Source of the DNA: Anaerolineae bacterium
Lineage (GTDB): Bacteria > Chloroflexota > Anaerolineae > Promineifilales > Promineifilaceae
Direction: 5' to 3'
DNA: 64,000 nucleotides
NCBI GenBank assembly: GCA_020848035.1
Contig: JADLAX010000007.1
Coordinates: 1-64,000, forward strand
In this document: piece after piece, positions 1 through 64,000 of the stretch
How positions within the stretch are numbered: position 1 is the stretch's first letter
Layout: every line of letters starts with the position of its first letter
Program-made: the position numbers and the translations under genes
The notes under the pieces: model-generated
The model's database searches: none
Seen by the model: only the letters and a program-made list of their open reading frames with translations
What the model was told of the DNA's origin: nothing

Positions 1-332
1 ATTCCGTGGCGTTAGGCAGCCTGGTGGGAAACGGCCGTTTGGCCAGCGGTGTACAGCGGGCAGCGATGTATGTGAACAGTGCGCGTGAGGCGTTCTACCG
101 CGCACGTGCTCGCGCGCTGGGGTTTTCGCCGGATCAGCTGCCCTATCAACCAGCTGATGGCGGTACGGCATGCCTGACACGCTGCAACTGCGATTGGGAG
201 TATGTGCCAGTTCAAGAAGATGACCAGCTGATTGGGTGGGATTGTTACTGGCGGCTGGGAGCCAGTGAGAAGCATTGTGCTGACTGCTTGATTCGGGCCA
301 ATGAATCAGCGCCATTCAGAATACGGTTCTAG
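1..332 (+). CDS. Minor head / head-morphogenesis protein, C-terminal part
   Basis: The reading frame is open at the left edge, so this is the 3' end of a longer gene; the GTG at 6 is not necessarily its start. About 108 residues are visible. The end has a cysteine-rich stretch (C-x-C, then CYWRLGASEKHCADC) like the C-termini of MuF-type minor head proteins. That identity fits a position a few genes before the prohead protease and major capsid protein. Portal and terminase should lie to the left, outside the window. The family call rests on the Cys pattern and position only. Confidence 0.45.
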   Translation, partial: SVALGSLVGNGRLASGVQRAAMYVNSAREAFYRARARALGFSPDQLPYQPADGGTACLTRCNCDWEYVPVQEDDQLIGWDCYWRLGASEKHCADCLIRANESAPFRIRF

Positions 333-340
333 GGAGTCTT

Positions 341-556
341 ATGAAACAAGTTAACGGGCGAGTAGTGGTAAACAGCGTGCATGTTGATGGGGACGGCTTT
401 TTCTGGGCTGGCCCGGTGAAGCTGTTCAGGATAGAGGGATGTAACGTAGTGGCCTTTGACAAAGACAAGATGCGCAGCCGTAAGCGCGGCACATCGGATG
501 TTGTAGTAACTGCCGAAGAGATGATCGAGGCGCTGCGTAAGCACGCCAGTCAATGA
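341..556 (+). CDS. Small protein of unknown function
   Basis: 71 residues beginning MKQVNGRVV, with a GGGAG ribosome-binding site 8 bases before the ATG. It looks like a small beta-rich protein followed by a basic helix (KDKMRSRKRG). It lies between the minor head gene and a histidine kinase gene. I do not recognise a family. Confidence 0.6.
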   Translation: MKQVNGRVVVNSVHVDGDGFFWAGPVKLFRIEGCNVVAFDKDKMRSRKRGTSDVVVTAEEMIEALRKHASQ

Positions 557-605
557 AGTTTTATTGTGGGGAGGTTTGGCCAACGAACGGCCGTTTGGAG
601 CGAAT

Positions 606-1703
606 ATGTTTTTCTTGCAACAAGTTTCACCGCCGAGCCTGATTTTGTACATCACGGTTCTACTTTTCTTCTTTACAGGGCCTCTATCGTTTGCGGTTAG
701 CTACTATGGCTGGCGCAACAACCAGTTTCATCCGATTGTGATGTTCCCGCTGGTTTTATATGGCATATCAGCTGTTGTTTTTTCTGTTAGCTACTCACAG
801 TTGACAATACCCTGGTTTCCTGGCTATCCAATTCAAAGCGGCGAGGCGCGGTTCTACTTCATGCTCATGGGCGCCGGGGCCTTGTCTGTTCCTCCTACTG
901 TGTTTTTGGCGCTGCGCCTGTTCACTGAGCGGTCAGAGCTATACGAACGCCTTCTTTCATCGGAAAAAGAGCGAATTCGGGAAAAAGAGAAATTCCTCGA
1001 AGAGAGGGCTAACGCACTGACCATTTTGGGGCACGAGATTCGGACCCCTTGGGCCGTGATGGAGGGACTTACAGGGGTTTTGTTGGAAATCCTGAAAGGG
1101 ACAGACATTACTAGCTTTGACTCTATGCGGCGTGACATTGAGCACGTTCGGGAACTGGCAGCATTGGCCGTAGATGGAGGCGCTCGGTTTCGCGTGATGC
1201 TGAAGATGTATGATGCCCAGACGCACGATCCGTTATTTGCGCCGGTGGATATTTGCCAGGTGGTTTATACGGCCGTTCAGAATGAGGATTTGTACGCAGC
1301 CACTCATCGCAAACCGGAAGACGTAACGATTGATATAGACTGCGAGCGGACATTCCCCACGGTAGATGCACGGATGATAGAAGCGGCCGTTATGGAAATG
1401 GTGCGGAACGGGCTGCGGGCCGTTGAGGTAGGTGGCCACGTGTGGGTGTCCGTGCGCAGCGACAAGACGCATTGCTATATCACTGTAGAGGATGATGGCC
1501 ACGGGATTGCGCCTGAACATTGGAACGTCATCTGGGTGCCCGGCAAGCAGTTGGAGCATCACATGCAGCGGAAGAAGGAAGGATCCGGCAATGGATTGGA
1601 AACGCTGCGAATTATTGCCGAGCGCCATGGTGGTAAAGCGATTTTGGAATGGAGTGAAGTGGGTCAGGGTTCGCGCTTTTTGCTGAAGCTGCCCATGCGA
1701 TAG
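606..1703 (+). CDS. Membrane sensor histidine kinase
   Basis: About 365 residues from the ATG at 606, preceded by GGAG; upstream in-frame starts lack a ribosome-binding site. The first ~110 residues hold three or four hydrophobic segments. A charged coiled-coil linker follows, then a HisKA motif LGHEIRTPW with the phospho-acceptor His near residue 143. An HATPase_c domain has an N box (EMVRNGLRA), a G1 box (DDGHGIA) and a G2 box (GSGNGL). No response regulator is adjacent; the only one in the window is at 47126-47857. Its place between head genes is unusual and suggests a cargo insertion in the structural operon. The ligand is unknown. Confidence 0.85.
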   Translation: MFFLQQVSPPSLILYITVLLFFFTGPLSFAVSYYGWRNNQFHPIVMFPLVLYGISAVVFSVSYSQLTIPWFPGYPIQSGEARFYFMLMGAGALSVPPTVFLALRLFTERSELYERLLSSEKERIREKEKFLEERANALTILGHEIRTPWAVMEGLTGVLLEILKGTDITSFDSMRRDIEHVRELAALAVDGGARFRVMLKMYDAQTHDPLFAPVDICQVVYTAVQNEDLYAATHRKPEDVTIDIDCERTFPTVDARMIEAAVMEMVRNGLRAVEVGGHVWVSVRSDKTHCYITVEDDGHGIAPEHWNVIWVPGKQLEHHMQRKKEGSGNGLETLRIIAERHGGKAILEWSEVGQGSRFLLKLPMR

Positions 1704-1711
1704 GAGGATTT

Positions 1712-2203
1712 GTGAACAGTCAACTTGATGAACGGGAGCAGCGGTTGGTGGCCAACTGCTGCGCATATGCGGAAGGTGATCCGGCCGGGCTGCCGGGGCA
1801 CGATTTGATGATTATTATTGCCAAACTAATAGCGCAGGCTGATGAGCTGCTGCACCTGGCGGGAAAAGGGGCCGATCACCTCCAGATTGATGAGATGATT
1901 GCCGAATATTCGCGGCTGGTGAATGGTCACAATGCGTTCTTTGGTGACCCACCAGCGGGCCAGCATGTTTTGCGCGTTGCCTTGCACAAACTCAAGCTGA
2001 TGGTAGCTGCGTACGATGTGAACCTTGATTTCTTTTTAGCTAATGCATCGAGGGAGGCACTGGTAACGTTTATCCAAAATTCTGAGACCGTGCACAACGA
2101 GCGGGTGCGCGTGCTGAATGCTATTCCTGAATGCCCGATACACGGCCGTGGCTGCATCCCTCACGCAATTGAGTGGATTGAGGGGAAAGCATCATCATGC
2201 TGA
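1712..2203 (+). CDS. Hypothetical protein
   Basis: 163 residues from a GTG at 1712 preceded by AGGAGG. It is mostly helical, with a C-terminal CPIHGRGC motif that might bind metal. The N-terminal segment GLPGHDLMIIIAKLIAQADEL resembles part of the next gene product (LEPTELLLIIAKQSFYIDEL), so the two may be diverged paralogues. It overlaps the next gene by 7 bases and is probably co-translated. Function unknown. Confidence 0.6.
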   Translation: MNSQLDEREQRLVANCCAYAEGDPAGLPGHDLMIIIAKLIAQADELLHLAGKGADHLQIDEMIAEYSRLVNGHNAFFGDPPAGQHVLRVALHKLKLMVAAYDVNLDFFLANASREALVTFIQNSETVHNERVRVLNAIPECPIHGRGCIPHAIEWIEGKASSC

Positions 2204-2394
2204 AGTTGACCGATGATCAGCAATATGTGGTGGGGGTTGGCCGTGTCCTGGCTGAAGCGCAGCCAGAATCTTTGGAGCCTACGGAGCTGCTTCTGATTAT
2301 TGCCAAGCAGTCGTTTTACATCGACGAGCTTGAGCAAAAGTTGTCAAAGCGGGAAGGGGCGCAAAAGGAAGAAATGGCTGCAAAGGCACCGTAA
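2197..2394 (+). CDS. Small hypothetical protein ending in a dispersed repeat
   Basis: 65 residues, mainly helical, sharing a short IIAK...DEL segment with the preceding protein. The last codons (AAKAP, stop) lie inside a dispersed repeat that also supplies the last codons of the gene at 50511-50894. The C-terminus may therefore have been re-cut by insertion of the repeat. Function unknown. Confidence 0.55.
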   Translation: MLKLTDDQQYVVGVGRVLAEAQPESLEPTELLLIIAKQSFYIDELEQKLSKREGAQKEEMAAKAP

Positions 2395-2570
2395 AGGCAC
2401 TTATTCGCGCGGGCGCACTGAACCTATCTATTCATACTGGCCCCTGTGCTTTAGCCAGTCCGCCCGCAAAGGTTTTGCAAATGTGCTCAATGGTATGCTT
2501 TTTGTTTCCCCCTACCCTACCCTTTTGTGTGACAGCGGCCGTTTCCAGGCGAAAATCAGCGCATTTGGAG
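2380..2570 (+). repeat. Dispersed terminator-like repeat, copy A
   Basis: It begins GCAAAGGCACCGTAAAGGCAC (the stop codon of the upstream gene is inside), continues with a CGCGCGGGCG block and CTATCTATTCATACTGG, then a T-rich hairpin region, and ends near a GCGGCCGTTTCC segment. The same order of blocks recurs at 33137 and 50880, and in shortened form at 59003. Confidence 0.7.
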
Positions 2571-2600
2571 GCTGTAGGAATGGAGGTTTTGCCCATGTAA

Positions 2601-2646
2601 TTGACAGTTATTTTTCTTTTGTCTAGAATGGTTGCAAAAGGTTTCA
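2601..2646 (+). promoter_or_regulatory. Sigma70-type promoter followed by a GTTKCA tandem box
   Basis: TTGACA at 2601-2606 and TAGAAT at 2624-2629 are separated by 17 bases. Directly after it come GTTGCA (2631) and GTTTCA (2641), spaced 10 bp, at about the transcription start. It should drive the protease and capsid genes. Confidence 0.7.
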
Positions 2647-2659
2647 AAATATTGTACGA

Positions 2660-2700
2660 GTGAGCCGCTGAGCCCTCCCGAATTTCGGGAGGGCTTTTTT
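2660..2700 (+). terminator. GAGCCGCTGAG leader plus intrinsic terminator-like hairpin
   Basis: GTGAGCCGCTGAG is followed by the perfect arms AGCCCTCCCGAA and TTCGGGAGGGCT and then T6. A ribosome-binding site and the start of the protease gene follow within 20 bases. The same leader-plus-hairpin occurs before the tape measure gene and the fibre gene. Confidence 0.75.
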
Positions 2701-2716
2701 GTTTTTGGAGGTGAGT

Positions 2717-4102
2717 ATGTCGAAAGGGATTGTTTCCCGACTAAAAGCATTGACGCAGCGTTCCAAGCCCCAGCAGTTTGAATCAGCCGCTGCCGTTGAA
2801 CGGGCTATCGGCTTTTCGCGGCTGCGGGACCAGGTGTGGCCGCTGATCGACGCGTTGGATATCCCGGAGCGTGGTTTATGGCATTGGCTGTCAGATGTCT
2901 ATTTCGATTCTGGGTCTCTGTATGTGCTGATCTACACCAGCACCGGCCGTCTGCTGCGGGCAAGCCTTACCGTGAGCGGTGACAGTGTTTCAATGGGTAC
3001 GCCGGTTACTGTGACAGAGATGCATGTACCGACCGCAGAGAACCGCGTGGTGACTCGCGTCTTCGAGACGGAAGACGGCCGTTTCCGGTGGTTGAGTATC
3101 TCCAACGTGGCCATCATGAATCGGGTGGGTGAGCTGGACAGCACCGCGCTGTTTGACAGTTTCATTGCTCATGCCAATGAGACTGGTGAATACCCCTACC
3201 GCACATTCTGGCATCAGGGCGAAGTGATGCGCACCGGGCAGGCGGACTTCCTGGCGCGTGATGGTTTCTGTTACATCACCTCCGGTCTGTATGAAGAAGA
3301 CAACGAACTGGCCCTGATTGAGATTGCCGCACTGCAAAACAGCCCCACTGGCTGGGGAGAAAGTATTGGTTTCGAGCCAACCGCGCTGCCGTCGCTGCTG
3401 CGGGTGGCTGATGATGTAAATGTTCCGGTTTATACACAGGGGATCAATCGTGAGATTTCCACCTGCCCCGAGGTGATGGCGGCCAGTTGGTTCACAACCC
3501 CAATGACGATGGAGGTCAATCGAATGAATGAAGGTGTCAAGAAAGGCTTACAGCAGTTGATGGCTGACGCCGGGGTTACGGATGAGGACGCCACCGCCCT
3601 GCTCGGTCACTTTGAGGGCGCGGTGGATCGTGTGAACACCCACGCGCAGCAACCTGGCGTCATCGCCCGCAGCACGGCCGCCGCACCGGCAACGGCCGTT
3701 GCCGAAGAAGATGCGGAAAAACCCAACGACGAAGGGGAGATCGTTGTTGATGAAACCGTGATTGAGGCCATCGTGGCGCAGCTGGAGCGCAGTGGCCGCC
3801 TGGTGCCGCCGGCTACAGCTAAGGTTGAACTTCCTGACGTGGATGCCATTGTGGCGCGTGTGAGTGAAGGCCTGGACGCCCAGTTGGGCCAGCTCGCGCA
3901 GCAAATCAATGACAACTTCGCCGCGCTCAGCGGGCGCATTGAGGCGGTGGAAGATGCCCTTGATGTTGAAGCAGAGCGGCTGGCGGACATGCCCGAGACG
4001 GCCCAGCGCACCATTGTTTACCGGCCCAGCAACCAAGGCACCGAAGGTGACGAGGCTCCAGCCTCTCAGCCTGCCGGGCTGGAAAAGCTGCCGGCTTATT
4101 AG
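2717..4102 (+). CDS. Prohead protease fused to a scaffold-like C-terminus
   Basis: 461 residues from the ATG at 2717, which follows GGAGGTGAGT; an upstream in-frame ATG at 2699 lies in the terminator. Residues ~130-270 resemble XkdF-like/herpes-assemblin-type prohead proteases: a conserved His in TFWHQG and a Ser in CYITSGLYEEDN are the likely catalytic pair. The C-terminal ~190 residues are acidic, Ala-rich and helical, with a coiled-coil stretch, as expected of a scaffold that is cleaved off. It lies directly before the major capsid gene, the usual place. The protease call rests on these motifs and position; the triad has not been checked structurally. Confidence 0.65.
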   Translation: MSKGIVSRLKALTQRSKPQQFESAAAVERAIGFSRLRDQVWPLIDALDIPERGLWHWLSDVYFDSGSLYVLIYTSTGRLLRASLTVSGDSVSMGTPVTVTEMHVPTAENRVVTRVFETEDGRFRWLSISNVAIMNRVGELDSTALFDSFIAHANETGEYPYRTFWHQGEVMRTGQADFLARDGFCYITSGLYEEDNELALIEIAALQNSPTGWGESIGFEPTALPSLLRVADDVNVPVYTQGINREISTCPEVMAASWFTTPMTMEVNRMNEGVKKGLQQLMADAGVTDEDATALLGHFEGAVDRVNTHAQQPGVIARSTAAAPATAVAEEDAEKPNDEGEIVVDETVIEAIVAQLERSGRLVPPATAKVELPDVDAIVARVSEGLDAQLGQLAQQINDNFAALSGRIEAVEDALDVEAERLADMPETAQRTIVYRPSNQGTEGDEAPASQPAGLEKLPAY

Positions 4103-4148
4103 TCGCGTTTGACAAATATTTGCCATTAAAAAGCAGGAGAACTCCCCT

Positions 4149-5606
4149 ATGACAGTTATGATTGCCCCAATTAACACCCGTACGCGCGTGCGCTCGAAGG
4201 CCACCGCGACCAAGCGCGCCGTGCAACGCGCGCAACAACCCATTGCACGGCCGTCTATTCACCAGCAGGCCCCCCAAACGTACGAAGCGCAAGCCGTGCA
4301 GCGCGCGATGAGTGTGTCCAATCTGGCCACGCCAATCGGGACCAACTTCTTTGACCGCTGCGGCGACGAAATCATGTCGCTGCACTATGGCCAGCAGTTG
4401 GACCTGTTGGACTGGATGGGTTTTGAGGTTTCCGATACGGCGTATCGCGTCCTGGAATTCATTGCCTACAATCGCGCCGCCCTGAGTGGCGGCAATCCCA
4501 CCGCTGGCCACCTGAGTGACCCCTGTGCTGATCCCAACGGCATCGAATACGGCACGGCCAAGCTCACCGTTGAGAACTTCGGCCGATACGGCCGTAAGGG
4601 GCCGGACCGGGAAATCATGAAGCCGAAGCGGTATTGTGCCACGGACCCCATTCGCCGCCTTGATGGTGAGGTTGTTACCTCTGAGAGCGAGTGGGATTTG
4701 CGCTTTGCCGTTGACGCCATGATTGGCGACATCCGCCGCGACCTGATCACCGGCAATGCTTCCGTTTCCGGTCAGTTCGATGGTTTGGAAGCCTGGGTGA
4801 AGACCAGCTACACCGGCCCCAACGCCGACGTGCTGAAATCCACCGTCATTGACTGGAATGGTAACCCGATGGCTGGTGGCGCGGGCGTGACCTGGAATGG
4901 CACGGCTATTGCCTCGAAGCCGGGCGGGGGCTACTACAACCTGATTGACGTGCTGCTGCCCGCGTGGCGCCGCATTCATCAGCGCATGATGTGGACCCGT
5001 CAGCTGCAAAACCAGCGGATGCGTTTGGGTGATGCAATCATCTTGCTGCCCACAATGCACGCGCAGTGCCTGCTGGATCATTTCACTTGCTGGAGCGTAT
5101 GCCCGGGCGGTGAATACAGCCCCGTCAACTTGCAGCAGATGGAAGCCCGCAAGTTCCGCAACGAACTGGTTCGCGCTGACAACCCCAACAACCTGTTTGG
5201 GTATGGGTACATCACGCTCGACAACACGACATTCCCGTTGATGGCCTACGACCCAGGGCTGATCAAAGGCCCAACGCGTGGCGACATCTACATGCTCTTT
5301 GGCTCTGTTGGCGGTGTGCGGTTGTGGGAAGGTGAACACCTGTCCGCAGCTGTGGCAGCCTCTGAGTTTGGCGACCACGGGTACACCTCGGTGGATGGTG
5401 GCCGTATCCTGACGCTGACCGAGACTGAGAACGAATGCTTCCATCTGAAAGCGTGGATGCACCCGCGCCTCTTCTGTCGTGCCCCGTGGGCTCAGGTTCG
5501 CTTCATGGATGTGGTATGCAGCCAGCCGGGTGGCCCGCTGAGCGGCGACCCCAACGACACCAGCTTCTTCTACAACAGCTCGTTCACGCCAGCGACGATT
5601 AGTTAG
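4149..5606 (+). CDS. Major capsid protein (HK97 fold)
   Basis: 485 residues from the ATG at 4149, preceded by AGGAGA. The basic N-terminus of ~50 residues may be a delta-like region removed during maturation. The core has features typical of HK97-fold capsid proteins, including a long spine-helix-like segment and a late region rich in Gly and aromatic residues. The size is normal for the family, and it follows the protease/scaffold gene. A GC-rich hairpin lies just after the stop codon and may protect the mRNA or limit read-through. Confidence 0.8.
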   Translation: MTVMIAPINTRTRVRSKATATKRAVQRAQQPIARPSIHQQAPQTYEAQAVQRAMSVSNLATPIGTNFFDRCGDEIMSLHYGQQLDLLDWMGFEVSDTAYRVLEFIAYNRAALSGGNPTAGHLSDPCADPNGIEYGTAKLTVENFGRYGRKGPDREIMKPKRYCATDPIRRLDGEVVTSESEWDLRFAVDAMIGDIRRDLITGNASVSGQFDGLEAWVKTSYTGPNADVLKSTVIDWNGNPMAGGAGVTWNGTAIASKPGGGYYNLIDVLLPAWRRIHQRMMWTRQLQNQRMRLGDAIILLPTMHAQCLLDHFTCWSVCPGGEYSPVNLQQMEARKFRNELVRADNPNNLFGYGYITLDNTTFPLMAYDPGLIKGPTRGDIYMLFGSVGGVRLWEGEHLSAAVAASEFGDHGYTSVDGGRILTLTETENECFHLKAWMHPRLFCRAPWAQVRFMDVVCSQPGGPLSGDPNDTSFFYNSSFTPATIS

Positions 5607-5629
5607 CTAATTTTTGCTGATGTTTGATG

Positions 5630-5658
5630 GCCGGGGGCTTCTGGACGAGGCCCCCGGC
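5630..5658 (+). terminator. GC hairpin after the capsid gene
   Basis: The arms GCCGGGGGC and GCCCCCGGC pair perfectly around an 11-base loop. There is no T-run, so it is more likely an attenuator or 3'-end stabiliser than a full terminator. Confidence 0.5.
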
Positions 5659-5673
5659 TATTGGGGAGAAACC

Positions 5674-7662
5674 GTGAACGATCTGACTATCATTATTCCA
5701 TTTTTCAACGGCCATGACACGATCGGCCCTTTGTTGGCCGGGCTGCCGCAGCAGCTCCCGGTGATCATTGTGGACGATTTAAGCGAACGGCCGTTAACCC
5801 CTGACGATTTGCCCAAGAAACGGCCGTCTGATGTGCGCATCATTCGGCTTGATGAGAAAGGCTATTTCTCCGGCGCAGTCAATTTCGGCATTTTGGCGTG
5901 CCGGACGGACGTGCTGGTGTTGAACCAGGATGTGACGCTAGAGGGCACCGCCTGGCTAAACGTGCTTTCTGAAAAGCACCAATTTTCCCTGATGGGCGAT
6001 GGTGTTTTTGGGCACCCGGCCTGGCCTGAAGGGTACGTGCAGGGGACATTCATGTTCATGCGCCGGGATGCGCTTGAGCAGGTTGGACTGCTGAATGCGG
6101 AGCAGTATCCGCTGTGGGGGGCTACCTGTGAATGGCAGCTGCGGGCATGCCGCCAGGGATTTTATGCCTACCCCATGAAGGAAATCCCCGGCTTCACGCA
6201 CAAGCGTGGCCAGCAGCCATACGGCAGCGGCATTCGCCAGCTGCTGCAGATGGAGCCAGAAAAGCGGGAGTGGCTCATCCAGACGCCGCCAACGGTGAGC
6301 GTGATTGTGAGCTGCTACAACTACGGCCGTTACCTGCCAGACCTGATCGCCTCGCTCATTGGTGGGGAGAGCAGCCTGGGCACAATGAAACCTCAGACCT
6401 TCCAGTCGTTTGAGGTGGTTATCGTCGACGATGCGAGCCAGGACGAGACGCCCGCCATTATCCGCTCATTGATAGACCCGTGGAAAGGTATCCGGTCCAT
6501 TCGGCTACCTGCGGCTGTTCACCCAGATGGCATGCCGAACAACGGCACGCCGTTGGCCAACAACGCAGGGATTGAAGCCAGTTACGGCCGTTACATCAGC
6601 ATCCTCGGTGGGGATGACATGATGGAGCACACGCGGCTGGGGCGGATGGTGCAGGCGCTGGAGGCTAACCCCCACTCAGTAATTTACGACGACATGCAGA
6701 TGTTTGCGCACGGCCGTCTGGGCCAGGTCATGCAGATGCGGGATTACAGCTTCGATGACCTGCTGCAGCGCAATCATATTCACGCGGGCATCATGTTCCC
6801 GCGCCAGGCATATGTAGACACCGGCGGCTACCCCGTTGCTATGCGGTACGGCCGTGAGGATTGGGCGTTCAACGTCGCCCTGGGCGTCCATGGGTATTGT
6901 GGCGTCCACCTGGATTATCCAGGCTATTTGTATCGAAGAGAGGAGCAAGGGCGCTCGACGCGGAACACAAACCCCTCGTGGATGAGCCGCTTTGCGGAGC
7001 AGATGCGTCGTTTGTTCCCCAGGATTTATGCAGGAGAAAGACCTATGGCTTGTTGTGGTCAGCGAAGCGTCTCTCTGCCAGCAGGCAGCGGGGCAAAAGG
7101 AATCGACATGAACAGTATTAACAACCTGGTTGGGCAGAAGGGCATGACCCTTGTTGAGTACCACGGCAGTAATGCGGGCACCCAGACATGGCACAGCCCA
7201 ATCACTAATGCCCGCTACGTTTTTGGCGGTAAGCGCAAGGTGGGCTTCGTGGACAATCGCGATTTGCAGTGGATTACCACGACGTTCTGGGAAGGTAATA
7301 AGCCTCTCTTCCGCAAAGCTCCACAACAGCCATCCGCGGCCGAGCTGGTGGTTGACCCCGGCGAAGCTGGCGTAGTTAATCCCCCTGCCCCTGGTGGCCC
7401 TGTAATCGGTGATGCCGATTTGAATCCGCCTGCTGCGGAAACGGCCGTTCCCGATGCGCCGGTAGAGGTTGTGGAGACGGCCGTGGTTGCGGCACCGTTT
7501 GACCCGAAGGCGCTGAACATCACGGACCTGAAGAAGCAGTTGGGCAGCCAGCCTTACAGCGTGGCCCAGCTGAGTGCGGTTCTGGCGGTGGAAAATGCCG
7601 ATTCGCCCCGTTCTGGCGCAGTGAGTGCGATTGAAGCGGCGATTGCTGCCGCTGGGGGCTAA
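5674..7662 (+). CDS. Tandem family-2 glycosyltransferase fused to a head-type protein
   Basis: 662 residues from the GTG at 5674, preceded by GGGGAGAAACC; an earlier TTG lies in the hairpin. Domain 1 (from TIIIPFFN) and domain 2 (from VSVIVSCYNYGRYLP, with VIVDDASQDET and GGDDMME) are GT-A folds. After about residue 455 the frame runs on without a stop into a different module: a small SH3-like head protein (VEYHGSNAGTQTWHSP, then FGGKRKVGFVD), an Ala/Pro linker and a short helical end. The second module has its own good starts: ATG 7045 after AGGAG and ATG 7108 after AAAGGAA. Two products, or one fusion that decorates the capsid with sugar, are both possible. Confidence 0.7.
   Translation: MNDLTIIIPFFNGHDTIGPLLAGLPQQLPVIIVDDLSERPLTPDDLPKKRPSDVRIIRLDEKGYFSGAVNFGILACRTDVLVLNQDVTLEGTAWLNVLSEKHQFSLMGDGVFGHPAWPEGYVQGTFMFMRRDALEQVGLLNAEQYPLWGATCEWQLRACRQGFYAYPMKEIPGFTHKRGQQPYGSGIRQLLQMEPEKREWLIQTPPTVSVIVSCYNYGRYLPDLIASLIGGESSLGTMKPQTFQSFEVVIVDDASQDETPAIIRSLIDPWKGIRSIRLPAAVHPDGMPNNGTPLANNAGIEASYGRYISILGGDDMMEHTRLGRMVQALEANPHSVIYDDMQMFAHGRLGQVMQMRDYSFDDLLQRNHIHAGIMFPRQAYVDTGGYPVAMRYGREDWAFNVALGVHGYCGVHLDYPGYLYRREEQGRSTRNTNPSWMSRFAEQMRRLFPRIYAGERPMACCGQRSVSLPAGSGAKGIDMNSINNLVGQKGMTLVEYHGSNAGTQTWHSPITNARYVFGGKRKVGFVDNRDLQWITTTFWEGNKPLFRKAPQQPSAAELVVDPGEAGVVNPPAPGGPVIGDADLNPPAAETAVPDAPVEVVETAVVAAPFDPKALNITDLKKQLGSQPYSVAQLSAVLAVENADSPRSGAVSAIEAAIAAAGG
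7108..7662 (+). CDS. Possible separate head protein from an internal start
   Basis: Same frame as the glycosyltransferase. The ATG at 7108 follows AAAGGAA, and another at 7045 follows AGGAGA. The product would be about 184 residues with an N-terminal beta domain (MTLVEYHGS, YVFGGKRKVGFVDNRD) like small proteins found between capsid and connector genes. Its C-terminus, LNITDLKKQLGSQPYSVAQL, resembles a HeH/Rho-N-like helical motif. Confidence 0.45.
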   Translation: MNSINNLVGQKGMTLVEYHGSNAGTQTWHSPITNARYVFGGKRKVGFVDNRDLQWITTTFWEGNKPLFRKAPQQPSAAELVVDPGEAGVVNPPAPGGPVIGDADLNPPAAETAVPDAPVEVVETAVVAAPFDPKALNITDLKKQLGSQPYSVAQLSAVLAVENADSPRSGAVSAIEAAIAAAGG

Positions 7663-7669
7663 TTTCATC

Positions 7670-7981
7670 ATGAATGACTGGCTGCTGCTGGCGCTTGCCA
7701 TCCTGGCGTGTTACCGACTGGCCCGGTTTGCGGTACATGAAGACGGTCCGTTTGGCTTCATGTTGAATATCCGCATCTGGGCTGGTCGATACGACTACGG
7801 CCCAAACGGTGAACCCCAGGGCACCCTGGGCAAGCTGTTTGCATGCCCGTATTGCACAGGCATGTGGATTGCGCTGGCGCTGGCAGCAGCTCTGTTTTGG
7901 CAACGGCCGTTGTGGATTCCACTAATATGGCTGGGGATCGCGGGTGGTCAGGCTTTCCTGGAAGGAATGTCGGGGCGTTAG
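7670..7981 (+). CDS. DUF1360-like membrane protein
   Basis: About 103 residues from the ATG at 7670. Two hydrophobic segments flank a CPYCTGMW motif, which is the signature of the DUF1360 family (YjcA-like). Such genes are common among phage head genes, but their role is unknown. It abuts the next gene without a gap. Confidence 0.75.
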   Translation: MNDWLLLALAILACYRLARFAVHEDGPFGFMLNIRIWAGRYDYGPNGEPQGTLGKLFACPYCTGMWIALALAAALFWQRPLWIPLIWLGIAGGQAFLEGMSGR

Positions 7982-9970
7982 ATGGCAACTCGACCCAGTA
8001 TTAACGGCACTCCGCAGTACGTTAACAGCACCAACACGATTTCCGTTACGTTGGCGGCTGCCGTAAACAAGCTGTTGGTCTTTGGTGCCTACTTTTACGT
8101 CAGCACAGGCGCTGCGCCCGGATCGGCCACATACAACAGCGTGGCGATGACCGGCCTGGGAGGCATTGAAATCGCGGCGGGGACACGCTCGGTCATCATT
8201 GAGGTGTTTGCGCTGGACATGCCTGCCACCGGCAGCCCGCATAATGCGGTGTATTCACCTGGTTCGACACCTACGGATATAGCGGTAATTGCGGTGCCCC
8301 TCCAAGACGCTGGGGATATCGGGGCAACCAGCCCCGCCCTGGCCGATAACGGCAGCGCAACAAACGCCACTGTCAGTTTTGATACAGATGATGTGGATGG
8401 GCTAATTGTGGCCATGCCTGTGCGGCGCGGTGGCGGGACGCCGCCGCTATGGACCCCAGGAAGCGGTTCAACCAAATGGGTTGACAGCGCCACCGGTACA
8501 AGTTCGACCTTCGACTTCATTTACAGCTTGCTCACCAAGGCGGCTACGGGCGGAACTGACACAATTAACGCCACCGTGGCCACGGCAAACAACATGGGCA
8601 TTTTGGCGGTCGAAATAAAGTCGATTGTTGCCGCAGGCAGCGATCTAGTTGAGGTGATTACCGAAGGGGTACAGCTGGTGGATGAGGCTGCACGACGGCT
8701 GGCAATGAGCCGGGTCGTTACTGAGACCGTGCAGATAGTAGAAATGCTCGCCCGTCTGCTGGGGCTGGTGCGCGCACCAGGTGAGGCAGTAGCAGTGGTT
8801 GAAGGCATTCTTCGACCTATGGCTCTTACCCGCTGGGGTGATGAGGTCATCGCGGTTGGGGATGGCTCACTGTATCGTCGAGGCTTAACCCGACGCTCAA
8901 ACGAAAATGTGCAGGTAGCGGAGGTTGTGGCCAGGCTGGCTGGTCTGGTTCGTGCCATCGCAAACACACTTTCAATTGGTGAAGGTTCGGCCCGGCCAAT
9001 GCATCTGCGGCGATTGATTAATGAAACTGTCCAGGCCCAGGAGGCAGGCGCGCGCCTGCGTGCACTGGTGCGCAGGGTCATTGAAGGTGTGCAGCTCCCC
9101 GAAACGGCCGTTCGCCTGATGGCCATGGTGAGAATCCGTCAGGAAACTGTGGCGGCGAGCGAGACAAACAGCCGCGTGGTGGGCTTTGTGCGGCAGGCCC
9201 TGGAGTCGGTGCAGAACATCGAGGCAGTGTCCCGCCTGGCAGGATTTGTGCGCCGGGCAAGCGAGACGGTGAGCGTGGAGGAAACGGCCGTTTACCGGCG
9301 CGCCCTCACCCGCCTGCTCAACGAGGTTACGGCCGTTGTTGAGCTGGTGGCCAACCCGCGCATTCTCAACCGCCTGATTGGCGAAACTGTCACGACGCCG
9401 GAGATTGTTGGGCGACTGAAGACGATGGTGCGTGGCCAAAGTGACGCTGTTCAAATTGGCGAGGGCAACGGCCGTGTGCTGGGATTCGTGCGGATGGTCT
9501 CGGATGTTGTAGGACTATCCGAAATAGCCGGGCAGGCTCGTGGCTTTTTGCGCATGGTGAATGACACAGTGCAGTTGAGTGAGGTAACTGGTCGCAACAT
9601 GGGTTTTGTGCGGCTTATCCTGGAGGGTGTGGGGCTTAACGAGACACTCGCCCGCTGGCGTGCCCTGCTCCGGGTGATTGGTGAAACCGAAACTGTGACA
9701 GAAACGGCCGTGTGGCGCATGGCCCTGATTCGCGTGATTTCCGAAAGCGTTCAGGTGCCCGAAGGTATTCTGCGCCTGGCGAGCTTTGTACGCAGCGCGG
9801 TTGAGATTGTGACGATCGCCGAAGACGCCAGCCGGGTCCGCGGTCTTATCCGCAGCGTGGCGGAAGATGTCGAGGTTAGCGAAGCCGTCTCCTGGCTATT
9901 TGGGGTGATAGGAACGGCCGTTGTGAAGTTCCGGGCCATGTGGCGCGGCATGTTCAGGGGGATGAGATGA
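7982..9970 (+). CDS. Repeat-bearing structural protein
   Basis: 662 residues. The first ~215 form a beta-sandwich-like domain (pattern ATYNSVAMT...IEVFALDMP) often found in virion appendages. Then come 20 consecutive repeats of exactly 20 residues with consensus R-x3-h-R-x3-E-x-V-x3-E-x4, up to residue ~637, then a basic tail. The repeats have diverged but never change length, which suggests a solenoid or fibre. It lies between head genes, so it may be a head fibre or neck appendage. I cannot name a family with certainty. Confidence 0.6.
   Translation: MATRPSINGTPQYVNSTNTISVTLAAAVNKLLVFGAYFYVSTGAAPGSATYNSVAMTGLGGIEIAAGTRSVIIEVFALDMPATGSPHNAVYSPGSTPTDIAVIAVPLQDAGDIGATSPALADNGSATNATVSFDTDDVDGLIVAMPVRRGGGTPPLWTPGSGSTKWVDSATGTSSTFDFIYSLLTKAATGGTDTINATVATANNMGILAVEIKSIVAAGSDLVEVITEGVQLVDEAARRLAMSRVVTETVQIVEMLARLLGLVRAPGEAVAVVEGILRPMALTRWGDEVIAVGDGSLYRRGLTRRSNENVQVAEVVARLAGLVRAIANTLSIGEGSARPMHLRRLINETVQAQEAGARLRALVRRVIEGVQLPETAVRLMAMVRIRQETVAASETNSRVVGFVRQALESVQNIEAVSRLAGFVRRASETVSVEETAVYRRALTRLLNEVTAVVELVANPRILNRLIGETVTTPEIVGRLKTMVRGQSDAVQIGEGNGRVLGFVRMVSDVVGLSEIAGQARGFLRMVNDTVQLSEVTGRNMGFVRLILEGVGLNETLARWRALLRVIGETETVTETAVWRMALIRVISESVQVPEGILRLASFVRSAVEIVTIAEDASRVRGLIRSVAEDVEVSEAVSWLFGVIGTAVVKFRAMWRGMFRGMR
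8693..9892 (+). repeat. Twenty tandem 60-bp coding repeats
   Basis: Each unit codes for 20 residues starting at an Arg (occasionally Tyr, Trp, Gln or Asn). Units such as RLAGFVRRASETVSVEETAV and RLASFVRSAVEIVTIAEDAS show the pattern. All units keep the same length, while the DNA identity between them is low. Confidence 0.85.
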
Positions 9971-10167
9971 AACACGTATTTTCGTTTTTTGGTTTTTTGC
10001 TCAAGTTAATCATCTTTGTTTTTTCCTACGCCTTCAGCAAGAAATTCCGGGCGTTGGTTAACTACAAGATGGCTCAATACCGGCGCGGATCTACAGAGCC
10101 AGTGACCAGCGGCGAAGAGGTATCGGCCGTGCTGGTTAACGCCAGGGGCAAAACCGTCATTCGTTAG
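9967..10167 (+). CDS. Small membrane protein
   Basis: 66 residues from the ATG at 9967, overlapping the previous stop codon (ATGA). It has one strong hydrophobic helix (FFGFLLKLIIFVFSYAF) followed by a basic region. Function unknown. Confidence 0.6.
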   Translation: MKHVFSFFGFLLKLIIFVFSYAFSKKFRALVNYKMAQYRRGSTEPVTSGEEVSAVLVNARGKTVIR

Positions 10168-10175
10168 GAGGCACC

Positions 10176-10775
10176 ATGTTTTTGAAACTGACATCCCAAT
10201 GTATTCAGCGCTTTCAGGTAAACGTATCGCGCTACTGGCTGGACGAGATCATTGCTCAGGTAATGAGGCGCCGTGAACGCGAGGTGGCCATCGGCGGCAA
10301 AGTGTTTGCCGTGCTGCGGGATCCGCTGCTGGAACGCGAGCTGATCATTCCCGGCCTCAACATTGTGACCAATGCTGGGGATGTTTACTATGCCCAACTG
10401 GGCGCTGGTGAGGCGGTTACCAACAACTTCGCCACCGGTGGTCTGCGGCTGGGCGACGATAATACCGCGCCGACCAAGGGTGACAACGATGTGACCGCAT
10501 TCCTGGCCGGTACGGGGCATGCGATTGATGCCACCTACCCCAAGACCGACGATGATGACGGTGACAACGGCGACGCGGGGACTGATGTAGTTTCCTATCG
10601 TTACAGCTACACCACGGCCCAGGGTAACGCGGCTGACATCATTGAAGGGGCCATTGTCAACAACATCGTGACGCCCACTGTGGCCCTGACACACTTCTTG
10701 TTTGCCGCCGCGTTTGGCAAAACTTCGTCGGACACGTTGAAGGTTTTTGTTAACCACACGATGAATGGAGTCTAG
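10176..10775 (+). CDS. Phage structural protein, unknown
   Basis: 199 residues preceded by AGGAGG. It has Gly/Asn-rich beta segments and an Asp-rich stretch (TDDDDGDNGDAGTD) that could bind calcium. A beta-rich C-terminus (VTPTVALTHFLFAAAFGK) resembles decoration or neck proteins. It is tightly clustered with the neighbouring head genes. I do not recognise a family. Confidence 0.55.
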   Translation: MFLKLTSQCIQRFQVNVSRYWLDEIIAQVMRRREREVAIGGKVFAVLRDPLLERELIIPGLNIVTNAGDVYYAQLGAGEAVTNNFATGGLRLGDDNTAPTKGDNDVTAFLAGTGHAIDATYPKTDDDDGDNGDAGTDVVSYRYSYTTAQGNAADIIEGAIVNNIVTPTVALTHFLFAAAFGKTSSDTLKVFVNHTMNGV

Positions 10776-10777
10776 GT

Positions 10778-10993
10778 ATGAACGCTGGACAGCAAGTGCA
10801 GACAGCGGCCAAGCGCCTGGCGAGTCGACTGATGCGGGGCACGATTCCGCAGTCGGACTCCACGATTGAAGTGACGGTCATCGTCACGATCCACAACGAC
10901 GGCTGCAAGATGGATTTCAGCGCGTCCGAGGTCCTGGAAAACGACGATGGCTCAGCCGACGGCCGTGACATGTCCATATTGGTAAGCGAGTAA
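10778..10993 (+). CDS. Small structural-operon protein
   Basis: 71 residues, starting 3 bases after the previous stop codon. It has an amphipathic N-terminus and a beta strand pair (IEVTVIVTIHNDG). Unknown function. Confidence 0.5.
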   Translation: MNAGQQVQTAAKRLASRLMRGTIPQSDSTIEVTVIVTIHNDGCKMDFSASEVLENDDGSADGRDMSILVSE

Positions 10994-10995
10994 CG

Positions 10996-11532
10996 ATGAT
11001 AGCTTCCTGGATTCCCAACCAACGCAATTTGATCACCTTCATCCTGGCAGATGCGAATGGGGATGAGGCTGAAGGCTTGGACGACACATTCACGCTTGTG
11101 ATTGCCAAGTCTGGCGGCGCGTTGGTGGCTGGAGTTGGCGACAAGGCGGAGATGGGCAGCGGCTGGTACTCGTACCTGTCTACGCAGGCGGAAGCGGACA
11201 CGCCTGGGCCAGTGAGCATAAGCGCCACAGGACCGGGGGTGAAGCAGCAGAATTTGGAGTATGTGGTGCAGGAGCGGACGGTAACGGCCGTTCCGTTTAC
11301 CTACACCATGACCAGCACGGCGACGCTGCTGCCCATCGAGGCGGTGAAGGTGCAGATTTGTGTAAGCAGTGACGGCAGCGGCGTGGTCTGGACTGGCTAC
11401 ACAGATGCCTTTGGCGTAGCGCGGGATGCATCTGGTAATTTGCCTCGGTTAGACCCAGGCACCTATTACATTTTCCGAACCCGGCAGGGATTCACGTTTG
11501 CGGACCCTGACATTGAGGTGGTAGATGGCTGA
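10996..11532 (+). CDS. Beta-sandwich virion protein
   Basis: 178 residues. The second half (VKVQICVSSDGSGVVWTGYT, then LDPGTYYIFRTRQGFTF) looks like a carboxypeptidase-regulatory/Ig-like domain as found in virion decorations. It overlaps the next gene by 8 bases. Confidence 0.5.
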   Translation: MIASWIPNQRNLITFILADANGDEAEGLDDTFTLVIAKSGGALVAGVGDKAEMGSGWYSYLSTQAEADTPGPVSISATGPGVKQQNLEYVVQERTVTAVPFTYTMTSTATLLPIEAVKVQICVSSDGSGVVWTGYTDAFGVARDASGNLPRLDPGTYYIFRTRQGFTFADPDIEVVDG

Positions 11533-12622
11533 TAGTGGCAGCGGCGTAGGGACACCTGTTTCGGGGAATACTCCCCCCACCCTGCTGAGCGGCGCAGTGC
11601 CGACCGGCGGTTGCCTGACGCTGCCGGAGTATGCGCAGATCATCGAGTACGATGAGCACCGCTTCTTTGGCGTGCATCGGGACGACTTTGATTACGGCTG
11701 CAGGGAGTATTGGACAAAAGCGCAGCGGGCCACGTTGCAGCACTATTTGAGCGTGGCCCAAAGCATGTTGGAGGATGAGCTGCGCTTTGCGCTGTGTCCC
11801 AGTTGGGTGGCCAACGAAGAGCAGCCGTACCAGGTAAACATGGAGACAAGGCGCAAGCACGTCATCGAGCCAGGTGTGATGGCCACGGCCAGTATCGAGG
11901 CGGGCGCGGCGGTGGACCACACCAGCGACCCGGCGATGATTGGGCCGATTGCCACGACGGTAACGGCCGTTTCTGAGGTAGTGGTGTATTACCCGGGCAC
12001 AACCATTCAGATCGTGCCACAGCAGATGCGGATAGAGAGCGGCCAACTGACCATCTGGATACCACGCTGCCGCCTGGTGAAGCTGGGCCTGCAGAATGGA
12101 CCGGTAGCGTATGAGACGTTGAGCAACTTCGTTGACGCGGTGGACGTGGTGCGCATCTACAACGATCCCACGGTGCAGGCCACCTTGATTTGGCCACACG
12201 CTCACAGCCAGCGCTGTGCTGAAACGGGCTGCACGGAAAACACTCAGACGGCCTGCCTGTATGTGCTGGATGGGGACATTGGCAATGTGACGGTGCGCCC
12301 GGCGACCCACGTGGATGGCGTGTGGACCACCGCCTCTCCGGCCTATCCAGGACGGCCGTATAAGGTGCGGCTGAATTACCGGGCGGGCGTGGGGACAATC
12401 CAGCCAGCGTTGAAGGAAGCCTTGGTGCGGCTGGCCCACGTGCTGATGCCCACTGAGCCTTGCAGCTGCGATGTGGTGCAGCGCCTGTGGAAACGTGATC
12501 GGAATATGCCCCCCATGTTTGATAGAGAACGACTGAACTGCCCCTTTGGGACATCGGATGGGGCATGGTTTGCCTGGCGCGTGGTGCAGGCGCGGCGGGT
12601 AGTAACAATGGGAGCGTTTTGA
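11525..12622 (+). CDS. Probable head-tail adaptor
   Basis: 365 residues. The middle contains beta-rich segments (VVVYYPGTTIQIVP, IPRCRLVKLG), and the end has a C-S-C motif and conserved aromatic residues. Position, after head genes and before the gp10-like neck protein, suggests a connector or adaptor. It ends TGATG, so the next gene is translationally coupled. Sequence evidence for the family is weak. Confidence 0.45.
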   Translation: MADSGSGVGTPVSGNTPPTLLSGAVPTGGCLTLPEYAQIIEYDEHRFFGVHRDDFDYGCREYWTKAQRATLQHYLSVAQSMLEDELRFALCPSWVANEEQPYQVNMETRRKHVIEPGVMATASIEAGAAVDHTSDPAMIGPIATTVTAVSEVVVYYPGTTIQIVPQQMRIESGQLTIWIPRCRLVKLGLQNGPVAYETLSNFVDAVDVVRIYNDPTVQATLIWPHAHSQRCAETGCTENTQTACLYVLDGDIGNVTVRPATHVDGVWTTASPAYPGRPYKVRLNYRAGVGTIQPALKEALVRLAHVLMPTEPCSCDVVQRLWKRDRNMPPMFDRERLNCPFGTSDGAWFAWRVVQARRVVTMGAF

Positions 12623-13113
12623 TGATTTACTGGATTCATTTTCTCAAGGTGCTTCAGCATAAATGGTTTGTGATTGTGGCGGGGGTGCGCGTGGGCGGCA
12701 TCCCGTTTTGGCGTCTGCTCTTCCACGATATGAGCAAGTTTTCTCGCGCCGAGTTTGGGCCATATGCCCGCAAGTTTTTGGCGGACAGCACGCCAGAGAT
12801 CGAGGTTGCTTTTGGGCTGGCGTGGCTGCACCATGAAAACCGGAATGGCCATCACTGGGGGCACTGGATTGCCAGAGTAGGCCGATATTCAGGACGGCCG
12901 TTGCCAATGCCGCGCAGCTATGCGCGGGAGATGGTAGCGGACTGGTGGGCAGCTGAGCGTTCCTACGGCAAGTCGTGGGATATGCACAACTGGCTGGTGG
13001 AAAATGTGCCCAAATTCGATCTTCACCAAGAGACGTTGAGCTCAGTCTACCAGGCGCTGAGCGACATCGGCTATGTGGAAACGGTGCAAGAGATTATGCG
13101 CCGCCTACGGTAG
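12622..13113 (+). CDS. DUF5662-like protein
   Basis: 163 residues from the ATG at 12622, overlapping the previous stop codon. The motifs FHDMSKFSRAEF, WLHHENRNGHHWGHW and MPRSYAREMVADWW match the DUF5662 family of phage and bacterial proteins. The conserved His/Asp pattern suggests a metal site, perhaps HD-hydrolase-like. The biochemical role is unknown. Confidence 0.8.
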   Translation: MIYWIHFLKVLQHKWFVIVAGVRVGGIPFWRLLFHDMSKFSRAEFGPYARKFLADSTPEIEVAFGLAWLHHENRNGHHWGHWIARVGRYSGRPLPMPRSYAREMVADWWAAERSYGKSWDMHNWLVENVPKFDLHQETLSSVYQALSDIGYVETVQEIMRRLR

Positions 13114-13130
13114 TTTTTTTGCCCGGTGCG

Positions 13131-13146
13131 GTTTCGCGAGGTTTCA
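13131..13146 (+). promoter_or_regulatory. GTTTCR tandem box
   Basis: GTTTCG at 13131 and GTTTCA at 13141, exactly 10 bp apart, directly precede the GTG start at 13147. The GAGG between them can also serve as the ribosome-binding site. Confidence 0.6.
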
Positions 13147-13632
13147 GTGGTTATTCAGGTCAAGGCCAAGAGGGCAAAAACGCTTAAAGAAGGGGTTTTT
13201 AGGCTGGAATTCCTGAATGAATTTCAGAGGATGGCCCCTGAAATTAAGCGGGACTTTGCTGCAACGACAGCCACGTGGGAGGGCGAGAAGCCTAAATTCT
13301 CGCACAAAGCTTTCCTGAATGAGGGTAATCCTACCTTGCAGATTCTTATTGGCACAGGTAAGGGTGCCGACAAGTGGAACTGGCTGGATAAGGGGACACG
13401 GGTGCGCTACGCGACCATGACCCCAAATTTTCAAGGCAAAACGAAGGTTGGTTTTATCGGCAGTTTCCCCGGGCGCGGCGGGCTGGCCTATGTAAACAAG
13501 CAACGGCCTCGGCCAGGCATTAAGCCTCGTGGCTTTCGCCGGGTTATTGAGCGCAAGTGGAAACGGCCGATTGAAAGACGTATGAAGGCCGCTAATAAGC
13601 GGGCGGCAAAGAAGTCCGGTCACGGAAAGTAA
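13147..13632 (+). CDS. Neck / tail-completion protein (HK97 gp10-like)
   Basis: About 161 residues from the GTG at 13147, which has GAGG 6 bases upstream; a GTG at 13126 is possible but lacks such a site. The motif WLDKGTRVRYATMTPNF and the later RPGIKPRGF pattern are typical of HK97 gp10-like proteins that close the connector. The C-terminus is very basic. The position before the tail tube gene agrees. Confidence 0.7.
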   Translation: MVIQVKAKRAKTLKEGVFRLEFLNEFQRMAPEIKRDFAATTATWEGEKPKFSHKAFLNEGNPTLQILIGTGKGADKWNWLDKGTRVRYATMTPNFQGKTKVGFIGSFPGRGGLAYVNKQRPRPGIKPRGFRRVIERKWKRPIERRMKAANKRAAKKSGHGK

Positions 13633-13643
13633 AGGAGCGATCT

Positions 13644-14027
13644 ATGGATGATGATGAGCCGACAAAGGCAACCCCACAGATAAAGGTTCGTGTGGTGCAG
13701 CGGCGCGGCGAAAGCGCACTGGTGGAGTGGCTGGACGGCGAGCGGCAGAGCCGGGCCATGATTCCGGCAACTGCCGTTGTTGATGACCTGGTGGCTGAGG
13801 ATGTGTTGGCCGCTGGTATTCCCTACGGCGTGACGTGGGGCGAGCTGGTGCAGCTGACGGCTACACCGGATGCGGTGCAGGCTGAGCTTTACCGGGTGGG
13901 CGTGTGGACAGTGGATGATTTGAGGCGAAACCCCCAGTTGGCGCTGGGTGCCTTACAGCGTGTTTACGGTACGGATCTGGCCGCGTTGATGCGGGCAGCC
14001 AAAGAATATGAAAGTGGAGGTAGCTAA
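13644..14027 (+). CDS. Neck/tail hypothetical protein
   Basis: 127 residues preceded by AAAGGAG. The N-terminal half is an SH3-like strand set (VRVVQRRGESALVEW), and the C-terminal half is helical (LYRVGVWTVDDLRRNPQLA). It is coupled to the tail tube gene by a TAATG overlap. Unknown. Confidence 0.55.
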   Translation: MDDDEPTKATPQIKVRVVQRRGESALVEWLDGERQSRAMIPATAVVDDLVAEDVLAAGIPYGVTWGELVQLTATPDAVQAELYRVGVWTVDDLRRNPQLALGALQRVYGTDLAALMRAAKEYESGGS

Positions 14028-15460
14028 TGAGCAGTCGTCAATACGGTTCCAACGAGGGGAGTATTTTTGTCCAGCCAGACGGCCCCAACACAAAGCCCCT
14101 GTATCTGGGCTGTCACGATATCGGGGATCTGGATGAACCGCTGGGTGATCCGGCACTATGGCAGTGTAAAGACCCTAACCTGGTGGGTCAGTGGGAGACC
14201 AGCCGCGTGGTTGTGGGCTCGCCCGGGCTGGTAACTACCAGCATCACCACAGATGTGCGCAAGGTGGCGGATTACATGGAAACTCTGCCAAACAATTCAC
14301 CCATCTACATCAACCTGATGCCAGAAAACGTTAAGCCCGATGTGTTTGACAGCTATGACCGGGCTTTTGCCGCCCGCTTCCTGGCCACCAATCGCAAGCG
14401 CAGCAACCTGGCCATGGGGCGCGCCACGGACAGCGGCACCAACGAGCGGGCCGAGCAAGTGATCGACCTCTCCGGCGCGCCGCCGGTGTACACCTTCTTT
14501 GACCTCGCCGGTGCCTCGCTGCGCATTTCCACGAGCGAAACGCTGGCGCTTAACAACATCGTCTTCTGTGATGCAGCTTGCAGTGAAGGCTTTATCGCGG
14601 CTGACGGCGGTGTGGCGGCGGCCAACGTGTTAGGCATTCCGGGCTTTACGGCCGTAACCGCTGATCCCTTCGCTGTAAACCAGAACATCGTCGGTGCCGT
14701 TTGCTTCCCTATCGACAAAAATACCACACGTTGGCTGGTAGCCCGCGGCACCTCCGCAGCTGCCCCAGCTACAGTAGCCTATTCGGACAATGGCGGCACG
14801 ACGTGGACAAGTGTCAACGTCGGTTCAACCAACACCCAGATCGCGAATGATTCGGCCGCGCTGTTTGCTCTGGACCAGTTCAACATCTGGTTTGCCACCA
14901 ATGACGGCTTTATCTACAAGTCCGAAGACGGCGGCCTGAGCTGGACTGCCCAGGAAGAAGGTGTCATCACCTCTAACGAGATAAACGCCGTGTACTTCAA
15001 GGATCCGCTGAACGGCATGGCTGGCGGTGATGGTGATGTGTTGATGCGCACCACGGATGGTGGGCTTACCTGGGCGGCTGTGACGGCTACGGGTGGCGGG
15101 GACAACATCACTACCATTGCCAATTCAGGAGGCTTCTGGTGGGCGGCCGACAGCGGTGGCCAGCTGTGGTACTCGGGCGATGACGGGTTGACCTGGAACG
15201 CTCGCACGTTCAACGGTTCGGGCACGGGTAATGTGGCTGCAGTGAAGTTTGCCAATGAGTTTTTTGGTGTGATGGCTCACAACACCGCCGCGCCGCTGGG
15301 CAGCGTCTTTGTGACCGTCAACGGCGGCTACACCTGGCAGAAAATTGCCCTGCCGGCCAACGCAGGCATCAACGACATCTGGATTTGCAGCACCCGCAAG
15401 ATTTATGTGGTGGGCGAAGCCCAGGGCGGTACCGGCTTTATTGCCAAGATTGAGGTTTAA
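14027..15460 (+). CDS. Probable tail tube protein with a BNR/Ycf48-type propeller
   Basis: 477 residues. The first ~190 are a beta-rich domain in the place of the major tail protein (just before the tail chaperone and tape measure genes). Residues ~230-477 hold repeated Asp-box-like units (YSDNGGTTWTS, KSEDGGLSWTA, RTTDGGLTWAA, YSGDDGLTWNA, VTVNGGYTWQK), typical of BNR/Ycf48-like beta-propellers. Such a domain would project from the tube and could bind sugars. A strong terminator follows the stop codon. The tube assignment is by position. Confidence 0.65.
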   Translation: MSSRQYGSNEGSIFVQPDGPNTKPLYLGCHDIGDLDEPLGDPALWQCKDPNLVGQWETSRVVVGSPGLVTTSITTDVRKVADYMETLPNNSPIYINLMPENVKPDVFDSYDRAFAARFLATNRKRSNLAMGRATDSGTNERAEQVIDLSGAPPVYTFFDLAGASLRISTSETLALNNIVFCDAACSEGFIAADGGVAAANVLGIPGFTAVTADPFAVNQNIVGAVCFPIDKNTTRWLVARGTSAAAPATVAYSDNGGTTWTSVNVGSTNTQIANDSAALFALDQFNIWFATNDGFIYKSEDGGLSWTAQEEGVITSNEINAVYFKDPLNGMAGGDGDVLMRTTDGGLTWAAVTATGGGDNITTIANSGGFWWAADSGGQLWYSGDDGLTWNARTFNGSGTGNVAAVKFANEFFGVMAHNTAAPLGSVFVTVNGGYTWQKIALPANAGINDIWICSTRKIYVVGEAQGGTGFIAKIEV

Positions 15461-15516
15461 GCGGGACACGGCCGTTGGCCAACTGCGTTGGCTCGGCCAA
15501 CGGCCGTTCCGCTTTT
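15461..15516 (+). terminator. Strong hairpin built from two ACGGCCGT palindromes
   Basis: The arms GCGG..ACGGCCGTTGGCC and GGCCAACGGCCGT..CCGC pair over 13 perfect bases plus a GCGG/CCGC clamp, followed by TTTTC. It lies directly after the tail tube gene. Confidence 0.7.
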
Positions 15517-15627
15517 CTGGGAGACATATTGTCATGGTCAAGCCGGGCTGGCAGCGGGCGCCTCTCCCCCGCCACCCCAAACGCTCCAGTCTGGCTGACC
15601 ACCTTTCTCAAGGGGAGAAAACATTGA

Positions 15628-16275
15628 ATGTCTACAAAAGTTAAGCCAAACCGCAGAAACCGACGTGCTGCCGCAGCACAACAGCGCAAACAACCAAAGC
15701 CGGGTTTGCACGGCGGCGGCGCTGTTTATGAACGATATGTCTCCAGCCGGGGAACGGCCGTTCACTTTTACCCCATGCCCCCTATGTTGATGGAGAAGAT
15801 TGAGGTGGGTGTGGAGGCTGAATTTGGCCCGCGCCCGGAGCCACCGACCTACACCATCAAAACGGCCGTGGGCGAAGATGAGGTCCGTACGCACACGAAA
15901 GAGACGTTGGACACGCCCGAAGACCGGGCAGCCTGGGCGGCCTATGAAGAGGAGCTAGGCGTCTGGGAAAGTGAGCTGAGTCGCCGCGTGCTACGGGCGA
16001 TTCAGGTTGAATGCATCAAGCCAGCTGATCCAGACGATACCGACTGGATGGAAAAGCAGGCCTTTTTGGGGGTGCCCATTCCTGAAGGCAAGTATCAGCG
16101 CCATCTGCACTGGATCGAAACAGAGTTCATTGGCAGCAATGAAGATGTGGTGGCCTGTATGTCCATCCCCATGCGCCTGGCGGGCGTGCCGGATGAGGAG
16201 ATGGCGGCAGCTGAAAAGTTGTTTCGCGATTCAATACAAGCGCAAGCCAATCGAACGGGCGCTGCCGCCGGATGA
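15628..16275 (+). CDS. Tail assembly chaperone, short form (gpG-like)
   Basis: 215 residues from the ATG at 15628, preceded by AAGGGGAGAAAA. The N-terminus is basic; the rest is acidic and helical. It lies between the tail tube and tape measure genes, the standard place for the gpG/gpGT pair. A second frame overlaps its 3' end and continues past its stop codon, as expected if some ribosomes shift frame to make a longer product. Confidence 0.65.
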   Translation: MSTKVKPNRRNRRAAAAQQRKQPKPGLHGGGAVYERYVSSRGTAVHFYPMPPMLMEKIEVGVEAEFGPRPEPPTYTIKTAVGEDEVRTHTKETLDTPEDRAAWAAYEEELGVWESELSRRVLRAIQVECIKPADPDDTDWMEKQAFLGVPIPEGKYQRHLHWIETEFIGSNEDVVACMSIPMRLAGVPDEEMAAAEKLFRDSIQAQANRTGAAAG

Positions 16276-16519
16276 TAAGGCGTTTGAGTTTGAGCGCAGT
16301 TATGCCGGGCTTCTGTTTAACAAGATGAATGCTGTTTATCAGTGGCGCGCCGGACGGCCGTCGGATTTCGGCTTGTGTGAGCCGGGCGAGGACTTGCCGC
16401 TAATGATGGCATTCATGAAAACGAAACGAAACATAGAGCTTGTTCAGGACAAGGAACAAGCCCGCAAGCTGGAGGACGCAACCGCCAAGCGTCATTTTAA
16501 GAATCTTCGCGGCAGCTAA
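16226..16519 (+). CDS. Tail assembly chaperone, frameshift extension (gpT-like)
   Basis: This frame is offset by +1 (equivalently -2) from the short form and has no credible start of its own. It reads on from about 16226 with AIQYKRKPIERALPPDD, then a region with FERSYAGLLFNKMNAVYQWRAG, to a stop at 16519. A plausible slip point is TTT C at 16222-16225, where tRNA-Phe can re-pair with TTC. The fused product would be about 297 residues. The exact shift site is inferred. Confidence 0.55.
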   Translation, partial: AIQYKRKPIERALPPDDKAFEFERSYAGLLFNKMNAVYQWRAGRPSDFGLCEPGEDLPLMMAFMKTKRNIELVQDKEQARKLEDATAKRHFKNLRGS

Positions 16520-16529
16520 GTAAACCGCA

Positions 16530-16583
16530 TATACACAAGTGAGCCGTTGAGCCTTTCCGAAAACTCGGAAAGGCTCTTTTTTT
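16530..16583 (+). terminator. -10 box, GAGCCGTTGAG leader and terminator-like hairpin
   Basis: TATACA (16530) is followed by GTGAGCCGTTGAG and the perfect arms GAGCCTTTCCGA and TCGGAAAGGCTC, then T7, ending 4 bases before the tape measure ATG. The only AAAGG-like ribosome-binding site of that gene lies inside the 3' arm of the hairpin. Confidence 0.75.
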
Positions 16584-16586
16584 GCT

Positions 16587-19500
16587 ATGGAAACGATTGG
16601 TCTAGAGGCATTCATCAATATGGGTGCCTTCCGTGCGGCATTCAAAGAGTACAACTCCTCTGTTGTACAGATGAACACCAACACGGAAACGGCCGCATCT
16701 GGCATCACTGGAAAATTCCAGTCGATGGGCAACTCGGTCCTGGGCATCGCCAAAGGGCTGGGCACGGCGATGGTGGCCGGAGCCACTGCGGCCATGGGAG
16801 CGATCACTGCTTTTGTGGGCAGCGGGGTCAAGCTGGCCACAGACCTTGAAGCGCAGATGGCAGGGGTGCGAGCCGTCCTGGGCATTACCGCTGATGACCT
16901 GGAGCTAATCCGACAGAAAACAATCGACTTGGGTCTAAATCCCAACTTGAAGGTTTCGGCCGTTGAAGCGGCTGGCGCAATTGAAATGCTGGCCAAAAAT
17001 GGCCTGAGCATGCAGGAGATTTTGGACGGCGCGGCCGAATCCACCATCTTGCTGGCCAACGCCACCGGTGCAGAATTTTCCAATGCGGCCAATATCGCGA
17101 CCGACGCGATGGCAATCTTCAACATCGGCGCCGGCGACATGCTGGCGGCGGTTGATGGGATCTCCTCAGTCACCGTCAGCTCCAAATTTGATATAGAAGA
17201 TTACGCCAACGCCCTGGCTCAAGGTGGCGGTGCCGCATCGGTTGCGGGTGTGGAATTCAACGATTTCAATGCGGCCATAGCCGCCATGAGCCCTCTGTTC
17301 AAGGCGGGGTCAGACGCGGGCACTTCTTTCAAAACCTTCCTTCAGCGAACCGTTCCCCAAAGCGCTCAAGCAGCAGAAGCCATAGAAGCACTTGGTCTGG
17401 AGTTCTTCGACGCCAACGGCAACATGCGCAGCATGGCAGATATTTCTGGCCAGTTGAACCAGGCTATGTATGGCACGTCCACTGCCATGACAGAGGTGGG
17501 CGGCCGTACCGCTGAGCAGAATGCAGAGCTGCAGCGCCTGGGCCGAATCTACGATTCGACCCTCCAAACTATCGCAGACTACGAGGCTGGGATCAAAGGG
17601 GCCGGGCTGTCTGAGGCAGCACGCGCGGACAGACTAGAAGATCTCCGCCTACAGCTTGGGAACACAGAAGCAGCCATGCAGCCGCTGTTGTCCATCCAAG
17701 GTGAGATGGTGGCCACAACCCGCCAACTGACCGAGGCGGAGCGGCTCCAATATCTGACTACCATCTTTGGGGCTGACGCCATGCGGGCCGCAGCTGGGTT
17801 GGCCGAATTCACCGAGGAAGAGTTTGCCGCTCTACAGGCGACGATGGGTGACACCAGCGCCCTGGACCAGGCGCGTATCCGGGTTGATACGCTGGCTGGG
17901 GCGATGGATATCTTCGCAGGCATTATTGAAGCGCTGAAGATCCAGGTGGGAGACGCTTTCATTCCGCTCATCCGCCAGGTTGTTGAGAGCCTGTCCAAAT
18001 TTGTAGAGGCCAATCAAGAAAAGATTGTTGGGTTTTTCCAAGGAATTGTCACATTCATCGAGACGCTGGTCGGCTCTCTCCAGTCAGGTTCCGGACCAAT
18101 AGAGGCATTCCTATCGGCACTGTCCGCTGTTGGTGTATCTGACGGCCTGGTGACCCAAATTGGCGATTTTGTCAATCGTGCTCGCGAACTCATTGATGTG
18201 GTGCGCGAGTTTGTTACCAATCACGCCGAGGCGTTTAAGGGGGCGCTGCTGGCGATTGGCGCGGTGCTGGCGGCCGCCGCGATCGCGGCGGCAATTACTG
18301 GTATCGTGGCGGCCATTGGTTCATTTGCTACAGGGATCGGACCCATACTTCTGCTTGTTGGGCTATTAGGGGCCGTGGTTGCGGAAAACTGGGACACGAT
18401 TCAGGCAGCCATTCTCTCTGCCTGGGCAGCGATAAAGCCTACGTTCGATGCATTCATGAGCGTGCTGAACGCGCTATGGGGCGAGATCAAGCCGGGCGTG
18501 AAGATATTGGGCCAGTTTGCCAGTCAGATCGTTGAGGCATTTCGCGGAGGTGGGGTTAAGGCAGCGATCCAAGAATTTGTGAACTTGTGGCCCGCAATCC
18601 AAACAGTAATCACGGCAACAATTACCAAAGTGCTGTCGTTTCTGGGGGCAAAGTTCGGCGTAGACCTGGTTGGTATTTTCAACAATGTTCGCGCAGTGCT
18701 TCAAACTGCCTGGACTGTTATTTCTGGCGTCATCACCTCGGCAATCTCAATCATCCAACCGACTGTGCAAAACCTATTTGCCGGGTTTACGGATGCGTTT
18801 AATTCGTTCGCCCCGTTAGGCGAGTCCTTCAAAAACCTCTGGCAAACCCTCCAGCCAGTTATCACAACCGTGGCGGCGGTCATTGGTGCAGCGCTGCTGG
18901 CCCTGGTGGGCGTTGTGGTGGGTGTGTTCAACGGCATTATTGCCGCTATCAACCCTCTCATCACCACGCTGGGCTTTGTGTTGAACGGCGTGGTTGTGTT
19001 TGTGGACGGGGTCATTGAATTCTTTACCGGCCTGTTCTCCTTTGTGGTGGGTTTGTTCACCGGCAATACGGAGAAAATGAAAGAGGCCTGGGCCACCATG
19101 GGCGCGGGTATCACAAACGTCGTGCTGGGCCTGGTAGAAGCGGTTGTGGGCCTGGTAACGGGGCTGTGGACCACGCTATCAGCATTGGTCAGTGGATTAG
19201 TTGAAGGAGTGATCGGTTTCTTTAGGAACCTGTATGACACGCTGGTTGGCCACAGCATCATTCCAGATTTGGTCAATGCCATTGTTGAGTGGATTACCGG
19301 GCTGAAGGACAAGTTTGTCCAGCTGATCATCACGCTGGTGACCAACGTCGTTAACAAGTTTATCGAGCTGAAAGATGGGGCCATTGAGCGAATCCAGGCG
19401 CTGCGGGATTCGGCCGTTTCTCTGTTTGACGCGCTGAAAACGGCCGTTTCCAACAAGATCGAGCTGCTGAAAATTGCGGCGACGAATAAGTTCAACCTGA

Positions 19501-20105
19501 TCAAAACGGCAGTTGTGGACAAACTGACCGAGCTGAAGAACGATGCGGTGGCCAAGGCGCTGGAGATTAAAGACAGCGTGGTAGCCAAGTTTGAAGAGCT
19601 AAAGACGTCTTTGATGAACAAGGTTGAGGCATTCAAATCAATCGGCTCCAACCTCATCATTGGCATCAAAGACGGCATCATGTCCCAAGTGGCCAGCTTG
19701 ATGACGGCAGTAGAGGGACTTGTCGCCATGCTGCCGCAAGCGGTTAAAGACTTGTTGGGGATTGCCTCGCCCTCGAAGCTTTTCTACTCGTTTGGGGTGA
19801 ACGTCATTCGCGGCTTAATCAACGGCGTGCTCTTCATGCGGTCGGCCGCCACGGCGGCGATGCGGAACGTGGTAGGTTCTCTGCCGGGGGTGGACCTGAA
19901 TGTGAGTGCCAGCAACCTGGCACGGGGCAGTTCAAATGCGGGGGTGGCGGCAGCACGGCCGTCCGTGGTGCAGCTGGATCCGTCGTCGCTGCGCGGACTG
20001 GGTGGCGGTGAGACGAACCACAATTATTACCTGACCAACCATTCTGGGGGTAGCCAGCTGGGCATACGCCAGGCATTCAGATTGATGGAGCTGTCCAGAG
20101 CATGA
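16587..20105 (+). CDS. Tail tape measure protein
   Basis: 1172 residues. The N-terminal ~260 match the TP901-type tape measure core (GVRAVLGITADDLELIRQ, GLSMQEILDGA, MSPLFKAGSDAGTSFKTFL). A long hydrophobic, repetitive, helical middle follows (residues ~540-830). The C-terminal region has amphipathic repeats and ends with a typical IASPSKLFYSFG motif. By the usual rule of about 0.15 nm per residue the tail would be near 175 nm. It follows the chaperone frames. Initiation may depend on melting of the hairpin just upstream. Confidence 0.92.
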   Translation: METIGLEAFINMGAFRAAFKEYNSSVVQMNTNTETAASGITGKFQSMGNSVLGIAKGLGTAMVAGATAAMGAITAFVGSGVKLATDLEAQMAGVRAVLGITADDLELIRQKTIDLGLNPNLKVSAVEAAGAIEMLAKNGLSMQEILDGAAESTILLANATGAEFSNAANIATDAMAIFNIGAGDMLAAVDGISSVTVSSKFDIEDYANALAQGGGAASVAGVEFNDFNAAIAAMSPLFKAGSDAGTSFKTFLQRTVPQSAQAAEAIEALGLEFFDANGNMRSMADISGQLNQAMYGTSTAMTEVGGRTAEQNAELQRLGRIYDSTLQTIADYEAGIKGAGLSEAARADRLEDLRLQLGNTEAAMQPLLSIQGEMVATTRQLTEAERLQYLTTIFGADAMRAAAGLAEFTEEEFAALQATMGDTSALDQARIRVDTLAGAMDIFAGIIEALKIQVGDAFIPLIRQVVESLSKFVEANQEKIVGFFQGIVTFIETLVGSLQSGSGPIEAFLSALSAVGVSDGLVTQIGDFVNRARELIDVVREFVTNHAEAFKGALLAIGAVLAAAAIAAAITGIVAAIGSFATGIGPILLLVGLLGAVVAENWDTIQAAILSAWAAIKPTFDAFMSVLNALWGEIKPGVKILGQFASQIVEAFRGGGVKAAIQEFVNLWPAIQTVITATITKVLSFLGAKFGVDLVGIFNNVRAVLQTAWTVISGVITSAISIIQPTVQNLFAGFTDAFNSFAPLGESFKNLWQTLQPVITTVAAVIGAALLALVGVVVGVFNGIIAAINPLITTLGFVLNGVVVFVDGVIEFFTGLFSFVVGLFTGNTEKMKEAWATMGAGITNVVLGLVEAVVGLVTGLWTTLSALVSGLVEGVIGFFRNLYDTLVGHSIIPDLVNAIVEWITGLKDKFVQLIITLVTNVVNKFIELKDGAIERIQALRDSAVSLFDALKTAVSNKIELLKIAATNKFNLIKTAVVDKLTELKNDAVAKALEIKDSVVAKFEELKTSLMNKVEAFKSIGSNLIIGIKDGIMSQVASLMTAVEGLVAMLPQAVKDLLGIASPSKLFYSFGVNVIRGLINGVLFMRSAATAAMRNVVGSLPGVDLNVSASNLARGSSNAGVAAARPSVVQLDPSSLRGLGGGETNHNYYLTNHSGGSQLGIRQAFRLMELSRA

Positions 20106-21040
20106 GCGATTTAAGGATTGTGGCTAAGGTCGCCGATGAACGGCTTCTGCTCACCGGCAGTGGGATTACGCTGCTGGATTATTCCGGGTTAGGAATGGCG
20201 AACGTGCGGCGATTGTCTGAGGTTGGGCCGTTTCAGCTGGGCGAAACTGATCTAGATTACCGGCAGGATTCGCGCGTGGTGATGCTGAAGCTGGGATTAA
20301 CCGGCCGGGGGCGCGACCCGTTGTTGGACCTGGAAAATCTACGCCAGCGCTTGATGACGGTTTTCCGACCACGGGTAGGCGACCCGGTAGCGTTGACATT
20401 GACGACAAACGGCCGTTTGCTGCAGCTCGATGGCAACCTGGAAGGGTTGATGGACGTGCCGATGCGTGACTGGGTAGGTTACGCCGATGAGGTAATGGCA
20501 CTGACGATCAAAGCCGGGGATCCACGACTGTATGACCCGCGGCTGCGGACTGTGTCGTTCAACATTGTGACGGCGTTGGCTGGCTGGAGCATTCCCTGGC
20601 CGATTCCGTGGTCCATTGGTGAATCCATCCTGGATGTAACGCAGACGGTTTACTATGCCAATGGAGACAAGAGCGCGGCAGAAGAGTACCCGATTATTCG
20701 CATTGCCGGGCCGATTTATGCGCCGGTAGTAGAGAACTTGACCACGGGTGAGCAGCTGGCGTTCACGGCTGAAGGCGGGCTGCTGCTGGAGCCGGGTGAC
20801 TATGTGGACATTAACCTGGGGTATGGCTTCAAAACGGCCGTTAACCAGCTGGGAGCGTCGGTAGAGCAGTATTTGAGTGATGGCAATGACCTGGCGACCT
20901 GGCACCTGGCTTACAACACGGAGCTGCTGAGTGATGGCAGCCGCTGTGATGGGAACAATGTTATTCGAGTGACGGGCGTGGGGGCGACGCTAAGCACGGA
21001 AGTGACGATGTTTTACTACAATCGGTATTTGGGGCTCTAA
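20102..21040 (+). CDS. Distal tail protein (Dit-like)
   Basis: 312 residues, overlapping the tape measure stop by 4 bases. The N-terminal ~150 residues (VGPFQLGETDLDYRQDSRVVMLKLGL, RLMTVFRP, LEGLMDVP) fit siphovirus Dit/TIGR-type phage tail domains. The rest carries a beta-rich galectin-like insertion. It would form the hub at the tail tip. Confidence 0.7.
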   Translation: MSDLRIVAKVADERLLLTGSGITLLDYSGLGMANVRRLSEVGPFQLGETDLDYRQDSRVVMLKLGLTGRGRDPLLDLENLRQRLMTVFRPRVGDPVALTLTTNGRLLQLDGNLEGLMDVPMRDWVGYADEVMALTIKAGDPRLYDPRLRTVSFNIVTALAGWSIPWPIPWSIGESILDVTQTVYYANGDKSAAEEYPIIRIAGPIYAPVVENLTTGEQLAFTAEGGLLLEPGDYVDINLGYGFKTAVNQLGASVEQYLSDGNDLATWHLAYNTELLSDGSRCDGNNVIRVTGVGATLSTEVTMFYYNRYLGL

Positions 21041-21050
21041 AGAAACTTCA

Positions 21051-21087
21051 CGCAACCTATTGAAACATTCTGAAACCAGCCTATAAT
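21051..21087 (+). promoter_or_regulatory. Promoter with three 10-bp-spaced boxes (reverse orientation)
   Basis: CGCAAC (21051), TGAAAC (21061) and TGAAAC (21071) are reverse-strand GTTKCR half-sites spaced exactly 10 bp. They overlap TTGAAA (21060-21065), 16 bases before a perfect TATAAT (21082-21087). Confidence 0.7.
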
Positions 21088-21097
21088 ATTTAAGTAT

Positions 21098-21148
21098 AAG
21101 AGCCGTTGAGCCGACTTCTGCCAGATGTGGCAGGGGTCGGCTTTTTTG
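21098..21148 (+). terminator. GAGCCGTTGAG leader plus terminator-like hairpin
   Basis: AGAGCCGTTGAG leads into a two-part stem (AGCCGAC/GTCGGCT and CTGCCA/TGGCAG) followed by T6. A GGGAGG ribosome-binding site and the fibre gene start follow. This is the third copy of this leader type. Confidence 0.7.
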
Positions 21149-21165
21149 TTTTCGGGAGGAAACCA

Positions 21166-22110
21166 ATGACACAATTTTCCATGCTGCCATGGACAACCGG
21201 AGCCGCAGGCGACGGAGCAACACCGTACACTCAAGAGCAAAGCAATAATTTCTTCCGCTTCTTTGATGTGCGAAACCCCGCATCTGAAGGGGTGGCGCTT
21301 GGCGTTCTGAACGAACTGGCCGTGTCTGGCTCGGCGTCGCCGTTGAGCGTGGCCACAGGCGCGGCGGTATGTTACGGCCGTTATTGGAATGACAGCGTGG
21401 TGAGCCTGGCGGTGTCTACGCCGGGGGTGGGCACCACGGGCGGCCGGGTGGTGCTGCGCTGTACGTGGGCCACGCGCCAGGTCCGGCTGGCGGTGAAGAT
21501 GTCGGCCAATGGCATTGCCACTCCCCCCACCCTGACGCAAACATTTGGCACGACATGGGAAATCTCGCTGGCGACGTTCACCATCACGACGGGTGGGGCC
21601 ATTACCCTGACGGATGACCGGAGCTTCCGCAAAGCGACCTTCCTGGTGGACACGGCGGCGATTGAGAACTTGGCGGTGACAACCGCCAAGCTGGCTAACC
21701 TTAACGTTACAACAGAAAAAATCGCTGAAGATGCTGTTGACTACACCAAGGCTGGAAATGGCATCATCCAGCTTGTCAGCCGACAGGGGGGCAATGCTGT
21801 TAATTGGGGCACTGCCGGCCTAAGTAATTACCTCATAGGGGCCAGCATCATGCAGACTGGCGTTGCATGGATGAAGGATACTGCAATTGCCGTCGGGGCG
21901 ACAGCTACTCGCTCTATTGTGTACGAGTTTCCGTTTGGTGGAGTGCCCATATTGACCTTTACTTTTAATCCTGGATATGGTGAGTCTTGGGCGATTCCCT
22001 ACAGAATAGTTTCCTCAAGCGAAGCCGGATTTAGTGTTGAAGTTAAAAACAACCACCCGACTCTGACTGTTTTTATATCAATTAGTTGGCAAGCAGTCGG
22101 GCCTGAGTAA
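21166..22110 (+). CDS. Tail fibre / receptor-binding protein
   Basis: 314 residues from the ATG at 21166 after GGGAGGAAACCA. The N-terminal ~180 residues resemble BppU-like baseplate/fibre N-domains (an oligomer of beta strands with LTDDRSFRKATFLVD). A short helical linker (IENLAVTTAKLANLNVTTEKIAEDAV) of the kind that trimerises fibres follows, then a beta-rich tip. It has its own promoter. Confidence 0.6.
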   Translation: MTQFSMLPWTTGAAGDGATPYTQEQSNNFFRFFDVRNPASEGVALGVLNELAVSGSASPLSVATGAAVCYGRYWNDSVVSLAVSTPGVGTTGGRVVLRCTWATRQVRLAVKMSANGIATPPTLTQTFGTTWEISLATFTITTGGAITLTDDRSFRKATFLVDTAAIENLAVTTAKLANLNVTTEKIAEDAVDYTKAGNGIIQLVSRQGGNAVNWGTAGLSNYLIGASIMQTGVAWMKDTAIAVGATATRSIVYEFPFGGVPILTFTFNPGYGESWAIPYRIVSSSEAGFSVEVKNNHPTLTVFISISWQAVGPE

Positions 22111-22526
22111 TGAACAGACGGACGTTTTTGCAGCTGGGGGGTGCGGGGTTGACGTTTTTGGGGGCGCGTTTTGTGCTGCCGTCGCTGTTGTGCAGGCCTG
22201 CAAGCCGGGCGGTTGTAGCGGAGGCGCAAGTTGAGACGGGCTGGGAAGTGCCGTGGGCGATTCCTTGGAGCATTGCGCCGGGAATGGTCTTCCCGACGCC
22301 GACGCCAACCGATACGGCATCGGCAACACCGACCGCCAGCATGACGCCTACACCTTCGGTTACGCCAACGGCCAGCATGACGCCAACCGCCACCAGTACA
22401 CCTACGGCGACGGCCACACCGACAGCTACGGCCACCCCCTCCCCTACCCCATCCCCCACGGCGACCCCACAAACGTTTTTTAGCTGGCTGCCAATTATTT
22501 TTGGCGGCGAGGCGGATGACGATTAA
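22110..22526 (+). CDS. Tat-signal protein with a Thr-Pro linker
   Basis: 138 residues. It begins NRRTFLQLGGAGLTFLG, a twin-arginine signal (RR-x-F-L plus hydrophobic core). After ~75 residues come tandem TPT/TAT repeats, then FFSWLPIIFGGEADDD. The layout resembles Chloroflexota surface proteins with a Pro/Thr stalk and a short hydrophobic tail. It overlaps both neighbours (TAATG, ATTAATGG), so it belongs to the fibre operon. An exported protein inside a virion operon is odd; it might alter the lysogen surface. Confidence 0.6.
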   Translation: MNRRTFLQLGGAGLTFLGARFVLPSLLCRPASRAVVAEAQVETGWEVPWAIPWSIAPGMVFPTPTPTDTASATPTASMTPTPSVTPTASMTPTATSTPTATATPTATATPSPTPSPTATPQTFFSWLPIIFGGEADDD

Positions 22527-23668
22527 TGGCGTATCAGTTTCGCCTCACCCACCGCTCGCTGTCTGGAGCCATTAAACGCCAGTCGATCACCGATTTCAGA
22601 TGGCTGCAATATTCCAAGCAGGCAAGAGCTGTCGGGTCTTTGTCGTTTGGGCTGAACGGAGACCATCCAGCTCTTGAGGCGTTGGAAGATTTTGACCAGT
22701 TTGAGGTGTGGTGGCGAAACGTTGAATTGGGCGTGGATTGGCACATGGACTTTATCGGCATCTACCGTGAGCCAGATTGGCGAGACGACGAGGAGGACCA
22801 ATCGCTTTTTGAGACGGTGTGCCTGGGCGATAAGAGCATCCTGGGCTGGCGGCAAATCGCGTGGAAGTCTGGCATCGAGGGGCGCAGCAAGTTCACCGAT
22901 GTTCCGGCCGAAACCGCCATGAAGACCCTGGTTACTTACAACTGCACCACTGCGGCCAGTGTAGCAAACGGCCGTTTGCGCGAGGGCGACCTGGCCACCA
23001 GCATGGGCATCACCATCCAGGTGGCACCAGACAATGGAGACGGTAACCCGATTACCCGGGCGTTTGCAAATGGAAATTTGGGGCGCGTGCTGCACGAAAC
23101 TCTGCTGCCAACAGCTGGGGGCGATTTTAGTCTGACCCGGATTGCACCATCGGTGTGGGAATTTGATTTCCATCCAGGGCAGCTGGGACAGAACAAAAGT
23201 GTAGGAGAGAACAAGGTAGTTTTCTCAAAGAGCCGGGGCAACATGATCAATGTGCGGTATCTCATCCGGCGCGCCACCTCTGCGACGGTGGCCATTGTAG
23301 GCGGGCAGAACGAAGGTGAGAACCGCGCGTACCAGGTAGCTTATTCCGATGATTACGCCTTTGGGAATGACCTGGAGATGTTCATTGATGCGCGCAACGA
23401 GACGGATGAGGGATTGATCCAGGCCGGGTGGGCAGCGCTTTACAACGACAGGGCGGTTAAGGATCTGAGCTTCGATGTGCGGCAAACGCCGACGACGTTT
23501 TACGGCCCGCCCGTGGATGGGAAACGCACCTACCAGGTAGGCGACCTGGTGGCCGCTGAGCATCGTGATGTAGAGCTAGTGCGCATGATAACGAATGTGC
23601 ATGTCTCGGTGAACGTGCCAGACAGTGGCGGGCCTGTGGTGATTAAGGTAGCAACGGAGGACGTGTAG
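22526..23668 (+). CDS. Siphovirus Gp37-like tail protein
   Basis: 380 residues, ending one base into the next gene. The order of segments (FRWLQYSKQARAVGSLSF, WHMDFIGIYREPDW, the FETVCLGDKSILGWR strand, NPITRAFANGNLGRVLHE) fits the ReqiPepy6 Gp37-like family of tail-tip proteins. It probably sits at the tail tip with the Dit protein. Confidence 0.65.
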   Translation: MAYQFRLTHRSLSGAIKRQSITDFRWLQYSKQARAVGSLSFGLNGDHPALEALEDFDQFEVWWRNVELGVDWHMDFIGIYREPDWRDDEEDQSLFETVCLGDKSILGWRQIAWKSGIEGRSKFTDVPAETAMKTLVTYNCTTAASVANGRLREGDLATSMGITIQVAPDNGDGNPITRAFANGNLGRVLHETLLPTAGGDFSLTRIAPSVWEFDFHPGQLGQNKSVGENKVVFSKSRGNMINVRYLIRRATSATVAIVGGQNEGENRAYQVAYSDDYAFGNDLEMFIDARNETDEGLIQAGWAALYNDRAVKDLSFDVRQTPTTFYGPPVDGKRTYQVGDLVAAEHRDVELVRMITNVHVSVNVPDSGGPVVIKVATEDV

Positions 23669-24555
23669 TGGACGTCGGCGAAATTCTGGAAATGCAGGCG
23701 CGGGAAATCAAGAAGCTGCGCATGGACGTTGACCAGCTCAAGCAGCAAGAGACGCCGGTTGTGTCGTTGGCGAATGCGTTTTTGCTGGCGCAGGACGGCC
23801 GTATTGGGGCGGCCGAAACACAGTTGGCGCAGATGTCACCAGCTGCATTGGCCTGGGCGGTCTATCATGCCGTTCCCCTGCTCTTCCCAAATTTGGTTGG
23901 CGTATGGTACATGAACGAGGTCGCCAGCAACCAGCTGTGGGATGCCGGTTCGCAAGGGCGACACCTTACGCGGAATGGCACCTGGGGCTTCCCACAACTG
24001 GGGCTGATTCGCAACGGCCAATTAGATGGTTCTACATCTTACGCCAACAGGGCCAGTGAAGCGGCTCTGCAAATAACGGGAAACTTGTCCATCATGGGAT
24101 GGACCTACAGGGCGGTGAGTGGCATTCAACATCCTATATTGGCCAAAACGACTTCATTAACCGGCAGCGCCAACTTCGCCTACTGGATGCTTCACGGCTC
24201 AGGCGGCAATCTGAATCTTTCTATCTGTAATGGAACAACAATTAAAGCCATTACATCGCCCGCTCCCACTGGAGCCTGGTATTACGGAGCCGTCAGCTTT
24301 GAAGCTGGTGTATCCGGCACCGTGTTTGTGGGCTCGCAAGATGGGTGGTCTGAGCCTGTTAGCGACACATCTAGCATTCCTGCCTCTATCAATCCAGCCA
24401 CAACAACCGATTTGACAATCGGAGCGCTTCACGGGGGGGCAAGTTTCGGCAACGGCAATATTGCAATGGTGGCGTTAATGAACAGCACGTCTAGCGAGAC
24501 GCTGTTCAGGAATTATTTTGAGTTTACTAAAGGTTTGTTTTATGGGTTCAACTAA
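23668..24555 (+). CDS. LamG-type lectin tail protein
   Basis: 295 residues from a GTG at 23668. A short N-terminal coiled coil (MQAREIKKLRMDVDQLKQQE) is followed by a concanavalin-like/LamG domain (WYMNEVASNQLWDAGSQGRH, NLSIMGWTYRAV, LTIGALHGG). It probably binds cell-surface sugars as a receptor-binding tip. It is the last structural gene before lysis. Confidence 0.65.
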   Translation: MDVGEILEMQAREIKKLRMDVDQLKQQETPVVSLANAFLLAQDGRIGAAETQLAQMSPAALAWAVYHAVPLLFPNLVGVWYMNEVASNQLWDAGSQGRHLTRNGTWGFPQLGLIRNGQLDGSTSYANRASEAALQITGNLSIMGWTYRAVSGIQHPILAKTTSLTGSANFAYWMLHGSGGNLNLSICNGTTIKAITSPAPTGAWYYGAVSFEAGVSGTVFVGSQDGWSEPVSDTSSIPASINPATTTDLTIGALHGGASFGNGNIAMVALMNSTSSETLFRNYFEFTKGLFYGFN

Positions 24556-24567
24556 AGGAGGTTATCC

Positions 24568-24957
24568 ATGAACGCTGAAGTGATTTTAGATGTTGTTTTG
24601 CCTATCGCTGGGGCATTGACCCTCATTGCTGCGCCGTTTGCGCTGGGCTTCCTGACGGTATGGCTGCGCACAAAGGTGGGCGGTGAAAAGCTTAGTAAGC
24701 TGCTGGCTATTGTTCAGGAGACGGTGCTGGCCGCTGAGGGGCTTTTCCCCCAGGATGGCAGCGGTGCGAGCAAGAAGGCTTACGTGATGAAGGTGCTGCG
24801 CTGGGCCGCCAATGACGTGATCGGCATGGGGGTAGACGATGAGTTCTTGTCTACACTGGTGGAATCGGCCGTGTACTGGCTGTTCAACCGGGAAAAGAAA
24901 TCGGCATCGAGCGCCATCGAGCCAGCTCCTGCGACCGTCGCCTATAAGGGCAAATAA
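24568..24957 (+). CDS. Holin (LL-H type)
   Basis: 129 residues preceded by AAGGAGG. It has one N-terminal membrane helix, then the pattern VQETVLAAEGLFPQDGSG and a C-terminal LVESAVYWL segment, as in phage_holin_LLH proteins. It lies directly before the endolysin gene. Confidence 0.75.
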   Translation: MNAEVILDVVLPIAGALTLIAAPFALGFLTVWLRTKVGGEKLSKLLAIVQETVLAAEGLFPQDGSGASKKAYVMKVLRWAANDVIGMGVDDEFLSTLVESAVYWLFNREKKSASSAIEPAPATVAYKGK

Positions 24958-24960
24958 CTG

Positions 24961-25590
24961 ATGGCTTTTGAGTTCACGCATTGGCCAACGGAGTTCCCGG
25001 GCCGCGCGTACATTACCCAGACGTTTGGGGCGAATCCCGCTTACTATGGCAAGTTCAAGCTGCCGGGCCACGAGGGCATTGACTTTCACGCACCGTCTGG
25101 CAGCCCTGTCTTTGCGCTGGCGAAGGGCACAGTGCGGGATATCAACCACACCGGCCTGCTGCCCAGCGGCGCCACTCACGCTTATGGGGTGTTTGTGCGC
25201 ATTGACCATGAGGACGGCTACCAGACGACGTATGCTCACCTGGAACGGCCGTTGGTTGTGGTTGGTGAGTGGGTGCTGGGTGGCCAGCTGATTGGCCTGG
25301 CAGACAACACTGGCAACATCAAGAGTGGGGATTCGCACCTGCATGTGACGTTGAAGCGGTTTCCGACTGGTCAACCTGGTTGGAAGTCGAATATCGTTGA
25401 CCCACGGCCGTTTCTGGAGCAACTGCTTACCTCACCTGGGGTGCGGCGGCTGATGACGGAATCGGTTGATGACGTGCAGCAGCTGCGTTACCTGGTGGAG
25501 TATTGGGAGAAGCAGGCGGCCAACTACCGAGATTTGTACCTGCGTGCGTCGAAGCCAACCTCCCCCACCCCCGATCGGAAGCCGGTGTGA
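24961..25590 (+). CDS. M23-family endolysin
   Basis: 209 residues. The peptidase M23 zinc motifs are present: GHEGIDFHAP (H-x3-D), TTYAHLE and HLHVTL (HxH). The catalytic domain fills residues ~15-150; the C-terminal ~50 residues may bind the cell wall. It should cut peptide cross-links of peptidoglycan after holin opens the membrane. There is no signal peptide, so release depends on the holin. Confidence 0.85.
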   Translation: MAFEFTHWPTEFPGRAYITQTFGANPAYYGKFKLPGHEGIDFHAPSGSPVFALAKGTVRDINHTGLLPSGATHAYGVFVRIDHEDGYQTTYAHLERPLVVVGEWVLGGQLIGLADNTGNIKSGDSHLHVTLKRFPTGQPGWKSNIVDPRPFLEQLLTSPGVRRLMTESVDDVQQLRYLVEYWEKQAANYRDLYLRASKPTSPTPDRKPV

Positions 25591-25802
25591 AGGAAAGAAG
25601 GAAGCGGTCGCTGCACCGCATGACGCTGCGGCAGATGGAGGATGATCCGGGGAGTGATGGGATGTGGGGCATTTCCACCATTGTGGCCGAACGGGTTTTG
25701 TGTGTGCGCGACCTGGCCAGGCTGTTGACGGCAATTGGCACGTTGGATGTTGATGAAGCACTGGCCCGGATTGAGGAATGGAAACGGCTGTGTAACAGTT
25801 AG
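25587..25802 (+). CDS. Small hypothetical protein
   Basis: 71 residues from a GTG at 25587 that overlaps the endolysin stop codon. Basic N-terminus, helical C-terminus. It may be a lysis accessory by position only. Confidence 0.45.
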   Translation: MKERRKRSLHRMTLRQMEDDPGSDGMWGISTIVAERVLCVRDLARLLTAIGTLDVDEALARIEEWKRLCNS

Positions 25803-25877
25803 TTAGTTTGGGGGTTTTGCGATGATTGGGCACAAACTTCTTCCCGAAGGCAGCCCGGAATCGTCGCTTCACTCTAA

Positions 25878-25909
25878 GGCGTCAGCTCATACGGGCTGAC
25901 GCCTTTTTT
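25878..25909 (+). terminator. Intrinsic terminator of the structural/lysis operon
   Basis: The arms GGCGTCAGC and GCTGACGCC pair perfectly, followed by T6. Confidence 0.9.
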
Positions 25910-25948
25910 GTTGTTAATCACTAAATCCTGTGAATTTGTGTCAGATTG

Positions 25949-25986
25949 TTGACACTCTACGTAGAGTTGTGATACTCTACGTAGAG
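25949..25986 (+). promoter_or_regulatory. Promoter with two CTCTACGTAGAG palindromes
   Basis: TTGACA (25949) and GATACT (25971) form a promoter. The perfect 12-bp palindromes CTCTACGTAGAG at 25955-25966 and 25975-25986, 20 bp apart, cover the spacer and the start region. They look like repressor operators on one face of the helix. Confidence 0.8.
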
Positions 25987-25999
25987 ATATGAGGGTGTT

Positions 26000-26206
26000 A
26001 TGGCAAAAGAGCGGTTGGACATTTGGTTTGGGGATAATGCAGGGACAGTAGTGTCTGATCTTCTCAAGCTGTTTGATTTCGTTGTGCCTGATGAAGAAGC
26101 TGGGCAGCGCGACTCAAAGAAAGCCCCGTTCATGCGTAAATTGCTTGAAATAGACCCCCAGGAGTTAAAACAGTTAATGTATCCGGAAGAAGGTGTTACT
26201 GAATAG
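26000..26206 (+). CDS. Small acidic protein behind a tightly controlled promoter
   Basis: 68 residues with GAGGGTG upstream. The sequence is helical and acidic (DLLKLFDFVVPDEEAGQ; LLEIDPQELKQLMYPEEG). No helix-turn-helix is obvious, yet the double-operator promoter suggests a regulatory switch. Function unknown. Confidence 0.55.
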   Translation: MAKERLDIWFGDNAGTVVSDLLKLFDFVVPDEEAGQRDSKKAPFMRKLLEIDPQELKQLMYPEEGVTE

Positions 26207-26232
26207 TTGGTTAGCCAAATTGGATATGCAGA

Positions 26233-26285
26233 GGTAGAGGAGGTGATGCCGGATTGAGAGCCCAGGACATCACCAACCCTCTACC
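26233..26285 (+). promoter_or_regulatory. Long hairpin covering an AGGAGG sequence
   Basis: GGTAGAG and GGTGATG (26233-26248) pair with CATCACC and CTCTACC (26268-26285). The AGGAGGTGATG on the 5' side is a nearly ideal ribosome-binding site and is buried in the stem. No convincing gene starts right after it. Confidence 0.5.
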
Positions 26286-26320
26286 AGCTTTTAATGTTAC
26301 CTGCATTCATATTGTTGATC

Positions 26321-26352
26321 AAAAAAGGGCTCGCGATGCGGGCTCTTTTTTT
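26321..26352 (+). terminator. Intrinsic terminator
   Basis: A6 is followed by a GC stem with two G-T pairs around a GAT loop and T8. The A- and T-runs make it possibly bidirectional. Confidence 0.7.
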
Positions 26353-26363
26353 TGTTTTCTCAG

Positions 26364-26399
26364 GTTTCAGGATGTTGCAGAATGTTTCAAAAGGTTTCA
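26364..26399 (+). promoter_or_regulatory. Four GTTKCA half-sites at 10-bp steps
   Basis: GTTTCA (26364), GTTGCA (26374), GTTTCA (26384) and GTTTCA (26394) form a strict 10-bp tandem array just before or at the 5' end of the HNH gene. Confidence 0.75.
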
Positions 26400-26753
26400 G
26401 AAATTCAGGCACATTGGTACACCGGGTTGCCCATTCGGCGGCGCGAGCCGGGCGAGGAGCGGGCACCCATTGCCAAGCGCACGCGTATGCGCGTGTGGCT
26501 GCGCGATATGGGCTACTGCCAATACTGCGGCATGTGGGGTGGCTGGTGGATGCACCATCTAGACCACGTGCATCCGTGGATATGGGGTGGGCCGAACTGG
26601 AACAACCTAGTAGTAGCTTGCCGCACGTGCAATATGCGCAAGTCGGATGATTTATATGGCTGGCAGCCACGGCCCGCCAGCGCTTGGAAGAGAATTGTTG
26701 ATTGGCTGCTAATCCTAATCTGGGATTGGCCAAGCATTGGAGATTTCCAGTAA
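26382..26753 (+). CDS. HNH endonuclease
   Basis: About 123 residues if the ATG at 26382 is used; the start is uncertain because the half-site array overlaps it and no clear ribosome-binding site is seen. The core is unmistakable: CQYCGMWGG, HHLDHVHPW and NLVVACRTCNMRKSD give the two CxxC pairs and the HNH residues. In phages such enzymes act in packaging or as free-standing nucleases. Confidence 0.8.
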   Translation: MFQKVSEIQAHWYTGLPIRRREPGEERAPIAKRTRMRVWLRDMGYCQYCGMWGGWWMHHLDHVHPWIWGGPNWNNLVVACRTCNMRKSDDLYGWQPRPASAWKRIVDWLLILIWDWPSIGDFQ

Positions 26754-26754
26754 C

Positions 26755-26766
26755 GGAGGTTAGACC
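26755..26766 (+). promoter_or_regulatory. GGAGGTTAGACC leader element
   Basis: Perfect copy; the ATG follows immediately at 26767. It is fully complementary to the candidate sRNA at 32904. Confidence 0.8.
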
Positions 26767-27702
26767 ATGAACGATACGACACTGAATTATTTGGGCGCTG
26801 CTTTAATCGTAGCCTTCGCGATTTACATCATGGTGCGTTCACGGGCAAAAGGTATTCGTGGCGCGATCAGCGAGATTGGTGGCCGGTATATCGTGTTCTA
26901 TGCGGCACTTACATTTATGGTCACGATTGTGCCACGCACAATCGTGAATACGAGCGGCAATATGGGTGACTGGAACCAGGTGACAACTGGCCTGGGAGGA
27001 GCCAAAGAGGAGGCGAGCCAGTTCTGGCAAGAGTATGGCCTGCCTGCTTCAGGACGCGACGGTGATGGCATCCCGCTAGATACATCGTTGCTGCCCACAC
27101 CGGTTCTCCCACCTGAAACTGTGGCAGCAATTGAAGTGACACCTACACCTCAAGTGGAAGGCGGGGAAGCTGCACCGACAGCGCCATCACAACCGGAGTC
27201 TACAGGCACTGCGGTTGCGCAAGCTCCTGAACCAACCACTACGCCTACTCCCCAGTCCACTCGACTGGCCCGAATCGAGGAGCTTTACGAACTGCTGGTG
27301 ACAGCAAAAGTCAACGGTGACCGGCCGGGAGGGAGCATGATAGTAAGCGAGTTAGAGCAACTGTCTCCCGGTGACATTATTGCAGAAACGGCCAGAGGCG
27401 AGCTGGAAGTTGCTGAATACCTGATCGGGCTACGCAATAACCTGACTGCTCGTATCACATCGTCGCTCCAACCCACGCAGCAGGGTCGAGATTTGGTGTA
27501 CACAGCGTTGGGTGGTGGTCAGTTCGCCATCATTGATGATGGGGCAAAGACATTCAACAGCATGTGCGGCGAAACTGCTCAGGTACGCGACATCACACAG
27601 GGCTGGACGTTTGGTGACACATTTGAGGTACCTCGCTGCTACCTGTCGATATATGGTGCAACGATGACAGGTGATACGTTTACTGCACCGGGAGGACGAT
27701 AA
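26767..27702 (+). CDS. Membrane protein with a Thr/Pro linker
   Basis: 311 residues. Two N-terminal hydrophobic segments (YLGAALIVAFAIYIM; YIVFYAALTFMVTIV) are followed by a long Pro/Thr-rich stalk and a ~120-residue outer domain with two Cys. Its start is set by a GGAGGTTAGACC element. It heads a three-gene set with the ATPase and the lytic enzyme, which may form a membrane-spanning machine. No family recognised. Confidence 0.6.
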   Translation: MNDTTLNYLGAALIVAFAIYIMVRSRAKGIRGAISEIGGRYIVFYAALTFMVTIVPRTIVNTSGNMGDWNQVTTGLGGAKEEASQFWQEYGLPASGRDGDGIPLDTSLLPTPVLPPETVAAIEVTPTPQVEGGEAAPTAPSQPESTGTAVAQAPEPTTTPTPQSTRLARIEELYELLVTAKVNGDRPGGSMIVSELEQLSPGDIIAETARGELEVAEYLIGLRNNLTARITSSLQPTQQGRDLVYTALGGGQFAIIDDGAKTFNSMCGETAQVRDITQGWTFGDTFEVPRCYLSIYGATMTGDTFTAPGGR

Positions 27703-27703
27703 G

Positions 27704-29176
27704 ATGGCCAGGGGAGAATTAGCTGGGTTGTATGACGCAATTAGCAATCATGGCAGCCGCATTGTAACAGCTGGAGGCACAGCGCTGTTTCTGGGCGGTG
27801 GCTGCATGTGGCTTACCGCGAACTGGGTTCAGGGCGTTTTTGGACCAGAGGATGTGATACCCATCATGGCAACGGGCACAGCTGCTGTATGCTGTTCGCC
27901 ACTAGCCATTGGAGCTGGGGTAATTTACGGAATTTCTCGCCGCGGTTGGCACAATCCTGTCGAGCGATTTGCAAACGCCTGGAGTGATATGCGCCAGAGC
28001 AGTCGTGTAATTCACCAGGGAAATGTACCAGCTCCTGTTGTTGAGGAGGCGCCGGCGGTGCCTGCTCACGTGGTGGACCCGCTCCATTACTTAATGCGAG
28101 ACCCCTTGCACATCCTGGTTATCGGTCACTCCGGTGGCGGCAAAACCACATTGATGCACTATTTGGCAACGGAATGGAACCGACAGGGCCAGGTTGTAAT
28201 TGTTTGCGACCCGCAGGCCGCCAACGGTTTGTGGCCAGGCTGCAAGGTTGTAGGTGTAGGGCTGAACTTCCAGCAAATACAACGTGTGCTGGACAAGATC
28301 AAAGAAGAGTTTGATCGCCGAATCAAGCTCCTGGCCAGGGGCCACATGGAATTCCGTGACATCTATGTCATCCTGGAGGAGTACAAGATGATTGCCGATG
28401 CTTTGCCGGAGACACGCCAGAAGATCGAGGATATCTTGCGCGTCGGCCGAAAGCTCAACATCCATTTGATCTTGGGTGTGACAGATAAGCAGGTAAAAAC
28501 CCTGGGCTTTGAAGGTGCCAGCTCGCTGTTAGAAAACTTCACATTCACCGTCGAAGCTACATACAGTCGCAAAGAAGGTCGGCGCTTTTTGACAATCACA
28601 GAGGGCAATGATCGCAGCACGCAGTTTACAGTGATCACGCCTCGGCTCCCCGACCCAAGAAAATACATCATACGTGCCGATGATCAAGCCGATGATGGCT
28701 CGACATTGGAAGATCGCCTGGGCCTCACCGGCCGCACCGCTGTCACCAGCGAAGCGGACACGGCCGTTTTTAACCAAAACAACGCAAATCCTGTGCCCCC
28801 ACCCCGATCACCAGCTGGATCACCAGTTGTTCAGACGGCAAATCGAAGCCGCATTCTGGCTGAATCGGTGCGATCACCAGGGGCTTCGGTGACAATTCCC
28901 ATTGCACCGGTGCAGGAAAACGAAGGATCACCAGCCGGATCACCAGTCTATGAAGCGTTGGCAACCCGGGTAAGCGAGTTATTGACGGACACGACCGACA
29001 GTCCCGTAGACGGCCTCACTGTTGGCATGGCGCAGTCCATGGCCATGCTTATGCTGTATGGCTATTCGCAGAATCTAACGATGGACGTTGTGTTGGGCGG
29101 CAAGAATCCAACTCGCCATGCCAAGCTCAAGGAATTGATGTTGCGCCTGGAAAATGCGATCGGCGCAGCCGACTAG
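27704..29176 (+). CDS. FtsK/TraG-like ATPase
   Basis: 490 residues from the ATG at 27704, two bases after the previous stop codon. Two N-terminal membrane helices are followed by a cytosolic motor: Walker A GHSGGGKTTL at residues ~141-150, and a Walker B-like VILEEYKMIAD followed by LRVGRKLNIHLILGV. This fits the FtsK-HerA/VirD4 class that moves DNA through membranes. The C-terminal linker has SPAGSP repeats. Two membrane helices and its neighbours suggest a coupling-protein role, but FtsK-like or packaging roles cannot be excluded. Confidence 0.7.
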   Translation: MARGELAGLYDAISNHGSRIVTAGGTALFLGGGCMWLTANWVQGVFGPEDVIPIMATGTAAVCCSPLAIGAGVIYGISRRGWHNPVERFANAWSDMRQSSRVIHQGNVPAPVVEEAPAVPAHVVDPLHYLMRDPLHILVIGHSGGGKTTLMHYLATEWNRQGQVVIVCDPQAANGLWPGCKVVGVGLNFQQIQRVLDKIKEEFDRRIKLLARGHMEFRDIYVILEEYKMIADALPETRQKIEDILRVGRKLNIHLILGVTDKQVKTLGFEGASSLLENFTFTVEATYSRKEGRRFLTITEGNDRSTQFTVITPRLPDPRKYIIRADDQADDGSTLEDRLGLTGRTAVTSEADTAVFNQNNANPVPPPRSPAGSPVVQTANRSRILAESVRSPGASVTIPIAPVQENEGSPAGSPVYEALATRVSELLTDTTDSPVDGLTVGMAQSMAMLMLYGYSQNLTMDVVLGGKNPTRHAKLKELMLRLENAIGAAD

Positions 29177-29185
29177 AGGTTCAAC

Positions 29186-30340
29186 GTGTATTCTTTTTCT
29201 AAAAGCTGGGCGCGCCCTTTTTGGAGAGGTGTGCGCCTGGCTTTTTTTGATCTCCTGTTTTTTGGCGGCCTGCTGGCGCTCTTCCTGGTCGGTGGCGGCA
29301 GCATCGAGATACCGTCGATTGCTTTAACACGTCTGCTACCAGGTGGGCGGATAGCCCCATTTTTCGATCCCTCAGTGCAACGTTGGGAACCTTACATTAT
29401 GATGTGGGCCAACGACGAGGGTGTAGACCCTAACGCAATTGCCACCATTATGCAGATAGAAAGCTGCGGTGACCCAACGGCCGTCTCGCGGGATTTACAA
29501 GGGAACATTGTGGGAGCCATGTCATTGATGCAGGTGATGCCGTTTCACTTTGGGGCGGATGAAGATGGTATGGACCCTATAGTGAATGGCCCAGTGGGCA
29601 CTGCTTACTTTGCTGAGCGCCTTGCGGCCACCGGCGGAGACTATGTTTCTGCTTTCGCTCAATACAATGGAGGACCTCGTGCGGCCAGCCCGGCAAACCG
29701 GGTGGCGGAAACGCAGCGATATGTGTATTGGGCTGAAGGTATTTACGAGGATGCAAAAGCAGGAAAGTCTGTCAGCTCTAGATTAAACGAATGGAAGGGT
29801 GCTGGGGGGCATTCGTTGTGCACGGCGGCAGCAAACGCGCCTGGCCCTGATGGGTATTGGCTGCCGCCAGTAGAGGTGAAGTTTGATTGGCCCCGTTGGA
29901 TTAGTGTTCTTTTAGAGCAGCGCCGCATTGTGGACGATACACCGGGCGCGCGAATGCCTTACGGACCAGACACGCCATTTAAGATGACGCAAGGGCTGCA
30001 CGAAGGTCCATTAGGACGTGATTACGCAGCTGCATGCGGCTCGCCTCTGTATGCCCCGTTTACTGGCTATGTACACAGCACTGGCTTTGATGGTTATATC
30101 GGCCCCTATGGAAGCAACAATTCCTACGTTTGGTTCAGTAATGGTAACGGCGCTCGTGTGATGTACATGCACGGCCGTTACATCGTCGAGCGGGACCAGC
30201 TGGTCACAAAAGGGCAACTGGTTGGCTATGAGGATAGCATTGGAAACTCAACCGGCTGTCACACGCATCTGGCCGTTGAGGTGAACGGTCAGTCTCTCGA
30301 CCCGGCGATTTATTTTGGTAGGCCACAGGATAGATGGTAA
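29186..30340 (+). CDS. Lytic transglycosylase plus M23-type domain
   Basis: 384 residues from a GTG at 29186. One N-terminal membrane helix is followed by an SLT-type domain (IATIMQIESCGDPTAVS, GAMSLMQVMPFHF, AFAQYNGGPRAA) with the catalytic Glu in QIES. A C-terminal M23-like fold (CGSPLYAPFTGYVHST, VMYMHGRYI, GCHTHLAVEV) follows. Its first zinc His appears replaced, so the M23 part may bind but not cut. Membrane-anchored wall openers of this kind serve conjugation (VirB1-like) or DNA entry. Confidence 0.75.
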   Translation: MYSFSKSWARPFWRGVRLAFFDLLFFGGLLALFLVGGGSIEIPSIALTRLLPGGRIAPFFDPSVQRWEPYIMMWANDEGVDPNAIATIMQIESCGDPTAVSRDLQGNIVGAMSLMQVMPFHFGADEDGMDPIVNGPVGTAYFAERLAATGGDYVSAFAQYNGGPRAASPANRVAETQRYVYWAEGIYEDAKAGKSVSSRLNEWKGAGGHSLCTAAANAPGPDGYWLPPVEVKFDWPRWISVLLEQRRIVDDTPGARMPYGPDTPFKMTQGLHEGPLGRDYAAACGSPLYAPFTGYVHSTGFDGYIGPYGSNNSYVWFSNGNGARVMYMHGRYIVERDQLVTKGQLVGYEDSIGNSTGCHTHLAVEVNGQSLDPAIYFGRPQDRW

Positions 30341-30364
30341 CATTTCGATAAGGAGAGAACTTAC

Positions 30365-31159
30365 ATGAGTGACAAAGCCCTACAACCTGTTGAGCAAAAA
30401 GTGGTGTTGTTTTATGACGATGAGCTAACCGCCGTGCGCGCCGACGGAGATGTCTACGTCAGCATCCCGCAGATGTGCGGCTCCCTCGGCCTGGACACGC
30501 AGGCCCAGCGCCGCCGCATGGAGCGGCACGAGATTATGGCGGATGGTATAGGGGTAGCCAATTTGGCTACCCCTGGCGGCCAGCAAGATACATACGTGCT
30601 GCGCGTTGACTTGATCCCCCTGTGGCTTTCGGGTGTGCGCGTGAGCGCTGTACGAGATGAGATACAGCCAAAGCTGGTCCGCTTCCAACGTGAGGCAGCC
30701 AAGGTGTTGTGGCAGGCGTTTCAGGACGGCCGTTTGACAACTGCCCCAGACATGGACATCGAGTCGCTGCTGCAGCAGGATTCACCGGCCGCTCAGGCGT
30801 ATCAGATGGCCATGGCCGTAGTGCGCATGGCTCGGCAGCAACTGTTGATGGAAGCGAAGCTGGATGAGCACGGTGCCCAGCTGGGCGAACACGCTGAGCG
30901 CCTGGACCAGCTAGAAGCGGCCGTCGGCGGGGAGCATGTGACCGAGGCGCAGGCGGCACAGATCAGCCAGGCAGTGAAGGCGGTGGCCTTGGCCATCGGG
31001 ACGAAAACCAAGCGCAACGAATTTGGGGCGGTGTATGGGGAACTGTATCGCCGCTTTAATGTGGCCAGCTATAAGGCGATTCCGCAGCGAAGGTTTGAGG
31101 CGGTGATGGACTTCCTCAATGAGTGGCTGCAAAGCCACATAGGGAATGAGCCATTTTAG
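30365..31159 (+). CDS. Antirepressor (P22 Ant N-domain plus ORF6C domain)
   Basis: 264 residues preceded by AAGGAGAGAAC. Residues ~10-120 match the P22 antirepressor N-terminal domain (VYVSIPQMCGSLGLDTQAQRRRM, LPLWLSGVRV-like motif). A coiled coil (residues ~155-190) leads to an ORF6C-type domain (YGELYRRFNVASYKAIPQRRFE). Such proteins inactivate a phage repressor during induction. No CI-like repressor is visible in the window, so its target lies elsewhere. Confidence 0.8.
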   Translation: MSDKALQPVEQKVVLFYDDELTAVRADGDVYVSIPQMCGSLGLDTQAQRRRMERHEIMADGIGVANLATPGGQQDTYVLRVDLIPLWLSGVRVSAVRDEIQPKLVRFQREAAKVLWQAFQDGRLTTAPDMDIESLLQQDSPAAQAYQMAMAVVRMARQQLLMEAKLDEHGAQLGEHAERLDQLEAAVGGEHVTEAQAAQISQAVKAVALAIGTKTKRNEFGAVYGELYRRFNVASYKAIPQRRFEAVMDFLNEWLQSHIGNEPF

Positions 31160-31218
31160 GGTGTTGCACATGAAAACAATCCTGATCAAAAAAGCAGACA
31201 TCTTGCTTTGGAAAGGGG

Positions 31219-31380
31219 TAGACAACTAGCAGCAAGTACGGCATAATTTCTACGTGGCACTCCTCCCCCAAACTGGCACGAGAGAAACGCGACTGGAACA
31301 AGCCTGATGCCGTGGCCACAAGCAGAGGGTAAAGAGAAGTGAGATCGACGCCCGTCACTCACTTCTCTTTTTTTATTCCA
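31219..31380 (+). ncRNA. Candidate small RNA 1 upstream of parA
   Basis: TAGACA (31219) and CATAAT (31242) with a 17-base spacer predict a start near 31254. The transcript would end after a stem formed by AGAGAAGTGAG (31331) and CTCACTTCTCT, followed by T7 at ~31378. It holds no convincing reading frame and contains a CTCCTCCCCC stretch that could pair with ribosome-binding sites. Expected length about 125 nt. Target unknown. Confidence 0.5.
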
Positions 31381-31486
31381 AGCGATTGAGCGCAGCCTCG
31401 TGCCGTACCGCTTTCACGCGTCGCCCAAAAGGCCGAAAATTCGCGCTGTGCGAGGCGACACCCTTTTTGCGACGGACTTCCCATTC

Positions 31487-31503
31487 TTCGCCGCTACGGC
31501 GAA
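31487..31503. repeat. Perfect palindrome upstream of parA
   Basis: TTCGCCG and CGGCGAA flank CTA. The rest of 31380-31556 shows no gene; this palindrome may be a partition or regulator site. Confidence 0.4.
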
Positions 31504-31556
31504 ATTTCCCCCATTCTCGCGGGCGGCCTTGTTTTGTGTTCCATTGTGTACGCGCG

Positions 31557-31594
31557 TTGACATGGCGTGTACTGTTGTGTACAATGGCACACAA
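31557..31594 (+). promoter_or_regulatory. parA promoter with operator
   Basis: TTGACA (31557-31562) and TACAAT (31580-31585) are 17 bases apart. The inverted repeat TTGTGT-N8-ACACAA (31575-31594) covers the -10 box, and GTGTAC occurs three times nearby. Autoregulation by the partition proteins is likely. Confidence 0.8.
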
Positions 31595-31620
31595 TTACAA
31601 TTTTTCACCCGTTTTTATGA

Positions 31621-31632
31621 GGAGGTTAGACC
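31621..31632 (+). promoter_or_regulatory. GGAGGTTAGACC leader element
   Basis: Perfect copy, one base before the parA ATG at 31634. Confidence 0.8.
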
Positions 31633-31633
31633 A

Positions 31634-32509
31634 ATGACAACTGTAATTAGTGTGGAAAACCGAAAGGGTGGGGTAGGCAAGACAACCACGGCCGTCACGT
31701 TAGCAGTTCGCACTGCCCAAAAGATTGCACCGGAAAAGGTGCTGCTTATTTGTGTGGACCCCCAAGGCGATGCGGCTCGCGCGTTGGGGCTGGACCCGGG
31801 CGGACGCTGTTTGTCCCAGCTGCTGCGCGAAGAAGCATCATATGGTGATGTTATCATGTCGGCGGATCTGGCGGCGAACGGCGGGCCATCTCGGCCGAAT
31901 CTGTACTACTTGCCGGCATCGAATAGGCTCTTTGCTGCGCTGACCACGATTCAGGAAGATGTGGTGGCCATGCGGGAGATCGCTAACAAGATGACCCCGC
32001 AGGAACGCAAGCGAAAAGGGTTAGACGAAATTGACGACCTAACTGCCCGGGTACTCAACATCCTGCAACCACTCAAGTCAACTAAAAATGGCCCCAAGTA
32101 CATTTTTATCGACTGCCCACCATCGCTTGGGCCAATGCAAATGGCAATCCACAAATTTGCTGATTACGCGATTGTTCCTGTTGAGCCAGGCGATCAGGAC
32201 TTAGCCATGACTGTTCAGCACACGACGGAAATCGCCGAGGACTTAAAACATGGTGCCAAGATGAAGCTGTTGGCGGTTTTGCCCACCAATGTCCAGCCGC
32301 AACTTAATCTACACACCGCCATGTTAAGCCAGATACGGAAGGTTTATGAGCCGCAGCGGGCATTGGTAACATACATCCCGCGCCGGACGGCCATTCAGCA
32401 GGGGCCGTCTCTGGGTGGGCTAGTGATTTTCGATCATGAGCCAGACAGTGACGCAGCAAAAGCATACGATGTTTTGTCCGAACGGGTGTTGGCCGTAGGA
32501 GGAAGATAA
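31634..32509 (+). CDS. parA: ParA-family partition ATPase
   Basis: 291 residues from the ATG at 31634; upstream in-frame codons lie in the promoter. The deviant Walker A KGGVGKTTT is at residues ~11-19, with IFIDCPPSLGPMQ (Walker B) and VPVEPGDQDLAMTVQ further on. ParA proteins segregate low-copy plasmids with a centromere-binding partner, here the next gene two bases downstream. Its presence supports plasmid-like maintenance of the prophage. Translation starts at a GGAGGTTAGACC element and so is a predicted sRNA target. Confidence 0.9.
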   Translation: MTTVISVENRKGGVGKTTTAVTLAVRTAQKIAPEKVLLICVDPQGDAARALGLDPGGRCLSQLLREEASYGDVIMSADLAANGGPSRPNLYYLPASNRLFAALTTIQEDVVAMREIANKMTPQERKRKGLDEIDDLTARVLNILQPLKSTKNGPKYIFIDCPPSLGPMQMAIHKFADYAIVPVEPGDQDLAMTVQHTTEIAEDLKHGAKMKLLAVLPTNVQPQLNLHTAMLSQIRKVYEPQRALVTYIPRRTAIQQGPSLGGLVIFDHEPDSDAAKAYDVLSERVLAVGGR

Positions 32510-32510
32510 G

Positions 32511-32864
32511 ATGAGCGTAGACTGGGATAGCATTACTCAAAGCGGGGGCAAGAAAGGCGGCAAGGACAAAAAGCCCCAGTTCCGATCAGTTACCGATGGA
32601 TTGACACCCGAAACTGTTCGCAGCGCCACTGGCCGGGAGAAGGCGCAGAAGGGACGTCGCCAGTATCCACTAACAACCCGTCTTCCTATTGAACTGTCTG
32701 GGGAAATACTGGAGAAAATCAAACGCTACGCTGACGAGCTGAACATGGCCCAGAATGATGTGCAGTTGCTCTGCCTTATGCGTGGACTGAATTCGCTGGA
32801 GGATAACCCACCGAAGGTGGAAATCGAGCCAAAGGCGAAGCCAGTTCTGCCGGATCTGTCTTAA
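32511..32864 (+). CDS. Ribbon-helix-helix partition partner
   Basis: 117 residues. A basic N-terminal tail precedes YPLTTRLPIELSGEILEKIK and a second helix, the pattern of ribbon-helix-helix DNA-binding proteins. The place directly after parA suggests the centromere-binding ParB/ParG-type partner. The tail could stimulate ParA. Confidence 0.65.
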   Translation: MSVDWDSITQSGGKKGGKDKKPQFRSVTDGLTPETVRSATGREKAQKGRRQYPLTTRLPIELSGEILEKIKRYADELNMAQNDVQLLCLMRGLNSLEDNPPKVEIEPKAKPVLPDLS

Positions 32865-32869
32865 GATCA

Positions 32870-32969
32870 TTGATCACCGTTTGCGGTTGTGCTACACTGT
32901 GGACGGTCTAACCTCCGCTGAAAAGTGGAAGTTGGGTAGGGGCATCCGCGAGGGTGCCCTTACTTTTCT
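32870..32969 (+). ncRNA. Candidate anti-Shine-Dalgarno small RNA
   Basis: The promoter is TTGATC (32870-32875), 17 bases, TACACT (32893-32898), so transcription starts near 32904. The RNA then begins GGTCTAACCTCC (32905-32916), the exact reverse complement of the GGAGGTTAGACC element at eight ribosome-binding sites (seven exact, one with a single mismatch). A GAAA-loop hairpin partly covers the CCTCC and leaves GGTCTA free as a toehold. An intrinsic terminator follows: GGGCATCC, GCGA loop, GGGTGCCC, then a T-rich run ending near 32969. Predicted length is about 66 nt. It should block initiation at its targets in trans. No reading frame or minus-strand gene explains this sequence. Confidence 0.75.
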
Positions 32970-32977
32970 CTGGCGTG

Positions 32978-33026
32978 GTTGCAAGTTGTTGCAATAGGTT
33001 GCGCACCGTTTCAACTGTGATATATT
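32978..33026 (+). promoter_or_regulatory. Four GTTKCR half-sites and a -10 box
   Basis: GTTGCA (32978), GTTGCA (32988), GTTGCG (32998) and GTTTCA (33008) at exact 10-bp steps lead to TATATT (33021). TTGCGC at 32999 is a possible -35 box. Confidence 0.75.
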
Positions 33027-33032
33027 TTGGCA

Positions 33033-33104
33033 GACTCTTTCATGTGCAGGGGTCGGATCCTGCAAATGACGAAAGCACCGCTGTGCGACAGCGGTGCTTT
33101 TTGT
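33033..33104 (+). ncRNA. Candidate small RNA 3, two hairpins
   Basis: Downstream of the four-half-site promoter. Hairpin 1 is TGCAGG/CCTGCA; hairpin 2 is AAAGCACCGCTG/CAGCGGTGCTTT followed by T5, a strong terminator. About 72 nt, no reading frame. Its promoter places it under the same regulator as the other GTTKCA sites. Confidence 0.6.
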
Positions 33105-33136
33105 TTGCCTGTTTGGGCAAAAAGGCCAGATTGCCC

Positions 33137-33325
33137 GCAATGGCACCGTAAAGGCACCTATTTCGCGCGGGCGCATTGAACCTATCTATTCATACTAGCC
33201 CCCGCACTCCCGCCCGTCCGCTCGCAAAGGCGCACCCAAGGCTATTTGGGGGCGCTTTTGTTTTTACCCCTACCGCACACAGGATTCGGTAAACGGCCGT
33301 TTCCCGGCTCAATTTGGCGTATTTC
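33137..33325 (+). repeat. Dispersed terminator-like repeat, copy B
   Basis: Same block order as copy A: a GCAATGGCACCGTAAAGGCAC start, CGCGCGGGCG, CTATCTATTCATACTAG, a GCGC..GCGC hairpin with T-run, then CGCACACAGG and AAACGGCCGTTT. It lies in non-coding DNA between small RNA 3 and the next gene. Confidence 0.75.
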
Positions 33326-33393
33326 GTGCGCCTTGCTATTTTCGCGCTTATGTGCATAATATTTACGCATCCGCGAACATAGAAAGGAACATT

Positions 33394-33768
33394 ATGCAAG
33401 AAACATCGAGAAACGGTCGTTACCAATTAGACGAGGAAGAGGGGCAGATCACCGTCAATCATGAGGGTCAGCCTGTTTTTCAAGGAAACATTGAGGAACT
33501 GCGCGAACTGGCAATCGTGTTAAACCGTTTTTTGCTGTACGGCGAGAAGGTAGGGGAGGGGAAGCCCGCAGCCTGGTTATCAACCGGCGATGCGCTGGCG
33601 CTGAGCCAGCGGTACGGCGGCCCGGGCAAGGATGCGATTCGGTATGCGGCGCGGAACGGCCGTTTCGTAGCTGAGAAAGATGCATCTGAGAGATGGCGCT
33701 ATGAGAGGGCCAGCTTTATGCGGTGGCTGCTGGATGACGCAGCTCACCAACCAGGCAGGAAGGAATAA
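33394..33768 (+). CDS. Possible HTH regulator
   Basis: 124 residues from the ATG at 33394, preceded by AAAGGAAC. The N-terminal half is acidic. The C-terminal half (STGDALALSQRYGGPGKDAIRYAARNGRF, RYERASFMRWL) resembles an excisionase/MerR-type helix-turn-helix that reads as an insert-and-recognise motif. It could be a small DNA-binding regulator. Confidence 0.5.
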   Translation: MQETSRNGRYQLDEEEGQITVNHEGQPVFQGNIEELRELAIVLNRFLLYGEKVGEGKPAAWLSTGDALALSQRYGGPGKDAIRYAARNGRFVAEKDASERWRYERASFMRWLLDDAAHQPGRKE

Positions 33769-33769
33769 G

Positions 33770-34348
33770 ATGGAAATAAAAGATTACCAACTCATGATCT
33801 TCGATGTGGACGGTACGATTGCCAACCGGGATGAAGATCGGCTGCTGCCGGAAGCGCGGGATTTCTTCAAGCTGCTGTATCAGTGGTCGGCCGTGGCCAC
33901 CTTGCCAAAACTGGCGCTGGCCACCAACCAGGGTGGGGTGGGCTTGCGGTGGTGGATGATTGACAGTGGATGGGGTAATCCAGATGAGCTGCCAACGCTG
34001 AAGAGCGTGGAGGAGCGCCTGCGTGCGATTCAGCAGCAGATCCCGCTGCCGACCATGCTCTACACGGCCTATGCGTACCAGTCGCAAAAAACGCGGGAAT
34101 GGTCGCCGGTGCCGATGGAGTATGTGGGGCGGCCGGAGTGGAGCCGCGCCTGGCGCAAGCCAAACCCGGGCATGATTCAACAGGCAATGGTTGATTACGG
34201 CGTAGCCGATCCTCGGCGCGTTTTATTTGTGGGCGACCAGCCGGAGGATGAGGGGGCGGCAGTTGGCGCGGGCGTTGCGTTCTGCTGGGTGAAACTGTTT
34301 TGGGTAAAGGTGCCAGAGTTTATCAATCTAACGGCCGTTGGGGGGTAG
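33770..34348 (+). CDS. HAD phosphatase, polynucleotide-phosphatase-like
   Basis: 192 residues. HAD motifs: FDVDGTI (residues ~11-17, nucleophile Asp), LATNQGGVG (motif II-like) and KPNPGM with FVGDQPEDEGAAVGAG (motifs III/IV). The order and NQGG sequence resemble HisB-type and polynucleotide 3'-phosphatase HADs. A nucleic-acid end-repair role is plausible. There is no kinase domain. Confidence 0.75.
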   Translation: MEIKDYQLMIFDVDGTIANRDEDRLLPEARDFFKLLYQWSAVATLPKLALATNQGGVGLRWWMIDSGWGNPDELPTLKSVEERLRAIQQQIPLPTMLYTAYAYQSQKTREWSPVPMEYVGRPEWSRAWRKPNPGMIQQAMVDYGVADPRRVLFVGDQPEDEGAAVGAGVAFCWVKLFWVKVPEFINLTAVGG

Positions 34349-34393
34349 GACTTTCCTCATATTTTTTGGTCGCGTAAATCTCCAAATTAGTGC

Positions 34394-34439
34394 TTTACAA
34401 CACAGTTGCAAAATGTTACAATCTATATGCACTTAATCA
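34394..34439 (+). promoter_or_regulatory. Promoter overlapped by a GTTRCA tandem box
   Basis: TTTACA (34394) and TACAAT (34417) are 17 bases apart. GTTGCA (34405) and GTTACA (34415) lie over the spacer and -10 box. Downstream comes CACTTAATCA (34430), shared with two other promoters. Confidence 0.75.
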
Positions 34440-34448
34440 AACATTACT

Positions 34449-34460
34449 GGAGGTTAGACC
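34449..34460 (+). promoter_or_regulatory. GGAGGTTAGACC leader element
   Basis: Perfect copy, two bases before the ATG at 34463. Confidence 0.8.
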
Positions 34461-34462
34461 AA

Positions 34463-34858
34463 ATGCTTCACGCATTACACAACCCAGATTTGCACATCAA
34501 CTGCTTCTATGAAGATGCAGCGTGTGCCAAGATTGTCATCAACCGCTTTGGTGGTGCGGAGGTTTTGACAATTAGCCCGGAAACGGCCGACCGCATCAAG
34601 GCTGAGATGAGCCAGTATGAGGAAAGCCACGAAGGGTATGATGAAGACCCTACCGCCACCATCTGGTTTTTATTCCCAAATGATTTAGGCAAATATTTGA
34701 ATACTGACGAGCGGCAGCGGTTATTTGCGACCATCGTCAGTATGTGGCACGAGGCTAACCCCGGTGCTGACCTATACGCCTCGCGCAAGCGCGGCTCTAT
34801 GAATGTAATGAACCGGATTGCCAACAAGCGCCGTCGCAACAACGGCCGCTTTTTTTAG
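34463..34858 (+). CDS. Hypothetical early protein
   Basis: 131 residues. Acidic, mixed alpha/beta, with a very basic C-terminus (RIANKRRRNNGR) that could bind nucleic acid. Its promoter is boxed and its start lies after GGAGGTTAGACC, so it is doubly controlled. Function unknown. Confidence 0.6.
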   Translation: MLHALHNPDLHINCFYEDAACAKIVINRFGGAEVLTISPETADRIKAEMSQYEESHEGYDEDPTATIWFLFPNDLGKYLNTDERQRLFATIVSMWHEANPGADLYASRKRGSMNVMNRIANKRRRNNGRFF

Positions 34859-34866
34859 CGCTGGTG

Positions 34867-34882
34867 GTTGCAAAAGGTTTCA
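34867..34882 (+). promoter_or_regulatory. GTTKCA tandem box
   Basis: GTTGCA (34867) and GTTTCA (34877), 10 bp apart, just before the next leader element. Confidence 0.7.
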
Positions 34883-34884
34883 AA

Positions 34885-34896
34885 AGAGGTTAGACC
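34885..34896 (+). promoter_or_regulatory. AGAGGTTAGACC leader element (one mismatch)
   Basis: 11 of 12 positions match; the ATG is at 34902. Confidence 0.7.
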
Positions 34897-34901
34897 AAAC
34901 C

Positions 34902-35090
34902 ATGAATCGTTATTTAGCCGTCATCGGCGACCAGAAAAAATACCTTGTTTACGCATACTCGCCCGCGCTGGCGCAAGATCAGATTGAAGCGCTGCTCACT
35001 AACCGCCGGGCGCATGAAACCCAGCGGCAGGAGTTCAGCGCGTGGGCGGATGGCGGTAAGCGGGTAGAGGAAACGGACATCGAAGCATGA
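34902..35090 (+). CDS. Small protein
   Basis: 62 residues (MNRYLAVIGDQKKYLVYAYS...). Strand-strand-helix pattern. The next gene overlaps its stop codon. Unknown. Confidence 0.5.
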   Translation: MNRYLAVIGDQKKYLVYAYSPALAQDQIEALLTNRRAHETQRQEFSAWADGGKRVEETDIEA

Positions 35091-35431
35091 TACATCGAAT
35101 CCCCAAAGTAAGTTTTGAAGAAGTCCACGGCCGTTCCCCTCGGGCGGGCGATTGGATGTACCAGGCAGTCTCGTGTGTCGATTTCGTAGACAAGAAAAAT
35201 GCGGTTTATGAACTGCGCGTTTGCCTGAGCCTGAATGAAGCGGCCATTGCGGCAACCCAACACGATATCAATGGCGGAGGCAGCGTTGAGATTTACTGGT
35301 ACGACATTTTTTGTTGTGGTAAGTGGAGATGGAATGCTTCATCTCCCGCAATTGAGGTGCTGCAAAGCTCAGCCCCAAAAGGAGCAGGAAATGCTTACTG
35401 TTCAGATATCTGGGTTAACGCCCCACAATGA
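35087..35431 (+). CDS. Hypothetical protein
   Basis: 114 residues, overlapping both neighbours. Beta-rich middle (YELRVCLSLNEAAIAAT) and a WYDIFCCGKWRW segment. No family recognised. Confidence 0.5.
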   Translation: MIHRIPKVSFEEVHGRSPRAGDWMYQAVSCVDFVDKKNAVYELRVCLSLNEAAIAATQHDINGGGSVEIYWYDIFCCGKWRWNASSPAIEVLQSSAPKGAGNAYCSDIWVNAPQ

Positions 35432-35945
35432 CACCACGCCCATCACGGGTTTGCTGGAAGCATTGGTGAGTGAGCTTCGTGTGCTGCGCAGGTTAAGCGA
35501 TGGGGATAAGCGTCCCCTCGTTTTGCAGCGGGCAAACGATTACGGTCATATCAAATGCACGATTGCAGACCCCGAAGAGATGGTCGGCTCACTGGATGGT
35601 GTGACACACCAAAATGGCGGTCAGGACTGGATGGTGGGTTATTACGTGCCTACCAGTGAGTTCTTGAAGATGCAAGAGCACACGGCCGTTATGGATGCTC
35701 AGACACAGGGGCTGGTGGCCACCTGTGGGCCATCGGGCGACCCGGCCAGCATGCGGGATGCGTGCCTGTTTGCTGTCAGCCCCAAGCTGTATGCGCTTTG
35801 CCAGCAGGTTTTGGCGCTGACGCTGACGGGGCAAACAGCCAAGTCTCTAATACCGGAGCTGCAAGCGGTGCTGGAGCAGGTGCCGCAGGGTACGGTAAGT
35901 TCCCCAGCTGCCAACCAGAAGGGTATTCACTCTGTTTTTGAATGA
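35391..35945 (+). CDS. Hypothetical protein
   Basis: 184 residues from the ATG at 35391, after GGAGCAGGAA. The N-terminal half is beta-rich; the C-terminal half, LYALCQQVLALTLTGQ onward, is helical. Unknown. Confidence 0.5.
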   Translation: MLTVQISGLTPHNDTTPITGLLEALVSELRVLRRLSDGDKRPLVLQRANDYGHIKCTIADPEEMVGSLDGVTHQNGGQDWMVGYYVPTSEFLKMQEHTAVMDAQTQGLVATCGPSGDPASMRDACLFAVSPKLYALCQQVLALTLTGQTAKSLIPELQAVLEQVPQGTVSSPAANQKGIHSVFE

Positions 35946-35963
35946 TTTTTTTTAAGTCCGATG

Positions 35964-35979
35964 GTTTCAGATAGTTTCA
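35964..35979 (+). promoter_or_regulatory. GTTTCA tandem box before the PRTRC region
   Basis: GTTTCA at 35964 and 35974, exactly 10 bp apart, followed by AGGAGG and the ATG at 35994. Confidence 0.7.
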
Positions 35980-35993
35980 CAATAGGAGGCAAC

Positions 35994-36311
35994 ATGGTAG
36001 TCGAAGCAGTGGAAGTCAACAGTTTTGTTTTACACCAGGTAGTGGTTGTGCCGCCGAGCAACGGCCGTTCGCGGACCGTGCACCCAGCGATCACGTCGTT
36101 CCTCACGCAGGACCTCGACGAGGTAAAGGCGTTGATGGCCATTTACTGGGAGGGTGGGGAGGATGCGCGAATCGTTGAAGCTCTACCTGGTGGGGATGTG
36201 TACAGCACGCCGGGCATTCAGGTAAAGACGGTCGCGTTTCTTGGCCCTGATGGCAAAGACGCCTCGAAGCATTTGGCCAGTGAGCATAAGGCTGCGTTGG
36301 GGTTGTCATGA
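35994..36311 (+). CDS. Small protein at the head of the PRTRC cassette
   Basis: 105 residues. Beta strands flank LDEVKALMAIYWEGGED, a loose beta-grasp-like order. I considered it as a second ubiquitin-like protein, but the match is weak and the C-terminus (LGLS) does not fit. Overlaps the next gene by 4 bases. Confidence 0.45.
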   Translation: MVVEAVEVNSFVLHQVVVVPPSNGRSRTVHPAITSFLTQDLDEVKALMAIYWEGGEDARIVEALPGGDVYSTPGIQVKTVAFLGPDGKDASKHLASEHKAALGLS

Positions 36312-36574
36312 CGTGTGGCAAGGTTGTTCACCTGACGAAGGAGTCGGCAGAAGGGCATGCAGATCGCCTGGAAGCCGAGACCGGGGTGCGCCCAGAAATC
36401 TATCAATGTACGGAGTGCAATAACACGTGGCACGTGGGCCACACGGTCGCACTCAGAAAAAAACTATCAAAAAAAAGCCGCCGCATTCGGCGCGCACACC
36501 GCAATGGCGGCATGAGAAAAAGGAGCATTCATGAACGAAAGAATAGAAATGGTGCCGATTGGCCCAATCCGTAA
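36308..36574 (+). CDS. Small zinc-finger protein
   Basis: 88 residues. YQCTECNNTWHVGH carries CxxC plus His, preceded by a Cys near the start; a basic tail follows. A paralogue is at 61200. It overlaps the ParB-like gene by 44 bases. Nucleic-acid binding is likely. Confidence 0.6.
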   Translation: MTCGKVVHLTKESAEGHADRLEAETGVRPEIYQCTECNNTWHVGHTVALRKKLSKKSRRIRRAHRNGGMRKRSIHERKNRNGADWPNP

Positions 36575-38558
36575 GAACCGGGCGCAGATGCGCACGACTT
36601 ACGATTTGACCAAGCTGGCCGAGCTAACCCTGCAAATGATCCAGCGCGGCTTCGATGGTGATAAGCCACTGCTGATCCGCAAGCTTGACAAGCCAGAAGG
36701 TAGCACAGCGATGACCTACCAGTATGAGAACATCCGTGGCCACCGCCGCCGGATGGCCATGCTGATGGCCCTGGACTGCAAGGGTGGTGGCGAATGGGAG
36801 ATCGAAGCCCTGCGCACCGTCTGGAAGGATTTGGTAGTGCAGTTCGGTGGAGATGTGAGCGAGGAGGTGGTTTCGGCCGAATACGTGGAAGCCGCAGCCG
36901 AATCACTGGCAGAAGCATACCGCGATGAGCTGGTACCGGCCGTCATCTTCCAGGGTGATGAAAAGCAGGCGACGCTGAGCCTCATCTCCGACAACTTCGG
37001 CGACGAAGACCCAGACCCGCTGGGGATTGCCCACGCTCTGCAGGTAGCGGCGCAGCAGGGAATCAATGTGAATGAGGTGGCCAGCCACATGGGGCAGTCG
37101 CGCTACTTCGTTGAAAACCATCTGGCCCTGGGGCAGGTGGATGCCGATATCGCGCAGCGCATTGTGCGCAAAGAGATGAGCATGTCGGTAGCCCCGCTGC
37201 TCATGGCCCAGGCCGAAGAAGTGCGCGAAGCGCTGACCCAGTTCATTCTCATGAATCCAGCGCATCTGATTACCCTGGCCGGTATCAAGAAGCTGACAAA
37301 GCTCTTCGGCAAAGTTTCCTTTACGCTGCCCCTCAGTTTCCCCAACAGCACCCGGCGCAACGTCGCCCGGGCGTTCTGCAATCTGTGGCATGAGGTTTAC
37401 AGCGCCAATCCCGCGCGCGCCTGGTTAGGCGCAGCGGTGGTGCTGTACAACGGCGACCTCATCTACCCGTGGGATGATCCGGAGTATGCGGGGAAGTGGC
37501 TGCGTGCCCTGGGTGTTGAGTTCTCCGGGCACTGGATGGCCGCCGTTGAGCCGTATCTGCGCGAAGTGGCTTGCGCCACGTGCCCAATTGCCCAATTGCC
37601 CAAAGAGATTCTGAAGGTTGATTTGGTAGCGCCGGGGCTGCCCTGCCGCCAGGGGATTGCTACGGAAAAGTGTATGCACGGGTTGGCCGAAAGCGACCCC
37701 TTCCACGTGCGTGTGCCAATGGCATGGTCCAGCTTGAAGCCGGTTAAGCGGGAAGGCAACGTCTACTTTGTGGACAGCTTTGACGATCTGCAAGCCGCCT
37801 GGACGGCGCAGCAGAAAAAAGAGGCAAAAGAGGCCAAGGCGGAAGCCAAAGAGAAAGCGCCTGAGAAGCCGAAAAAGAAGGATGAAGCGAAAGTAACTAC
37901 GGCCGCTGCTGCGCCCACGCCTGCGCCGGAGATACAAAACAAGCCGGGCGATCCGTCGCCGATTGAGCTGATGCGTGCCCGGATTGGCATGTACATGGCC
38001 CACAGCGAGCAGGACGGCCGTAAGCACTTCATGGCTACGCCGTGCAGCACCTGCCAGCACAAATTGGCGGCCAGCCCCACGTCCGATCCGGCGGTGCCGC
38101 ACTGCGCCTGGGCCAGCCACACCCGCAGCGTGACGTTTAAGGCAATTAGCGGGGCAGGGTTTGAGCAGATGGTGGTTTGTCACCAGTATGCGCCAGACCG
38201 GCCGTGGCGGGAGATTGTGCCGGAATATCCCGCAGCGCCAGCGCTGGAGCGCGGTTGGATGGAACGGCAAATCACGATGTGGGTCAATGATCGCAAGAGC
38301 GGGGATTACAAGCCGTTCCAATGGTTGACCGGCCGCCCGATGTCTTCCGGCGAGCGCTGGGACGATTGGTTCCTGGAGCAGTTCAAAACACAGAAAGGGG
38401 AACTGTCCAGCGGGCAAATATTCACGCTTTTCTTGCTGGTCTCCGGCGAGTGGAAGCAGGCCGAACGATGGAACGGTGACAAGAAGTTTGAACTGCCCGT
38501 CGACGCGACCTTTGCCCAGATGGCCATCGTAACGGCCGAAAAATGGGGGAAAGAATAA
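36531..38558 (+). CDS. PRTRC ParB-related protein
   Basis: 675 residues from the ATG at 36531, after AAAGGAG. The N-terminus is ParB/Srx-like (PIRKNRAQMRTTYDLTKLAEL, NIRGHRRRMAMLMAL). A helical HTH region follows (EVASHMGQSRYFVENHLALG). Two Cys clusters follow: CATCP...C...C near residue 345, and CSTCQHK...C...C after a Lys/Ala/Glu linker. These may bind zinc or an iron-sulphur centre. It is the defining gene of PRTRC cassettes found on plasmids and other mobile elements. Its function in them is not established. Confidence 0.75.
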   Translation: MNERIEMVPIGPIRKNRAQMRTTYDLTKLAELTLQMIQRGFDGDKPLLIRKLDKPEGSTAMTYQYENIRGHRRRMAMLMALDCKGGGEWEIEALRTVWKDLVVQFGGDVSEEVVSAEYVEAAAESLAEAYRDELVPAVIFQGDEKQATLSLISDNFGDEDPDPLGIAHALQVAAQQGINVNEVASHMGQSRYFVENHLALGQVDADIAQRIVRKEMSMSVAPLLMAQAEEVREALTQFILMNPAHLITLAGIKKLTKLFGKVSFTLPLSFPNSTRRNVARAFCNLWHEVYSANPARAWLGAAVVLYNGDLIYPWDDPEYAGKWLRALGVEFSGHWMAAVEPYLREVACATCPIAQLPKEILKVDLVAPGLPCRQGIATEKCMHGLAESDPFHVRVPMAWSSLKPVKREGNVYFVDSFDDLQAAWTAQQKKEAKEAKAEAKEKAPEKPKKKDEAKVTTAAAAPTPAPEIQNKPGDPSPIELMRARIGMYMAHSEQDGRKHFMATPCSTCQHKLAASPTSDPAVPHCAWASHTRSVTFKAISGAGFEQMVVCHQYAPDRPWREIVPEYPAAPALERGWMERQITMWVNDRKSGDYKPFQWLTGRPMSSGERWDDWFLEQFKTQKGELSSGQIFTLFLLVSGEWKQAERWNGDKKFELPVDATFAQMAIVTAEKWGKE

Positions 38559-38875
38559 TGATTGCAATACGGGACGCTTTGGCAGACAAGAAAGTGGTGG
38601 TAACGGCCGTTATTCGGCAGGGTGATGAAAACACCCCCCGCGACAGCCGCGATGTAGTGGTCACAGTGGGAATCCCCGACGAGCGCGTGGTGATTAAGGC
38701 AGGCAAGTTTGGCCAGCTGCACCATCTGATTGATGTGGCCTGGAGCGAGTATGGTGAGATTGTGACGGCAAACCAAACGGCCGTTGCGACTACGGAGCCA
38801 GAAGAGATTGGCTCGGCCGCGCCGGAAGCCACGGTCAGCCAATCCAGCAGTTATTACAGCGACGACGATTTCTAG
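38558..38875 (+). CDS. Possible PRTRC protein E-like
   Basis: 105 residues, coupled by TAATG to the ParB-like gene. Beta strands (KVVVTAVIRQGD, RDVVVTVGIPD) then LHHLIDVAWSEYGEI and a Ser/Asp-rich end. The strand order and place before the ubiquitin-like gene suggest a diverged protein E. Low certainty. Confidence 0.4.
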   Translation: MIAIRDALADKKVVVTAVIRQGDENTPRDSRDVVVTVGIPDERVVIKAGKFGQLHHLIDVAWSEYGEIVTANQTAVATTEPEEIGSAAPEATVSQSSSYYSDDDF

Positions 38876-38885
38876 GAGGAAGATG

Positions 38886-39380
38886 ATGAGCCAAGATGAC
38901 AAAGAGTATGTCACCATTGCCGAGGCAATAGCCGACGCGAAGAAGCCCAGAGTATTTGTTTATGAAGGGCATGAGTATGAAGACCCCGGCCAGCACTTGA
39001 GCAACGAGGATGTGCGAGACATTCTAGCGCGCACCTTCGGCGCGCTGGCGGGCGGCATTATTGAGACGACTGAGCAGGATAGCCGGATTGTGGTGCACCT
39101 GAAGCCGCGGCCTGAGCGCAAGGCAGGAACGGCCGTATCTCGCCAAAAAACGTGCGGGGCCTGTGGTGGACCAGTGTGCGCCATTTGCGGTGGCTGCTTT
39201 GAGGAAGGTGAGTGCGGCTGCTACGAGCAGATGATCGACGACGCAATGTTGGCGGAGTGGGCAAGGGCTAATCGCGATGGGCTGGAAGAGTTCGCCCGGT
39301 TGTGCCGTCAGGACCTGGTCAACGATGTGCTGGTGCTGTTCGGCCGGGTGTTCCAATTGCCCGCAGCCATGATTGAATAG
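38886..39380 (+). CDS. Ubiquitin-like PRTRC protein C with a Cys-rich tail
   Basis: 164 residues from the ATG at 38886 (another ATG at 38883), after AGGAGG. Residues ~22-80 fit PRTRC protein C / Prok_Ub: RVFVYEGHEYEDPGQHLSNE, then DVRDILARTFGALAGG and IVVHLKPRPERKAG, compared with the family pattern F-x-Y-x-G-x2-L-x-D-P ... E-x-V-x2-x-Y-A. Instead of ending there, it continues into a cluster of seven Cys (C90-x2-C-x4-C-x2-C-x2-C-x5-C-x-C112), probably a zinc-binding treble clef. It would be the modifier, or a modifier fused to a zinc module, of the neighbouring E1/E2/JAB set. Confidence 0.65.
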   Translation: MSQDDKEYVTIAEAIADAKKPRVFVYEGHEYEDPGQHLSNEDVRDILARTFGALAGGIIETTEQDSRIVVHLKPRPERKAGTAVSRQKTCGACGGPVCAICGGCFEEGECGCYEQMIDDAMLAEWARANRDGLEEFARLCRQDLVNDVLVLFGRVFQLPAAMIE

Positions 39381-39414
39381 CTGAGAGGGTGGGGGTGTTT
39401 TTTTAGCCCCCACT

Positions 39415-39430
39415 GTTTCAAAAGGTTTCA
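39415..39430 (+). promoter_or_regulatory. GTTTCA tandem box
   Basis: GTTTCA at 39415 and 39425, 10 bp apart, ending 6 bases before the ATG at 39437. A GTGGGGG/CCCCCAC hairpin with a T-rich loop lies just upstream. Confidence 0.7.
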
Positions 39431-39436
39431 GCGACC

Positions 39437-39697
39437 ATGCAAGCAATCATAGATTACTTACTAGAAATTCTGAACGACGACGATGAAGTGCCATACATTG
39501 ATGTGGATGACGTTTTCAACTTTCTGAACGACTTGATTGGCAACCAGCTGGATGCAGCACATATTGTAGACAGGGTAGGGCTTTATGAGGTGGAGCTAAA
39601 CAGCGTAGCGTGGGAAGGACGCGCTGCCAGCGAACTGCTAACCAGGCTGCTTATTACGCCAGCTGTACCGCTGAAAGGGTATGTGGTGGGGCTATGA
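39437..39697 (+). CDS. Small acidic protein in the PRTRC cassette
   Basis: 86 residues, helical and acidic (LLEILNDDDEVPYIDVDDVF). Overlaps the next gene (ATGA). Unknown. Confidence 0.5.
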   Translation: MQAIIDYLLEILNDDDEVPYIDVDDVFNFLNDLIGNQLDAAHIVDRVGLYEVELNSVAWEGRAASELLTRLLITPAVPLKGYVVGL

Positions 39698-40590
39698 AAA
39701 CCAAAAAACTTGACCCACGAGACCTGGCCCGCTGTGCCCTCACCAGCCTACGGCTAGCACGAATCCATCAGAATTTCTTCAGCGATGCGCTGCCTGATCT
39801 GAAATGGAAGCCCGTCGATGAAAAAAGCACCGCAAAGGCGGCTTCCAAGATACTTGGACACGTGGGCACTCTGTTTCCTCTTTGGGAAATGTGGGATGAC
39901 GATTACGCAATGGCCGAGGATTTTTCACAGTATATCCCTATCACCGTATTTGGCGTCGACGATGAATATATTTCAGACATGATGGGTAGCCATATATGGC
40001 ATGACCTGGAGGCATATCTATTTGCCTTTGATGGCGGGTTTGGGGGAGGGGAAGAAGAAGAGGCCGGCGAAGAACTCGCTTGCCAGTTTGATATTCGCCA
40101 GCCAGCGCCCATCTGGAAGATTTTCCTCAAGCTGGAAATGATGCTCATCGAAGGTGATGAGCGGCTCCAGCAGTACAGGGTGCAATGGCGCAACATGGCG
40201 CGACGCTTCCGCTATTTGACGGCCAATACGGAGCACCAGTTTCTCGATCGAGACATCGAAACGCAGAGTTACTCTGGTCAGATACCCTGGGAAAAGGAAT
40301 GGATTGATGCCCTGACAGAGCAATGGGCAGAAGCGGAGCCATACCTGGATTCCACATGGGCATTTGTAAATTGGGTGATAGAAAGCCCAGGTAACTTCGA
40401 CCTGGCAATTGCCGTGGTGCGCCTGGTGTGTGACGAAGTGGCTGCTGACGAGCAGATGGCCAATGTCAGCTTGAATGAAGTACACACTGAAGATCACAAA
40501 GACCTCCTGACAATTCAGCAACGTTTGAACGCAATGGAATGGGACGAAAATGACAAACCAGAAAACGAAAAAGAAACCGAAGCTAGTTAG
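39694..40590 (+). CDS. PRTRC-cassette protein of unknown function
   Basis: 298 residues from the ATG at 39694. Helical, acidic, with a Gly/Glu-rich stretch (GGFGGGEEEEAGEE) near the middle and many Trp. By position it could take the place of PRTRC protein F, but I see no diagnostic motif. It overlaps the E2-like gene by 41 bases. Confidence 0.5.
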   Translation: MKTKKLDPRDLARCALTSLRLARIHQNFFSDALPDLKWKPVDEKSTAKAASKILGHVGTLFPLWEMWDDDYAMAEDFSQYIPITVFGVDDEYISDMMGSHIWHDLEAYLFAFDGGFGGGEEEEAGEELACQFDIRQPAPIWKIFLKLEMMLIEGDERLQQYRVQWRNMARRFRYLTANTEHQFLDRDIETQSYSGQIPWEKEWIDALTEQWAEAEPYLDSTWAFVNWVIESPGNFDLAIAVVRLVCDEVAADEQMANVSLNEVHTEDHKDLLTIQQRLNAMEWDENDKPENEKETEAS

Positions 40591-41209
40591 AGGAAAATGG
40601 GCGGCGCGCATCTCTCTCTACCGGGATCACGCATATGTGGAGATGGATCACCCGGAAGGCTTGCTCGAAAAGCAGGTCGCGCTTGATAGCCTGGGTCCGG
40701 TGTTCGCCAATGTCCCCGTGGGGACGGGGCTGCTGCCGCGCAACATTCTGTTTTATGAAAAGCAGAACGGGGAACAGCGCATCGGCATCTACATTGAACC
40801 TGATCGATACACCTTCCGCACGCCAGATCGGGAATACAAGCTGCCTATGCCGGGCTTTGTGTTTGTGGGCCAGGCGCAGCGTTACAGCCTATATGCCGTG
40901 GCTGAGACGGATTGGCCGGGGCAGCGCACCAGGCTGTACTGGCCGCCCATGACCAACATTCAGGATGGTGGGTCTATGTGCACCGGAACGGTGAAGGTGC
41001 CCAGCTGCGCACCGGACACCATTTGGGACGCCTGGGCTGCGCTGATGGGCGCGTATTTCACGCCTCATGCCATTGAGCATCGCAGCAAAAGCCACAAATC
41101 AGTCATTGAGTTCTGGGAGTTCCTGGAAGCGGTGGACGCTTTTCCCTATGACGAGCTAGTGCCGATGGACAAGCCGCGCACGCTGGAAGAGCTGCTCAGA
41201 GGAGTCTAA
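40550..41209 (+). CDS. E2-like PRTRC protein B
   Basis: 219 residues. LLPRNILFYEK, GIYIEPDRYTFR and the GGSMCTGTVKVP motif with Cys144 match PRTRC protein B / prokaryotic E2 family D, in which this Cys is the candidate thioester site. FTPHAIEH is the conserved later motif. It lies next to E1-like, JAB and ubiquitin-like genes. The conjugating activity is a prediction of the family, not shown here. Confidence 0.7.
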   Translation: MTNQKTKKKPKLVRGKWAARISLYRDHAYVEMDHPEGLLEKQVALDSLGPVFANVPVGTGLLPRNILFYEKQNGEQRIGIYIEPDRYTFRTPDREYKLPMPGFVFVGQAQRYSLYAVAETDWPGQRTRLYWPPMTNIQDGGSMCTGTVKVPSCAPDTIWDAWAALMGAYFTPHAIEHRSKSHKSVIEFWEFLEAVDAFPYDELVPMDKPRTLEELLRGV

Positions 41210-41211
41210 CA

Positions 41212-41814
41212 ATGCTCAGTATTCACAACTTACTCCAACACTACATCTACGATGGCACCCTGCCAGAACCAAACCCGCCAGGGTATCAGTACATCATGGC
41301 GGGCAATGGCATCTTCATCCAGGCAGATAGCCCACTGCGACGCGTGGTTGTGCAAATCGCCCGAAAGCAAATTAAAGGGCTGCCAGCGCTTCAGCAGCAG
41401 ATCAGGTTGAAGCACCCCCGGCTAAACGGCCGTACGCTGCCGGTGATCATCGAACACGCCAGACAGCGCCTGGACATCGAGGTGGTTTACCACGTGACAG
41501 CTGACATGCGGATTCGCGCCATCGCCACGGGCACCAAGGCGTCTGTTGAGTTTGAGAATGTGCCTGATGAAGGGGTTATCCTGGAGGCTCATTCGCATAA
41601 CACAATGCCTGCAGGATTTTCCTCAGTAGACAACAAGTATGAACAGCGGTTTCGATTCTATATGGTGGTGGGCAATCTGCACGACCGTCCGCAGGTGGCC
41701 TTCCGGCTGGGGGTGTATGGGTATCACATCCCGCTACCGCTATCGGTTTTGTTTGACTTTAGCAACGTAAACATTGAATGGGACGAGGTGGGTCATGCTC
41801 AAGATAGATATTGA
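41212..41814 (+). CDS. JAB/JAMM PRTRC protein A
   Basis: 200 residues from the ATG at 41212. Glu125, then H127-S-H129, seven residues, S137-x2-D140: the full JAMM metalloprotease motif (HxH-x7-S-x2-D). JAB proteases of this class remove or mature ubiquitin-like tags. It overlaps the E1-like gene by 20 bases. Confidence 0.8.
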   Translation: MLSIHNLLQHYIYDGTLPEPNPPGYQYIMAGNGIFIQADSPLRRVVVQIARKQIKGLPALQQQIRLKHPRLNGRTLPVIIEHARQRLDIEVVYHVTADMRIRAIATGTKASVEFENVPDEGVILEAHSHNTMPAGFSSVDNKYEQRFRFYMVVGNLHDRPQVAFRLGVYGYHIPLPLSVLFDFSNVNIEWDEVGHAQDRY

Positions 41815-42721
41815 AAAACGATATCGGGTGATGGTTCCCGATTTTCAATTTGTGCAGCTTGTGGTTGCCGGGGTGGGGGGAACTGGCTCAGCCGTAGCCA
41901 TCGATCTGGCACGCCTGGCATATCACTGCCAGGAGAATGGACTACCGGTGATGATGCAGCTGGTTGACGGCGACAAGGTGGAACCAAAAAATGTCGGACG
42001 CCAGCAGTTCTCGATGTACGAGGTCGGTGAAAACAAGGCGACGTCCATGGCGCGGCGGCTGAACCTCTGGCTTGGGCTGGATATAACGGGCACCCCCAAG
42101 ATGCTAACAGAAAAAACGAAACTCATCTTCAACGACGGCCGTATGAAGCCGCTGCGAATCATTGTGGGTGCAGTAGACAACCATAAGGCGCGCCGGGCCA
42201 TTGCCAAACATGCGCAGAAATCTGGCGCATGGTGGGTGGATGCGGGCAACGGCGAATTCAAGGGCCAGGTTCTACTCGGCAATTATCCGCAGGGTGGGAT
42301 TGAGGTAGCCGAGGACCTGGCCCTGATGAACGGGTTACCCGCTCCAGACAAACAGATGCCGGAGCTGCTTGAAGAAGAGGACAAACCAACGCTGGAGTTC
42401 GAGGATTGTGCCTTACGCATCTTACGCGATGAGCAGAGCATCAACATCAATCGGTTGATGGCCACGTATGCGGCGCAGGTGGTTTACGACCTGATCATCA
42501 AGCGGGAGTTGGATTACATGGCGATTCATACCAGCTTCCGGCCGCCCAGCACAACGGCCGTGCCTGTCACCCGCCGCACGCTTGAGCGGTATGGCGAAGT
42601 GAAGGAAGTGCCCGCAAAGTACGACCCCAAGGACATGGACCCAGAGGAGTTTGACGACGAAGAGGATTTTGAACAGTGGTTGCTGGACATGGAAATGGAA
42701 GGCGAGGAGGAGCTGCCGTAA
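41795..42721 (+). CDS. E1/ThiF-like PRTRC protein
   Basis: 308 residues from the ATG at 41795, with GAGGTGGG upstream. The Rossmann motif AGVGGTGSA is at residues ~25-33. LVDGDKVEPKNVGRQQF has the adenylating Asp and the N-x2-RQ motif of ThiF/E1 enzymes. A Cys in FEDCALRIL is a candidate active site. It should adenylate the C-terminus of a ubiquitin-like partner. The end is very acidic. TAATG couples the next gene. Confidence 0.8.
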   Translation: MLKIDIEKRYRVMVPDFQFVQLVVAGVGGTGSAVAIDLARLAYHCQENGLPVMMQLVDGDKVEPKNVGRQQFSMYEVGENKATSMARRLNLWLGLDITGTPKMLTEKTKLIFNDGRMKPLRIIVGAVDNHKARRAIAKHAQKSGAWWVDAGNGEFKGQVLLGNYPQGGIEVAEDLALMNGLPAPDKQMPELLEEEDKPTLEFEDCALRILRDEQSININRLMATYAAQVVYDLIIKRELDYMAIHTSFRPPSTTAVPVTRRTLERYGEVKEVPAKYDPKDMDPEEFDDEEDFEQWLLDMEMEGEEELP

Positions 42722-43116
42722 TGTTTCAAATGGATGAATCAGCTATTCAAATTCCACAAGAAAGTGGTGCAGACGTGTGGCAAAACGGCCGTACGGGCGA
42801 GATGGCCAACTTTGCCGTATTCAAGGTTTATCACACTCAGGACGGTTCTGGCCGCATTCATTACCAAATGGAGCGGGAGGGCGTGGCAATTGCCCCAAAC
42901 CCTTTCACTGGCCGGGTAGAAAAGTACACCTTTATTTTGTCGCCACCGATGGGCAGCCGACCGAAGTCTGCCAAACCTGCGGGGGATATGCCCAATTTTG
43001 GTCCGAAGCCGCAGTATGCTTTCTGGGAGGATTGGGGAGTCATCTTGGGCTTTGTGGGTGGCCTCCTGTTTTGGGTCGCGACTATTTACTGGCTGTGGAG
43101 GCTGGTATGTCGATAG
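42721..43116 (+). CDS. C-terminally anchored membrane protein
   Basis: 131 residues; soluble beta-rich part, then one strong membrane helix near the end (WGVILGFVGGLLFWVATIYW). Coupled to the E1-like gene by TAATG. It could tether the cassette to the membrane. Unknown. Confidence 0.55.
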   Translation: MFQMDESAIQIPQESGADVWQNGRTGEMANFAVFKVYHTQDGSGRIHYQMEREGVAIAPNPFTGRVEKYTFILSPPMGSRPKSAKPAGDMPNFGPKPQYAFWEDWGVILGFVGGLLFWVATIYWLWRLVCR

Positions 43117-43688
43117 AGTTGGGTCGCTACCGGTTGATCGTCCTGGATCTGGCTTCTGTTTTGCATCGAGACAACGGCCATTTTCACCTGATGCCCTCCG
43201 CGCAAGAGTGGCTGGCACAGCAGCCAATGCGCGCTCCGGATCAGACGCCGTTCATTGCAGTGGTTGAATACCTGCCCATTGCCGTGGGATCCAGGTACAC
43301 GCCGCTTGCATCCAGACTGACACGCCGGTTGCCCATCGATGGAGCCAGGTCGCTGCTCGGCCGGTGGCCGGACCCGGCTGTGCTGCGCCTGTGCCAACGT
43401 CTTTATGGCAACGGCCCCAGCCTGCTTCTGGGCAACTCTCAACTTCATTTTGTGGCGGCCCAGTCAGTTGGCTTTGATTTCTGTTTTGTTCAGGCACTCT
43501 TTTCACCGAGCAAGCAGGTGCAGGCAGGCGACCCCACGGCACGATGGTGCCCGCGCTGTGGGCCGAAGTCTCTGTTAGTGGTCGGTGGTCAAAACGAAGA
43601 CAAGTTGACCTGCTCATCTTGTGGCTACCGTACCGATGCGCCTGAGTCCATCAAATTGTTGAATAGCGGCGCTGCACGGTTGCTATGA
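43107..43688 (+). CDS. Zinc-ribbon hypothetical protein
   Basis: 193 residues from the ATG at 43107; the longer frame upstream overlaps the previous gene and is rejected. The C-terminus has a zinc ribbon: CPRCG...CSSCGYRTD. The N-terminus (YRLIVLDLASVLHRDNG) is HAD-like at most. Function unknown. Confidence 0.55.
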   Translation: MSIELGRYRLIVLDLASVLHRDNGHFHLMPSAQEWLAQQPMRAPDQTPFIAVVEYLPIAVGSRYTPLASRLTRRLPIDGARSLLGRWPDPAVLRLCQRLYGNGPSLLLGNSQLHFVAAQSVGFDFCFVQALFSPSKQVQAGDPTARWCPRCGPKSLLVVGGQNEDKLTCSSCGYRTDAPESIKLLNSGAARLL

Positions 43689-43707
43689 AACCGTTTGAAA
43701 CTATAAT
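43680..43707 (+). promoter_or_regulatory. Promoter of the prenyl synthase with a tandem box
   Basis: TTGCTA (43680) and a perfect TATAAT (43702) are 16 bases apart. TGAAAC at 43686 and 43696 (reverse-strand GTTTCA, 10 bp apart) fill the spacer. The regulator of the boxes could thus control its own signalling cassette. Confidence 0.75.
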
Positions 43708-43733
43708 TTGGGAAACCTTGGGAGAGGTGCTTT

Positions 43734-44672
43734 ATGCATATAGAGAAAACCCGTTTGTGTGGTGAATCGGCAATGGCCAATTATGATTGGCCGTTACTGC
43801 GGCGATTGTGGGAAGAGGCGACCAGTAAGCCGCGCCCCAGCTGGTACTTGCCGGAGCTGGTGACCATGTGCTTTGTGGACCAGTGCGACGAGGAAGTGTC
43901 GGCCAAGTTGGCCGCAGCGCTGGGGATGGCTCAATTGGCAATCAAGTTAATCGACGACTTGCTTGATGCTGAGCCAGGTGGGGTACAGGAACAGGCCAGC
44001 GCTGGGGAGGTGGCCAACATTGCCTGTGCCTTTCAGGCTTTTTCTTCCGACCTGGCGCTTACGTCGTTTCATCCAAATACACCTTTTGGTAAGCCTGCTG
44101 CAGCTATCATTGCCCGGCTACTGCATGAGACGGCCTTTGGCCAAAAGCTAGACTCATCTGAGGCGTTTACAGAGGAAGAATATTGGGTGACCGTGCAGTG
44201 GAAATCTACGCCATTCTACAGGCACGCTTTTGCCTTGGGCGCGCTGCTGGCGCGGCATCATGGGGCCACTGTCGATGTGCAGTTGATTCGGTCACTGGGG
44301 ACGATTTTTGGCGAGATGGTGCAGGTGATTGACGACATGGTGGATGTAATGGCTACACCGGCGACCGGCGATTGGCATCGCAGCAACAATCTACTCATTC
44401 TGTTTGCAGAATTGACCGATGAGCACGGCCGTTTCGCAGAGCTAAAAACGGCAGTTCAGGGCGGTGCCGACCCCGAAACAGCCCAGCAGTATTTAATCGA
44501 CTGTGGGGCAGTGACTTACTGTGAGCACGTTGTGAAGGGGAAGTATGAAAGGGCGATGGAGCTTCTGGCTATTTTGAAGATTGAAGATAGTCCGTTGCGG
44601 AAATTATTTGACAGCCACTTGAGCGCCGTCTTAGTACCAACCAAAGGGCCAGACAGCATTCGCCTCGTTTAA
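43734..44672 (+). CDS. Polyprenyl synthase, ComQ-like
   Basis: 312 residues from the ATG at 43734 after GGGAGAGG. The all-helical isoprenoid synthase fold has both aspartate-rich motifs: IDDLLDAEPG (D74, D75, D78) and VIDDMVDVM (D200, D201, D204). In ComQXPA systems such a protein prenylates a Trp of the ComX peptide. Here a candidate peptide gene overlaps its 3' end on the other strand, and a kinase and regulator follow. A housekeeping prenyl-chain role is less likely in a phage. Confidence 0.75.
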   Translation: MHIEKTRLCGESAMANYDWPLLRRLWEEATSKPRPSWYLPELVTMCFVDQCDEEVSAKLAAALGMAQLAIKLIDDLLDAEPGGVQEQASAGEVANIACAFQAFSSDLALTSFHPNTPFGKPAAAIIARLLHETAFGQKLDSSEAFTEEEYWVTVQWKSTPFYRHAFALGALLARHHGATVDVQLIRSLGTIFGEMVQVIDDMVDVMATPATGDWHRSNNLLILFAELTDEHGRFAELKTAVQGGADPETAQQYLIDCGAVTYCEHVVKGKYERAMELLAILKIEDSPLRKLFDSHLSAVLVPTKGPDSIRLV

Positions 44673-44759
44673 CTGGGCACGAAGTTCTGCAACGGTTAAC
44701 CTTGGTTTTTCAGGCTTACTTTTGGCGAAATCAGTAATCGACAAGATGTTGCTATTCAC
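44631..44759 (-). CDS. Candidate prenylated pheromone precursor (ComX-like)
   Basis: A 42-codon minus-strand gene: GTG at 44759, TAA ending at 44631. GAGAGG lies 7 bases before the GTG, and an extended -10 box TGCTATAAT lies on the minus strand at 44823-44815. The peptide starts NSNILSITDFAKS, is basic and helical in the middle, and ends AVWPFGWY. ComX precursors are ~50 residues with the modified Trp near the C-terminus, so W37 or W41 would be the site. The gene is antisense to the last ~40 bases of the ComQ-like gene, and divergent from the kinase. I could find no other peptide candidate between them. Export and processing are inferred. Confidence 0.6.
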   Translation of the reverse strand: MNSNILSITDFAKSKPEKPRLTVAELRAQLNEANAVWPFGWY

Positions 44760-44769
44760 TGTTTACCTC

Positions 44770-44795
44770 TCTGAGCTACGAATCTAAGCTACGAA
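44770..44795. promoter_or_regulatory. Tandem 13-bp repeat between peptide and kinase genes
   Basis: TCTGAGCTACGAA (44770) and TCTAAGCTACGAA (44783) are adjacent direct repeats. They sit in the leader of the minus-strand peptide gene and just before the kinase start, a good place for a shared operator. Confidence 0.6.
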
Positions 44796-44804
44796 CTGGA
44801 TAGA

Positions 44805-47114
44805 ATGATGCTGCATTATAGCATAAGACGCCTTTTAATTGCCTTAGTCCTTTTGTCTTTTGTGGTTGCCGCCTATTTTTCGGCGCGCTACATCATTACG
44901 CCAGCGGTTATGATGACCGCCACGGACAAGGGGTTGGTGATTTACGATCAGCCCGAGTGTGATGTGTGCAGCCTTGAAATAGGCGATATCGTGGTGGCAA
45001 TTGAGGGGGTAGAATATGAGCCGGGTGTTTTTCTGGCTCCATTTGCGGGCTTTACAAATGGTGACGTGGTGAACATGTCGGTGCTGCGGGGCGGGGAGCG
45101 GGTGGAGGCGCAGCTGCGCATCCCTGCGTCTGACGGGTCTGAGGTGTTTGTAAAGCTGCTGGTCTTTGTATTCTGGATGCCGTTTTGGCTGAGCGCTGCC
45201 TGGCTGGCGTATTTTGCGCCGTTGGACAAGCGGGCCATTACGATGGCGGCTATGTTTTCGGTGTATGCCGTCTGGGTGGTGGCCGGGCTGGTGTCGTCGG
45301 CGTTTGTGTCGGCCGCTTCGGTAGTAGTGCACGTGGCTACCTGGATGCTGGTGCCACTGACGGTACAGGTGCATTGGGTATCGCCCAGCCCACTGCACTG
45401 GCGGGTGCCTCGATGGACGGCCGTGGGTTTCTACGGGGTGTTTGCTGTGCTGGTAGTAGCGGAGCTGTTTCAGATGGTGCCTCGCCAGCTGTTCAGCATT
45501 GGCACGGTTTTGATGGTGCTGGCTCCATTTGTGCTGCTGCCACTACACCGGGATAAGGCGCGCCTGAACGCACGCCGCATGATGTTGATGGGGGTGGTTA
45601 CATTGACGGTGCCCCTGGTTGCCTGGCTGCTGATTTCTTTCAATACAGAAACCAGCAGCAGCGCCTCGTCGGTAAATCTGATGCTGGTGGGGGGGTCGGC
45701 GCTGCTGGCGCTGCCGGTGTTTCCGCTGCTTTACGTATATGCCAATTACCGCCAGTATTTTTCGGCCAAAATGGAGCAGCGGTCATGGCGGGTGTTGGTG
45801 TTGTTGGTTTATATCTCCCTAATTCTGGTGGCGATTACAGCGGCAATCACCGTGGCCGGGCGGTCGCTGTCTATAAACGATCAGGCGATCAACTTGAGCC
45901 TGATTACCTCGACGATTATTGGGGTGGCCGTGGCGCTGGGAACAAACAGTGCGCAGAGCTGGATGAAGCGCTTTACCTACGGCGATTTTGAATCGCGCAT
46001 TAACCTGGCTTCGGTTCGTTTTTCGACGCAGATGACGGAGCTGACGGCTCCGGGCGACTTGGAAGCATTTCTGGCAGCCGAAACGCATGCCCAGCTGGGC
46101 GTGACAGCCTCGGCGCTGTACCTGGCCAGCCCAGAGCTGGTGTTGAAATATGTGGTGGGCGCGGCAGAGGGCGCGACAAAAGCCCCAGAGACGATCAGTC
46201 CTAATAACGACATTGTGGCGGGGTTGGGGAAGTATCGGCCGTATGTGGCGGGCAGCAGCCTGCCCTGGGCCAGGCTGTGCGTTCCTCTGTTGGTAGAGAA
46301 AGACCTGGTGGGGGTATGGTTATTGGGGCCACGGGAGAACGATGATTTTTATGCAGCCGGGCACATCCAGCAGCTGCAAGCGCTGGGCAACCAGGTAGCA
46401 GCGGTGGTGGAAATGCGGCGGCAGCAGCGCGAGATTGAGCGGCAGGTGGCCACGTTACTGGTGAAGGAAAAGGAGGCGGCGTTGGGGCGGGTAGTCACCT
46501 CTGTGGCCCACCAGTTCCGCAATCCGCTGCAAGTTATTATGGGGGCGCTGGAAGCGGACAATGATTACCAAAAGCCGGAAAACGAGTGGCTGGCATTGGC
46601 CTACCAGCGGGCGGAGCGGCTGTCTGACGTAGTTCGTTCTATTCAACGGTTTGCCACGATTAATGACCCAGGAAACGAAGCGGCGCAGCGGATTGATGTG
46701 CAGGAGGCGGTTAAAGAGGCGATGCTGCTCATTGAGCACCGGTTGAAAGAACAGGGGATTACGCTAGCTCTGGAAGATGGCGAACCGTGTTTTGTGATGA
46801 TGGGGGCGTCTGAGCTGACGCAGGCAGTTCTGAACTTGTTGGAGAATGCCAGCGACGCACAAGAAGGGGGCTGCATCCATATTGAGGTGAGCCAACGCAA
46901 TGGCACTGTTGTGCTGCGGGTGCGCGATGAGGGAGCGGGGATTGCTGACGGTGACATTGAGCGGGTATTTGAGCCGTTGTTCACGACAAAAAACGGGCTC
47001 GGTTTGGGATTGTGGATTACGCGTAGTATTATTGAACGAAATCGCGGGACAATAAGCGCCCAGAGTGCTTTGGGGAAAGGTTCTATTTTTACAATAACAC
47101 TCCCAGCAGTGTAA
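44805..47114 (+). CDS. Membrane histidine kinase, ComP-like
   Basis: 769 residues. Signal-anchor helix, then an outer PDZ-like loop (residues ~40-105, LEIGDIVVAIEGVEYEPG), then eight or so membrane helices to residue ~390. A GAF-like region (residues ~395-540) leads to HisKA (VAHQFRNPLQV, phospho-His569) and HATPase_c (NLLENASDA, RDEGAGIADG, NGLGLGLWI). The sensor half matches the layout of Bacillus ComP (PDZ-like loop plus multiple helices), although the kinase core is HisKA rather than HisKA_3. Only GGA precedes the ATGATG start. Confidence 0.75.
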   Translation: MMLHYSIRRLLIALVLLSFVVAAYFSARYIITPAVMMTATDKGLVIYDQPECDVCSLEIGDIVVAIEGVEYEPGVFLAPFAGFTNGDVVNMSVLRGGERVEAQLRIPASDGSEVFVKLLVFVFWMPFWLSAAWLAYFAPLDKRAITMAAMFSVYAVWVVAGLVSSAFVSAASVVVHVATWMLVPLTVQVHWVSPSPLHWRVPRWTAVGFYGVFAVLVVAELFQMVPRQLFSIGTVLMVLAPFVLLPLHRDKARLNARRMMLMGVVTLTVPLVAWLLISFNTETSSSASSVNLMLVGGSALLALPVFPLLYVYANYRQYFSAKMEQRSWRVLVLLVYISLILVAITAAITVAGRSLSINDQAINLSLITSTIIGVAVALGTNSAQSWMKRFTYGDFESRINLASVRFSTQMTELTAPGDLEAFLAAETHAQLGVTASALYLASPELVLKYVVGAAEGATKAPETISPNNDIVAGLGKYRPYVAGSSLPWARLCVPLLVEKDLVGVWLLGPRENDDFYAAGHIQQLQALGNQVAAVVEMRRQQREIERQVATLLVKEKEAALGRVVTSVAHQFRNPLQVIMGALEADNDYQKPENEWLALAYQRAERLSDVVRSIQRFATINDPGNEAAQRIDVQEAVKEAMLLIEHRLKEQGITLALEDGEPCFVMMGASELTQAVLNLLENASDAQEGGCIHIEVSQRNGTVVLRVRDEGAGIADGDIERVFEPLFTTKNGLGLGLWITRSIIERNRGTISAQSALGKGSIFTITLPAV

Positions 47115-47125
47115 GAGAGGTTCCG

Positions 47126-47857
47126 ATGGCCCACATTTTGGTGGTTGATGATGAGGACGATATTTGCCGCCTTATCCGGGATGCCTTTTATAGAAAAGGG
47201 CATGACGTGGATGTGGCGCACAATGGGCGGCAGGCTCTGGAATTGCTGCGACAATCCTTTTATGATGCGATGATACTTGACCTGGTGATGCCCGGCATGA
47301 CCGGCGAGCAGGTTTTGGATCATCGTGAGGAGTATGCGGAAACGGCCGTTATCATTTTGACGGCGCACAGTTCGACCAGCTCAGCAGTGAAGGCGCTGCG
47401 CACACAGGTGTCTGATTACTTGGAGAAGCCGGTTGAGCTGGCTCGGCTGGTGGAGATGGTGGAATCTTATATTGTTTGGCACAGCTACAAGGATTTCAAA
47501 GTCAATATTCAGTCACAGCGCGCCTTCTATAAGGGCGAGCTCATCGAAGGGATGACGGCAGGGCTGTTTTACATTTTTTCGATTTTTGTGAAATATCCCG
47601 GCCGGTACTTTACGCATCAGGAGCTGGTGACGCAGATGGTGAAAGAGTACCCGGATTATTTTGAAAGCGACACCAGGGCTTACATAGCCAAAAAGGTTAA
47701 TGCCGTTGGGGGAATTGACCGAATAACCGCCACACGCTACCTACGCCCGCAGATATCGCGATTGCGGCGGAAGGTGCTGGACCCGTTGGTGGGGCGCGAG
47801 GTGATTACGGATCAGAAGGGGGTGGGGTTTACGTGGGGCCGTTTTGATCTTGTGTAA
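47126..47857 (+). CDS. OmpR-type response regulator
   Basis: 243 residues, 11 bases after the kinase gene, with GAGAGG upstream. The receiver has DDEDD near residues 8-12, phospho-Asp52 (MILDLVMPG), Thr/Ser in ILTAHSS and Lys in LEKPVE. The C-terminal ~100 residues form a winged helix (FTHQELVTQMVKE, RYLRPQISRLRRKVLDP, ITDQKGVGFTW). OmpR-family regulators bind tandem direct half-sites 10-11 bp apart, so it is the best candidate for the GTTKCA arrays. Confidence 0.85.
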   Translation: MAHILVVDDEDDICRLIRDAFYRKGHDVDVAHNGRQALELLRQSFYDAMILDLVMPGMTGEQVLDHREEYAETAVIILTAHSSTSSAVKALRTQVSDYLEKPVELARLVEMVESYIVWHSYKDFKVNIQSQRAFYKGELIEGMTAGLFYIFSIFVKYPGRYFTHQELVTQMVKEYPDYFESDTRAYIAKKVNAVGGIDRITATRYLRPQISRLRRKVLDPLVGREVITDQKGVGFTWGRFDLV

Positions 47858-47906
47858 AAATTGAGGATTTGTTATAGTGGAGGCCTGCTGGTTGCAGTAG
47901 GTTTCA
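47850..47906 (+). promoter_or_regulatory. Promoter and tandem box before the replication gene
   Basis: TTGTGT (47850) and TATAGT (47873), 17 bases apart, then GTTGCA (47891) and GTTTCA (47901), 10 bp apart. CTATACA follows at 47911. Confidence 0.65.
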
Positions 47907-47921
47907 AAATCTATACAAGGC

Positions 47922-48019
47922 AAAAAAAAGCCCGGTGCTTTGGCGAGCATACCGGGCGGGCGCCACAGAGTGGCAGTGGATTCAGCCGCATTATATCATA
48001 TTCCCCTGTGACGCCACAA
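47922..48019 (-). ncRNA. Candidate minus-strand antisense RNA
   Basis: On the minus strand, TTGTGG (48019-48014) and TATAAT (47995-47990) are 18 bases apart, predicting a start near 47983. The RNA ends at a strong terminator: GCCCGGT..GCT paired with AGCACCGGGC, then T8 (47929-47922). It is about 62 nt and antisense to the leader of the replication gene, the arrangement of plasmid copy-control RNAs. Confidence 0.6.
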
Positions 48020-48093
48020 GCCTATATTTTTTATGGATCACCTGTTCTAGGTGATGTGGTGAAACATACGTGGGGATGGTAGAATTGGGCAAC

Positions 48094-48152
48094 TTTTCCC
48101 GACTGGAAACGGGAAAAACAAAACGACCAAATGTCCTGGAAAACATTTGGTC
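48094..48152 (+). promoter_or_regulatory. Two perfect inverted repeats in the rep leader
   Basis: TTTTCCCG/CGGGAAAA (48094-48117) and GACCAAATGT/ACATTTGGTC (48125-48152). TAGAAT at 48080 may be a -10 box. They could be operators or leader hairpins. Confidence 0.6.
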
Positions 48153-48261
48153 GCCGCAAACTTTCAGTGTTAGCCGCATTACGCTTCTGGAAAAGCGCCC
48201 CTTTAGTGGGGAGGGGGGATTTGTATCTCCCAGCGGCTTTGTTGCATAGAGGATAGCAAAA

Positions 48262-49473
48262 ATGGCAGCAGCGGTCAAGAGTTCGGCAGAAACAACCTGG
48301 AGAGCGACCCTCAGCGAGCTTGAGTTGCAGATGACGAAGGCCACATTTAACACGTGGCTGAAAGATGCGGTGTTTTTGCGGGTCGAAAAGGGCGTCTACG
48401 TGATTGGCGTACGGAACAGCCATGCAGTTGACTGGCTCACAAATCGGCTGGGGGACACGATCCGGCGCACATTGGCAGCGATTGCTGATACGGCCGTTGA
48501 TGTGCGTTTTGTGGTGGTGGACGTAGTTGAGAGTGAGCTGGCCCAGGACGACGAGGGTGAAGATGGGGAACGGCCGTTTTACTCGCGGCCTGACATCAAC
48601 GCCCAATGGTATGCTGTGCTAAAGGCGTATGCGGAAGCCCAAGACAGTTTGCAGCCATCATCCTGCCTGAAGCTGCTGAATAAATTGGATTTTTTGATTG
48701 ACGGTACAAACCTCAAGATTTTTTCTTCTGACCCCAAAGCTATTGAAAATTTGAATAGAATCGCCAACTGGCTGGAGGCCCTGCAAGCGCAGTTTCGTGT
48801 GGCGGGCCTGCTGGTGGATGTGTCATTGCACCAGGAGCCGAGCAGTAATGGCCGTGCCAATGGGCAAGCTAGCCAGGCTAGCCAGAAGCAGCAAACCAAG
48901 CGCAAGGGCAGCGATGACGGGGATGGACCGGTGCAGTATAGGAACATTCGGCCCCCAACGGATCCGCTGGGGTCTTTTGTGAAAACCAGCCATTATGCCA
49001 TTCGGTTCTGGCGGCCGTACCTGGGGCCAGATGTGTTTGATTTGCTGCAAATCATTAGCAGTTATGCTTATGAATTTGAGGTGTTACGCAAGGATGGGCC
49101 AACCCTGACAGCCCTCATTAACAAGATGGGGCGGGGGAAGGACACCAGGAAGCTCACCGGCAGAACAGGCAGCGGCAAGGGCGATAGCTACCGCGAGGGG
49201 TCTTATGGTTGGCTGAACGAGCTGCGGGATCATCGGCTGTGCGACTATTGGCAAGATGGGTACGGCCGTTGGGCTAAGAATTATTTCGACCACTTGACCA
49301 AAGTGAGCGACCTCCCACTACTAACCCCCAAACAGGTAGCACGATTATCCCCTGAAGACCAGGCAGAACACGAGGAATGGCTCCGGCTGCATACGGCCGT
49401 TGATTACGACGAATGGAGCCAGGACGGGCGTGAATCACGCATTCCAGAATTGCCTTTGCGAGAACACCCCTAA
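48262..49473 (+). CDS. Replication initiator with a DnaA_N domain
   Basis: 403 residues with GAGGAT upstream. Residues ~10-90 fit DnaA domain I (TWRATLSELELQMTKATFNT, VRNSHAVDWLTNRLGDTI). A flexible linker leads to a C-terminal half with many aromatic residues (SHYAIRFWRPYLGPDVFDLL) and an RTGSGKGDSYREGSYGW loop. There is no AAA+ domain, so it is not DnaA; the N-terminal domain could recruit host DnaB or DnaA partners. Iterons begin 23 bases after the stop codon. I take it as the plasmid-type initiator. Confidence 0.7.
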   Translation: MAAAVKSSAETTWRATLSELELQMTKATFNTWLKDAVFLRVEKGVYVIGVRNSHAVDWLTNRLGDTIRRTLAAIADTAVDVRFVVVDVVESELAQDDEGEDGERPFYSRPDINAQWYAVLKAYAEAQDSLQPSSCLKLLNKLDFLIDGTNLKIFSSDPKAIENLNRIANWLEALQAQFRVAGLLVDVSLHQEPSSNGRANGQASQASQKQQTKRKGSDDGDGPVQYRNIRPPTDPLGSFVKTSHYAIRFWRPYLGPDVFDLLQIISSYAYEFEVLRKDGPTLTALINKMGRGKDTRKLTGRTGSGKGDSYREGSYGWLNELRDHRLCDYWQDGYGRWAKNYFDHLTKVSDLPLLTPKQVARLSPEDQAEHEEWLRLHTAVDYDEWSQDGRESRIPELPLREHP

Positions 49474-49495
49474 TCACTATACGATAATCTATCCC

Positions 49496-49644
49496 GGCGG
49501 AGCGCCAGGATAGAAGTGTTCTATGGTGGCGGAGCGCCGGGATAGAGGTTGATTTCTATGGTGGCGGAGCGCCAGGATAGAAATTCTAAGTAGGCGGAGC
49601 GCCAGGATAGAGGGGGGTTTAAGTAGGCGGAACGCCAGGATATA
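49496..49644 (+). repeat. Five iterons (origin region)
   Basis: GGCGGAGCGCCAGGATAGA at 49496, 49528 (one change), 49563, 49593 and 49626 (three changes). Start-to-start distances are 32, 35, 30 and 33 bp, close to three helical turns. Each copy contains GGCG-GAG-CGCC. Confidence 0.85.
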
Positions 49645-49730
49645 CCTCTGGTATAAAGAACTAAAGACCATAGGGAGAAAAAAACAGATTTATATTTTTC
49701 TCTTTTTATTAAAAGAGATGTAAGTAAAGA
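49645..49730 (+). other. AT-rich stretch beside the iterons
   Basis: Nearly all A and T with AAAAAAACAGATTTATATTT and a TTTTTATTAAAAGAG segment. It is the likely strand-opening region of the origin. No gene is seen in 49473-49766. Confidence 0.6.
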
Positions 49731-49748
49731 AGGCCGCTTGGCCGACTT

Positions 49749-49760
49749 GGAGGTTAGACC
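49749..49760 (+). promoter_or_regulatory. GGAGGTTAGACC leader element
   Basis: Perfect copy, six bases before the ATG at 49767. Confidence 0.8.
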
Positions 49761-49766
49761 AGACCC

Positions 49767-50006
49767 ATGAATGTAGGAATGTTGTGGTTAGATGATGACA
49801 AGCAACGGCCGTTGGCTGAGAAGGTGCAGCGAGCGGTTGAGTATTACCAGCAGAAGTATGGCACCGTGCCCACTACCTGCCTGGTGAATAGTTCGGCTGT
49901 GGCGGCGGAAACGGCCGTTGCCGGAGTGAAGGTGAAGGTGAAGGGGAGCACCACGGTGCTGCCGTATCATTTCTGGTTGGGGCAGGAGGAAGCGAATGCG
50001 CATTAA
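49767..50006 (+). CDS. Conserved small early protein
   Basis: 79 residues: LAEKVQRAVEYYQQKYGTVP, TCLVNSS and VLPYHFWLGQEE form a pattern seen in small phage proteins. Role unknown. Overlaps the next gene by 11 bases. Confidence 0.6.
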   Translation: MNVGMLWLDDDKQRPLAEKVQRAVEYYQQKYGTVPTTCLVNSSAVAAETAVAGVKVKVKGSTTVLPYHFWLGQEEANAH

Positions 50007-50451
50007 GGCCGCCACTCTGTGGGACCCGTGGGGGACGTTGGTCGCCCTGGAGGAAAAGCTGTATGAGACGCGCAGTTGGGCAACGAATTACCGCGGTCCG
50101 CTAGCGATTCATGTAGCCCGGCGGTGGAAGATTGATCAGTTCGAGCTTTTGCGATGTGAACCGTTCCGATCGGTTCTGGCAAAGCATGGGTTTTCTAAGC
50201 GTGATGATTTCCCTTTGGGCTGCGTGGTGGCGGTAGTTAATCTAACGGCCGTTTACCGGACGGAGGATATGCGGGCAAGCCTGGGTGAACAGGAGCTGGC
50301 GTTTGGCAATTACAGTAACGGCCGTTACGCCTGGGAGTTGACTAGTGTGCGACGGCTACCGGAGCCTGTGCCAGCCAGGGGCGCGCAGCAGTTGTGGTGG
50401 TGGGATGTACCGGATAGGTTGGTTGGCGAGTTGAGTTTGGTGCTTGACTAA
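49996..50451 (+). CDS. ASCH-domain protein
   Basis: 151 residues. ATLWDPWGTLVALEEKLYET and RGPLAIHVARR match the ASCH/PUA-like fold, which binds RNA or modified nucleotides. DFPLGCVVAVVNLTAVY is the second conserved strand set. Early gene of unknown target. Confidence 0.75.
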   Translation: MRIKAATLWDPWGTLVALEEKLYETRSWATNYRGPLAIHVARRWKIDQFELLRCEPFRSVLAKHGFSKRDDFPLGCVVAVVNLTAVYRTEDMRASLGEQELAFGNYSNGRYAWELTSVRRLPEPVPARGAQQLWWWDVPDRLVGELSLVLD

Positions 50452-50488
50452 GCCTAAAGCGATTCGGTATCATAGATGCACTTAATCA
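50444..50488 (+). promoter_or_regulatory. Promoter with a CACTTAATCA element
   Basis: TTGACT (50444) and TATCAT (50468), 18 bases apart, then CACTTAATCA at 50479, as at 34430 and 52263. Confidence 0.6.
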
Positions 50489-50510
50489 GATGTAGATAGG
50501 AGCAGTTGTT

Positions 50511-50894
50511 ATGAGCAAGCGTGGTGGGCATCGGGAGAATGCCCAACGGCCGCCGCTGTACGGGGACACAATGGATAAGTATATCCTGCGGCTGCCTGCG
50601 GAAATGATTGTCTTTTTAGACAGCACCGGCGAGCGAGATCGGGCGGCCAACTTGCGCAACCTGTTGGCATGGGCGGCGGCGCTGCCAGAGCCTGATTTGC
50701 TGCATGATCCAGGTACAGGCGATGAACAGCTGGGGCGGCGCTACGCGCTGCGTGATGAGGACCTGGCCACGGCCGTGCGCCTGGGGGATGGCAACCGAAC
50801 GGCCGGGGCGCGGCGGGTTATCTTCACGGCGATGCGTCGGCAAGTGGACTTGGTGGCGTTGCAAGAGGATTCTTTTGCCGCAAAGGCACCGTAA
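50511..50894 (+). CDS. Hypothetical protein ending in a dispersed repeat
   Basis: 127 residues. KYILRLPAEMIVFLDSTG could be a ribbon-helix-helix start, then helices. The last codons (AAKAP) come from repeat copy C, as in the gene at 2197. Unknown. Confidence 0.5.
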   Translation: MSKRGGHRENAQRPPLYGDTMDKYILRLPAEMIVFLDSTGERDRAANLRNLLAWAAALPEPDLLHDPGTGDEQLGRRYALRDEDLATAVRLGDGNRTAGARRVIFTAMRRQVDLVALQEDSFAAKAP

Positions 50895-51062
50895 AGGCAC
50901 GTATTTCGCGCGGGCGTTCTGCCCATAACCAAACATACTGGCCCCCGAGCTTTCGCAAGCGGGCTTGCAAAGGCACTCCCAAAGCAATTTGGAAGTGCCT
51001 TTTTCTTTTCCCCTATGGCACACAGGTTAGAGCAAACGGCCGTTTCTGGGCGCATTCTCGCA
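50880..51062 (+). repeat. Dispersed terminator-like repeat, copy C
   Basis: A GCAAAGGCACCGTAAAGGCAC start, CGCGCGGGCG, then GGCACTCCCAAA/TTTGGAAGTGCC hairpin with T5, CACACAGG and AAACGGCCGTTT. The rest of 51062-51184 holds a repeated TTCAACCTGTC and no gene. Confidence 0.75.
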
Positions 51063-51184
51063 GCCTGCTTCTTCAACCTGTCTACCAACCCGTTCAACCT
51101 GTCAACTTTGGATATTCTCGCCTTCCCGTTGGCGTATTGCTCGCGTTAGGATCAACTCAAGTAAATAACTTTTCACCTGTAAAC

Positions 51185-51196
51185 GGAGGTTAGACC
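51185..51196 (+). promoter_or_regulatory. GGAGGTTAGACC leader element
   Basis: Perfect copy with a C before it (13 bases complementary to the sRNA); ATG at 51199. Confidence 0.8.
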
Positions 51197-51198
51197 AA

Positions 51199-51525
51199 AT
51201 GTCAGTTTACTTGATTTGTTTCCGCGCGCCTGATGGCGAGAAGGCCCACTATAAACATGCCGGTCACTACATCGGCTTCGCCGATCGCGGCGAGACGCCC
51301 CAGGCCAGCGTCGAAGCGCGTCTGCGCGAACATCGGGCTGGCTACGGCGCAGCGCTGACCCGGGCGGCCGTCGACAGCGGCCTGGACCTAGTTGTTTCCC
51401 GCATCTGGGAAGACGGTACAAAAGATGATGAGTGGCGCCTGCGCTGCCGGTCCGAGAATCCCCGTCTTTGCCCATTTTGCAATCCAGAAGCCTATCACCT
51501 GGCGCAGGGGGTGGGCCATGACTAA
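51199..51525 (+). CDS. GIY-YIG-like protein
   Basis: 108 residues. YLICFRAPDGEKAHYKHAGHYIGFAD and RLREHRAGYGAALTRAA resemble compact GIY-YIG-type nuclease folds; NPRLCPFCNPEAY is a zinc-like end. The catalytic Arg and Glu are plausible but unproven. It overlaps radC by 8 bases. Confidence 0.55.
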   Translation: MSVYLICFRAPDGEKAHYKHAGHYIGFADRGETPQASVEARLREHRAGYGAALTRAAVDSGLDLVVSRIWEDGTKDDEWRLRCRSENPRLCPFCNPEAYHLAQGVGHD

Positions 51526-52216
51526 CTACAAGCAGCGCGATAATCGTCGCCATGTACGCGACATGGCCGTGGCGGATCAGCCAATGGTGCGGCAGCAGCA
51601 ATATGGCGGCGATGCGCTTTCTACGGCCGAGCTGCTCGCCAACGTTTTGCAGACGCACGATGCGCTCGACCTGGCTATTGATATGCTGGCCGCCTTTGGG
51701 GACTTGCCTTCGCTGGCCAGGGCCACTGTTCCCCAGCTGCGCCAATTCGATGGGGTGGGGGAGGCACAGGCAATGCGGCTGAAGGCAGCGTTTGCATTGG
51801 GCAAGCGGCTGTTTGCCCAGACGACGGGGGATGTGACAAGGATTGCCAGCCCGGCCGACGCGGCAAATTTGCTGATGGCGGAAATGCAACACCTGGAGCA
51901 GGAGCACCTGCGCGTGATTTTGTTGGACACGCGGAACCGGGTGATTGGGGTCCGTACGCTTTACATTGGGAATGTGAACACATCCATTGTTCGGATGGCT
52001 GAGGTGTTCCGCCCGGCGATTGCGGAAAACGCTCCCGCCATTATTGTGGCGCACAACCATCCCAGTGGGGATGCCTCGCCAAGCCCAGAAGATATTGGCA
52101 TTACGCGGACTATGGTTGCGGCCGGCAAAACACTGGGTGTTGATGTGTTGGATCACATCATCATTGGCGCTGGCCGATTCGTTTCTCTCAAGGAAAGAGG
52201 GTTGGGATTTATGTGA
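51518..52216 (+). CDS. radC: RadC-family JAB protein
   Basis: 232 residues from the ATG at 51518. N-terminal helix-hairpin-helix region (VPQLRQFDGVGEAQAMRLKA), then the RadC JAB core with HNHPSGDASPSPED, the metal motif. RadC-type proteins are common on mobile elements; their role in repair is unsettled. Confidence 0.85.
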   Translation: MTNYKQRDNRRHVRDMAVADQPMVRQQQYGGDALSTAELLANVLQTHDALDLAIDMLAAFGDLPSLARATVPQLRQFDGVGEAQAMRLKAAFALGKRLFAQTTGDVTRIASPADAANLLMAEMQHLEQEHLRVILLDTRNRVIGVRTLYIGNVNTSIVRMAEVFRPAIAENAPAIIVAHNHPSGDASPSPEDIGITRTMVAAGKTLGVDVLDHIIIGAGRFVSLKERGLGFM

Positions 52217-52226
52217 AAATTGGCGC

Positions 52227-52272
52227 TTTACAACACGGTTGCAAAATGTTACAATTAATATACACTTAATCA
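52227..52272 (+). promoter_or_regulatory. Promoter overlapped by a GTTRCA tandem box
   Basis: TTTACA (52227) and TACAAT (52250), 17 bases apart; GTTGCA (52238) and GTTACA (52248) overlap them; CACTTAATCA at 52263. Nearly identical to the promoter at 34394. Confidence 0.75.
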
Positions 52273-52295
52273 AAGCGGGGCGCCGCCCCGGCAAC

Positions 52296-52307
52296 GGAGG
52301 TTAGACC
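52296..52307 (+). promoter_or_regulatory. GGAGGTTAGACC leader element
   Basis: Perfect copy with a C before it; ATG at 52313. Confidence 0.8.
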
Positions 52308-52312
52308 AAACC

Positions 52313-53020
52313 ATGAATCAAGTGAAACGAACGGTAGAGCAGATATACGGCAGCGATAATGAGCTGAACCGTCTGGCTTTGCGGATTTTGGAAGTTCATC
52401 CGCAGGCCGACATCATGCAGGAGGATGGCTGTCTGTATATGGCCCAGATGTCTCTGGCCACCGGGGCGTATGCGCTCCCGGCCGAACTGGGCGAAATCCA
52501 GGTGTGGCTGGATGAAGGTGGCAAGCTCGTCTTCATGCTTGGCTATGCTTATCACCAGCGGGTGATGGACAGCCAGGGCGGTGGGATGTGGTGGCCAACG
52601 CCACGCGAAATGACCGCCGCCGAGCGCATTCAGAACAAGGTGCTTGGGGAGGATGTTGGTTATATCTGCGGTCTGATCCGGGCCAAGGATATGCGATGGT
52701 TGACCAGTTTGGGTATTCCCGCAGCAGACGTGATTGACAACGCGAAATACGTGGGAACGGCCGTTGTGACCGCTGACGAAATGGCGAATAAAAAGCCGCC
52801 CATTGCCCGCACCTGGGCGTCGGTGGGGCTGCGCCGGGCGGGTAAGGATGCCATGTCACGGGCTTTCGGGACCAGTATTCAGGCGTTTGTTATTGAGGCA
52901 GCGCCGCCGGTGCAATCAGCGCCCGTCTCTCTGCCTGTGCCAGTTAAAGGAGCCGATCAAGCGCCCGCGTGGGCACCTATGACATCGGCTGATATTGATG
53001 ACATGTTTTCTTATGGGTGA
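52313..53020 (+). CDS. Early protein, perhaps a single-strand annealing protein
   Basis: 235 residues. YMAQMSLATGAYALPAELGE and a following strand-rich segment (KLVFMLGYAYHQRVMD) loosely resemble RecT/Sak-type annealing proteins. The C-terminal third is a Pro-rich linker and a short acidic end (ADIDDMFSYG) that could bind SSB partners. The neighbours, radC and the sliding clamp, suit recombination. Weak family evidence. Confidence 0.45.
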   Translation: MNQVKRTVEQIYGSDNELNRLALRILEVHPQADIMQEDGCLYMAQMSLATGAYALPAELGEIQVWLDEGGKLVFMLGYAYHQRVMDSQGGGMWWPTPREMTAAERIQNKVLGEDVGYICGLIRAKDMRWLTSLGIPAADVIDNAKYVGTAVVTADEMANKKPPIARTWASVGLRRAGKDAMSRAFGTSIQAFVIEAAPPVQSAPVSLPVPVKGADQAPAWAPMTSADIDDMFSYG

Positions 53021-53068
53021 GATGGCCCAGCTGTGGGCGGACTTGTCTAAAAAAACTGGAGGCTTGTC

Positions 53069-54208
53069 ATGAAATTTAGTACGAATCGCGAATCCCTGAT
53101 TGATGTTTTGAAGAAGTTACGGCCGTTTGTGTCCACGCGCAGCCTGCTGCCTGTTTTGCAGAATGTGCGGGTGGAAGCATTTGAAGACGGCCGGGTGAAT
53201 CTGACGGTCACCAACCTGGAAGTGATAGGGGCCGCAATGGCTGGTGCAACGGTGGACGCACCTGGGGCCACCACGCTGCCTTACACGCTCCTGGTGAGCG
53301 TGCTGGGCGAAATGATGGGGGAGCAGGTGTCGTTTTCGCCTGACGAGGGTGAGCGCACCCTGATCCAGTCTGATTTGTCTGAAAGCTCTCTGGCGGGCCT
53401 TCCCGCAGCGGAGTTCCCCAAGACGGATTTCGTGATTACCGACGCTTCATTTTCCTTCCCTGTGACGGCGGCATGGCTGAAGCAGCGCTTCAACCAGGTT
53501 CTGTTTAGTGCGGCCGGTGACGATACGCGACCGGTTCTGTGTACGGTGCTGTTCCGGGTGGTTGGTGGCAAGTTAACAATGGCGGCTACCGATGGATTCC
53601 GCCTTACGCTGATTGATGCCCCAGAAGCCTTTGGTGAAACGGCCGTTCCCAACTTTGAAGTGATCTTCCCCGCAGCGCAAATGGCGGGAATCTTGCAGAT
53701 GCTCGAAGGCGATGTAACGGTAACCGTTAACTGCAAGCGGGTGAAGTTTGAGACGGCGACGGCCACGGCCGTGCTGCAAGTGCCTGACTATGACTACCCT
53801 GATTTCAGCCCCATCATTCCAACGCGTGTGCTGACCATGTTTACTTTGGAGCGTGCGCGGGCCATCAGTGCGGCGCGGTTGGCGATGGTGATTGCTCATC
53901 ACAACGACGGTCCCGAGGCGATCACGCTGGAGCATGAGCCGGTGGATGGGGAGGCGGGGTGGTTGGCCATGTCTTCGGTGATTGCGTCGGTGGGGGCAAA
54001 CGAGGCCCGCGCCACGCTCATTTCGGCTGAGGGCAACCAGTTTTCAACGATGGGGGTGAATGGGGGGTATCTGCTGGATGCGCTAACTCATGCGCCTGAT
54101 GGTGATATCCAAATCCGTACCACCAATCCGGTAGAGCCAATTGTTATTCGGTCGGTTAATGATGCGACGTGGCAGTGCATCATTATGCCGCTCCATTTGA
54201 AACGTTAG
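53069..54208 (+). CDS. dnaN: DNA polymerase III beta subunit (sliding clamp)
   Basis: 379 residues, the normal length. Start MKFSTNRESLIDVLKKLRPF; middle LCTVLFRVVGGKLTMAATDG; end WQCIIMPLHLKR, all clamp hallmarks. It should encircle DNA and raise the processivity of a polymerase encoded by the host or outside the window. GGAGG precedes the ATG, and a very strong terminator follows. Confidence 0.9.
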   Translation: MKFSTNRESLIDVLKKLRPFVSTRSLLPVLQNVRVEAFEDGRVNLTVTNLEVIGAAMAGATVDAPGATTLPYTLLVSVLGEMMGEQVSFSPDEGERTLIQSDLSESSLAGLPAAEFPKTDFVITDASFSFPVTAAWLKQRFNQVLFSAAGDDTRPVLCTVLFRVVGGKLTMAATDGFRLTLIDAPEAFGETAVPNFEVIFPAAQMAGILQMLEGDVTVTVNCKRVKFETATATAVLQVPDYDYPDFSPIIPTRVLTMFTLERARAISAARLAMVIAHHNDGPEAITLEHEPVDGEAGWLAMSSVIASVGANEARATLISAEGNQFSTMGVNGGYLLDALTHAPDGDIQIRTTNPVEPIVIRSVNDATWQCIIMPLHLKR

Positions 54209-54215
54209 TCCAGTA

Positions 54216-54267
54216 GCGGGACGGTGCTGCCAGCCCGGCAGCGCCGTCTCGCTCTTTTTACTTTTTA
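54216..54267 (+). terminator. Strong intrinsic terminator after dnaN
   Basis: A 16-bp stem (GCGGGACGGTGCTGCC with GGCAGCGCCGTCTCGC, two G-T pairs) and T-rich runs. Confidence 0.9.
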
Positions 54268-54268
54268 C

Positions 54269-54280
54269 GGAGGTTAGACC
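54269..54280 (+). promoter_or_regulatory. GGAGGTTAGACC leader element
   Basis: Perfect copy with a C before it; ATG at 54286. It lies just after the dnaN terminator. Confidence 0.8.
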
Positions 54281-54285
54281 AAACC

Positions 54286-54657
54286 ATGAACGATGATTTT
54301 GACTTTGAACGATATGCCAATGTGTCCATCAGCATGAATCTGCTTTTGCCCCAGGATTATGTGGCGATGGTCGGTGCGAGTTTGATTGGCGAGCTGGCCA
54401 CTGCGGTGGGGGCGGGGAAACTGCCTGTGCAGCTGACGATTTCGTTGGCCACCACCGGCAGTCCGTCTGGGGTGCCACAGGTGATCCGGGATATGTGGCT
54501 GGCGCGCATTGCTGAGGATGAGGGCCGGGTAACGGCCGTTTCTCGCCTGGCGGCGGATTTGGACGTGGATGAGGAAGGGAAGCTGACCCGCTCATTTTTG
54601 GTGTGGCCAGTGGGCACGCCTATTGGTGATGTTGAAGCGTGGATTGAGAGTGTTTAA
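54286..54657 (+). CDS. Hypothetical early protein
   Basis: 123 residues, mixed alpha/beta (VSISMNLLLPQDYVAMVGAS, ISLATTGSPSG). Predicted sRNA target. Unknown. Confidence 0.5.
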   Translation: MNDDFDFERYANVSISMNLLLPQDYVAMVGASLIGELATAVGAGKLPVQLTISLATTGSPSGVPQVIRDMWLARIAEDEGRVTAVSRLAADLDVDEEGKLTRSFLVWPVGTPIGDVEAWIESV

Positions 54658-54659
54658 CC

Positions 54660-55034
54660 ATGAAATGTCAATTTTGCGACGAACCATTTATTACTGACAT
54701 GACCGGCGTAAATGTCTGCCAGAAGCATTACGAGGCGATGCTGTTGGCCAGTCGTGTTACTCGTCAGGGCAAGGCGCTGACGTTGAGCAACGTTCAACTG
54801 CTGCTGGCCCGGCAGCTCACCAGATTCGCTATCCAGATGGATGAGCTTGAGACGTACCTGAAAGAGGCATTGGGGCCGATTGAGGTCGGTGAACCGCTGG
54901 ACCCCGTTGCGATCTTCTCTGATCTGGGCGGCTTCTTCTGGTCTGACTCCAAGAAGCGCGCGGGCTTCCGGTCTCATCGGGGCAGTCGTGTCTTTGGGGC
55001 ACTATTTCCTGATTGGGAGGCGTTTGTTATTTAA
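54660..55034 (+). CDS. Small zinc-finger-like protein
   Basis: 124 residues. MKCQFCDEPF with a later CQKH gives CxxC and CxxH, a likely zinc site. The rest is helical. Unknown target. Confidence 0.55.
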   Translation: MKCQFCDEPFITDMTGVNVCQKHYEAMLLASRVTRQGKALTLSNVQLLLARQLTRFAIQMDELETYLKEALGPIEVGEPLDPVAIFSDLGGFFWSDSKKRAGFRSHRGSRVFGALFPDWEAFVI

Positions 55035-55045
55035 GCATTTTGCAG

Positions 55046-55098
55046 CTGCACCGCTGGCGCCGACTTTTGGGGTCCATCTCTGGGGGAGCGGTGCAGCA
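55046..55098 (+). repeat. 11-bp inverted repeat with long loop
   Basis: GCTGCACCGCT and AGCGGTGCAGC flank about 30 bases between two genes; no T-run. A processing or attenuation signal is possible. Confidence 0.5.
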
Positions 55099-55152
55099 CA
55101 GCCTGCGGTCGGGGCGAGCGCCTCGGCCCAGGCTTTATTGAAAGGAACGAAC

Positions 55153-55377
55153 ATGAACCAAACAGATGAAAAACCGATGAAACCAAAATGGTTTGTGATA
55201 GTTGAAATAGCTTTGTCGTTTGTGCTGCTGTACGTGTTGCTAATAGGGTTCAGGGCATTGGCCAATGCCCTGAAGCTGTTCGGAATTCCGCCGATGTGGG
55301 CCATGCTTTTGGCTTTGGTCATCTTTCTGGCAGTTATCCACGGAATCATCTTGCCCAATTGGAAGACGAAGAAATGA
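55153..55377 (+). CDS. Small two-helix membrane protein
   Basis: 74 residues from the ATG at 55153 after AAAGGAAC. Two hydrophobic segments (VEIALSFVLLYVLLIGF; MWAMLLALVIFLAVIHG). Coupled to the next gene by ATGA. Unknown. Confidence 0.6.
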   Translation: MNQTDEKPMKPKWFVIVEIALSFVLLYVLLIGFRALANALKLFGIPPMWAMLLALVIFLAVIHGIILPNWKTKK

Positions 55378-55979
55378 GCACACGCACGGAGGATCTGTGG
55401 ACGCCAGAGCAGGAGGCTTTACTGAGGCAGGAATACGGCCGTATCCCGCGGCGGCAGCTTGCAGAAAAGCTTGGTCGCAGCGAGGTCGCGATTAAGATGC
55501 GCGCCCGGGTGCTGCGCGTTCCCTCTCCACGCACTTGGCAGCACATCATGCTGTCCACTGTGCTGACTTACGCACTGGGTTTTGGCTGCGAAAAGTCGGT
55601 GAGAAACCTGATGTGCAAGGGGGTCTTTCCGGTTCACTATGTTTATTTGGGCAACACTCGGGTGCCTGCGGTGAACATCAAGCGGATGCAGCAATGGTTG
55701 GGAGACCCAAACAACTGGTACTGCCTGGATGTAGATCGGATTGTGGACCCTCGTTACCAGTCTGTCGTGCGCCTGGCGCGCCGACAGTGGAATGACGAGT
55801 GGCTGACCGTTGGGCAGATTGCCGAGCTGATGGGGTATTCCCAACAAGGTATCAACAAGCTTATTCATGGGGGAGCACTTCCCGCAAAGCGCCACAACAA
55901 CTGGCACGTTCTAAAAAGCGATGCCCTGAAAGTAAAACGCATTGTACAGCAAGGGGGTGGGTGTTGGAGCTACACGTAA
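55374..55979 (+). CDS. Two-HTH DNA-binding protein
   Basis: 201 residues. N-terminal SANT/GcrA-like motif (WTPEQEALLRQEYGRIPRRQ, LAEKLGRSEVAIKMRARVL) and a C-terminal MerR/excisionase-like motif (VGQIAELMGYSQQGINKLIH). It probably regulates transcription or recombination. No target is visible. Confidence 0.6.
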   Translation: MSTRTEDLWTPEQEALLRQEYGRIPRRQLAEKLGRSEVAIKMRARVLRVPSPRTWQHIMLSTVLTYALGFGCEKSVRNLMCKGVFPVHYVYLGNTRVPAVNIKRMQQWLGDPNNWYCLDVDRIVDPRYQSVVRLARRQWNDEWLTVGQIAELMGYSQQGINKLIHGGALPAKRHNNWHVLKSDALKVKRIVQQGGGCWSYT

Positions 55980-57106
55980 TTTCACGGGCGGCATTAGATT
56001 TGGTGGACCGGCTATATAAGGCGGCCACTACCCAGGCGCTGCGGTATGGGTGGGCAACATTTTCTTTCAAGTTTGTGCTGCACATTGATGAATGGTCACC
56101 GGCCAGCGTGGTGGTTAAGAAGCTGGATCCGGGTGAACCAACTGTGCTGTGCGTTGATGGGGCTGAATGCCCGCTGAACTGTGAAGGTGGACGAAATGCG
56201 GCGGCGATGCTGCTCATGCTGGCGGCGTGGCCGAAGGAAGGCGATGCGATGATTGAAGAAACGGCAAGAGGTGAGGCAGATCCGGCAGACGGCCGGGGTG
56301 ATTATGGATTGCAGTGGTTGTGGAGCGGCTATGCTGGCCAGAATGTAAACGGCCGCAGCCGCCAGACTACCACTACTTACCGGGCCGTCATTGATGTTGA
56401 GAGTGTGCCTGCTGCGGAAGAGCTGGTCCAGCAAATGGAGGGAGCCGGTTACCGTCTGGAGGATCGGACGCTGGATGCAACGATGCGTGAGGATTGGCGG
56501 GAAGGGGAGGGGACCACTGTCACCTACGGTTTTCAGCACTCGATGAAGTTTGTAGAGGGGAACGCCGCGCTGGTGGCGCGGGTGCAGTCGGGATGGTTTT
56601 TGACGGTGATGGAAGCAGTTGGAGCGGCAACGGCCGTTGTCACCGACATTTGGCATCGCGGCGGCCTGGTTCCTGGTGGGAAGGGGCAGCTGAACAAATG
56701 CAAGCGTATCGGCCGGGAATTGTGGCAGCAGCACGGGCACCTGGTGGGCTCGGACAGGCCGCAAGTTGTGGTGCCCTACGAGACGCGAGGTGGCCGCGGT
56801 GGGTGGAAGGTCAAGACGGCACGCCGGGCGTTTACTCCAGGCGAGTTGCTTGATGCACCCAAAACAAAGCAGCGCCTGGCAGGCATTCGGGTGCAGGTGG
56901 AGATACCTGCAGGCGGGCGCGACTGGGCGGAATTTGGAGAGCGGTTCGTTCGACTTCGCCCGGATGGCAAGGTGGAGATGCGCCATCTGGCTTATGCGAT
57001 TGACGTGGTGGGCGAGTGGGCGATTCTACGAAACTCTAGCGGCCCTCAGTATCGAATCCCGGTAATGGAGTGGAACCGCCTCCAGATAAAGGCGAAGCTG
57101 CAATGA
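55961..57106 (+). CDS. Hypothetical protein
   Basis: About 381 residues if the GTG at 55961 is used (TTG at 55964 also possible); earlier starts run inside the previous gene. Mixed fold with LVGSDRPQVVVPYETRGGRG and a Cys pair (CVDGAECPLNC). No family recognised. Confidence 0.5.
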   Translation: MLELHVISRAALDLVDRLYKAATTQALRYGWATFSFKFVLHIDEWSPASVVVKKLDPGEPTVLCVDGAECPLNCEGGRNAAAMLLMLAAWPKEGDAMIEETARGEADPADGRGDYGLQWLWSGYAGQNVNGRSRQTTTTYRAVIDVESVPAAEELVQQMEGAGYRLEDRTLDATMREDWREGEGTTVTYGFQHSMKFVEGNAALVARVQSGWFLTVMEAVGAATAVVTDIWHRGGLVPGGKGQLNKCKRIGRELWQQHGHLVGSDRPQVVVPYETRGGRGGWKVKTARRAFTPGELLDAPKTKQRLAGIRVQVEIPAGGRDWAEFGERFVRLRPDGKVEMRHLAYAIDVVGEWAILRNSSGPQYRIPVMEWNRLQIKAKLQ

Positions 57107-57927
57107 ACGCTCACTCTTACGCTGCCCGTAAGGATGCTATGCCGCGCGATTTGCGGATCAGTAACCCAGATAGCGGCAAGCTTTACGATGTGGAGCCGGA
57201 AGCTTTTGAAAGGTTCAAGAGGATTTTAGCGGAAAAGGAAACCGCCTCGGCGCGGACAGTTAAAGGAGCAAACATGAAAAGCGAAGCAGGTCAAGTTGAT
57301 TTATCAATTTATCCAGATGAGGTTGTCGCGGCAGCTAAGGTTGAGGCAGCCAAGCCGGACAAGCGCGCTCGTCGATACGGCGATGTGTTCACACCAGAAG
57401 TGGTCGCAGTCTGGCAGGCGTGGAAGGATACGGACGGCCGTTCTACGGCCTGGATTGGCAAAAACAACGGGCTGCTAGAAGTGCCGGAAACCGTGGTGCA
57501 TACCTATATGTTTAAGCACAAGCAGGAGGCTGCTGCATTGCGCAGCCAGAAGAAGAGCCAGGAGACGGCCGTGCCTAGCGTTGCGCCGAAGGCTGAGCCG
57601 GTTGCGGTGGTGGAAGAAACGGCCGTTGCAGATGAGGTTGAGGAAGCCGCTGCGGTTGAGCCGCCGATGGTGGAGGATACGGCCGTTGCGGATGTTCTGC
57701 CGCTGGATGACGCGGCGGGGGACGATGCAGCGATGCCTGTTCAGTCAGTTGAACCCTTTGTGCCACGACGTCCAGATAATTTACCGGATTTTCTGGACCG
57801 GGAGTATCGGCCGGTGCCCAGGGTGGGGGATACGCTGGGCAATCTCATCCGCCTGCTGAATGATGAGCGGGTAACGATTGAGGGTGAGGTTGATTTGCGG
57901 TTGAACATTAAGTTTGGGGGGAAATAA
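57103..57927 (+). CDS. Acidic, Ala/Val-rich hypothetical protein
   Basis: 274 residues. A folded N-terminal half (FTPEVVAVWQAWKDTDGRS) is followed by a long acidic linker. ETAVADE and DTAVADV segments in it come from ACGGCCGT copies read as T-A-V. Unknown. Confidence 0.5.
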   Translation: MNAHSYAARKDAMPRDLRISNPDSGKLYDVEPEAFERFKRILAEKETASARTVKGANMKSEAGQVDLSIYPDEVVAAAKVEAAKPDKRARRYGDVFTPEVVAVWQAWKDTDGRSTAWIGKNNGLLEVPETVVHTYMFKHKQEAAALRSQKKSQETAVPSVAPKAEPVAVVEETAVADEVEEAAAVEPPMVEDTAVADVLPLDDAAGDDAAMPVQSVEPFVPRRPDNLPDFLDREYRPVPRVGDTLGNLIRLLNDERVTIEGEVDLRLNIKFGGK

Positions 57928-57928
57928 G

Positions 57929-58993
57929 GTGCAGCAGACGATACGGCCGTTCACCGACGAGCAGATAAAAGCCTTCGTTCCCCGCATCGCCATGCGGGAT
58001 CTGCGGGAGATTGACGAGTGGTGCCTGCACAGCGGGCACGGCGGTTTTGACCACATGATCCGAACGGCAGCCAGATGGGGCATCGACCGCGTGGAAGCCA
58101 CCCTGATGTCTTACGGCGCTGGAACCCAGACCAACGTGCTGTTGGCCCTGGCGGCTTACGCTCACAAGTTCGAGCCAGGCCAGCCCGGCCACCTTCCGGT
58201 GGACTTCTGCATGTTCGCCAACGTCGGCGACGATGGGACCCCGTGCGAGTATCCCGAAACCATTGATTACATGGAACGCATTCTGTACGCCAGCCCGATT
58301 GCGATGGTGAAAGTCTCGCCAAGCCTCTGGAACACAAGCCTGCCAAACGATGGCGGGTTGTTCGACATCTTCCTGGAGCGGGAAACTATGCCTTTTCGGA
58401 TGTTTCGCGGCTGTACAGACAATTTCAAGATTCAGCCACAACTGAAATCTCTGGACTGGCTGCACGCTCACGTCATGAGGGAGCATGGCATCTATCTACA
58501 GTTTCGGCAGGTCATTGGCTATTCAGTGGGCGAGGAGGATCGTGTCAAGAAGTTTGACACCGGACGGCCGTACATCCGGCCCTGGTTCCCGCTGATCGAA
58601 TGGGGATGGGGCCGCGAGGAGACCGTCGCCCGCTTTGCCTACCATCTGCCCGACGTGGCCCAGGCCGTGGGCCTGCCTGAACGCTCAGGATGCTGGTTTT
58701 GTCCTTTTCAGCGCCGGGGCACCATTGACCCGGTAACACTGGAGCCTACGCCGCGCAGCTGGACCGCCTTGTACCAGCAGCACCCAGACCTGTTTGCTGC
58801 CGCTGTCGAGATGGAAGATCGGCAGAATGCTAGACGGGTGTCGGAAGGAAAAGCGCCTGCCTATTTGTATGGTAATAAGCCGCTTGAGTATTGGGTAGGC
58901 GACAAGTTTATGACAGTCCAAATGGGCTTTGATTTTGACGAAGGTGAGCGCCATGGTGATGACACTTGCTCATCTTGGGGATGCTTTCGATGA
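57929..58993 (+). CDS. PAPS-reductase-like PP-loop protein
   Basis: 354 residues from a GTG at 57929 after GGGGGGAAATAAG. The PP-loop SYGAGTQTNVLL (residues ~60-71) is followed by FRGCTDNFKIQP and RSGCWFCPFQRRG. The family includes PAPS reductases and DNA-modification enzymes such as DndC. No other modification genes are visible, so the substrate is open. Confidence 0.75.
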   Translation: MQQTIRPFTDEQIKAFVPRIAMRDLREIDEWCLHSGHGGFDHMIRTAARWGIDRVEATLMSYGAGTQTNVLLALAAYAHKFEPGQPGHLPVDFCMFANVGDDGTPCEYPETIDYMERILYASPIAMVKVSPSLWNTSLPNDGGLFDIFLERETMPFRMFRGCTDNFKIQPQLKSLDWLHAHVMREHGIYLQFRQVIGYSVGEEDRVKKFDTGRPYIRPWFPLIEWGWGREETVARFAYHLPDVAQAVGLPERSGCWFCPFQRRGTIDPVTLEPTPRSWTALYQQHPDLFAAAVEMEDRQNARRVSEGKAPAYLYGNKPLEYWVGDKFMTVQMGFDFDEGERHGDDTCSSWGCFR

Positions 58994-59002
58994 AAAAGGC
59001 TT

Positions 59003-59105
59003 GCAAAGGCACCGTAACGCGCCTTATTTCACGCCAGCGCTGGCCAATATCACATCATAAACGCCCTGGCGTTTTGGCAAGCCTGGGGCACATTCTCGCA
59101 AGCGG
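59003..59105 (+). repeat. Dispersed repeat, shortened copy D
   Basis: GCAAAGGCACCGTAACGCGCC start and an end (GGCACATTCTCGCA) close to that of copy C. The middle is short and diverged. Confidence 0.55.
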
Positions 59106-59121
59106 GAAAAGGAATTGACGC

Positions 59122-59691
59122 ATGAAAAAGCCATTTTTGAACCCTATTTTTGAACATTTGGATGAAGATTGCGATGTTGACATCGTTGAGCGGATGGGTT
59201 TCAAGCATGTATTGATTACCCCTGAATTTAGTGATGAAGAGTTTGAGGCATATCAAGTCAACTCGGATTTCTTTCGCGAGTGGCATTTACCAGAAACAAA
59301 AAACGAATTTGTTTTAGCGGGAATGTGGGATACAGATGATGGGCCAGTTGCTCTGTATGTGCAGCCGTTGACGCCCTTTGCCGAAGAGCTGCTGGCGTTG
59401 GGGCTGCGGCACATGCGCACGGCCGAATATGCTACGTTGGCGAAACGGCCGTCGCGCCAGCGGGATTGGGTGGGGAATCATGTGCAGCTCAAGCGGAAGG
59501 TTGAGAACGGTAATGGAACGGTTTTTCCTGCAGGTCTCATTATGAAGGTTGTGGGGTCTTATCGTGGCCTCACCCTGGAGACGGTGGAGCTGTACAAGCC
59601 CAGCGGGGTCTTTGTGAAGCATAAGATTAGCAGGGTGCCTGTGGATTGGGTTGACCTGGTTGTGGTGCCGTTTGAGGGTGGCAATGAGTAA
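59122..59691 (+). CDS. Hypothetical protein
   Basis: 189 residues with GGAA upstream. Mixed alpha/beta, a basic middle (KRPSRQRDW) and a beta-rich end. Overlaps the next gene. Unknown. Confidence 0.5.
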   Translation: MKKPFLNPIFEHLDEDCDVDIVERMGFKHVLITPEFSDEEFEAYQVNSDFFREWHLPETKNEFVLAGMWDTDDGPVALYVQPLTPFAEELLALGLRHMRTAEYATLAKRPSRQRDWVGNHVQLKRKVENGNGTVFPAGLIMKVVGSYRGLTLETVELYKPSGVFVKHKISRVPVDWVDLVVVPFEGGNE

Positions 59692-60298
59692 GGATGTGAA
59701 ACGGCCGTATGCTCAGGCGCTGCCGTTGGCCCAGGAGGTTGTGGGCAAGTTACGGCCGTACTGTCACCGCATCGAAATTGCGGGCAGCCTGCGGCGGCAG
59801 CGGCCGGAGGTTGGAGACCTTGAGATCGTGGCCATCCCCAAGTATCAGGTTGGGCTATTGGGGCCAGATTATAAGCAGCCCAGCGCCCTGGACCTGTTCT
59901 TTGAGGGGCATGAAGTCCCGCTGATCATCGGTGGGAAGATGTACAAGAAAGGGCAGCGGGAGCGGCAGAAGCGGTTTCGGTATCGCGGTTACCAGGTTGA
60001 CTTGTTCCTGGCGGTGCCTGAGAACTGGGGGCTGATTTATTGGCTGCGCACGGGCAGCGAGCCGTTTGGGAAGTGGTGTGTGACGTTGAAAGGGTGGGGT
60101 GGGGCGATGCCACCCGGTATGCAGAGTAAGGACGGGTTCCTTTGGCGGAATGGTGAGCAGATAAACACGCCAGAGGAAGTGGATTTCTTCAATGAGTTGG
60201 GGTTGCCGTTTATTCCGGTGGAGATGCGGGATAACGGCCGTTGGCATGAGTTTCTGGAAACAGTGCAGCAAGGCGTGGTTGATGATGGTGGAGTTTAG
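59684..60298 (+). CDS. PolX-like nucleotidyltransferase
   Basis: 204 residues from the ATG at 59684. CHRIEIAGSLRRQRPEVGDL followed by EIVAIP is the GS...GDxE motif of family-X polymerases, and YQVDLFLAVPENWG supplies the third acidic residue and the strand after it. Only palm and thumb parts are present (short for PolX), as in some phage enzymes. It may fill repair gaps. Confidence 0.75.
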   Translation: MSKDVKRPYAQALPLAQEVVGKLRPYCHRIEIAGSLRRQRPEVGDLEIVAIPKYQVGLLGPDYKQPSALDLFFEGHEVPLIIGGKMYKKGQRERQKRFRYRGYQVDLFLAVPENWGLIYWLRTGSEPFGKWCVTLKGWGGAMPPGMQSKDGFLWRNGEQINTPEEVDFFNELGLPFIPVEMRDNGRWHEFLETVQQGVVDDGGV

Positions 60299-60551
60299 TA
60301 GCGTCAGGTCCATAAAAATAGCAATCGAAGAGACGAGGAAAGGTCCAACGGCCGTGTTCGCTCGCCTCTCAAGATATCGTGGGATAGTGGTGCAGGTGAG
60401 CAACGCGCAGACTAGCTTTGGCAACCTCTTTATTAACCCTACGCATACAGATGATTGGATAGAGGTTAGTTGGGGCGAAGTGTTTACTCAACAACGGGAG
60501 ACCGTCCCGGCTACAACATTAATTCAACTGCTTACAGGAGAGATGGAATGA
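60282..60551 (+). CDS. Small hypothetical protein
   Basis: 89 residues from the ATG at 60282, overlapping the previous gene. Beta-rich. Coupled to the next gene. Unknown. Confidence 0.45.
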   Translation: MMVEFSSVRSIKIAIEETRKGPTAVFARLSRYRGIVVQVSNAQTSFGNLFINPTHTDDWIEVSWGEVFTQQRETVPATTLIQLLTGEME

Positions 60552-61210
60552 AAGCATATAACTTGTTTATTGAAAAAGATGAAAGCCCAGACGGAGATTG
60601 CCCGTACGTGTTGATTGGCAGCCATGACCCGGCTGACGGCATGGACGGCGCGGTGGCTCATGTATTTGGGGATGATGAGGCTGCGGCCGAGAAGCTGGCC
60701 CGCGAGATTTTGGACGGGTTGAGCGTGGCCGGTGGCGGGGAATCTGGGGTGCTGGAGGTTAACGAATACCAGCTGATGGGCGGCGGCCCTGCTGATGTGG
60801 TTGACGTACGCATATTACGGCGACGCGGAAAAGGAGACCAAACCAAATGGGCGGTAGTGTCGGTCGATGTCATCCTTAACAAAAAGGGGGAATGGGAGAC
60901 TCGCGGTGTTTTGGACTTTGCTTATTCAGACTTCATGACGTGGGACAAATATCAGCATTGCTATTTCGACACGGTGGAAGATGCTTTGCGGTGCTGGCAA
61001 ACGGCCGTTGTGCGCAGTGTGCATGACAAGCCGGTGCAGAAGCAAACGATCCAGTTGGATGACCTGGGGTTTTTCCGCGAGATTCAGGAGCGCCTAACGG
61101 CTGGGGTTGAGCGCCGCGATCCTACGCAAATCGAATATGCGCGCGAGATGATTGCGGATTGGATAGATGAGCTGGAAGCTGAGAAACGGCCGTCTAGCGA
61201 TGGCGAGTAA
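60548..61210 (+). CDS. Hypothetical protein
   Basis: 220 residues from the ATG at 60548 after AGGAGA. Acidic N-terminal half, then an alpha/beta region and a helical end. Overlaps the next gene by 11 bases. Unknown. Confidence 0.5.
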   Translation: MKAYNLFIEKDESPDGDCPYVLIGSHDPADGMDGAVAHVFGDDEAAAEKLAREILDGLSVAGGGESGVLEVNEYQLMGGGPADVVDVRILRRRGKGDQTKWAVVSVDVILNKKGEWETRGVLDFAYSDFMTWDKYQHCYFDTVEDALRCWQTAVVRSVHDKPVQKQTIQLDDLGFFREIQERLTAGVERRDPTQIEYAREMIADWIDELEAEKRPSSDGE

Positions 61211-61427
61211 GCGACGTCTTCGTCGGCGGCAATGCACCAATAAGATGCGCCACGCTGATGAGGAAGCGGCCAAGGTGCATGCGCGGGCTTTGAAGCGTAG
61301 TGGCTACCTATGCACCTGGTACAAGTGTGATTTTTGTTCTGGGTGGCATGTGGGCCGGGCTAGCAAAAAACGGCGCCAGCAGCTGCGGGCCAAGCGCAAA
61401 CAGAAGATTTTGCAAGGAGATCCATGA
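61200..61427 (+). CDS. Small zinc-finger protein, paralogue of 36308
   Basis: 75 residues from the ATG at 61200. Basic ends around QCTNKMRH and CTWYKCDFCSGWHVGR; the last part matches the product of 36308. Probably a nucleic-acid-binding zinc finger. Confidence 0.6.
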   Translation: MASKRRLRRRQCTNKMRHADEEAAKVHARALKRSGYLCTWYKCDFCSGWHVGRASKKRRQQLRAKRKQKILQGDP

Positions 61428-61795
61428 TGGAAAAAGAAACGGCATTCAATATGGGGTATGACGATTACCCAGACTATGCAGCAAGCCAATTCGAGCCAGG
61501 CTCATCGTTGGCCAACTTTTACAGCACAGGTTGGGCCACGGCCCGGATGCACGAGAGCCCGGCTTGTTATTACAAATCGGACAGTTACCCCTATGGCGAT
61601 CGGCAGCCGTACAAGGTGCGGATGTTGGCAACTGTTCAAAGCGACTTGCCTTACATGACTTTGGCAGAAACGGCCGTGCAGGGGGAAGTGTATGAGGTTT
61701 ATACCAACTCTCATGGGGCACTCTCTGTTTATCTGCCTTGTGGCGAGAAGCTGGGGGTTAAGCCAGGTGGGTTCGAGATTGTTGAGTGGTATTAG
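61424..61795 (+). CDS. Hypothetical protein
   Basis: 123 residues. Tyr-rich N-terminus and SH3-like end (GEVYEVYTNSHGALSVYLPC). Unknown. Confidence 0.45.
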   Translation: MMEKETAFNMGYDDYPDYAASQFEPGSSLANFYSTGWATARMHESPACYYKSDSYPYGDRQPYKVRMLATVQSDLPYMTLAETAVQGEVYEVYTNSHGALSVYLPCGEKLGVKPGGFEIVEWY

Positions 61796-61803
61796 GGGTA
61801 AAT

Positions 61804-62034
61804 ATGAGCCAGCAATATCAGAACATGTGGGAAAGAGATCACAGGCTGCTTTTTGAGGCTTACGTCTGGTTCTACGTATTTTGCGTGCTTTTTCCTGCTC
61901 ACCGGTTGACTATCAAGCTCTACTTCCGGTGGAAGCGTAGGATGTTGCGCTTTGAAGCACAGTGGGGCCGCCCATGGGACTTTCGCTCGGCGCATGCTCA
62001 TGCTCACGAGCTAATCTCTGATGTGACAATTTAA
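61804..62034 (+). CDS. Small protein with a hydrophobic stretch
   Basis: 76 residues from the ATG at 61804 after GGGGTAAAT. One hydrophobic segment (FEAYVWFYVFCVLFP) then basic and His-rich residues. Unknown. Confidence 0.45.
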   Translation: MSQQYQNMWERDHRLLFEAYVWFYVFCVLFPAHRLTIKLYFRWKRRMLRFEAQWGRPWDFRSAHAHAHELISDVTI

Positions 62035-62058
62035 AAGGTGAATTTATGGAGGAAAATC

Positions 62059-62667
62059 ATGGACGTACCGTTGATTGAAATGAACCGCGAGGAGGCCCTC
62101 GCCAAGATTGATGCTTACGCGGCTCAGCTGCGCCGCCGGGCAGATGAGGAGTATTCAGCGGCCGTGGCGGGATACCGTGCTTTGGCTGATGGCAAGCAAC
62201 TACTGAACTTGACCGACGCCATTAACCACGCGGGCCTGGGCGATGACGGCCGTCCCCGACTGGCCATTGCGCGAGCGGACAGACGGCAGGTGAAAGTGGA
62301 GGCTCGGAGTTGGGGTGCTTCCCGTGGCCAGGTACTTTTTGATGCTACCGCGAGGAACTTCCACCAGTGGAGTTATATGGGCAGTTTGGTTATCTCGATC
62401 CGCTGGCGCGCACCAGAAATCGAAATGAGAACGGGATATGCAATCGTCCCGATGGTACCGGCGGATGTCCGGCCCAACCGGGGGCAGATGCGTGACTACT
62501 TCATTCTGTGGGAAGTAGAGCAGTGGGCAGATAACCGGATACGCGTTGAGCCGGATAAGGACCCATACTTATTGACGCACCTCGCCGGTGACCTGTATGT
62601 GGTTGAGGCTGAATGGGATTTGACGCCGCTGGAGCGGGCGATCATGAGCGGGCGACGTGATGCTTGA
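62059..62667 (+). CDS. Hypothetical protein
   Basis: 202 residues from the ATG at 62059 after GGAGG. Helical start and a beta-rich second half. Overlaps the next gene by 8 bases. Unknown. Confidence 0.5.
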   Translation: MDVPLIEMNREEALAKIDAYAAQLRRRADEEYSAAVAGYRALADGKQLLNLTDAINHAGLGDDGRPRLAIARADRRQVKVEARSWGASRGQVLFDATARNFHQWSYMGSLVISIRWRAPEIEMRTGYAIVPMVPADVRPNRGQMRDYFILWEVEQWADNRIRVEPDKDPYLLTHLAGDLYVVEAEWDLTPLERAIMSGRRDA

Positions 62668-62935
62668 GTTGAATGGTTATCAAGTTGTTTTTTGTGAGCT
62701 AACGGACACGGTGGACGCGATAACTGTTAAGCGGACTTTTCGCCCTGGTGTGCGCAAGGGGAAACGGGCTGGACAGTTGACCAAGGTTTACGTGTTGGCG
62801 AAGTCGTACCAGGTGCCAAGTGCGAGTTGCTTCCTGGTAAACGGCCATATCGTCATTCACCCGGCTATATGGGCGCAGGTAGAGGCTGAGTTGGAGAAGC
62901 TCGATGCTCCTCAGATGTCTTACGGGTGGATGTGA
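62660..62935 (+). CDS. Small hypothetical protein
   Basis: 91 residues from the ATG at 62660 (GTG at 62657 also possible). Beta-rich. Unknown. Confidence 0.45.
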   Translation: MLELNGYQVVFCELTDTVDAITVKRTFRPGVRKGKRAGQLTKVYVLAKSYQVPSASCFLVNGHIVIHPAIWAQVEAELEKLDAPQMSYGWM

Positions 62936-62953
62936 GTTTTTTTGAGAATGACG

Positions 62954-62969
62954 GTTTCGGACAGTTTCG
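62954..62969 (+). promoter_or_regulatory. GTTTCG tandem box
   Basis: GTTTCG at 62954 and 62964, 10 bp apart, followed by GGAGG at 62971. Confidence 0.6.
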
Positions 62970-62982
62970 TGGAGGATGCACT

Positions 62983-64000
62983 TTGAGGCTGCGTAAGTGG
63001 CAGGAAGAGGCTTTGGGAGTTTATCACCAGGCATTGGCCGAGGGGAGACGGTCTTTGCTTTGGGAGGCGACCCCTGGCGCTGGCAAGACGACGGCGGCCG
63101 TGACAGTGGCAGTGGATCAGCTCGGGCGCGGCTGTCGTCGGATTGTTGTTGTGGTGCCCACACGCCATCTTAAGCGTCAGTGGGCCAGCTCGGCGACGCG
63201 ACTGGGGGTGCAGCTGGACAGCGAGTTTGGCGGTGCCCTCACACGCGATTTCAATGGGGTGGCTTTGACGTACCAGCAACTGGCCAGCGATCCGGACTTC
63301 TTTGAGGATTTTTGCCGTGGCGCGACGCTCATCCTGGACGAGGTGCACCACGCGGGTGATGGGCTGCAATGGGGAACGGCCGTGAACCAGGTGGCCCAGG
63401 ATGCGGCGTTTGTGCTGGCTCTGACGGGCACGGCCTTCCGCACGGATGATTGCCAGATTCCGTTCCTCCAGTACAAGGATGGGGCCAGCGTGCCCGATTA
63501 CCGCTACTCCTACAGCCAGGCTTTGGCGGATGGGATTTGCCGCCCGGCGGCGTTTTGCACCTATGGCGGACACGTGGTTTGGGAGCAGGAAGACGACACG
63601 ATCCAGACCAGCTTCAACGATTACGCCTTTGACTACCCAGCGCGGCGGCTGCGCGTGGCGCTGCACCCGGGCAGTGGGTGGATTCAGAAGATGCTCCTCG
63701 ATGCTCACGAAATGTTGATGGACGTGCGGCGGCAGCACCCTGACGCGGGGGCTCTGCTGGTGGCCCACAATCAAGAGAATGCCCAGGCGCTGGCGGCGGC
63801 ACTGCAAGAGCTGACCGGCCGGACGCCAGTGGTGGCGTTGTCTGATGACGCGGGGGCATCGAAGCGGATTCAGGCATTTACCAGCAGCAGTGATGAATGG
63901 ATTGTGGCCTGCAATATGGTGAGTGAGGGGGTTGACATTCCCCGGCTGCGCGTGGGTGTGTATGCGACGACGGTAACGACGAAGCTGTACTTCCGGCAGT
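62983..64000 (+). CDS. Superfamily 2 helicase (ResIII/UvsW type), truncated by the window
   Basis: About 339 residues from a TTG at 62983 with GGAGG 7 bases upstream; an ATG at 62978 is out of frame. Motif I ATPGAGKTT, motif II LILDEVHHAG, motif III ALTGTAF and motif VI-like NMVSEGVDIP are present. It unwinds DNA or RNA in replication or repair. The gene runs off the right edge. Confidence 0.85.
   Translation, partial: MRLRKWQEEALGVYHQALAEGRRSLLWEATPGAGKTTAAVTVAVDQLGRGCRRIVVVVPTRHLKRQWASSATRLGVQLDSEFGGALTRDFNGVALTYQQLASDPDFFEDFCRGATLILDEVHHAGDGLQWGTAVNQVAQDAAFVLALTGTAFRTDDCQIPFLQYKDGASVPDYRYSYSQALADGICRPAAFCTYGGHVVWEQEDDTIQTSFNDYAFDYPARRLRVALHPGSGWIQKMLLDAHEMLMDVRRQHPDAGALLVAHNQENAQALAAALQELTGRTPVVALSDDAGASKRIQAFTSSSDEWIVACNMVSEGVDIPRLRVGVYATTVTTKLYFRQ

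Follow-up and report, generated by a model that had tools for sequence, protein, structure and literature searches.

The DNA described here very probably contains the origin from which a circular phage-plasmid replicates in its plasmid mode; the host belongs to the Anaerolineae (Chloroflexota). The window (the whole stretch of DNA that was analyzed) comprises the first 64,000 bases of a 101,576-bp contig (C7) from a 7.65-Mb MAG. Within it, an initiator gene, an array of five iterons and an AT-rich stretch are contiguous to a degree far beyond chance, which counts for an origin of the plasmid mode, and a plasmid lifestyle of the element is likely. In the proposed mechanism, the winged-helix C-terminal domain of the initiator would bind the five semi-palindromic iterons, placed about three helical turns apart, and the bound copies would strain and open the adjacent AT-rich DNA. 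Domain I, whose presumed source is DnaA of the host family, would bring in replication proteins of the host, and among these most likely the DnaB helicase. Copies of the element would then be segregated by ParA and a ParB. Possible further functions are dimer resolution, by a Xer-like recombinase, and a check on the synthesis of the initiator, by an antisense RNA in the leader.

The initiator and its origin

The initiator gene (48262..49473, plus strand) encodes a protein of 403 aa with three parts: (i) DnaA domain I; (ii) a middle region; and (iii) a winged-helix C-terminal domain. Domain I (residues 8-87; 48283..48522, plus strand) is 63% identical to that of the DnaA of the same MAG. Pfam DnaA_N matches residues 10-71 (E 3.3e-9, above the gathering score), and the Pfam scan gave no other domain in the protein; neither Rep_3 nor RepA_N (PF06970) was matched, and the repeats lie 3' of the stop codon, not inside the gene. 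The NCBIfam DnaA profile (TIGR00362) covers residues 13-93 only, at 31 bits against a cut-off of 344, so that the initiator is without both the AAA+ motor and domain IV. This agrees with the preliminary description, which had read the gene as a DnaA_N initiator devoid of the motor. A second DnaA_N at residues 105-190, plausible by eye, was rejected as no profile supported it.

The C-terminal domain (48958..49452, plus strand), which is presumed to bind the iterons, was recognized through a profile match and an AlphaFold model, and according to profile comparison it is common to plasmid-type initiators. The model, built from 11 sequences (mean pLDDT 69, pTM 0.67), shows a helical fold that includes a helix-turn-helix and two strands, and a winged helix is presumed from this model of moderate confidence. 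Its closest PDB alignment is to the Geobacillus primosomal DnaB, a helicase co-loader (Z 8.5, 3.3 A, 120 residues), and a Rep-DNA complex aligns with a Z of 6.6; both scores are middling. A model of the whole initiator from its single sequence reached a pLDDT of 36. Searches of viral, phage and plasmid collections gave no near homologue of the full-length protein, and searches of species genomes gave none of the part after domain I. The helicase-contact residues of E. coli domain I, which we take to be Glu21 and Phe46, presumably correspond to Thr and His in the initiator. Domain I binds the DnaB helicase in E. coli, and such binding has not been seen in B. subtilis (PMC5448010).

The repeats begin 15 bases past the initiator stop codon and are followed by the AT-rich DNA. 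Five copies of a 23-nt repeat occupy 49490-49642 with start-to-start distances of 32, 35, 30, and 33, so the five iterons at steps of about 32 bp that had been described are indeed there. As 27-bp units on the plus strand, they lie at 49488..49514, 49520..49546, 49555..49581, 49585..49611, and 49618..49644, the fifth being the most diverged. The GGCG-GAG-CGCC symmetry attributed to each iteron is present and reaches further out, albeit to an uneven degree: iteron 1 (TCTATCCCGGCGGAGCGCCAGGATAGA) is the best palindrome and equals its reverse complement at 22 of 27 positions, whereas copies 2-5 score only 18, 20, 16, and 14. With at most 3 mismatches, the consensus TGGCGGAGCGCCAGGATAGA occurs five times in the window, always in the array, and never in 100 dinucleotide-shuffled versions of the window. 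An 11-mer present at least three times within 400 bp is found in the whole contig only at the iterons, and clusters of this kind arose in none of 20 simulated genomes. The remainder of the 7.65-Mb MAG holds just three isolated matches with two mismatches, and a search of IMG/VR with the iteron sequence returned three single matches.

The AT-rich stretch reported after the iterons is confirmed at approximately 49644..49725, where it is 73% AT with a 60-bp peak of 78% AT, among the AT-richest places of the contig, and it is the presumed unwinding element. Direct repeats at helical spacing, AT-rich DNA and an adjacent initiator gene are thus all present, in the layout of an iteron-type origin. 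This layout, together with that of the homologues, suggests that the initiator binds the repeats. No consensus DnaA box was found at the origin (6 in the window vs. 3.9 expected). The GC-skew analysis that had been recommended as a check proved uninformative, as the skew stays positive around the entire circle and does not change sign at the iterons. Binding to operator repeats is common among Rep proteins and regulators, and the iterons could be pictured as the operators of an autorepressed regulator, with no origin at all; two of the relatives described below (L031 and L032) do have operator-like repeats also 5' of the gene. We regard this as very improbable, since the iterons lie 3' of the gene, away from the promoter and leading into AT-rich DNA, the fused domain belongs to replication, and the layout recurs at homologues located by parA.

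The initiator mRNA is predicted to have a structured leader of 404 nt (47858..48261, plus strand; folding z-score -5.8 vs. shuffles); an Rfam search found nothing credible. Two intrinsic terminators in it face the minus strand: one has a perfect 15-bp stem (48122..48155) and is a candidate for the end of an antisense RNA, and the other has a T8 tail (47930..47957). Strong minus-strand terminators number nine in the contig and five in C7:1-72000, and two of these five fall in the leader. The neighbouring genes are on the plus strand, and these terminators are therefore most simply read as belonging to an antisense RNA that keeps the initiator in check. A weak promoter-like site with an extended -10 (48250..48278, minus strand; 9/12 matches) could serve such an RNA; sites of this kind are no more numerous than expected by chance. 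The terminators suggest antisense copy control of the initiator, with a promoter no better than chance, and antisense copy control is employed by RepA_N plasmids (PMC5703833).

A circular element with phage and partition genes

The first and last 127 bases of C7 match exactly, which indicates a closed circle of 101,449 bp. Terminal overlap can also come from circularly permuted or concatemeric lytic DNA. The phage genes of the contig encode a terminase large subunit (gpA-type), a tape measure protein, a minor tail protein, peptidoglycan-degrading domains, and an antirepressor. Such a terminase and such structural genes would also suit a virulent phage, whose concatemeric DNA was assembled as a circle and for which the partition and PRTRC genes are cargo. 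That reading is quite improbable, given that partition genes, antirepressor and recombinase indicate a temperate life, and that an octamer at host-like density and a domain I of the host family (see below) suggest long residence in the host lineage. A phage-plasmid, on the other hand, is marked by a plasmid-type replication initiator and a partition system (PMC11652158); both are present in C7, and so are the phage packaging and structural genes.

The ParA partition ATPase (31634..32509, plus strand) contains the KGGVGKTT motif and matches AAA_31 (E 1e-21), while its match to NCBIfam ParA_partition is below the cut-off. The small gene directly 3' of parA (32511..32864, plus strand) has no Pfam match and by its position is a possible partition partner. 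Immediately 5' of parA, at 31536-31597 of the window, are TGTGTAC repeats, a possible partition site or operator. The contig encodes two ParB-type proteins, namely a ParB at C7:79793-80806 and the ParB-like member of a PRTRC cassette. This cassette (36531..42721, plus strand; NCBIfam matches) comprises ParB-like, E2-like, JAB-like and ThiF-like proteins; PRTRC_ThiF is matched above the cut-off, PRTRC_parB, _B, and _A significantly yet below it, and the ThiF, B, A, and ParB proteins are adjacent to each other. A second PRTRC cassette in the same MAG, on contig C72 (G000:C72, locus L085), is 32-37% identical to that of C7.

A tyrosine recombinase is encoded outside the window (C7:84245-85168), and its presence makes integration possible. 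The origin could accordingly be the lytic origin of an integrating temperate phage, like lambda O and its iterons, with the recombinase a true integrase and the lysogens integrated. Lambdoid origins use iterons too, an antirepressor gene is present, and the recombinase matches phage-integrase profiles and adjoins the AT-richest stretch of the contig, where an att site could lie. We nevertheless consider this unlikely. ParA and ParB would be superfluous for an integrated prophage, and homologous initiators adjoin parA/parB. The recombinase is of Xer-like size, its best NCBIfam match being XerA-like (archaeal-type Xer), and an 89% identical copy resides on C72, the other contig bearing a PRTRC cassette, which has no match to the terminase of the element; the similarity of C7 and C72 stops just past the recombinase gene. 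The search for an att site at the recombinase gave short, low-scoring matches only, none of them at a tRNA, and no tRNA, att site or integrated copy of the element was found, while the contig closes on itself. In this one MAG, the element shows a 127-bp terminal overlap, and no integrated copy was seen. Extrachromosomal lysogeny, as put forward in the preliminary description, is supported though not proven by the closure of the contig and by the presence of ParA, its small neighbour, and ParB; the integrase and att sites elsewhere that were to speak against it amount to an integrase-family gene with no att site found, and relatives do have iterons.

With respect to replication proteins, the element encodes a homologue of the DNA polymerase III beta clamp with three beta-clamp domains (53069..54208, plus strand), and it also has genes for a DarB-like protein and for helicases. 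The C7 proteins scanned, which were a part of the total, included no DnaB-type helicase, primase or replicative DNA polymerase. The DarB-like methylase-helicase (1698 aa; C7:67552-72648, L009:3552-8648) has a strong PHROG match. C7:72746-77387 (L009:8746-13387, minus strand) is a low-GC cargo with genes for a CBASS-type nucleotidyltransferase (SMODS + AGS_C) and for an endonuclease effector of the SAVED type, a pair flanked by two unassigned genes; judged by its domains, this cargo is anti-phage defence on a phage-plasmid. The window also encodes a phosphoadenosine phosphosulfate reductase-like protein (57914-58993; its SspD match is weak) and, within the phage genome, a polyprenyl-synthetase-like protein (43734-44672). 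A related phage contig of another genus (G016:C62) retains the terminase, ParA and clamp, and has neither a match to the window initiator nor an iteron array. The replication module thus looks exchangeable.

Relatives in the Anaerolineae and the source of domain I

The homologue search with the C-terminal domain, which the preliminary description had called for, gave matches in 21 of 396 Anaerolineae genomes. Most of the matching proteins also contain domain I, either before or after the shared C-terminal domain. Five of them (L031-L035), whose homologues in the databases come from Anaerolineales and Ardenticatenales MAGs, combine domain I with two copies of the shared domain. Their genes are followed by short repeats 3' of the stop codon and then, except in L032, by an AT-rich run. 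Of these repeat sets, that of L034 passes a shuffle test; the sets of L031, L032, L033, and L035 fail it and are visible by eye. The gene of L035 is next to parA and parB, and that of L034 is next to parB and the likely start of parA. Distant homologues that have iterons after the gene and adjoin partition genes in this manner bear out the earlier assignment of the window to a plasmid-type origin.

A wider repeat scan covered 39 proteins in which domain I or the shared domain is present, with 12 simulations each. At 16 of these, the window's included, a 12-mer was present in at least three copies, beyond all 12 simulations. Where domain I is N-terminal, the repeats are found behind the gene or within its final codons (the window, L034, L048, L116, L124, L126, and L127), and where it is C-terminal they lie mostly in the linker (L036, L037, L040, L041, L043, and L044). 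The repeats of L121 are also of the linker type, on a contig that ends before any domain I; those of L122 follow the gene, and those of L087 are around its start. A rule by which a C-terminal domain I entails linker iterons is broken by L122 and by Bacillus plasmids, so we state only that the iterons are in or just after the gene. Repeat clusters were found neither in the DnaA control (L038) nor in six proteins that consist of domain I and little else. These six (L039, L045, L046, L047, L049, and L050) are short and without iterons, the domain-I tree groups L045, L046, L047, and L039 together, and they are possible decoys or regulators of DnaA partners.

The domain-I tree included 44 DnaA and 34 other domain-I sequences over about 80 columns, with many long branches, and its single placements are unsure for that reason. 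Domain I of the window nests inside the DnaA clade of its own family (support 99/98 in this tree, 98/96 in another). Nesting in the DnaA of the own family is also seen in families f11, f51, and f44, and probably in f46. For 18 of the 34 other sequences the best-scoring DnaA is from the same family (shuffled mean 7.0, maximum 13), and well-supported branches require at least 6 changes between "DnaA" and "other." The direction of transfer, from DnaA to the element, is assumed. The palindromic octamer ACGGCCGT, which is reminiscent of the cyanobacterial HIP1 repeat, has 152 copies in C7 vs. 1.7 expected (approximately 90-fold) and is enriched in host DNA too; its density is 1.5 per kb in C7 and 1.8 per kb in the surroundings of the host dnaA, and C62 has 0. 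An octamer at host density and a domain I of the host family tie the element to this host lineage. On balance, we lean toward the view that domain I has been captured time and again, from DnaA of the respective host family, by plasmids and phages across the Anaerolineae and fused to winged-helix domains in either order, with private iterons.

Comparison with known replicons

The closest known counterparts are the initiators of Bacillota plasmids and of the Brevibacillus phages Jenst and SecTim467 (PHROG 26369), which like the window initiator join a winged-helix-type domain to DnaA domain I. With both in one protein and no AAA+ motor, the window initiator fits this kind. These genes adjoin parA (pSX01705-1, pCR3) or parM (SecTim467), and some have repeats 3' of the gene, as here. 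In contrast, their domain I is C-terminal, whereas that of the window initiator is N-terminal and comes from a Chloroflexota DnaA. The viral and plasmid collections that hold such proteins gave no direct sequence match to the window initiator; the single strong viral match of the C-terminal domain is the SecTim467 initiator (E 3.5e-4), with its C-terminal domain I and adjacent parM. Since circular Bacillus plasmids have DnaA_N genes next to parA, initiators of this kind are already in databases. What appears to be new, as far as sequences tell, is that Anaerolineae proteins join domain I and winged-helix domains in both possible orders, that their iterons lie within the gene or directly behind it, and that their domain I is recurrently nested in the DnaA of the host's own family.

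The RepA_N plasmids (pSK41, pPR9) are alike in having a modular winged-helix initiator, cognate repeats at the gene, a host-specific end domain, and antisense control (PMC5703833). Unlike them, the window initiator has no RepA_N match and its repeats come after the gene; its end domain is DnaA domain I, whereas theirs is a DnaD-like domain that binds primase. In pPR9, an HTH of pfam13730 was swapped in (PMC5703833); L037 contains a domain of this family too, as does L041 with a match below the gathering score. With iteron plasmids and P1-type phage-plasmids the element shares the iterons by an AT-rich stretch, the partition genes, the tyrosine recombinase and the phage genes, but the window initiator has no Rep_3-type match and its origin no consensus DnaA box. 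The RepA/ori of the PLE satellite of Vibrio has similar semi-palindromic iterons of approximately 30 bp, and the DNA-binding domain of RepA is swapped together with the origin while the other end is conserved (PMC8263062). However, PLE RepA has a DNA-binding domain of the RepA_N type and is without DnaA domain I. Chromosomal DnaA has domain I in common with the window initiator, which is without the AAA+ and DnaA-box-binding domains. RepN of pLS32/pBS32 was considered as a studied relative; a published description of it makes no mention of DnaA domain I, and no kinship is claimed.

A limited literature search found no paper on phage-plasmids in Chloroflexota. The origin described here is a candidate self-replicating module for the Anaerolineae, a class with few genetic tools, and amounts to a natural experiment on the role of DnaA domain I in a protein that lacks the AAA+ motor. 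Domain I may furthermore be of use as a marker by which plasmids and phages of uncultured bacteria can be assigned to hosts. If its repeated capture from host-family DnaA is true, domain I would act in replication as a "host socket" that can be exchanged, and its capture would go hand in hand with host range.
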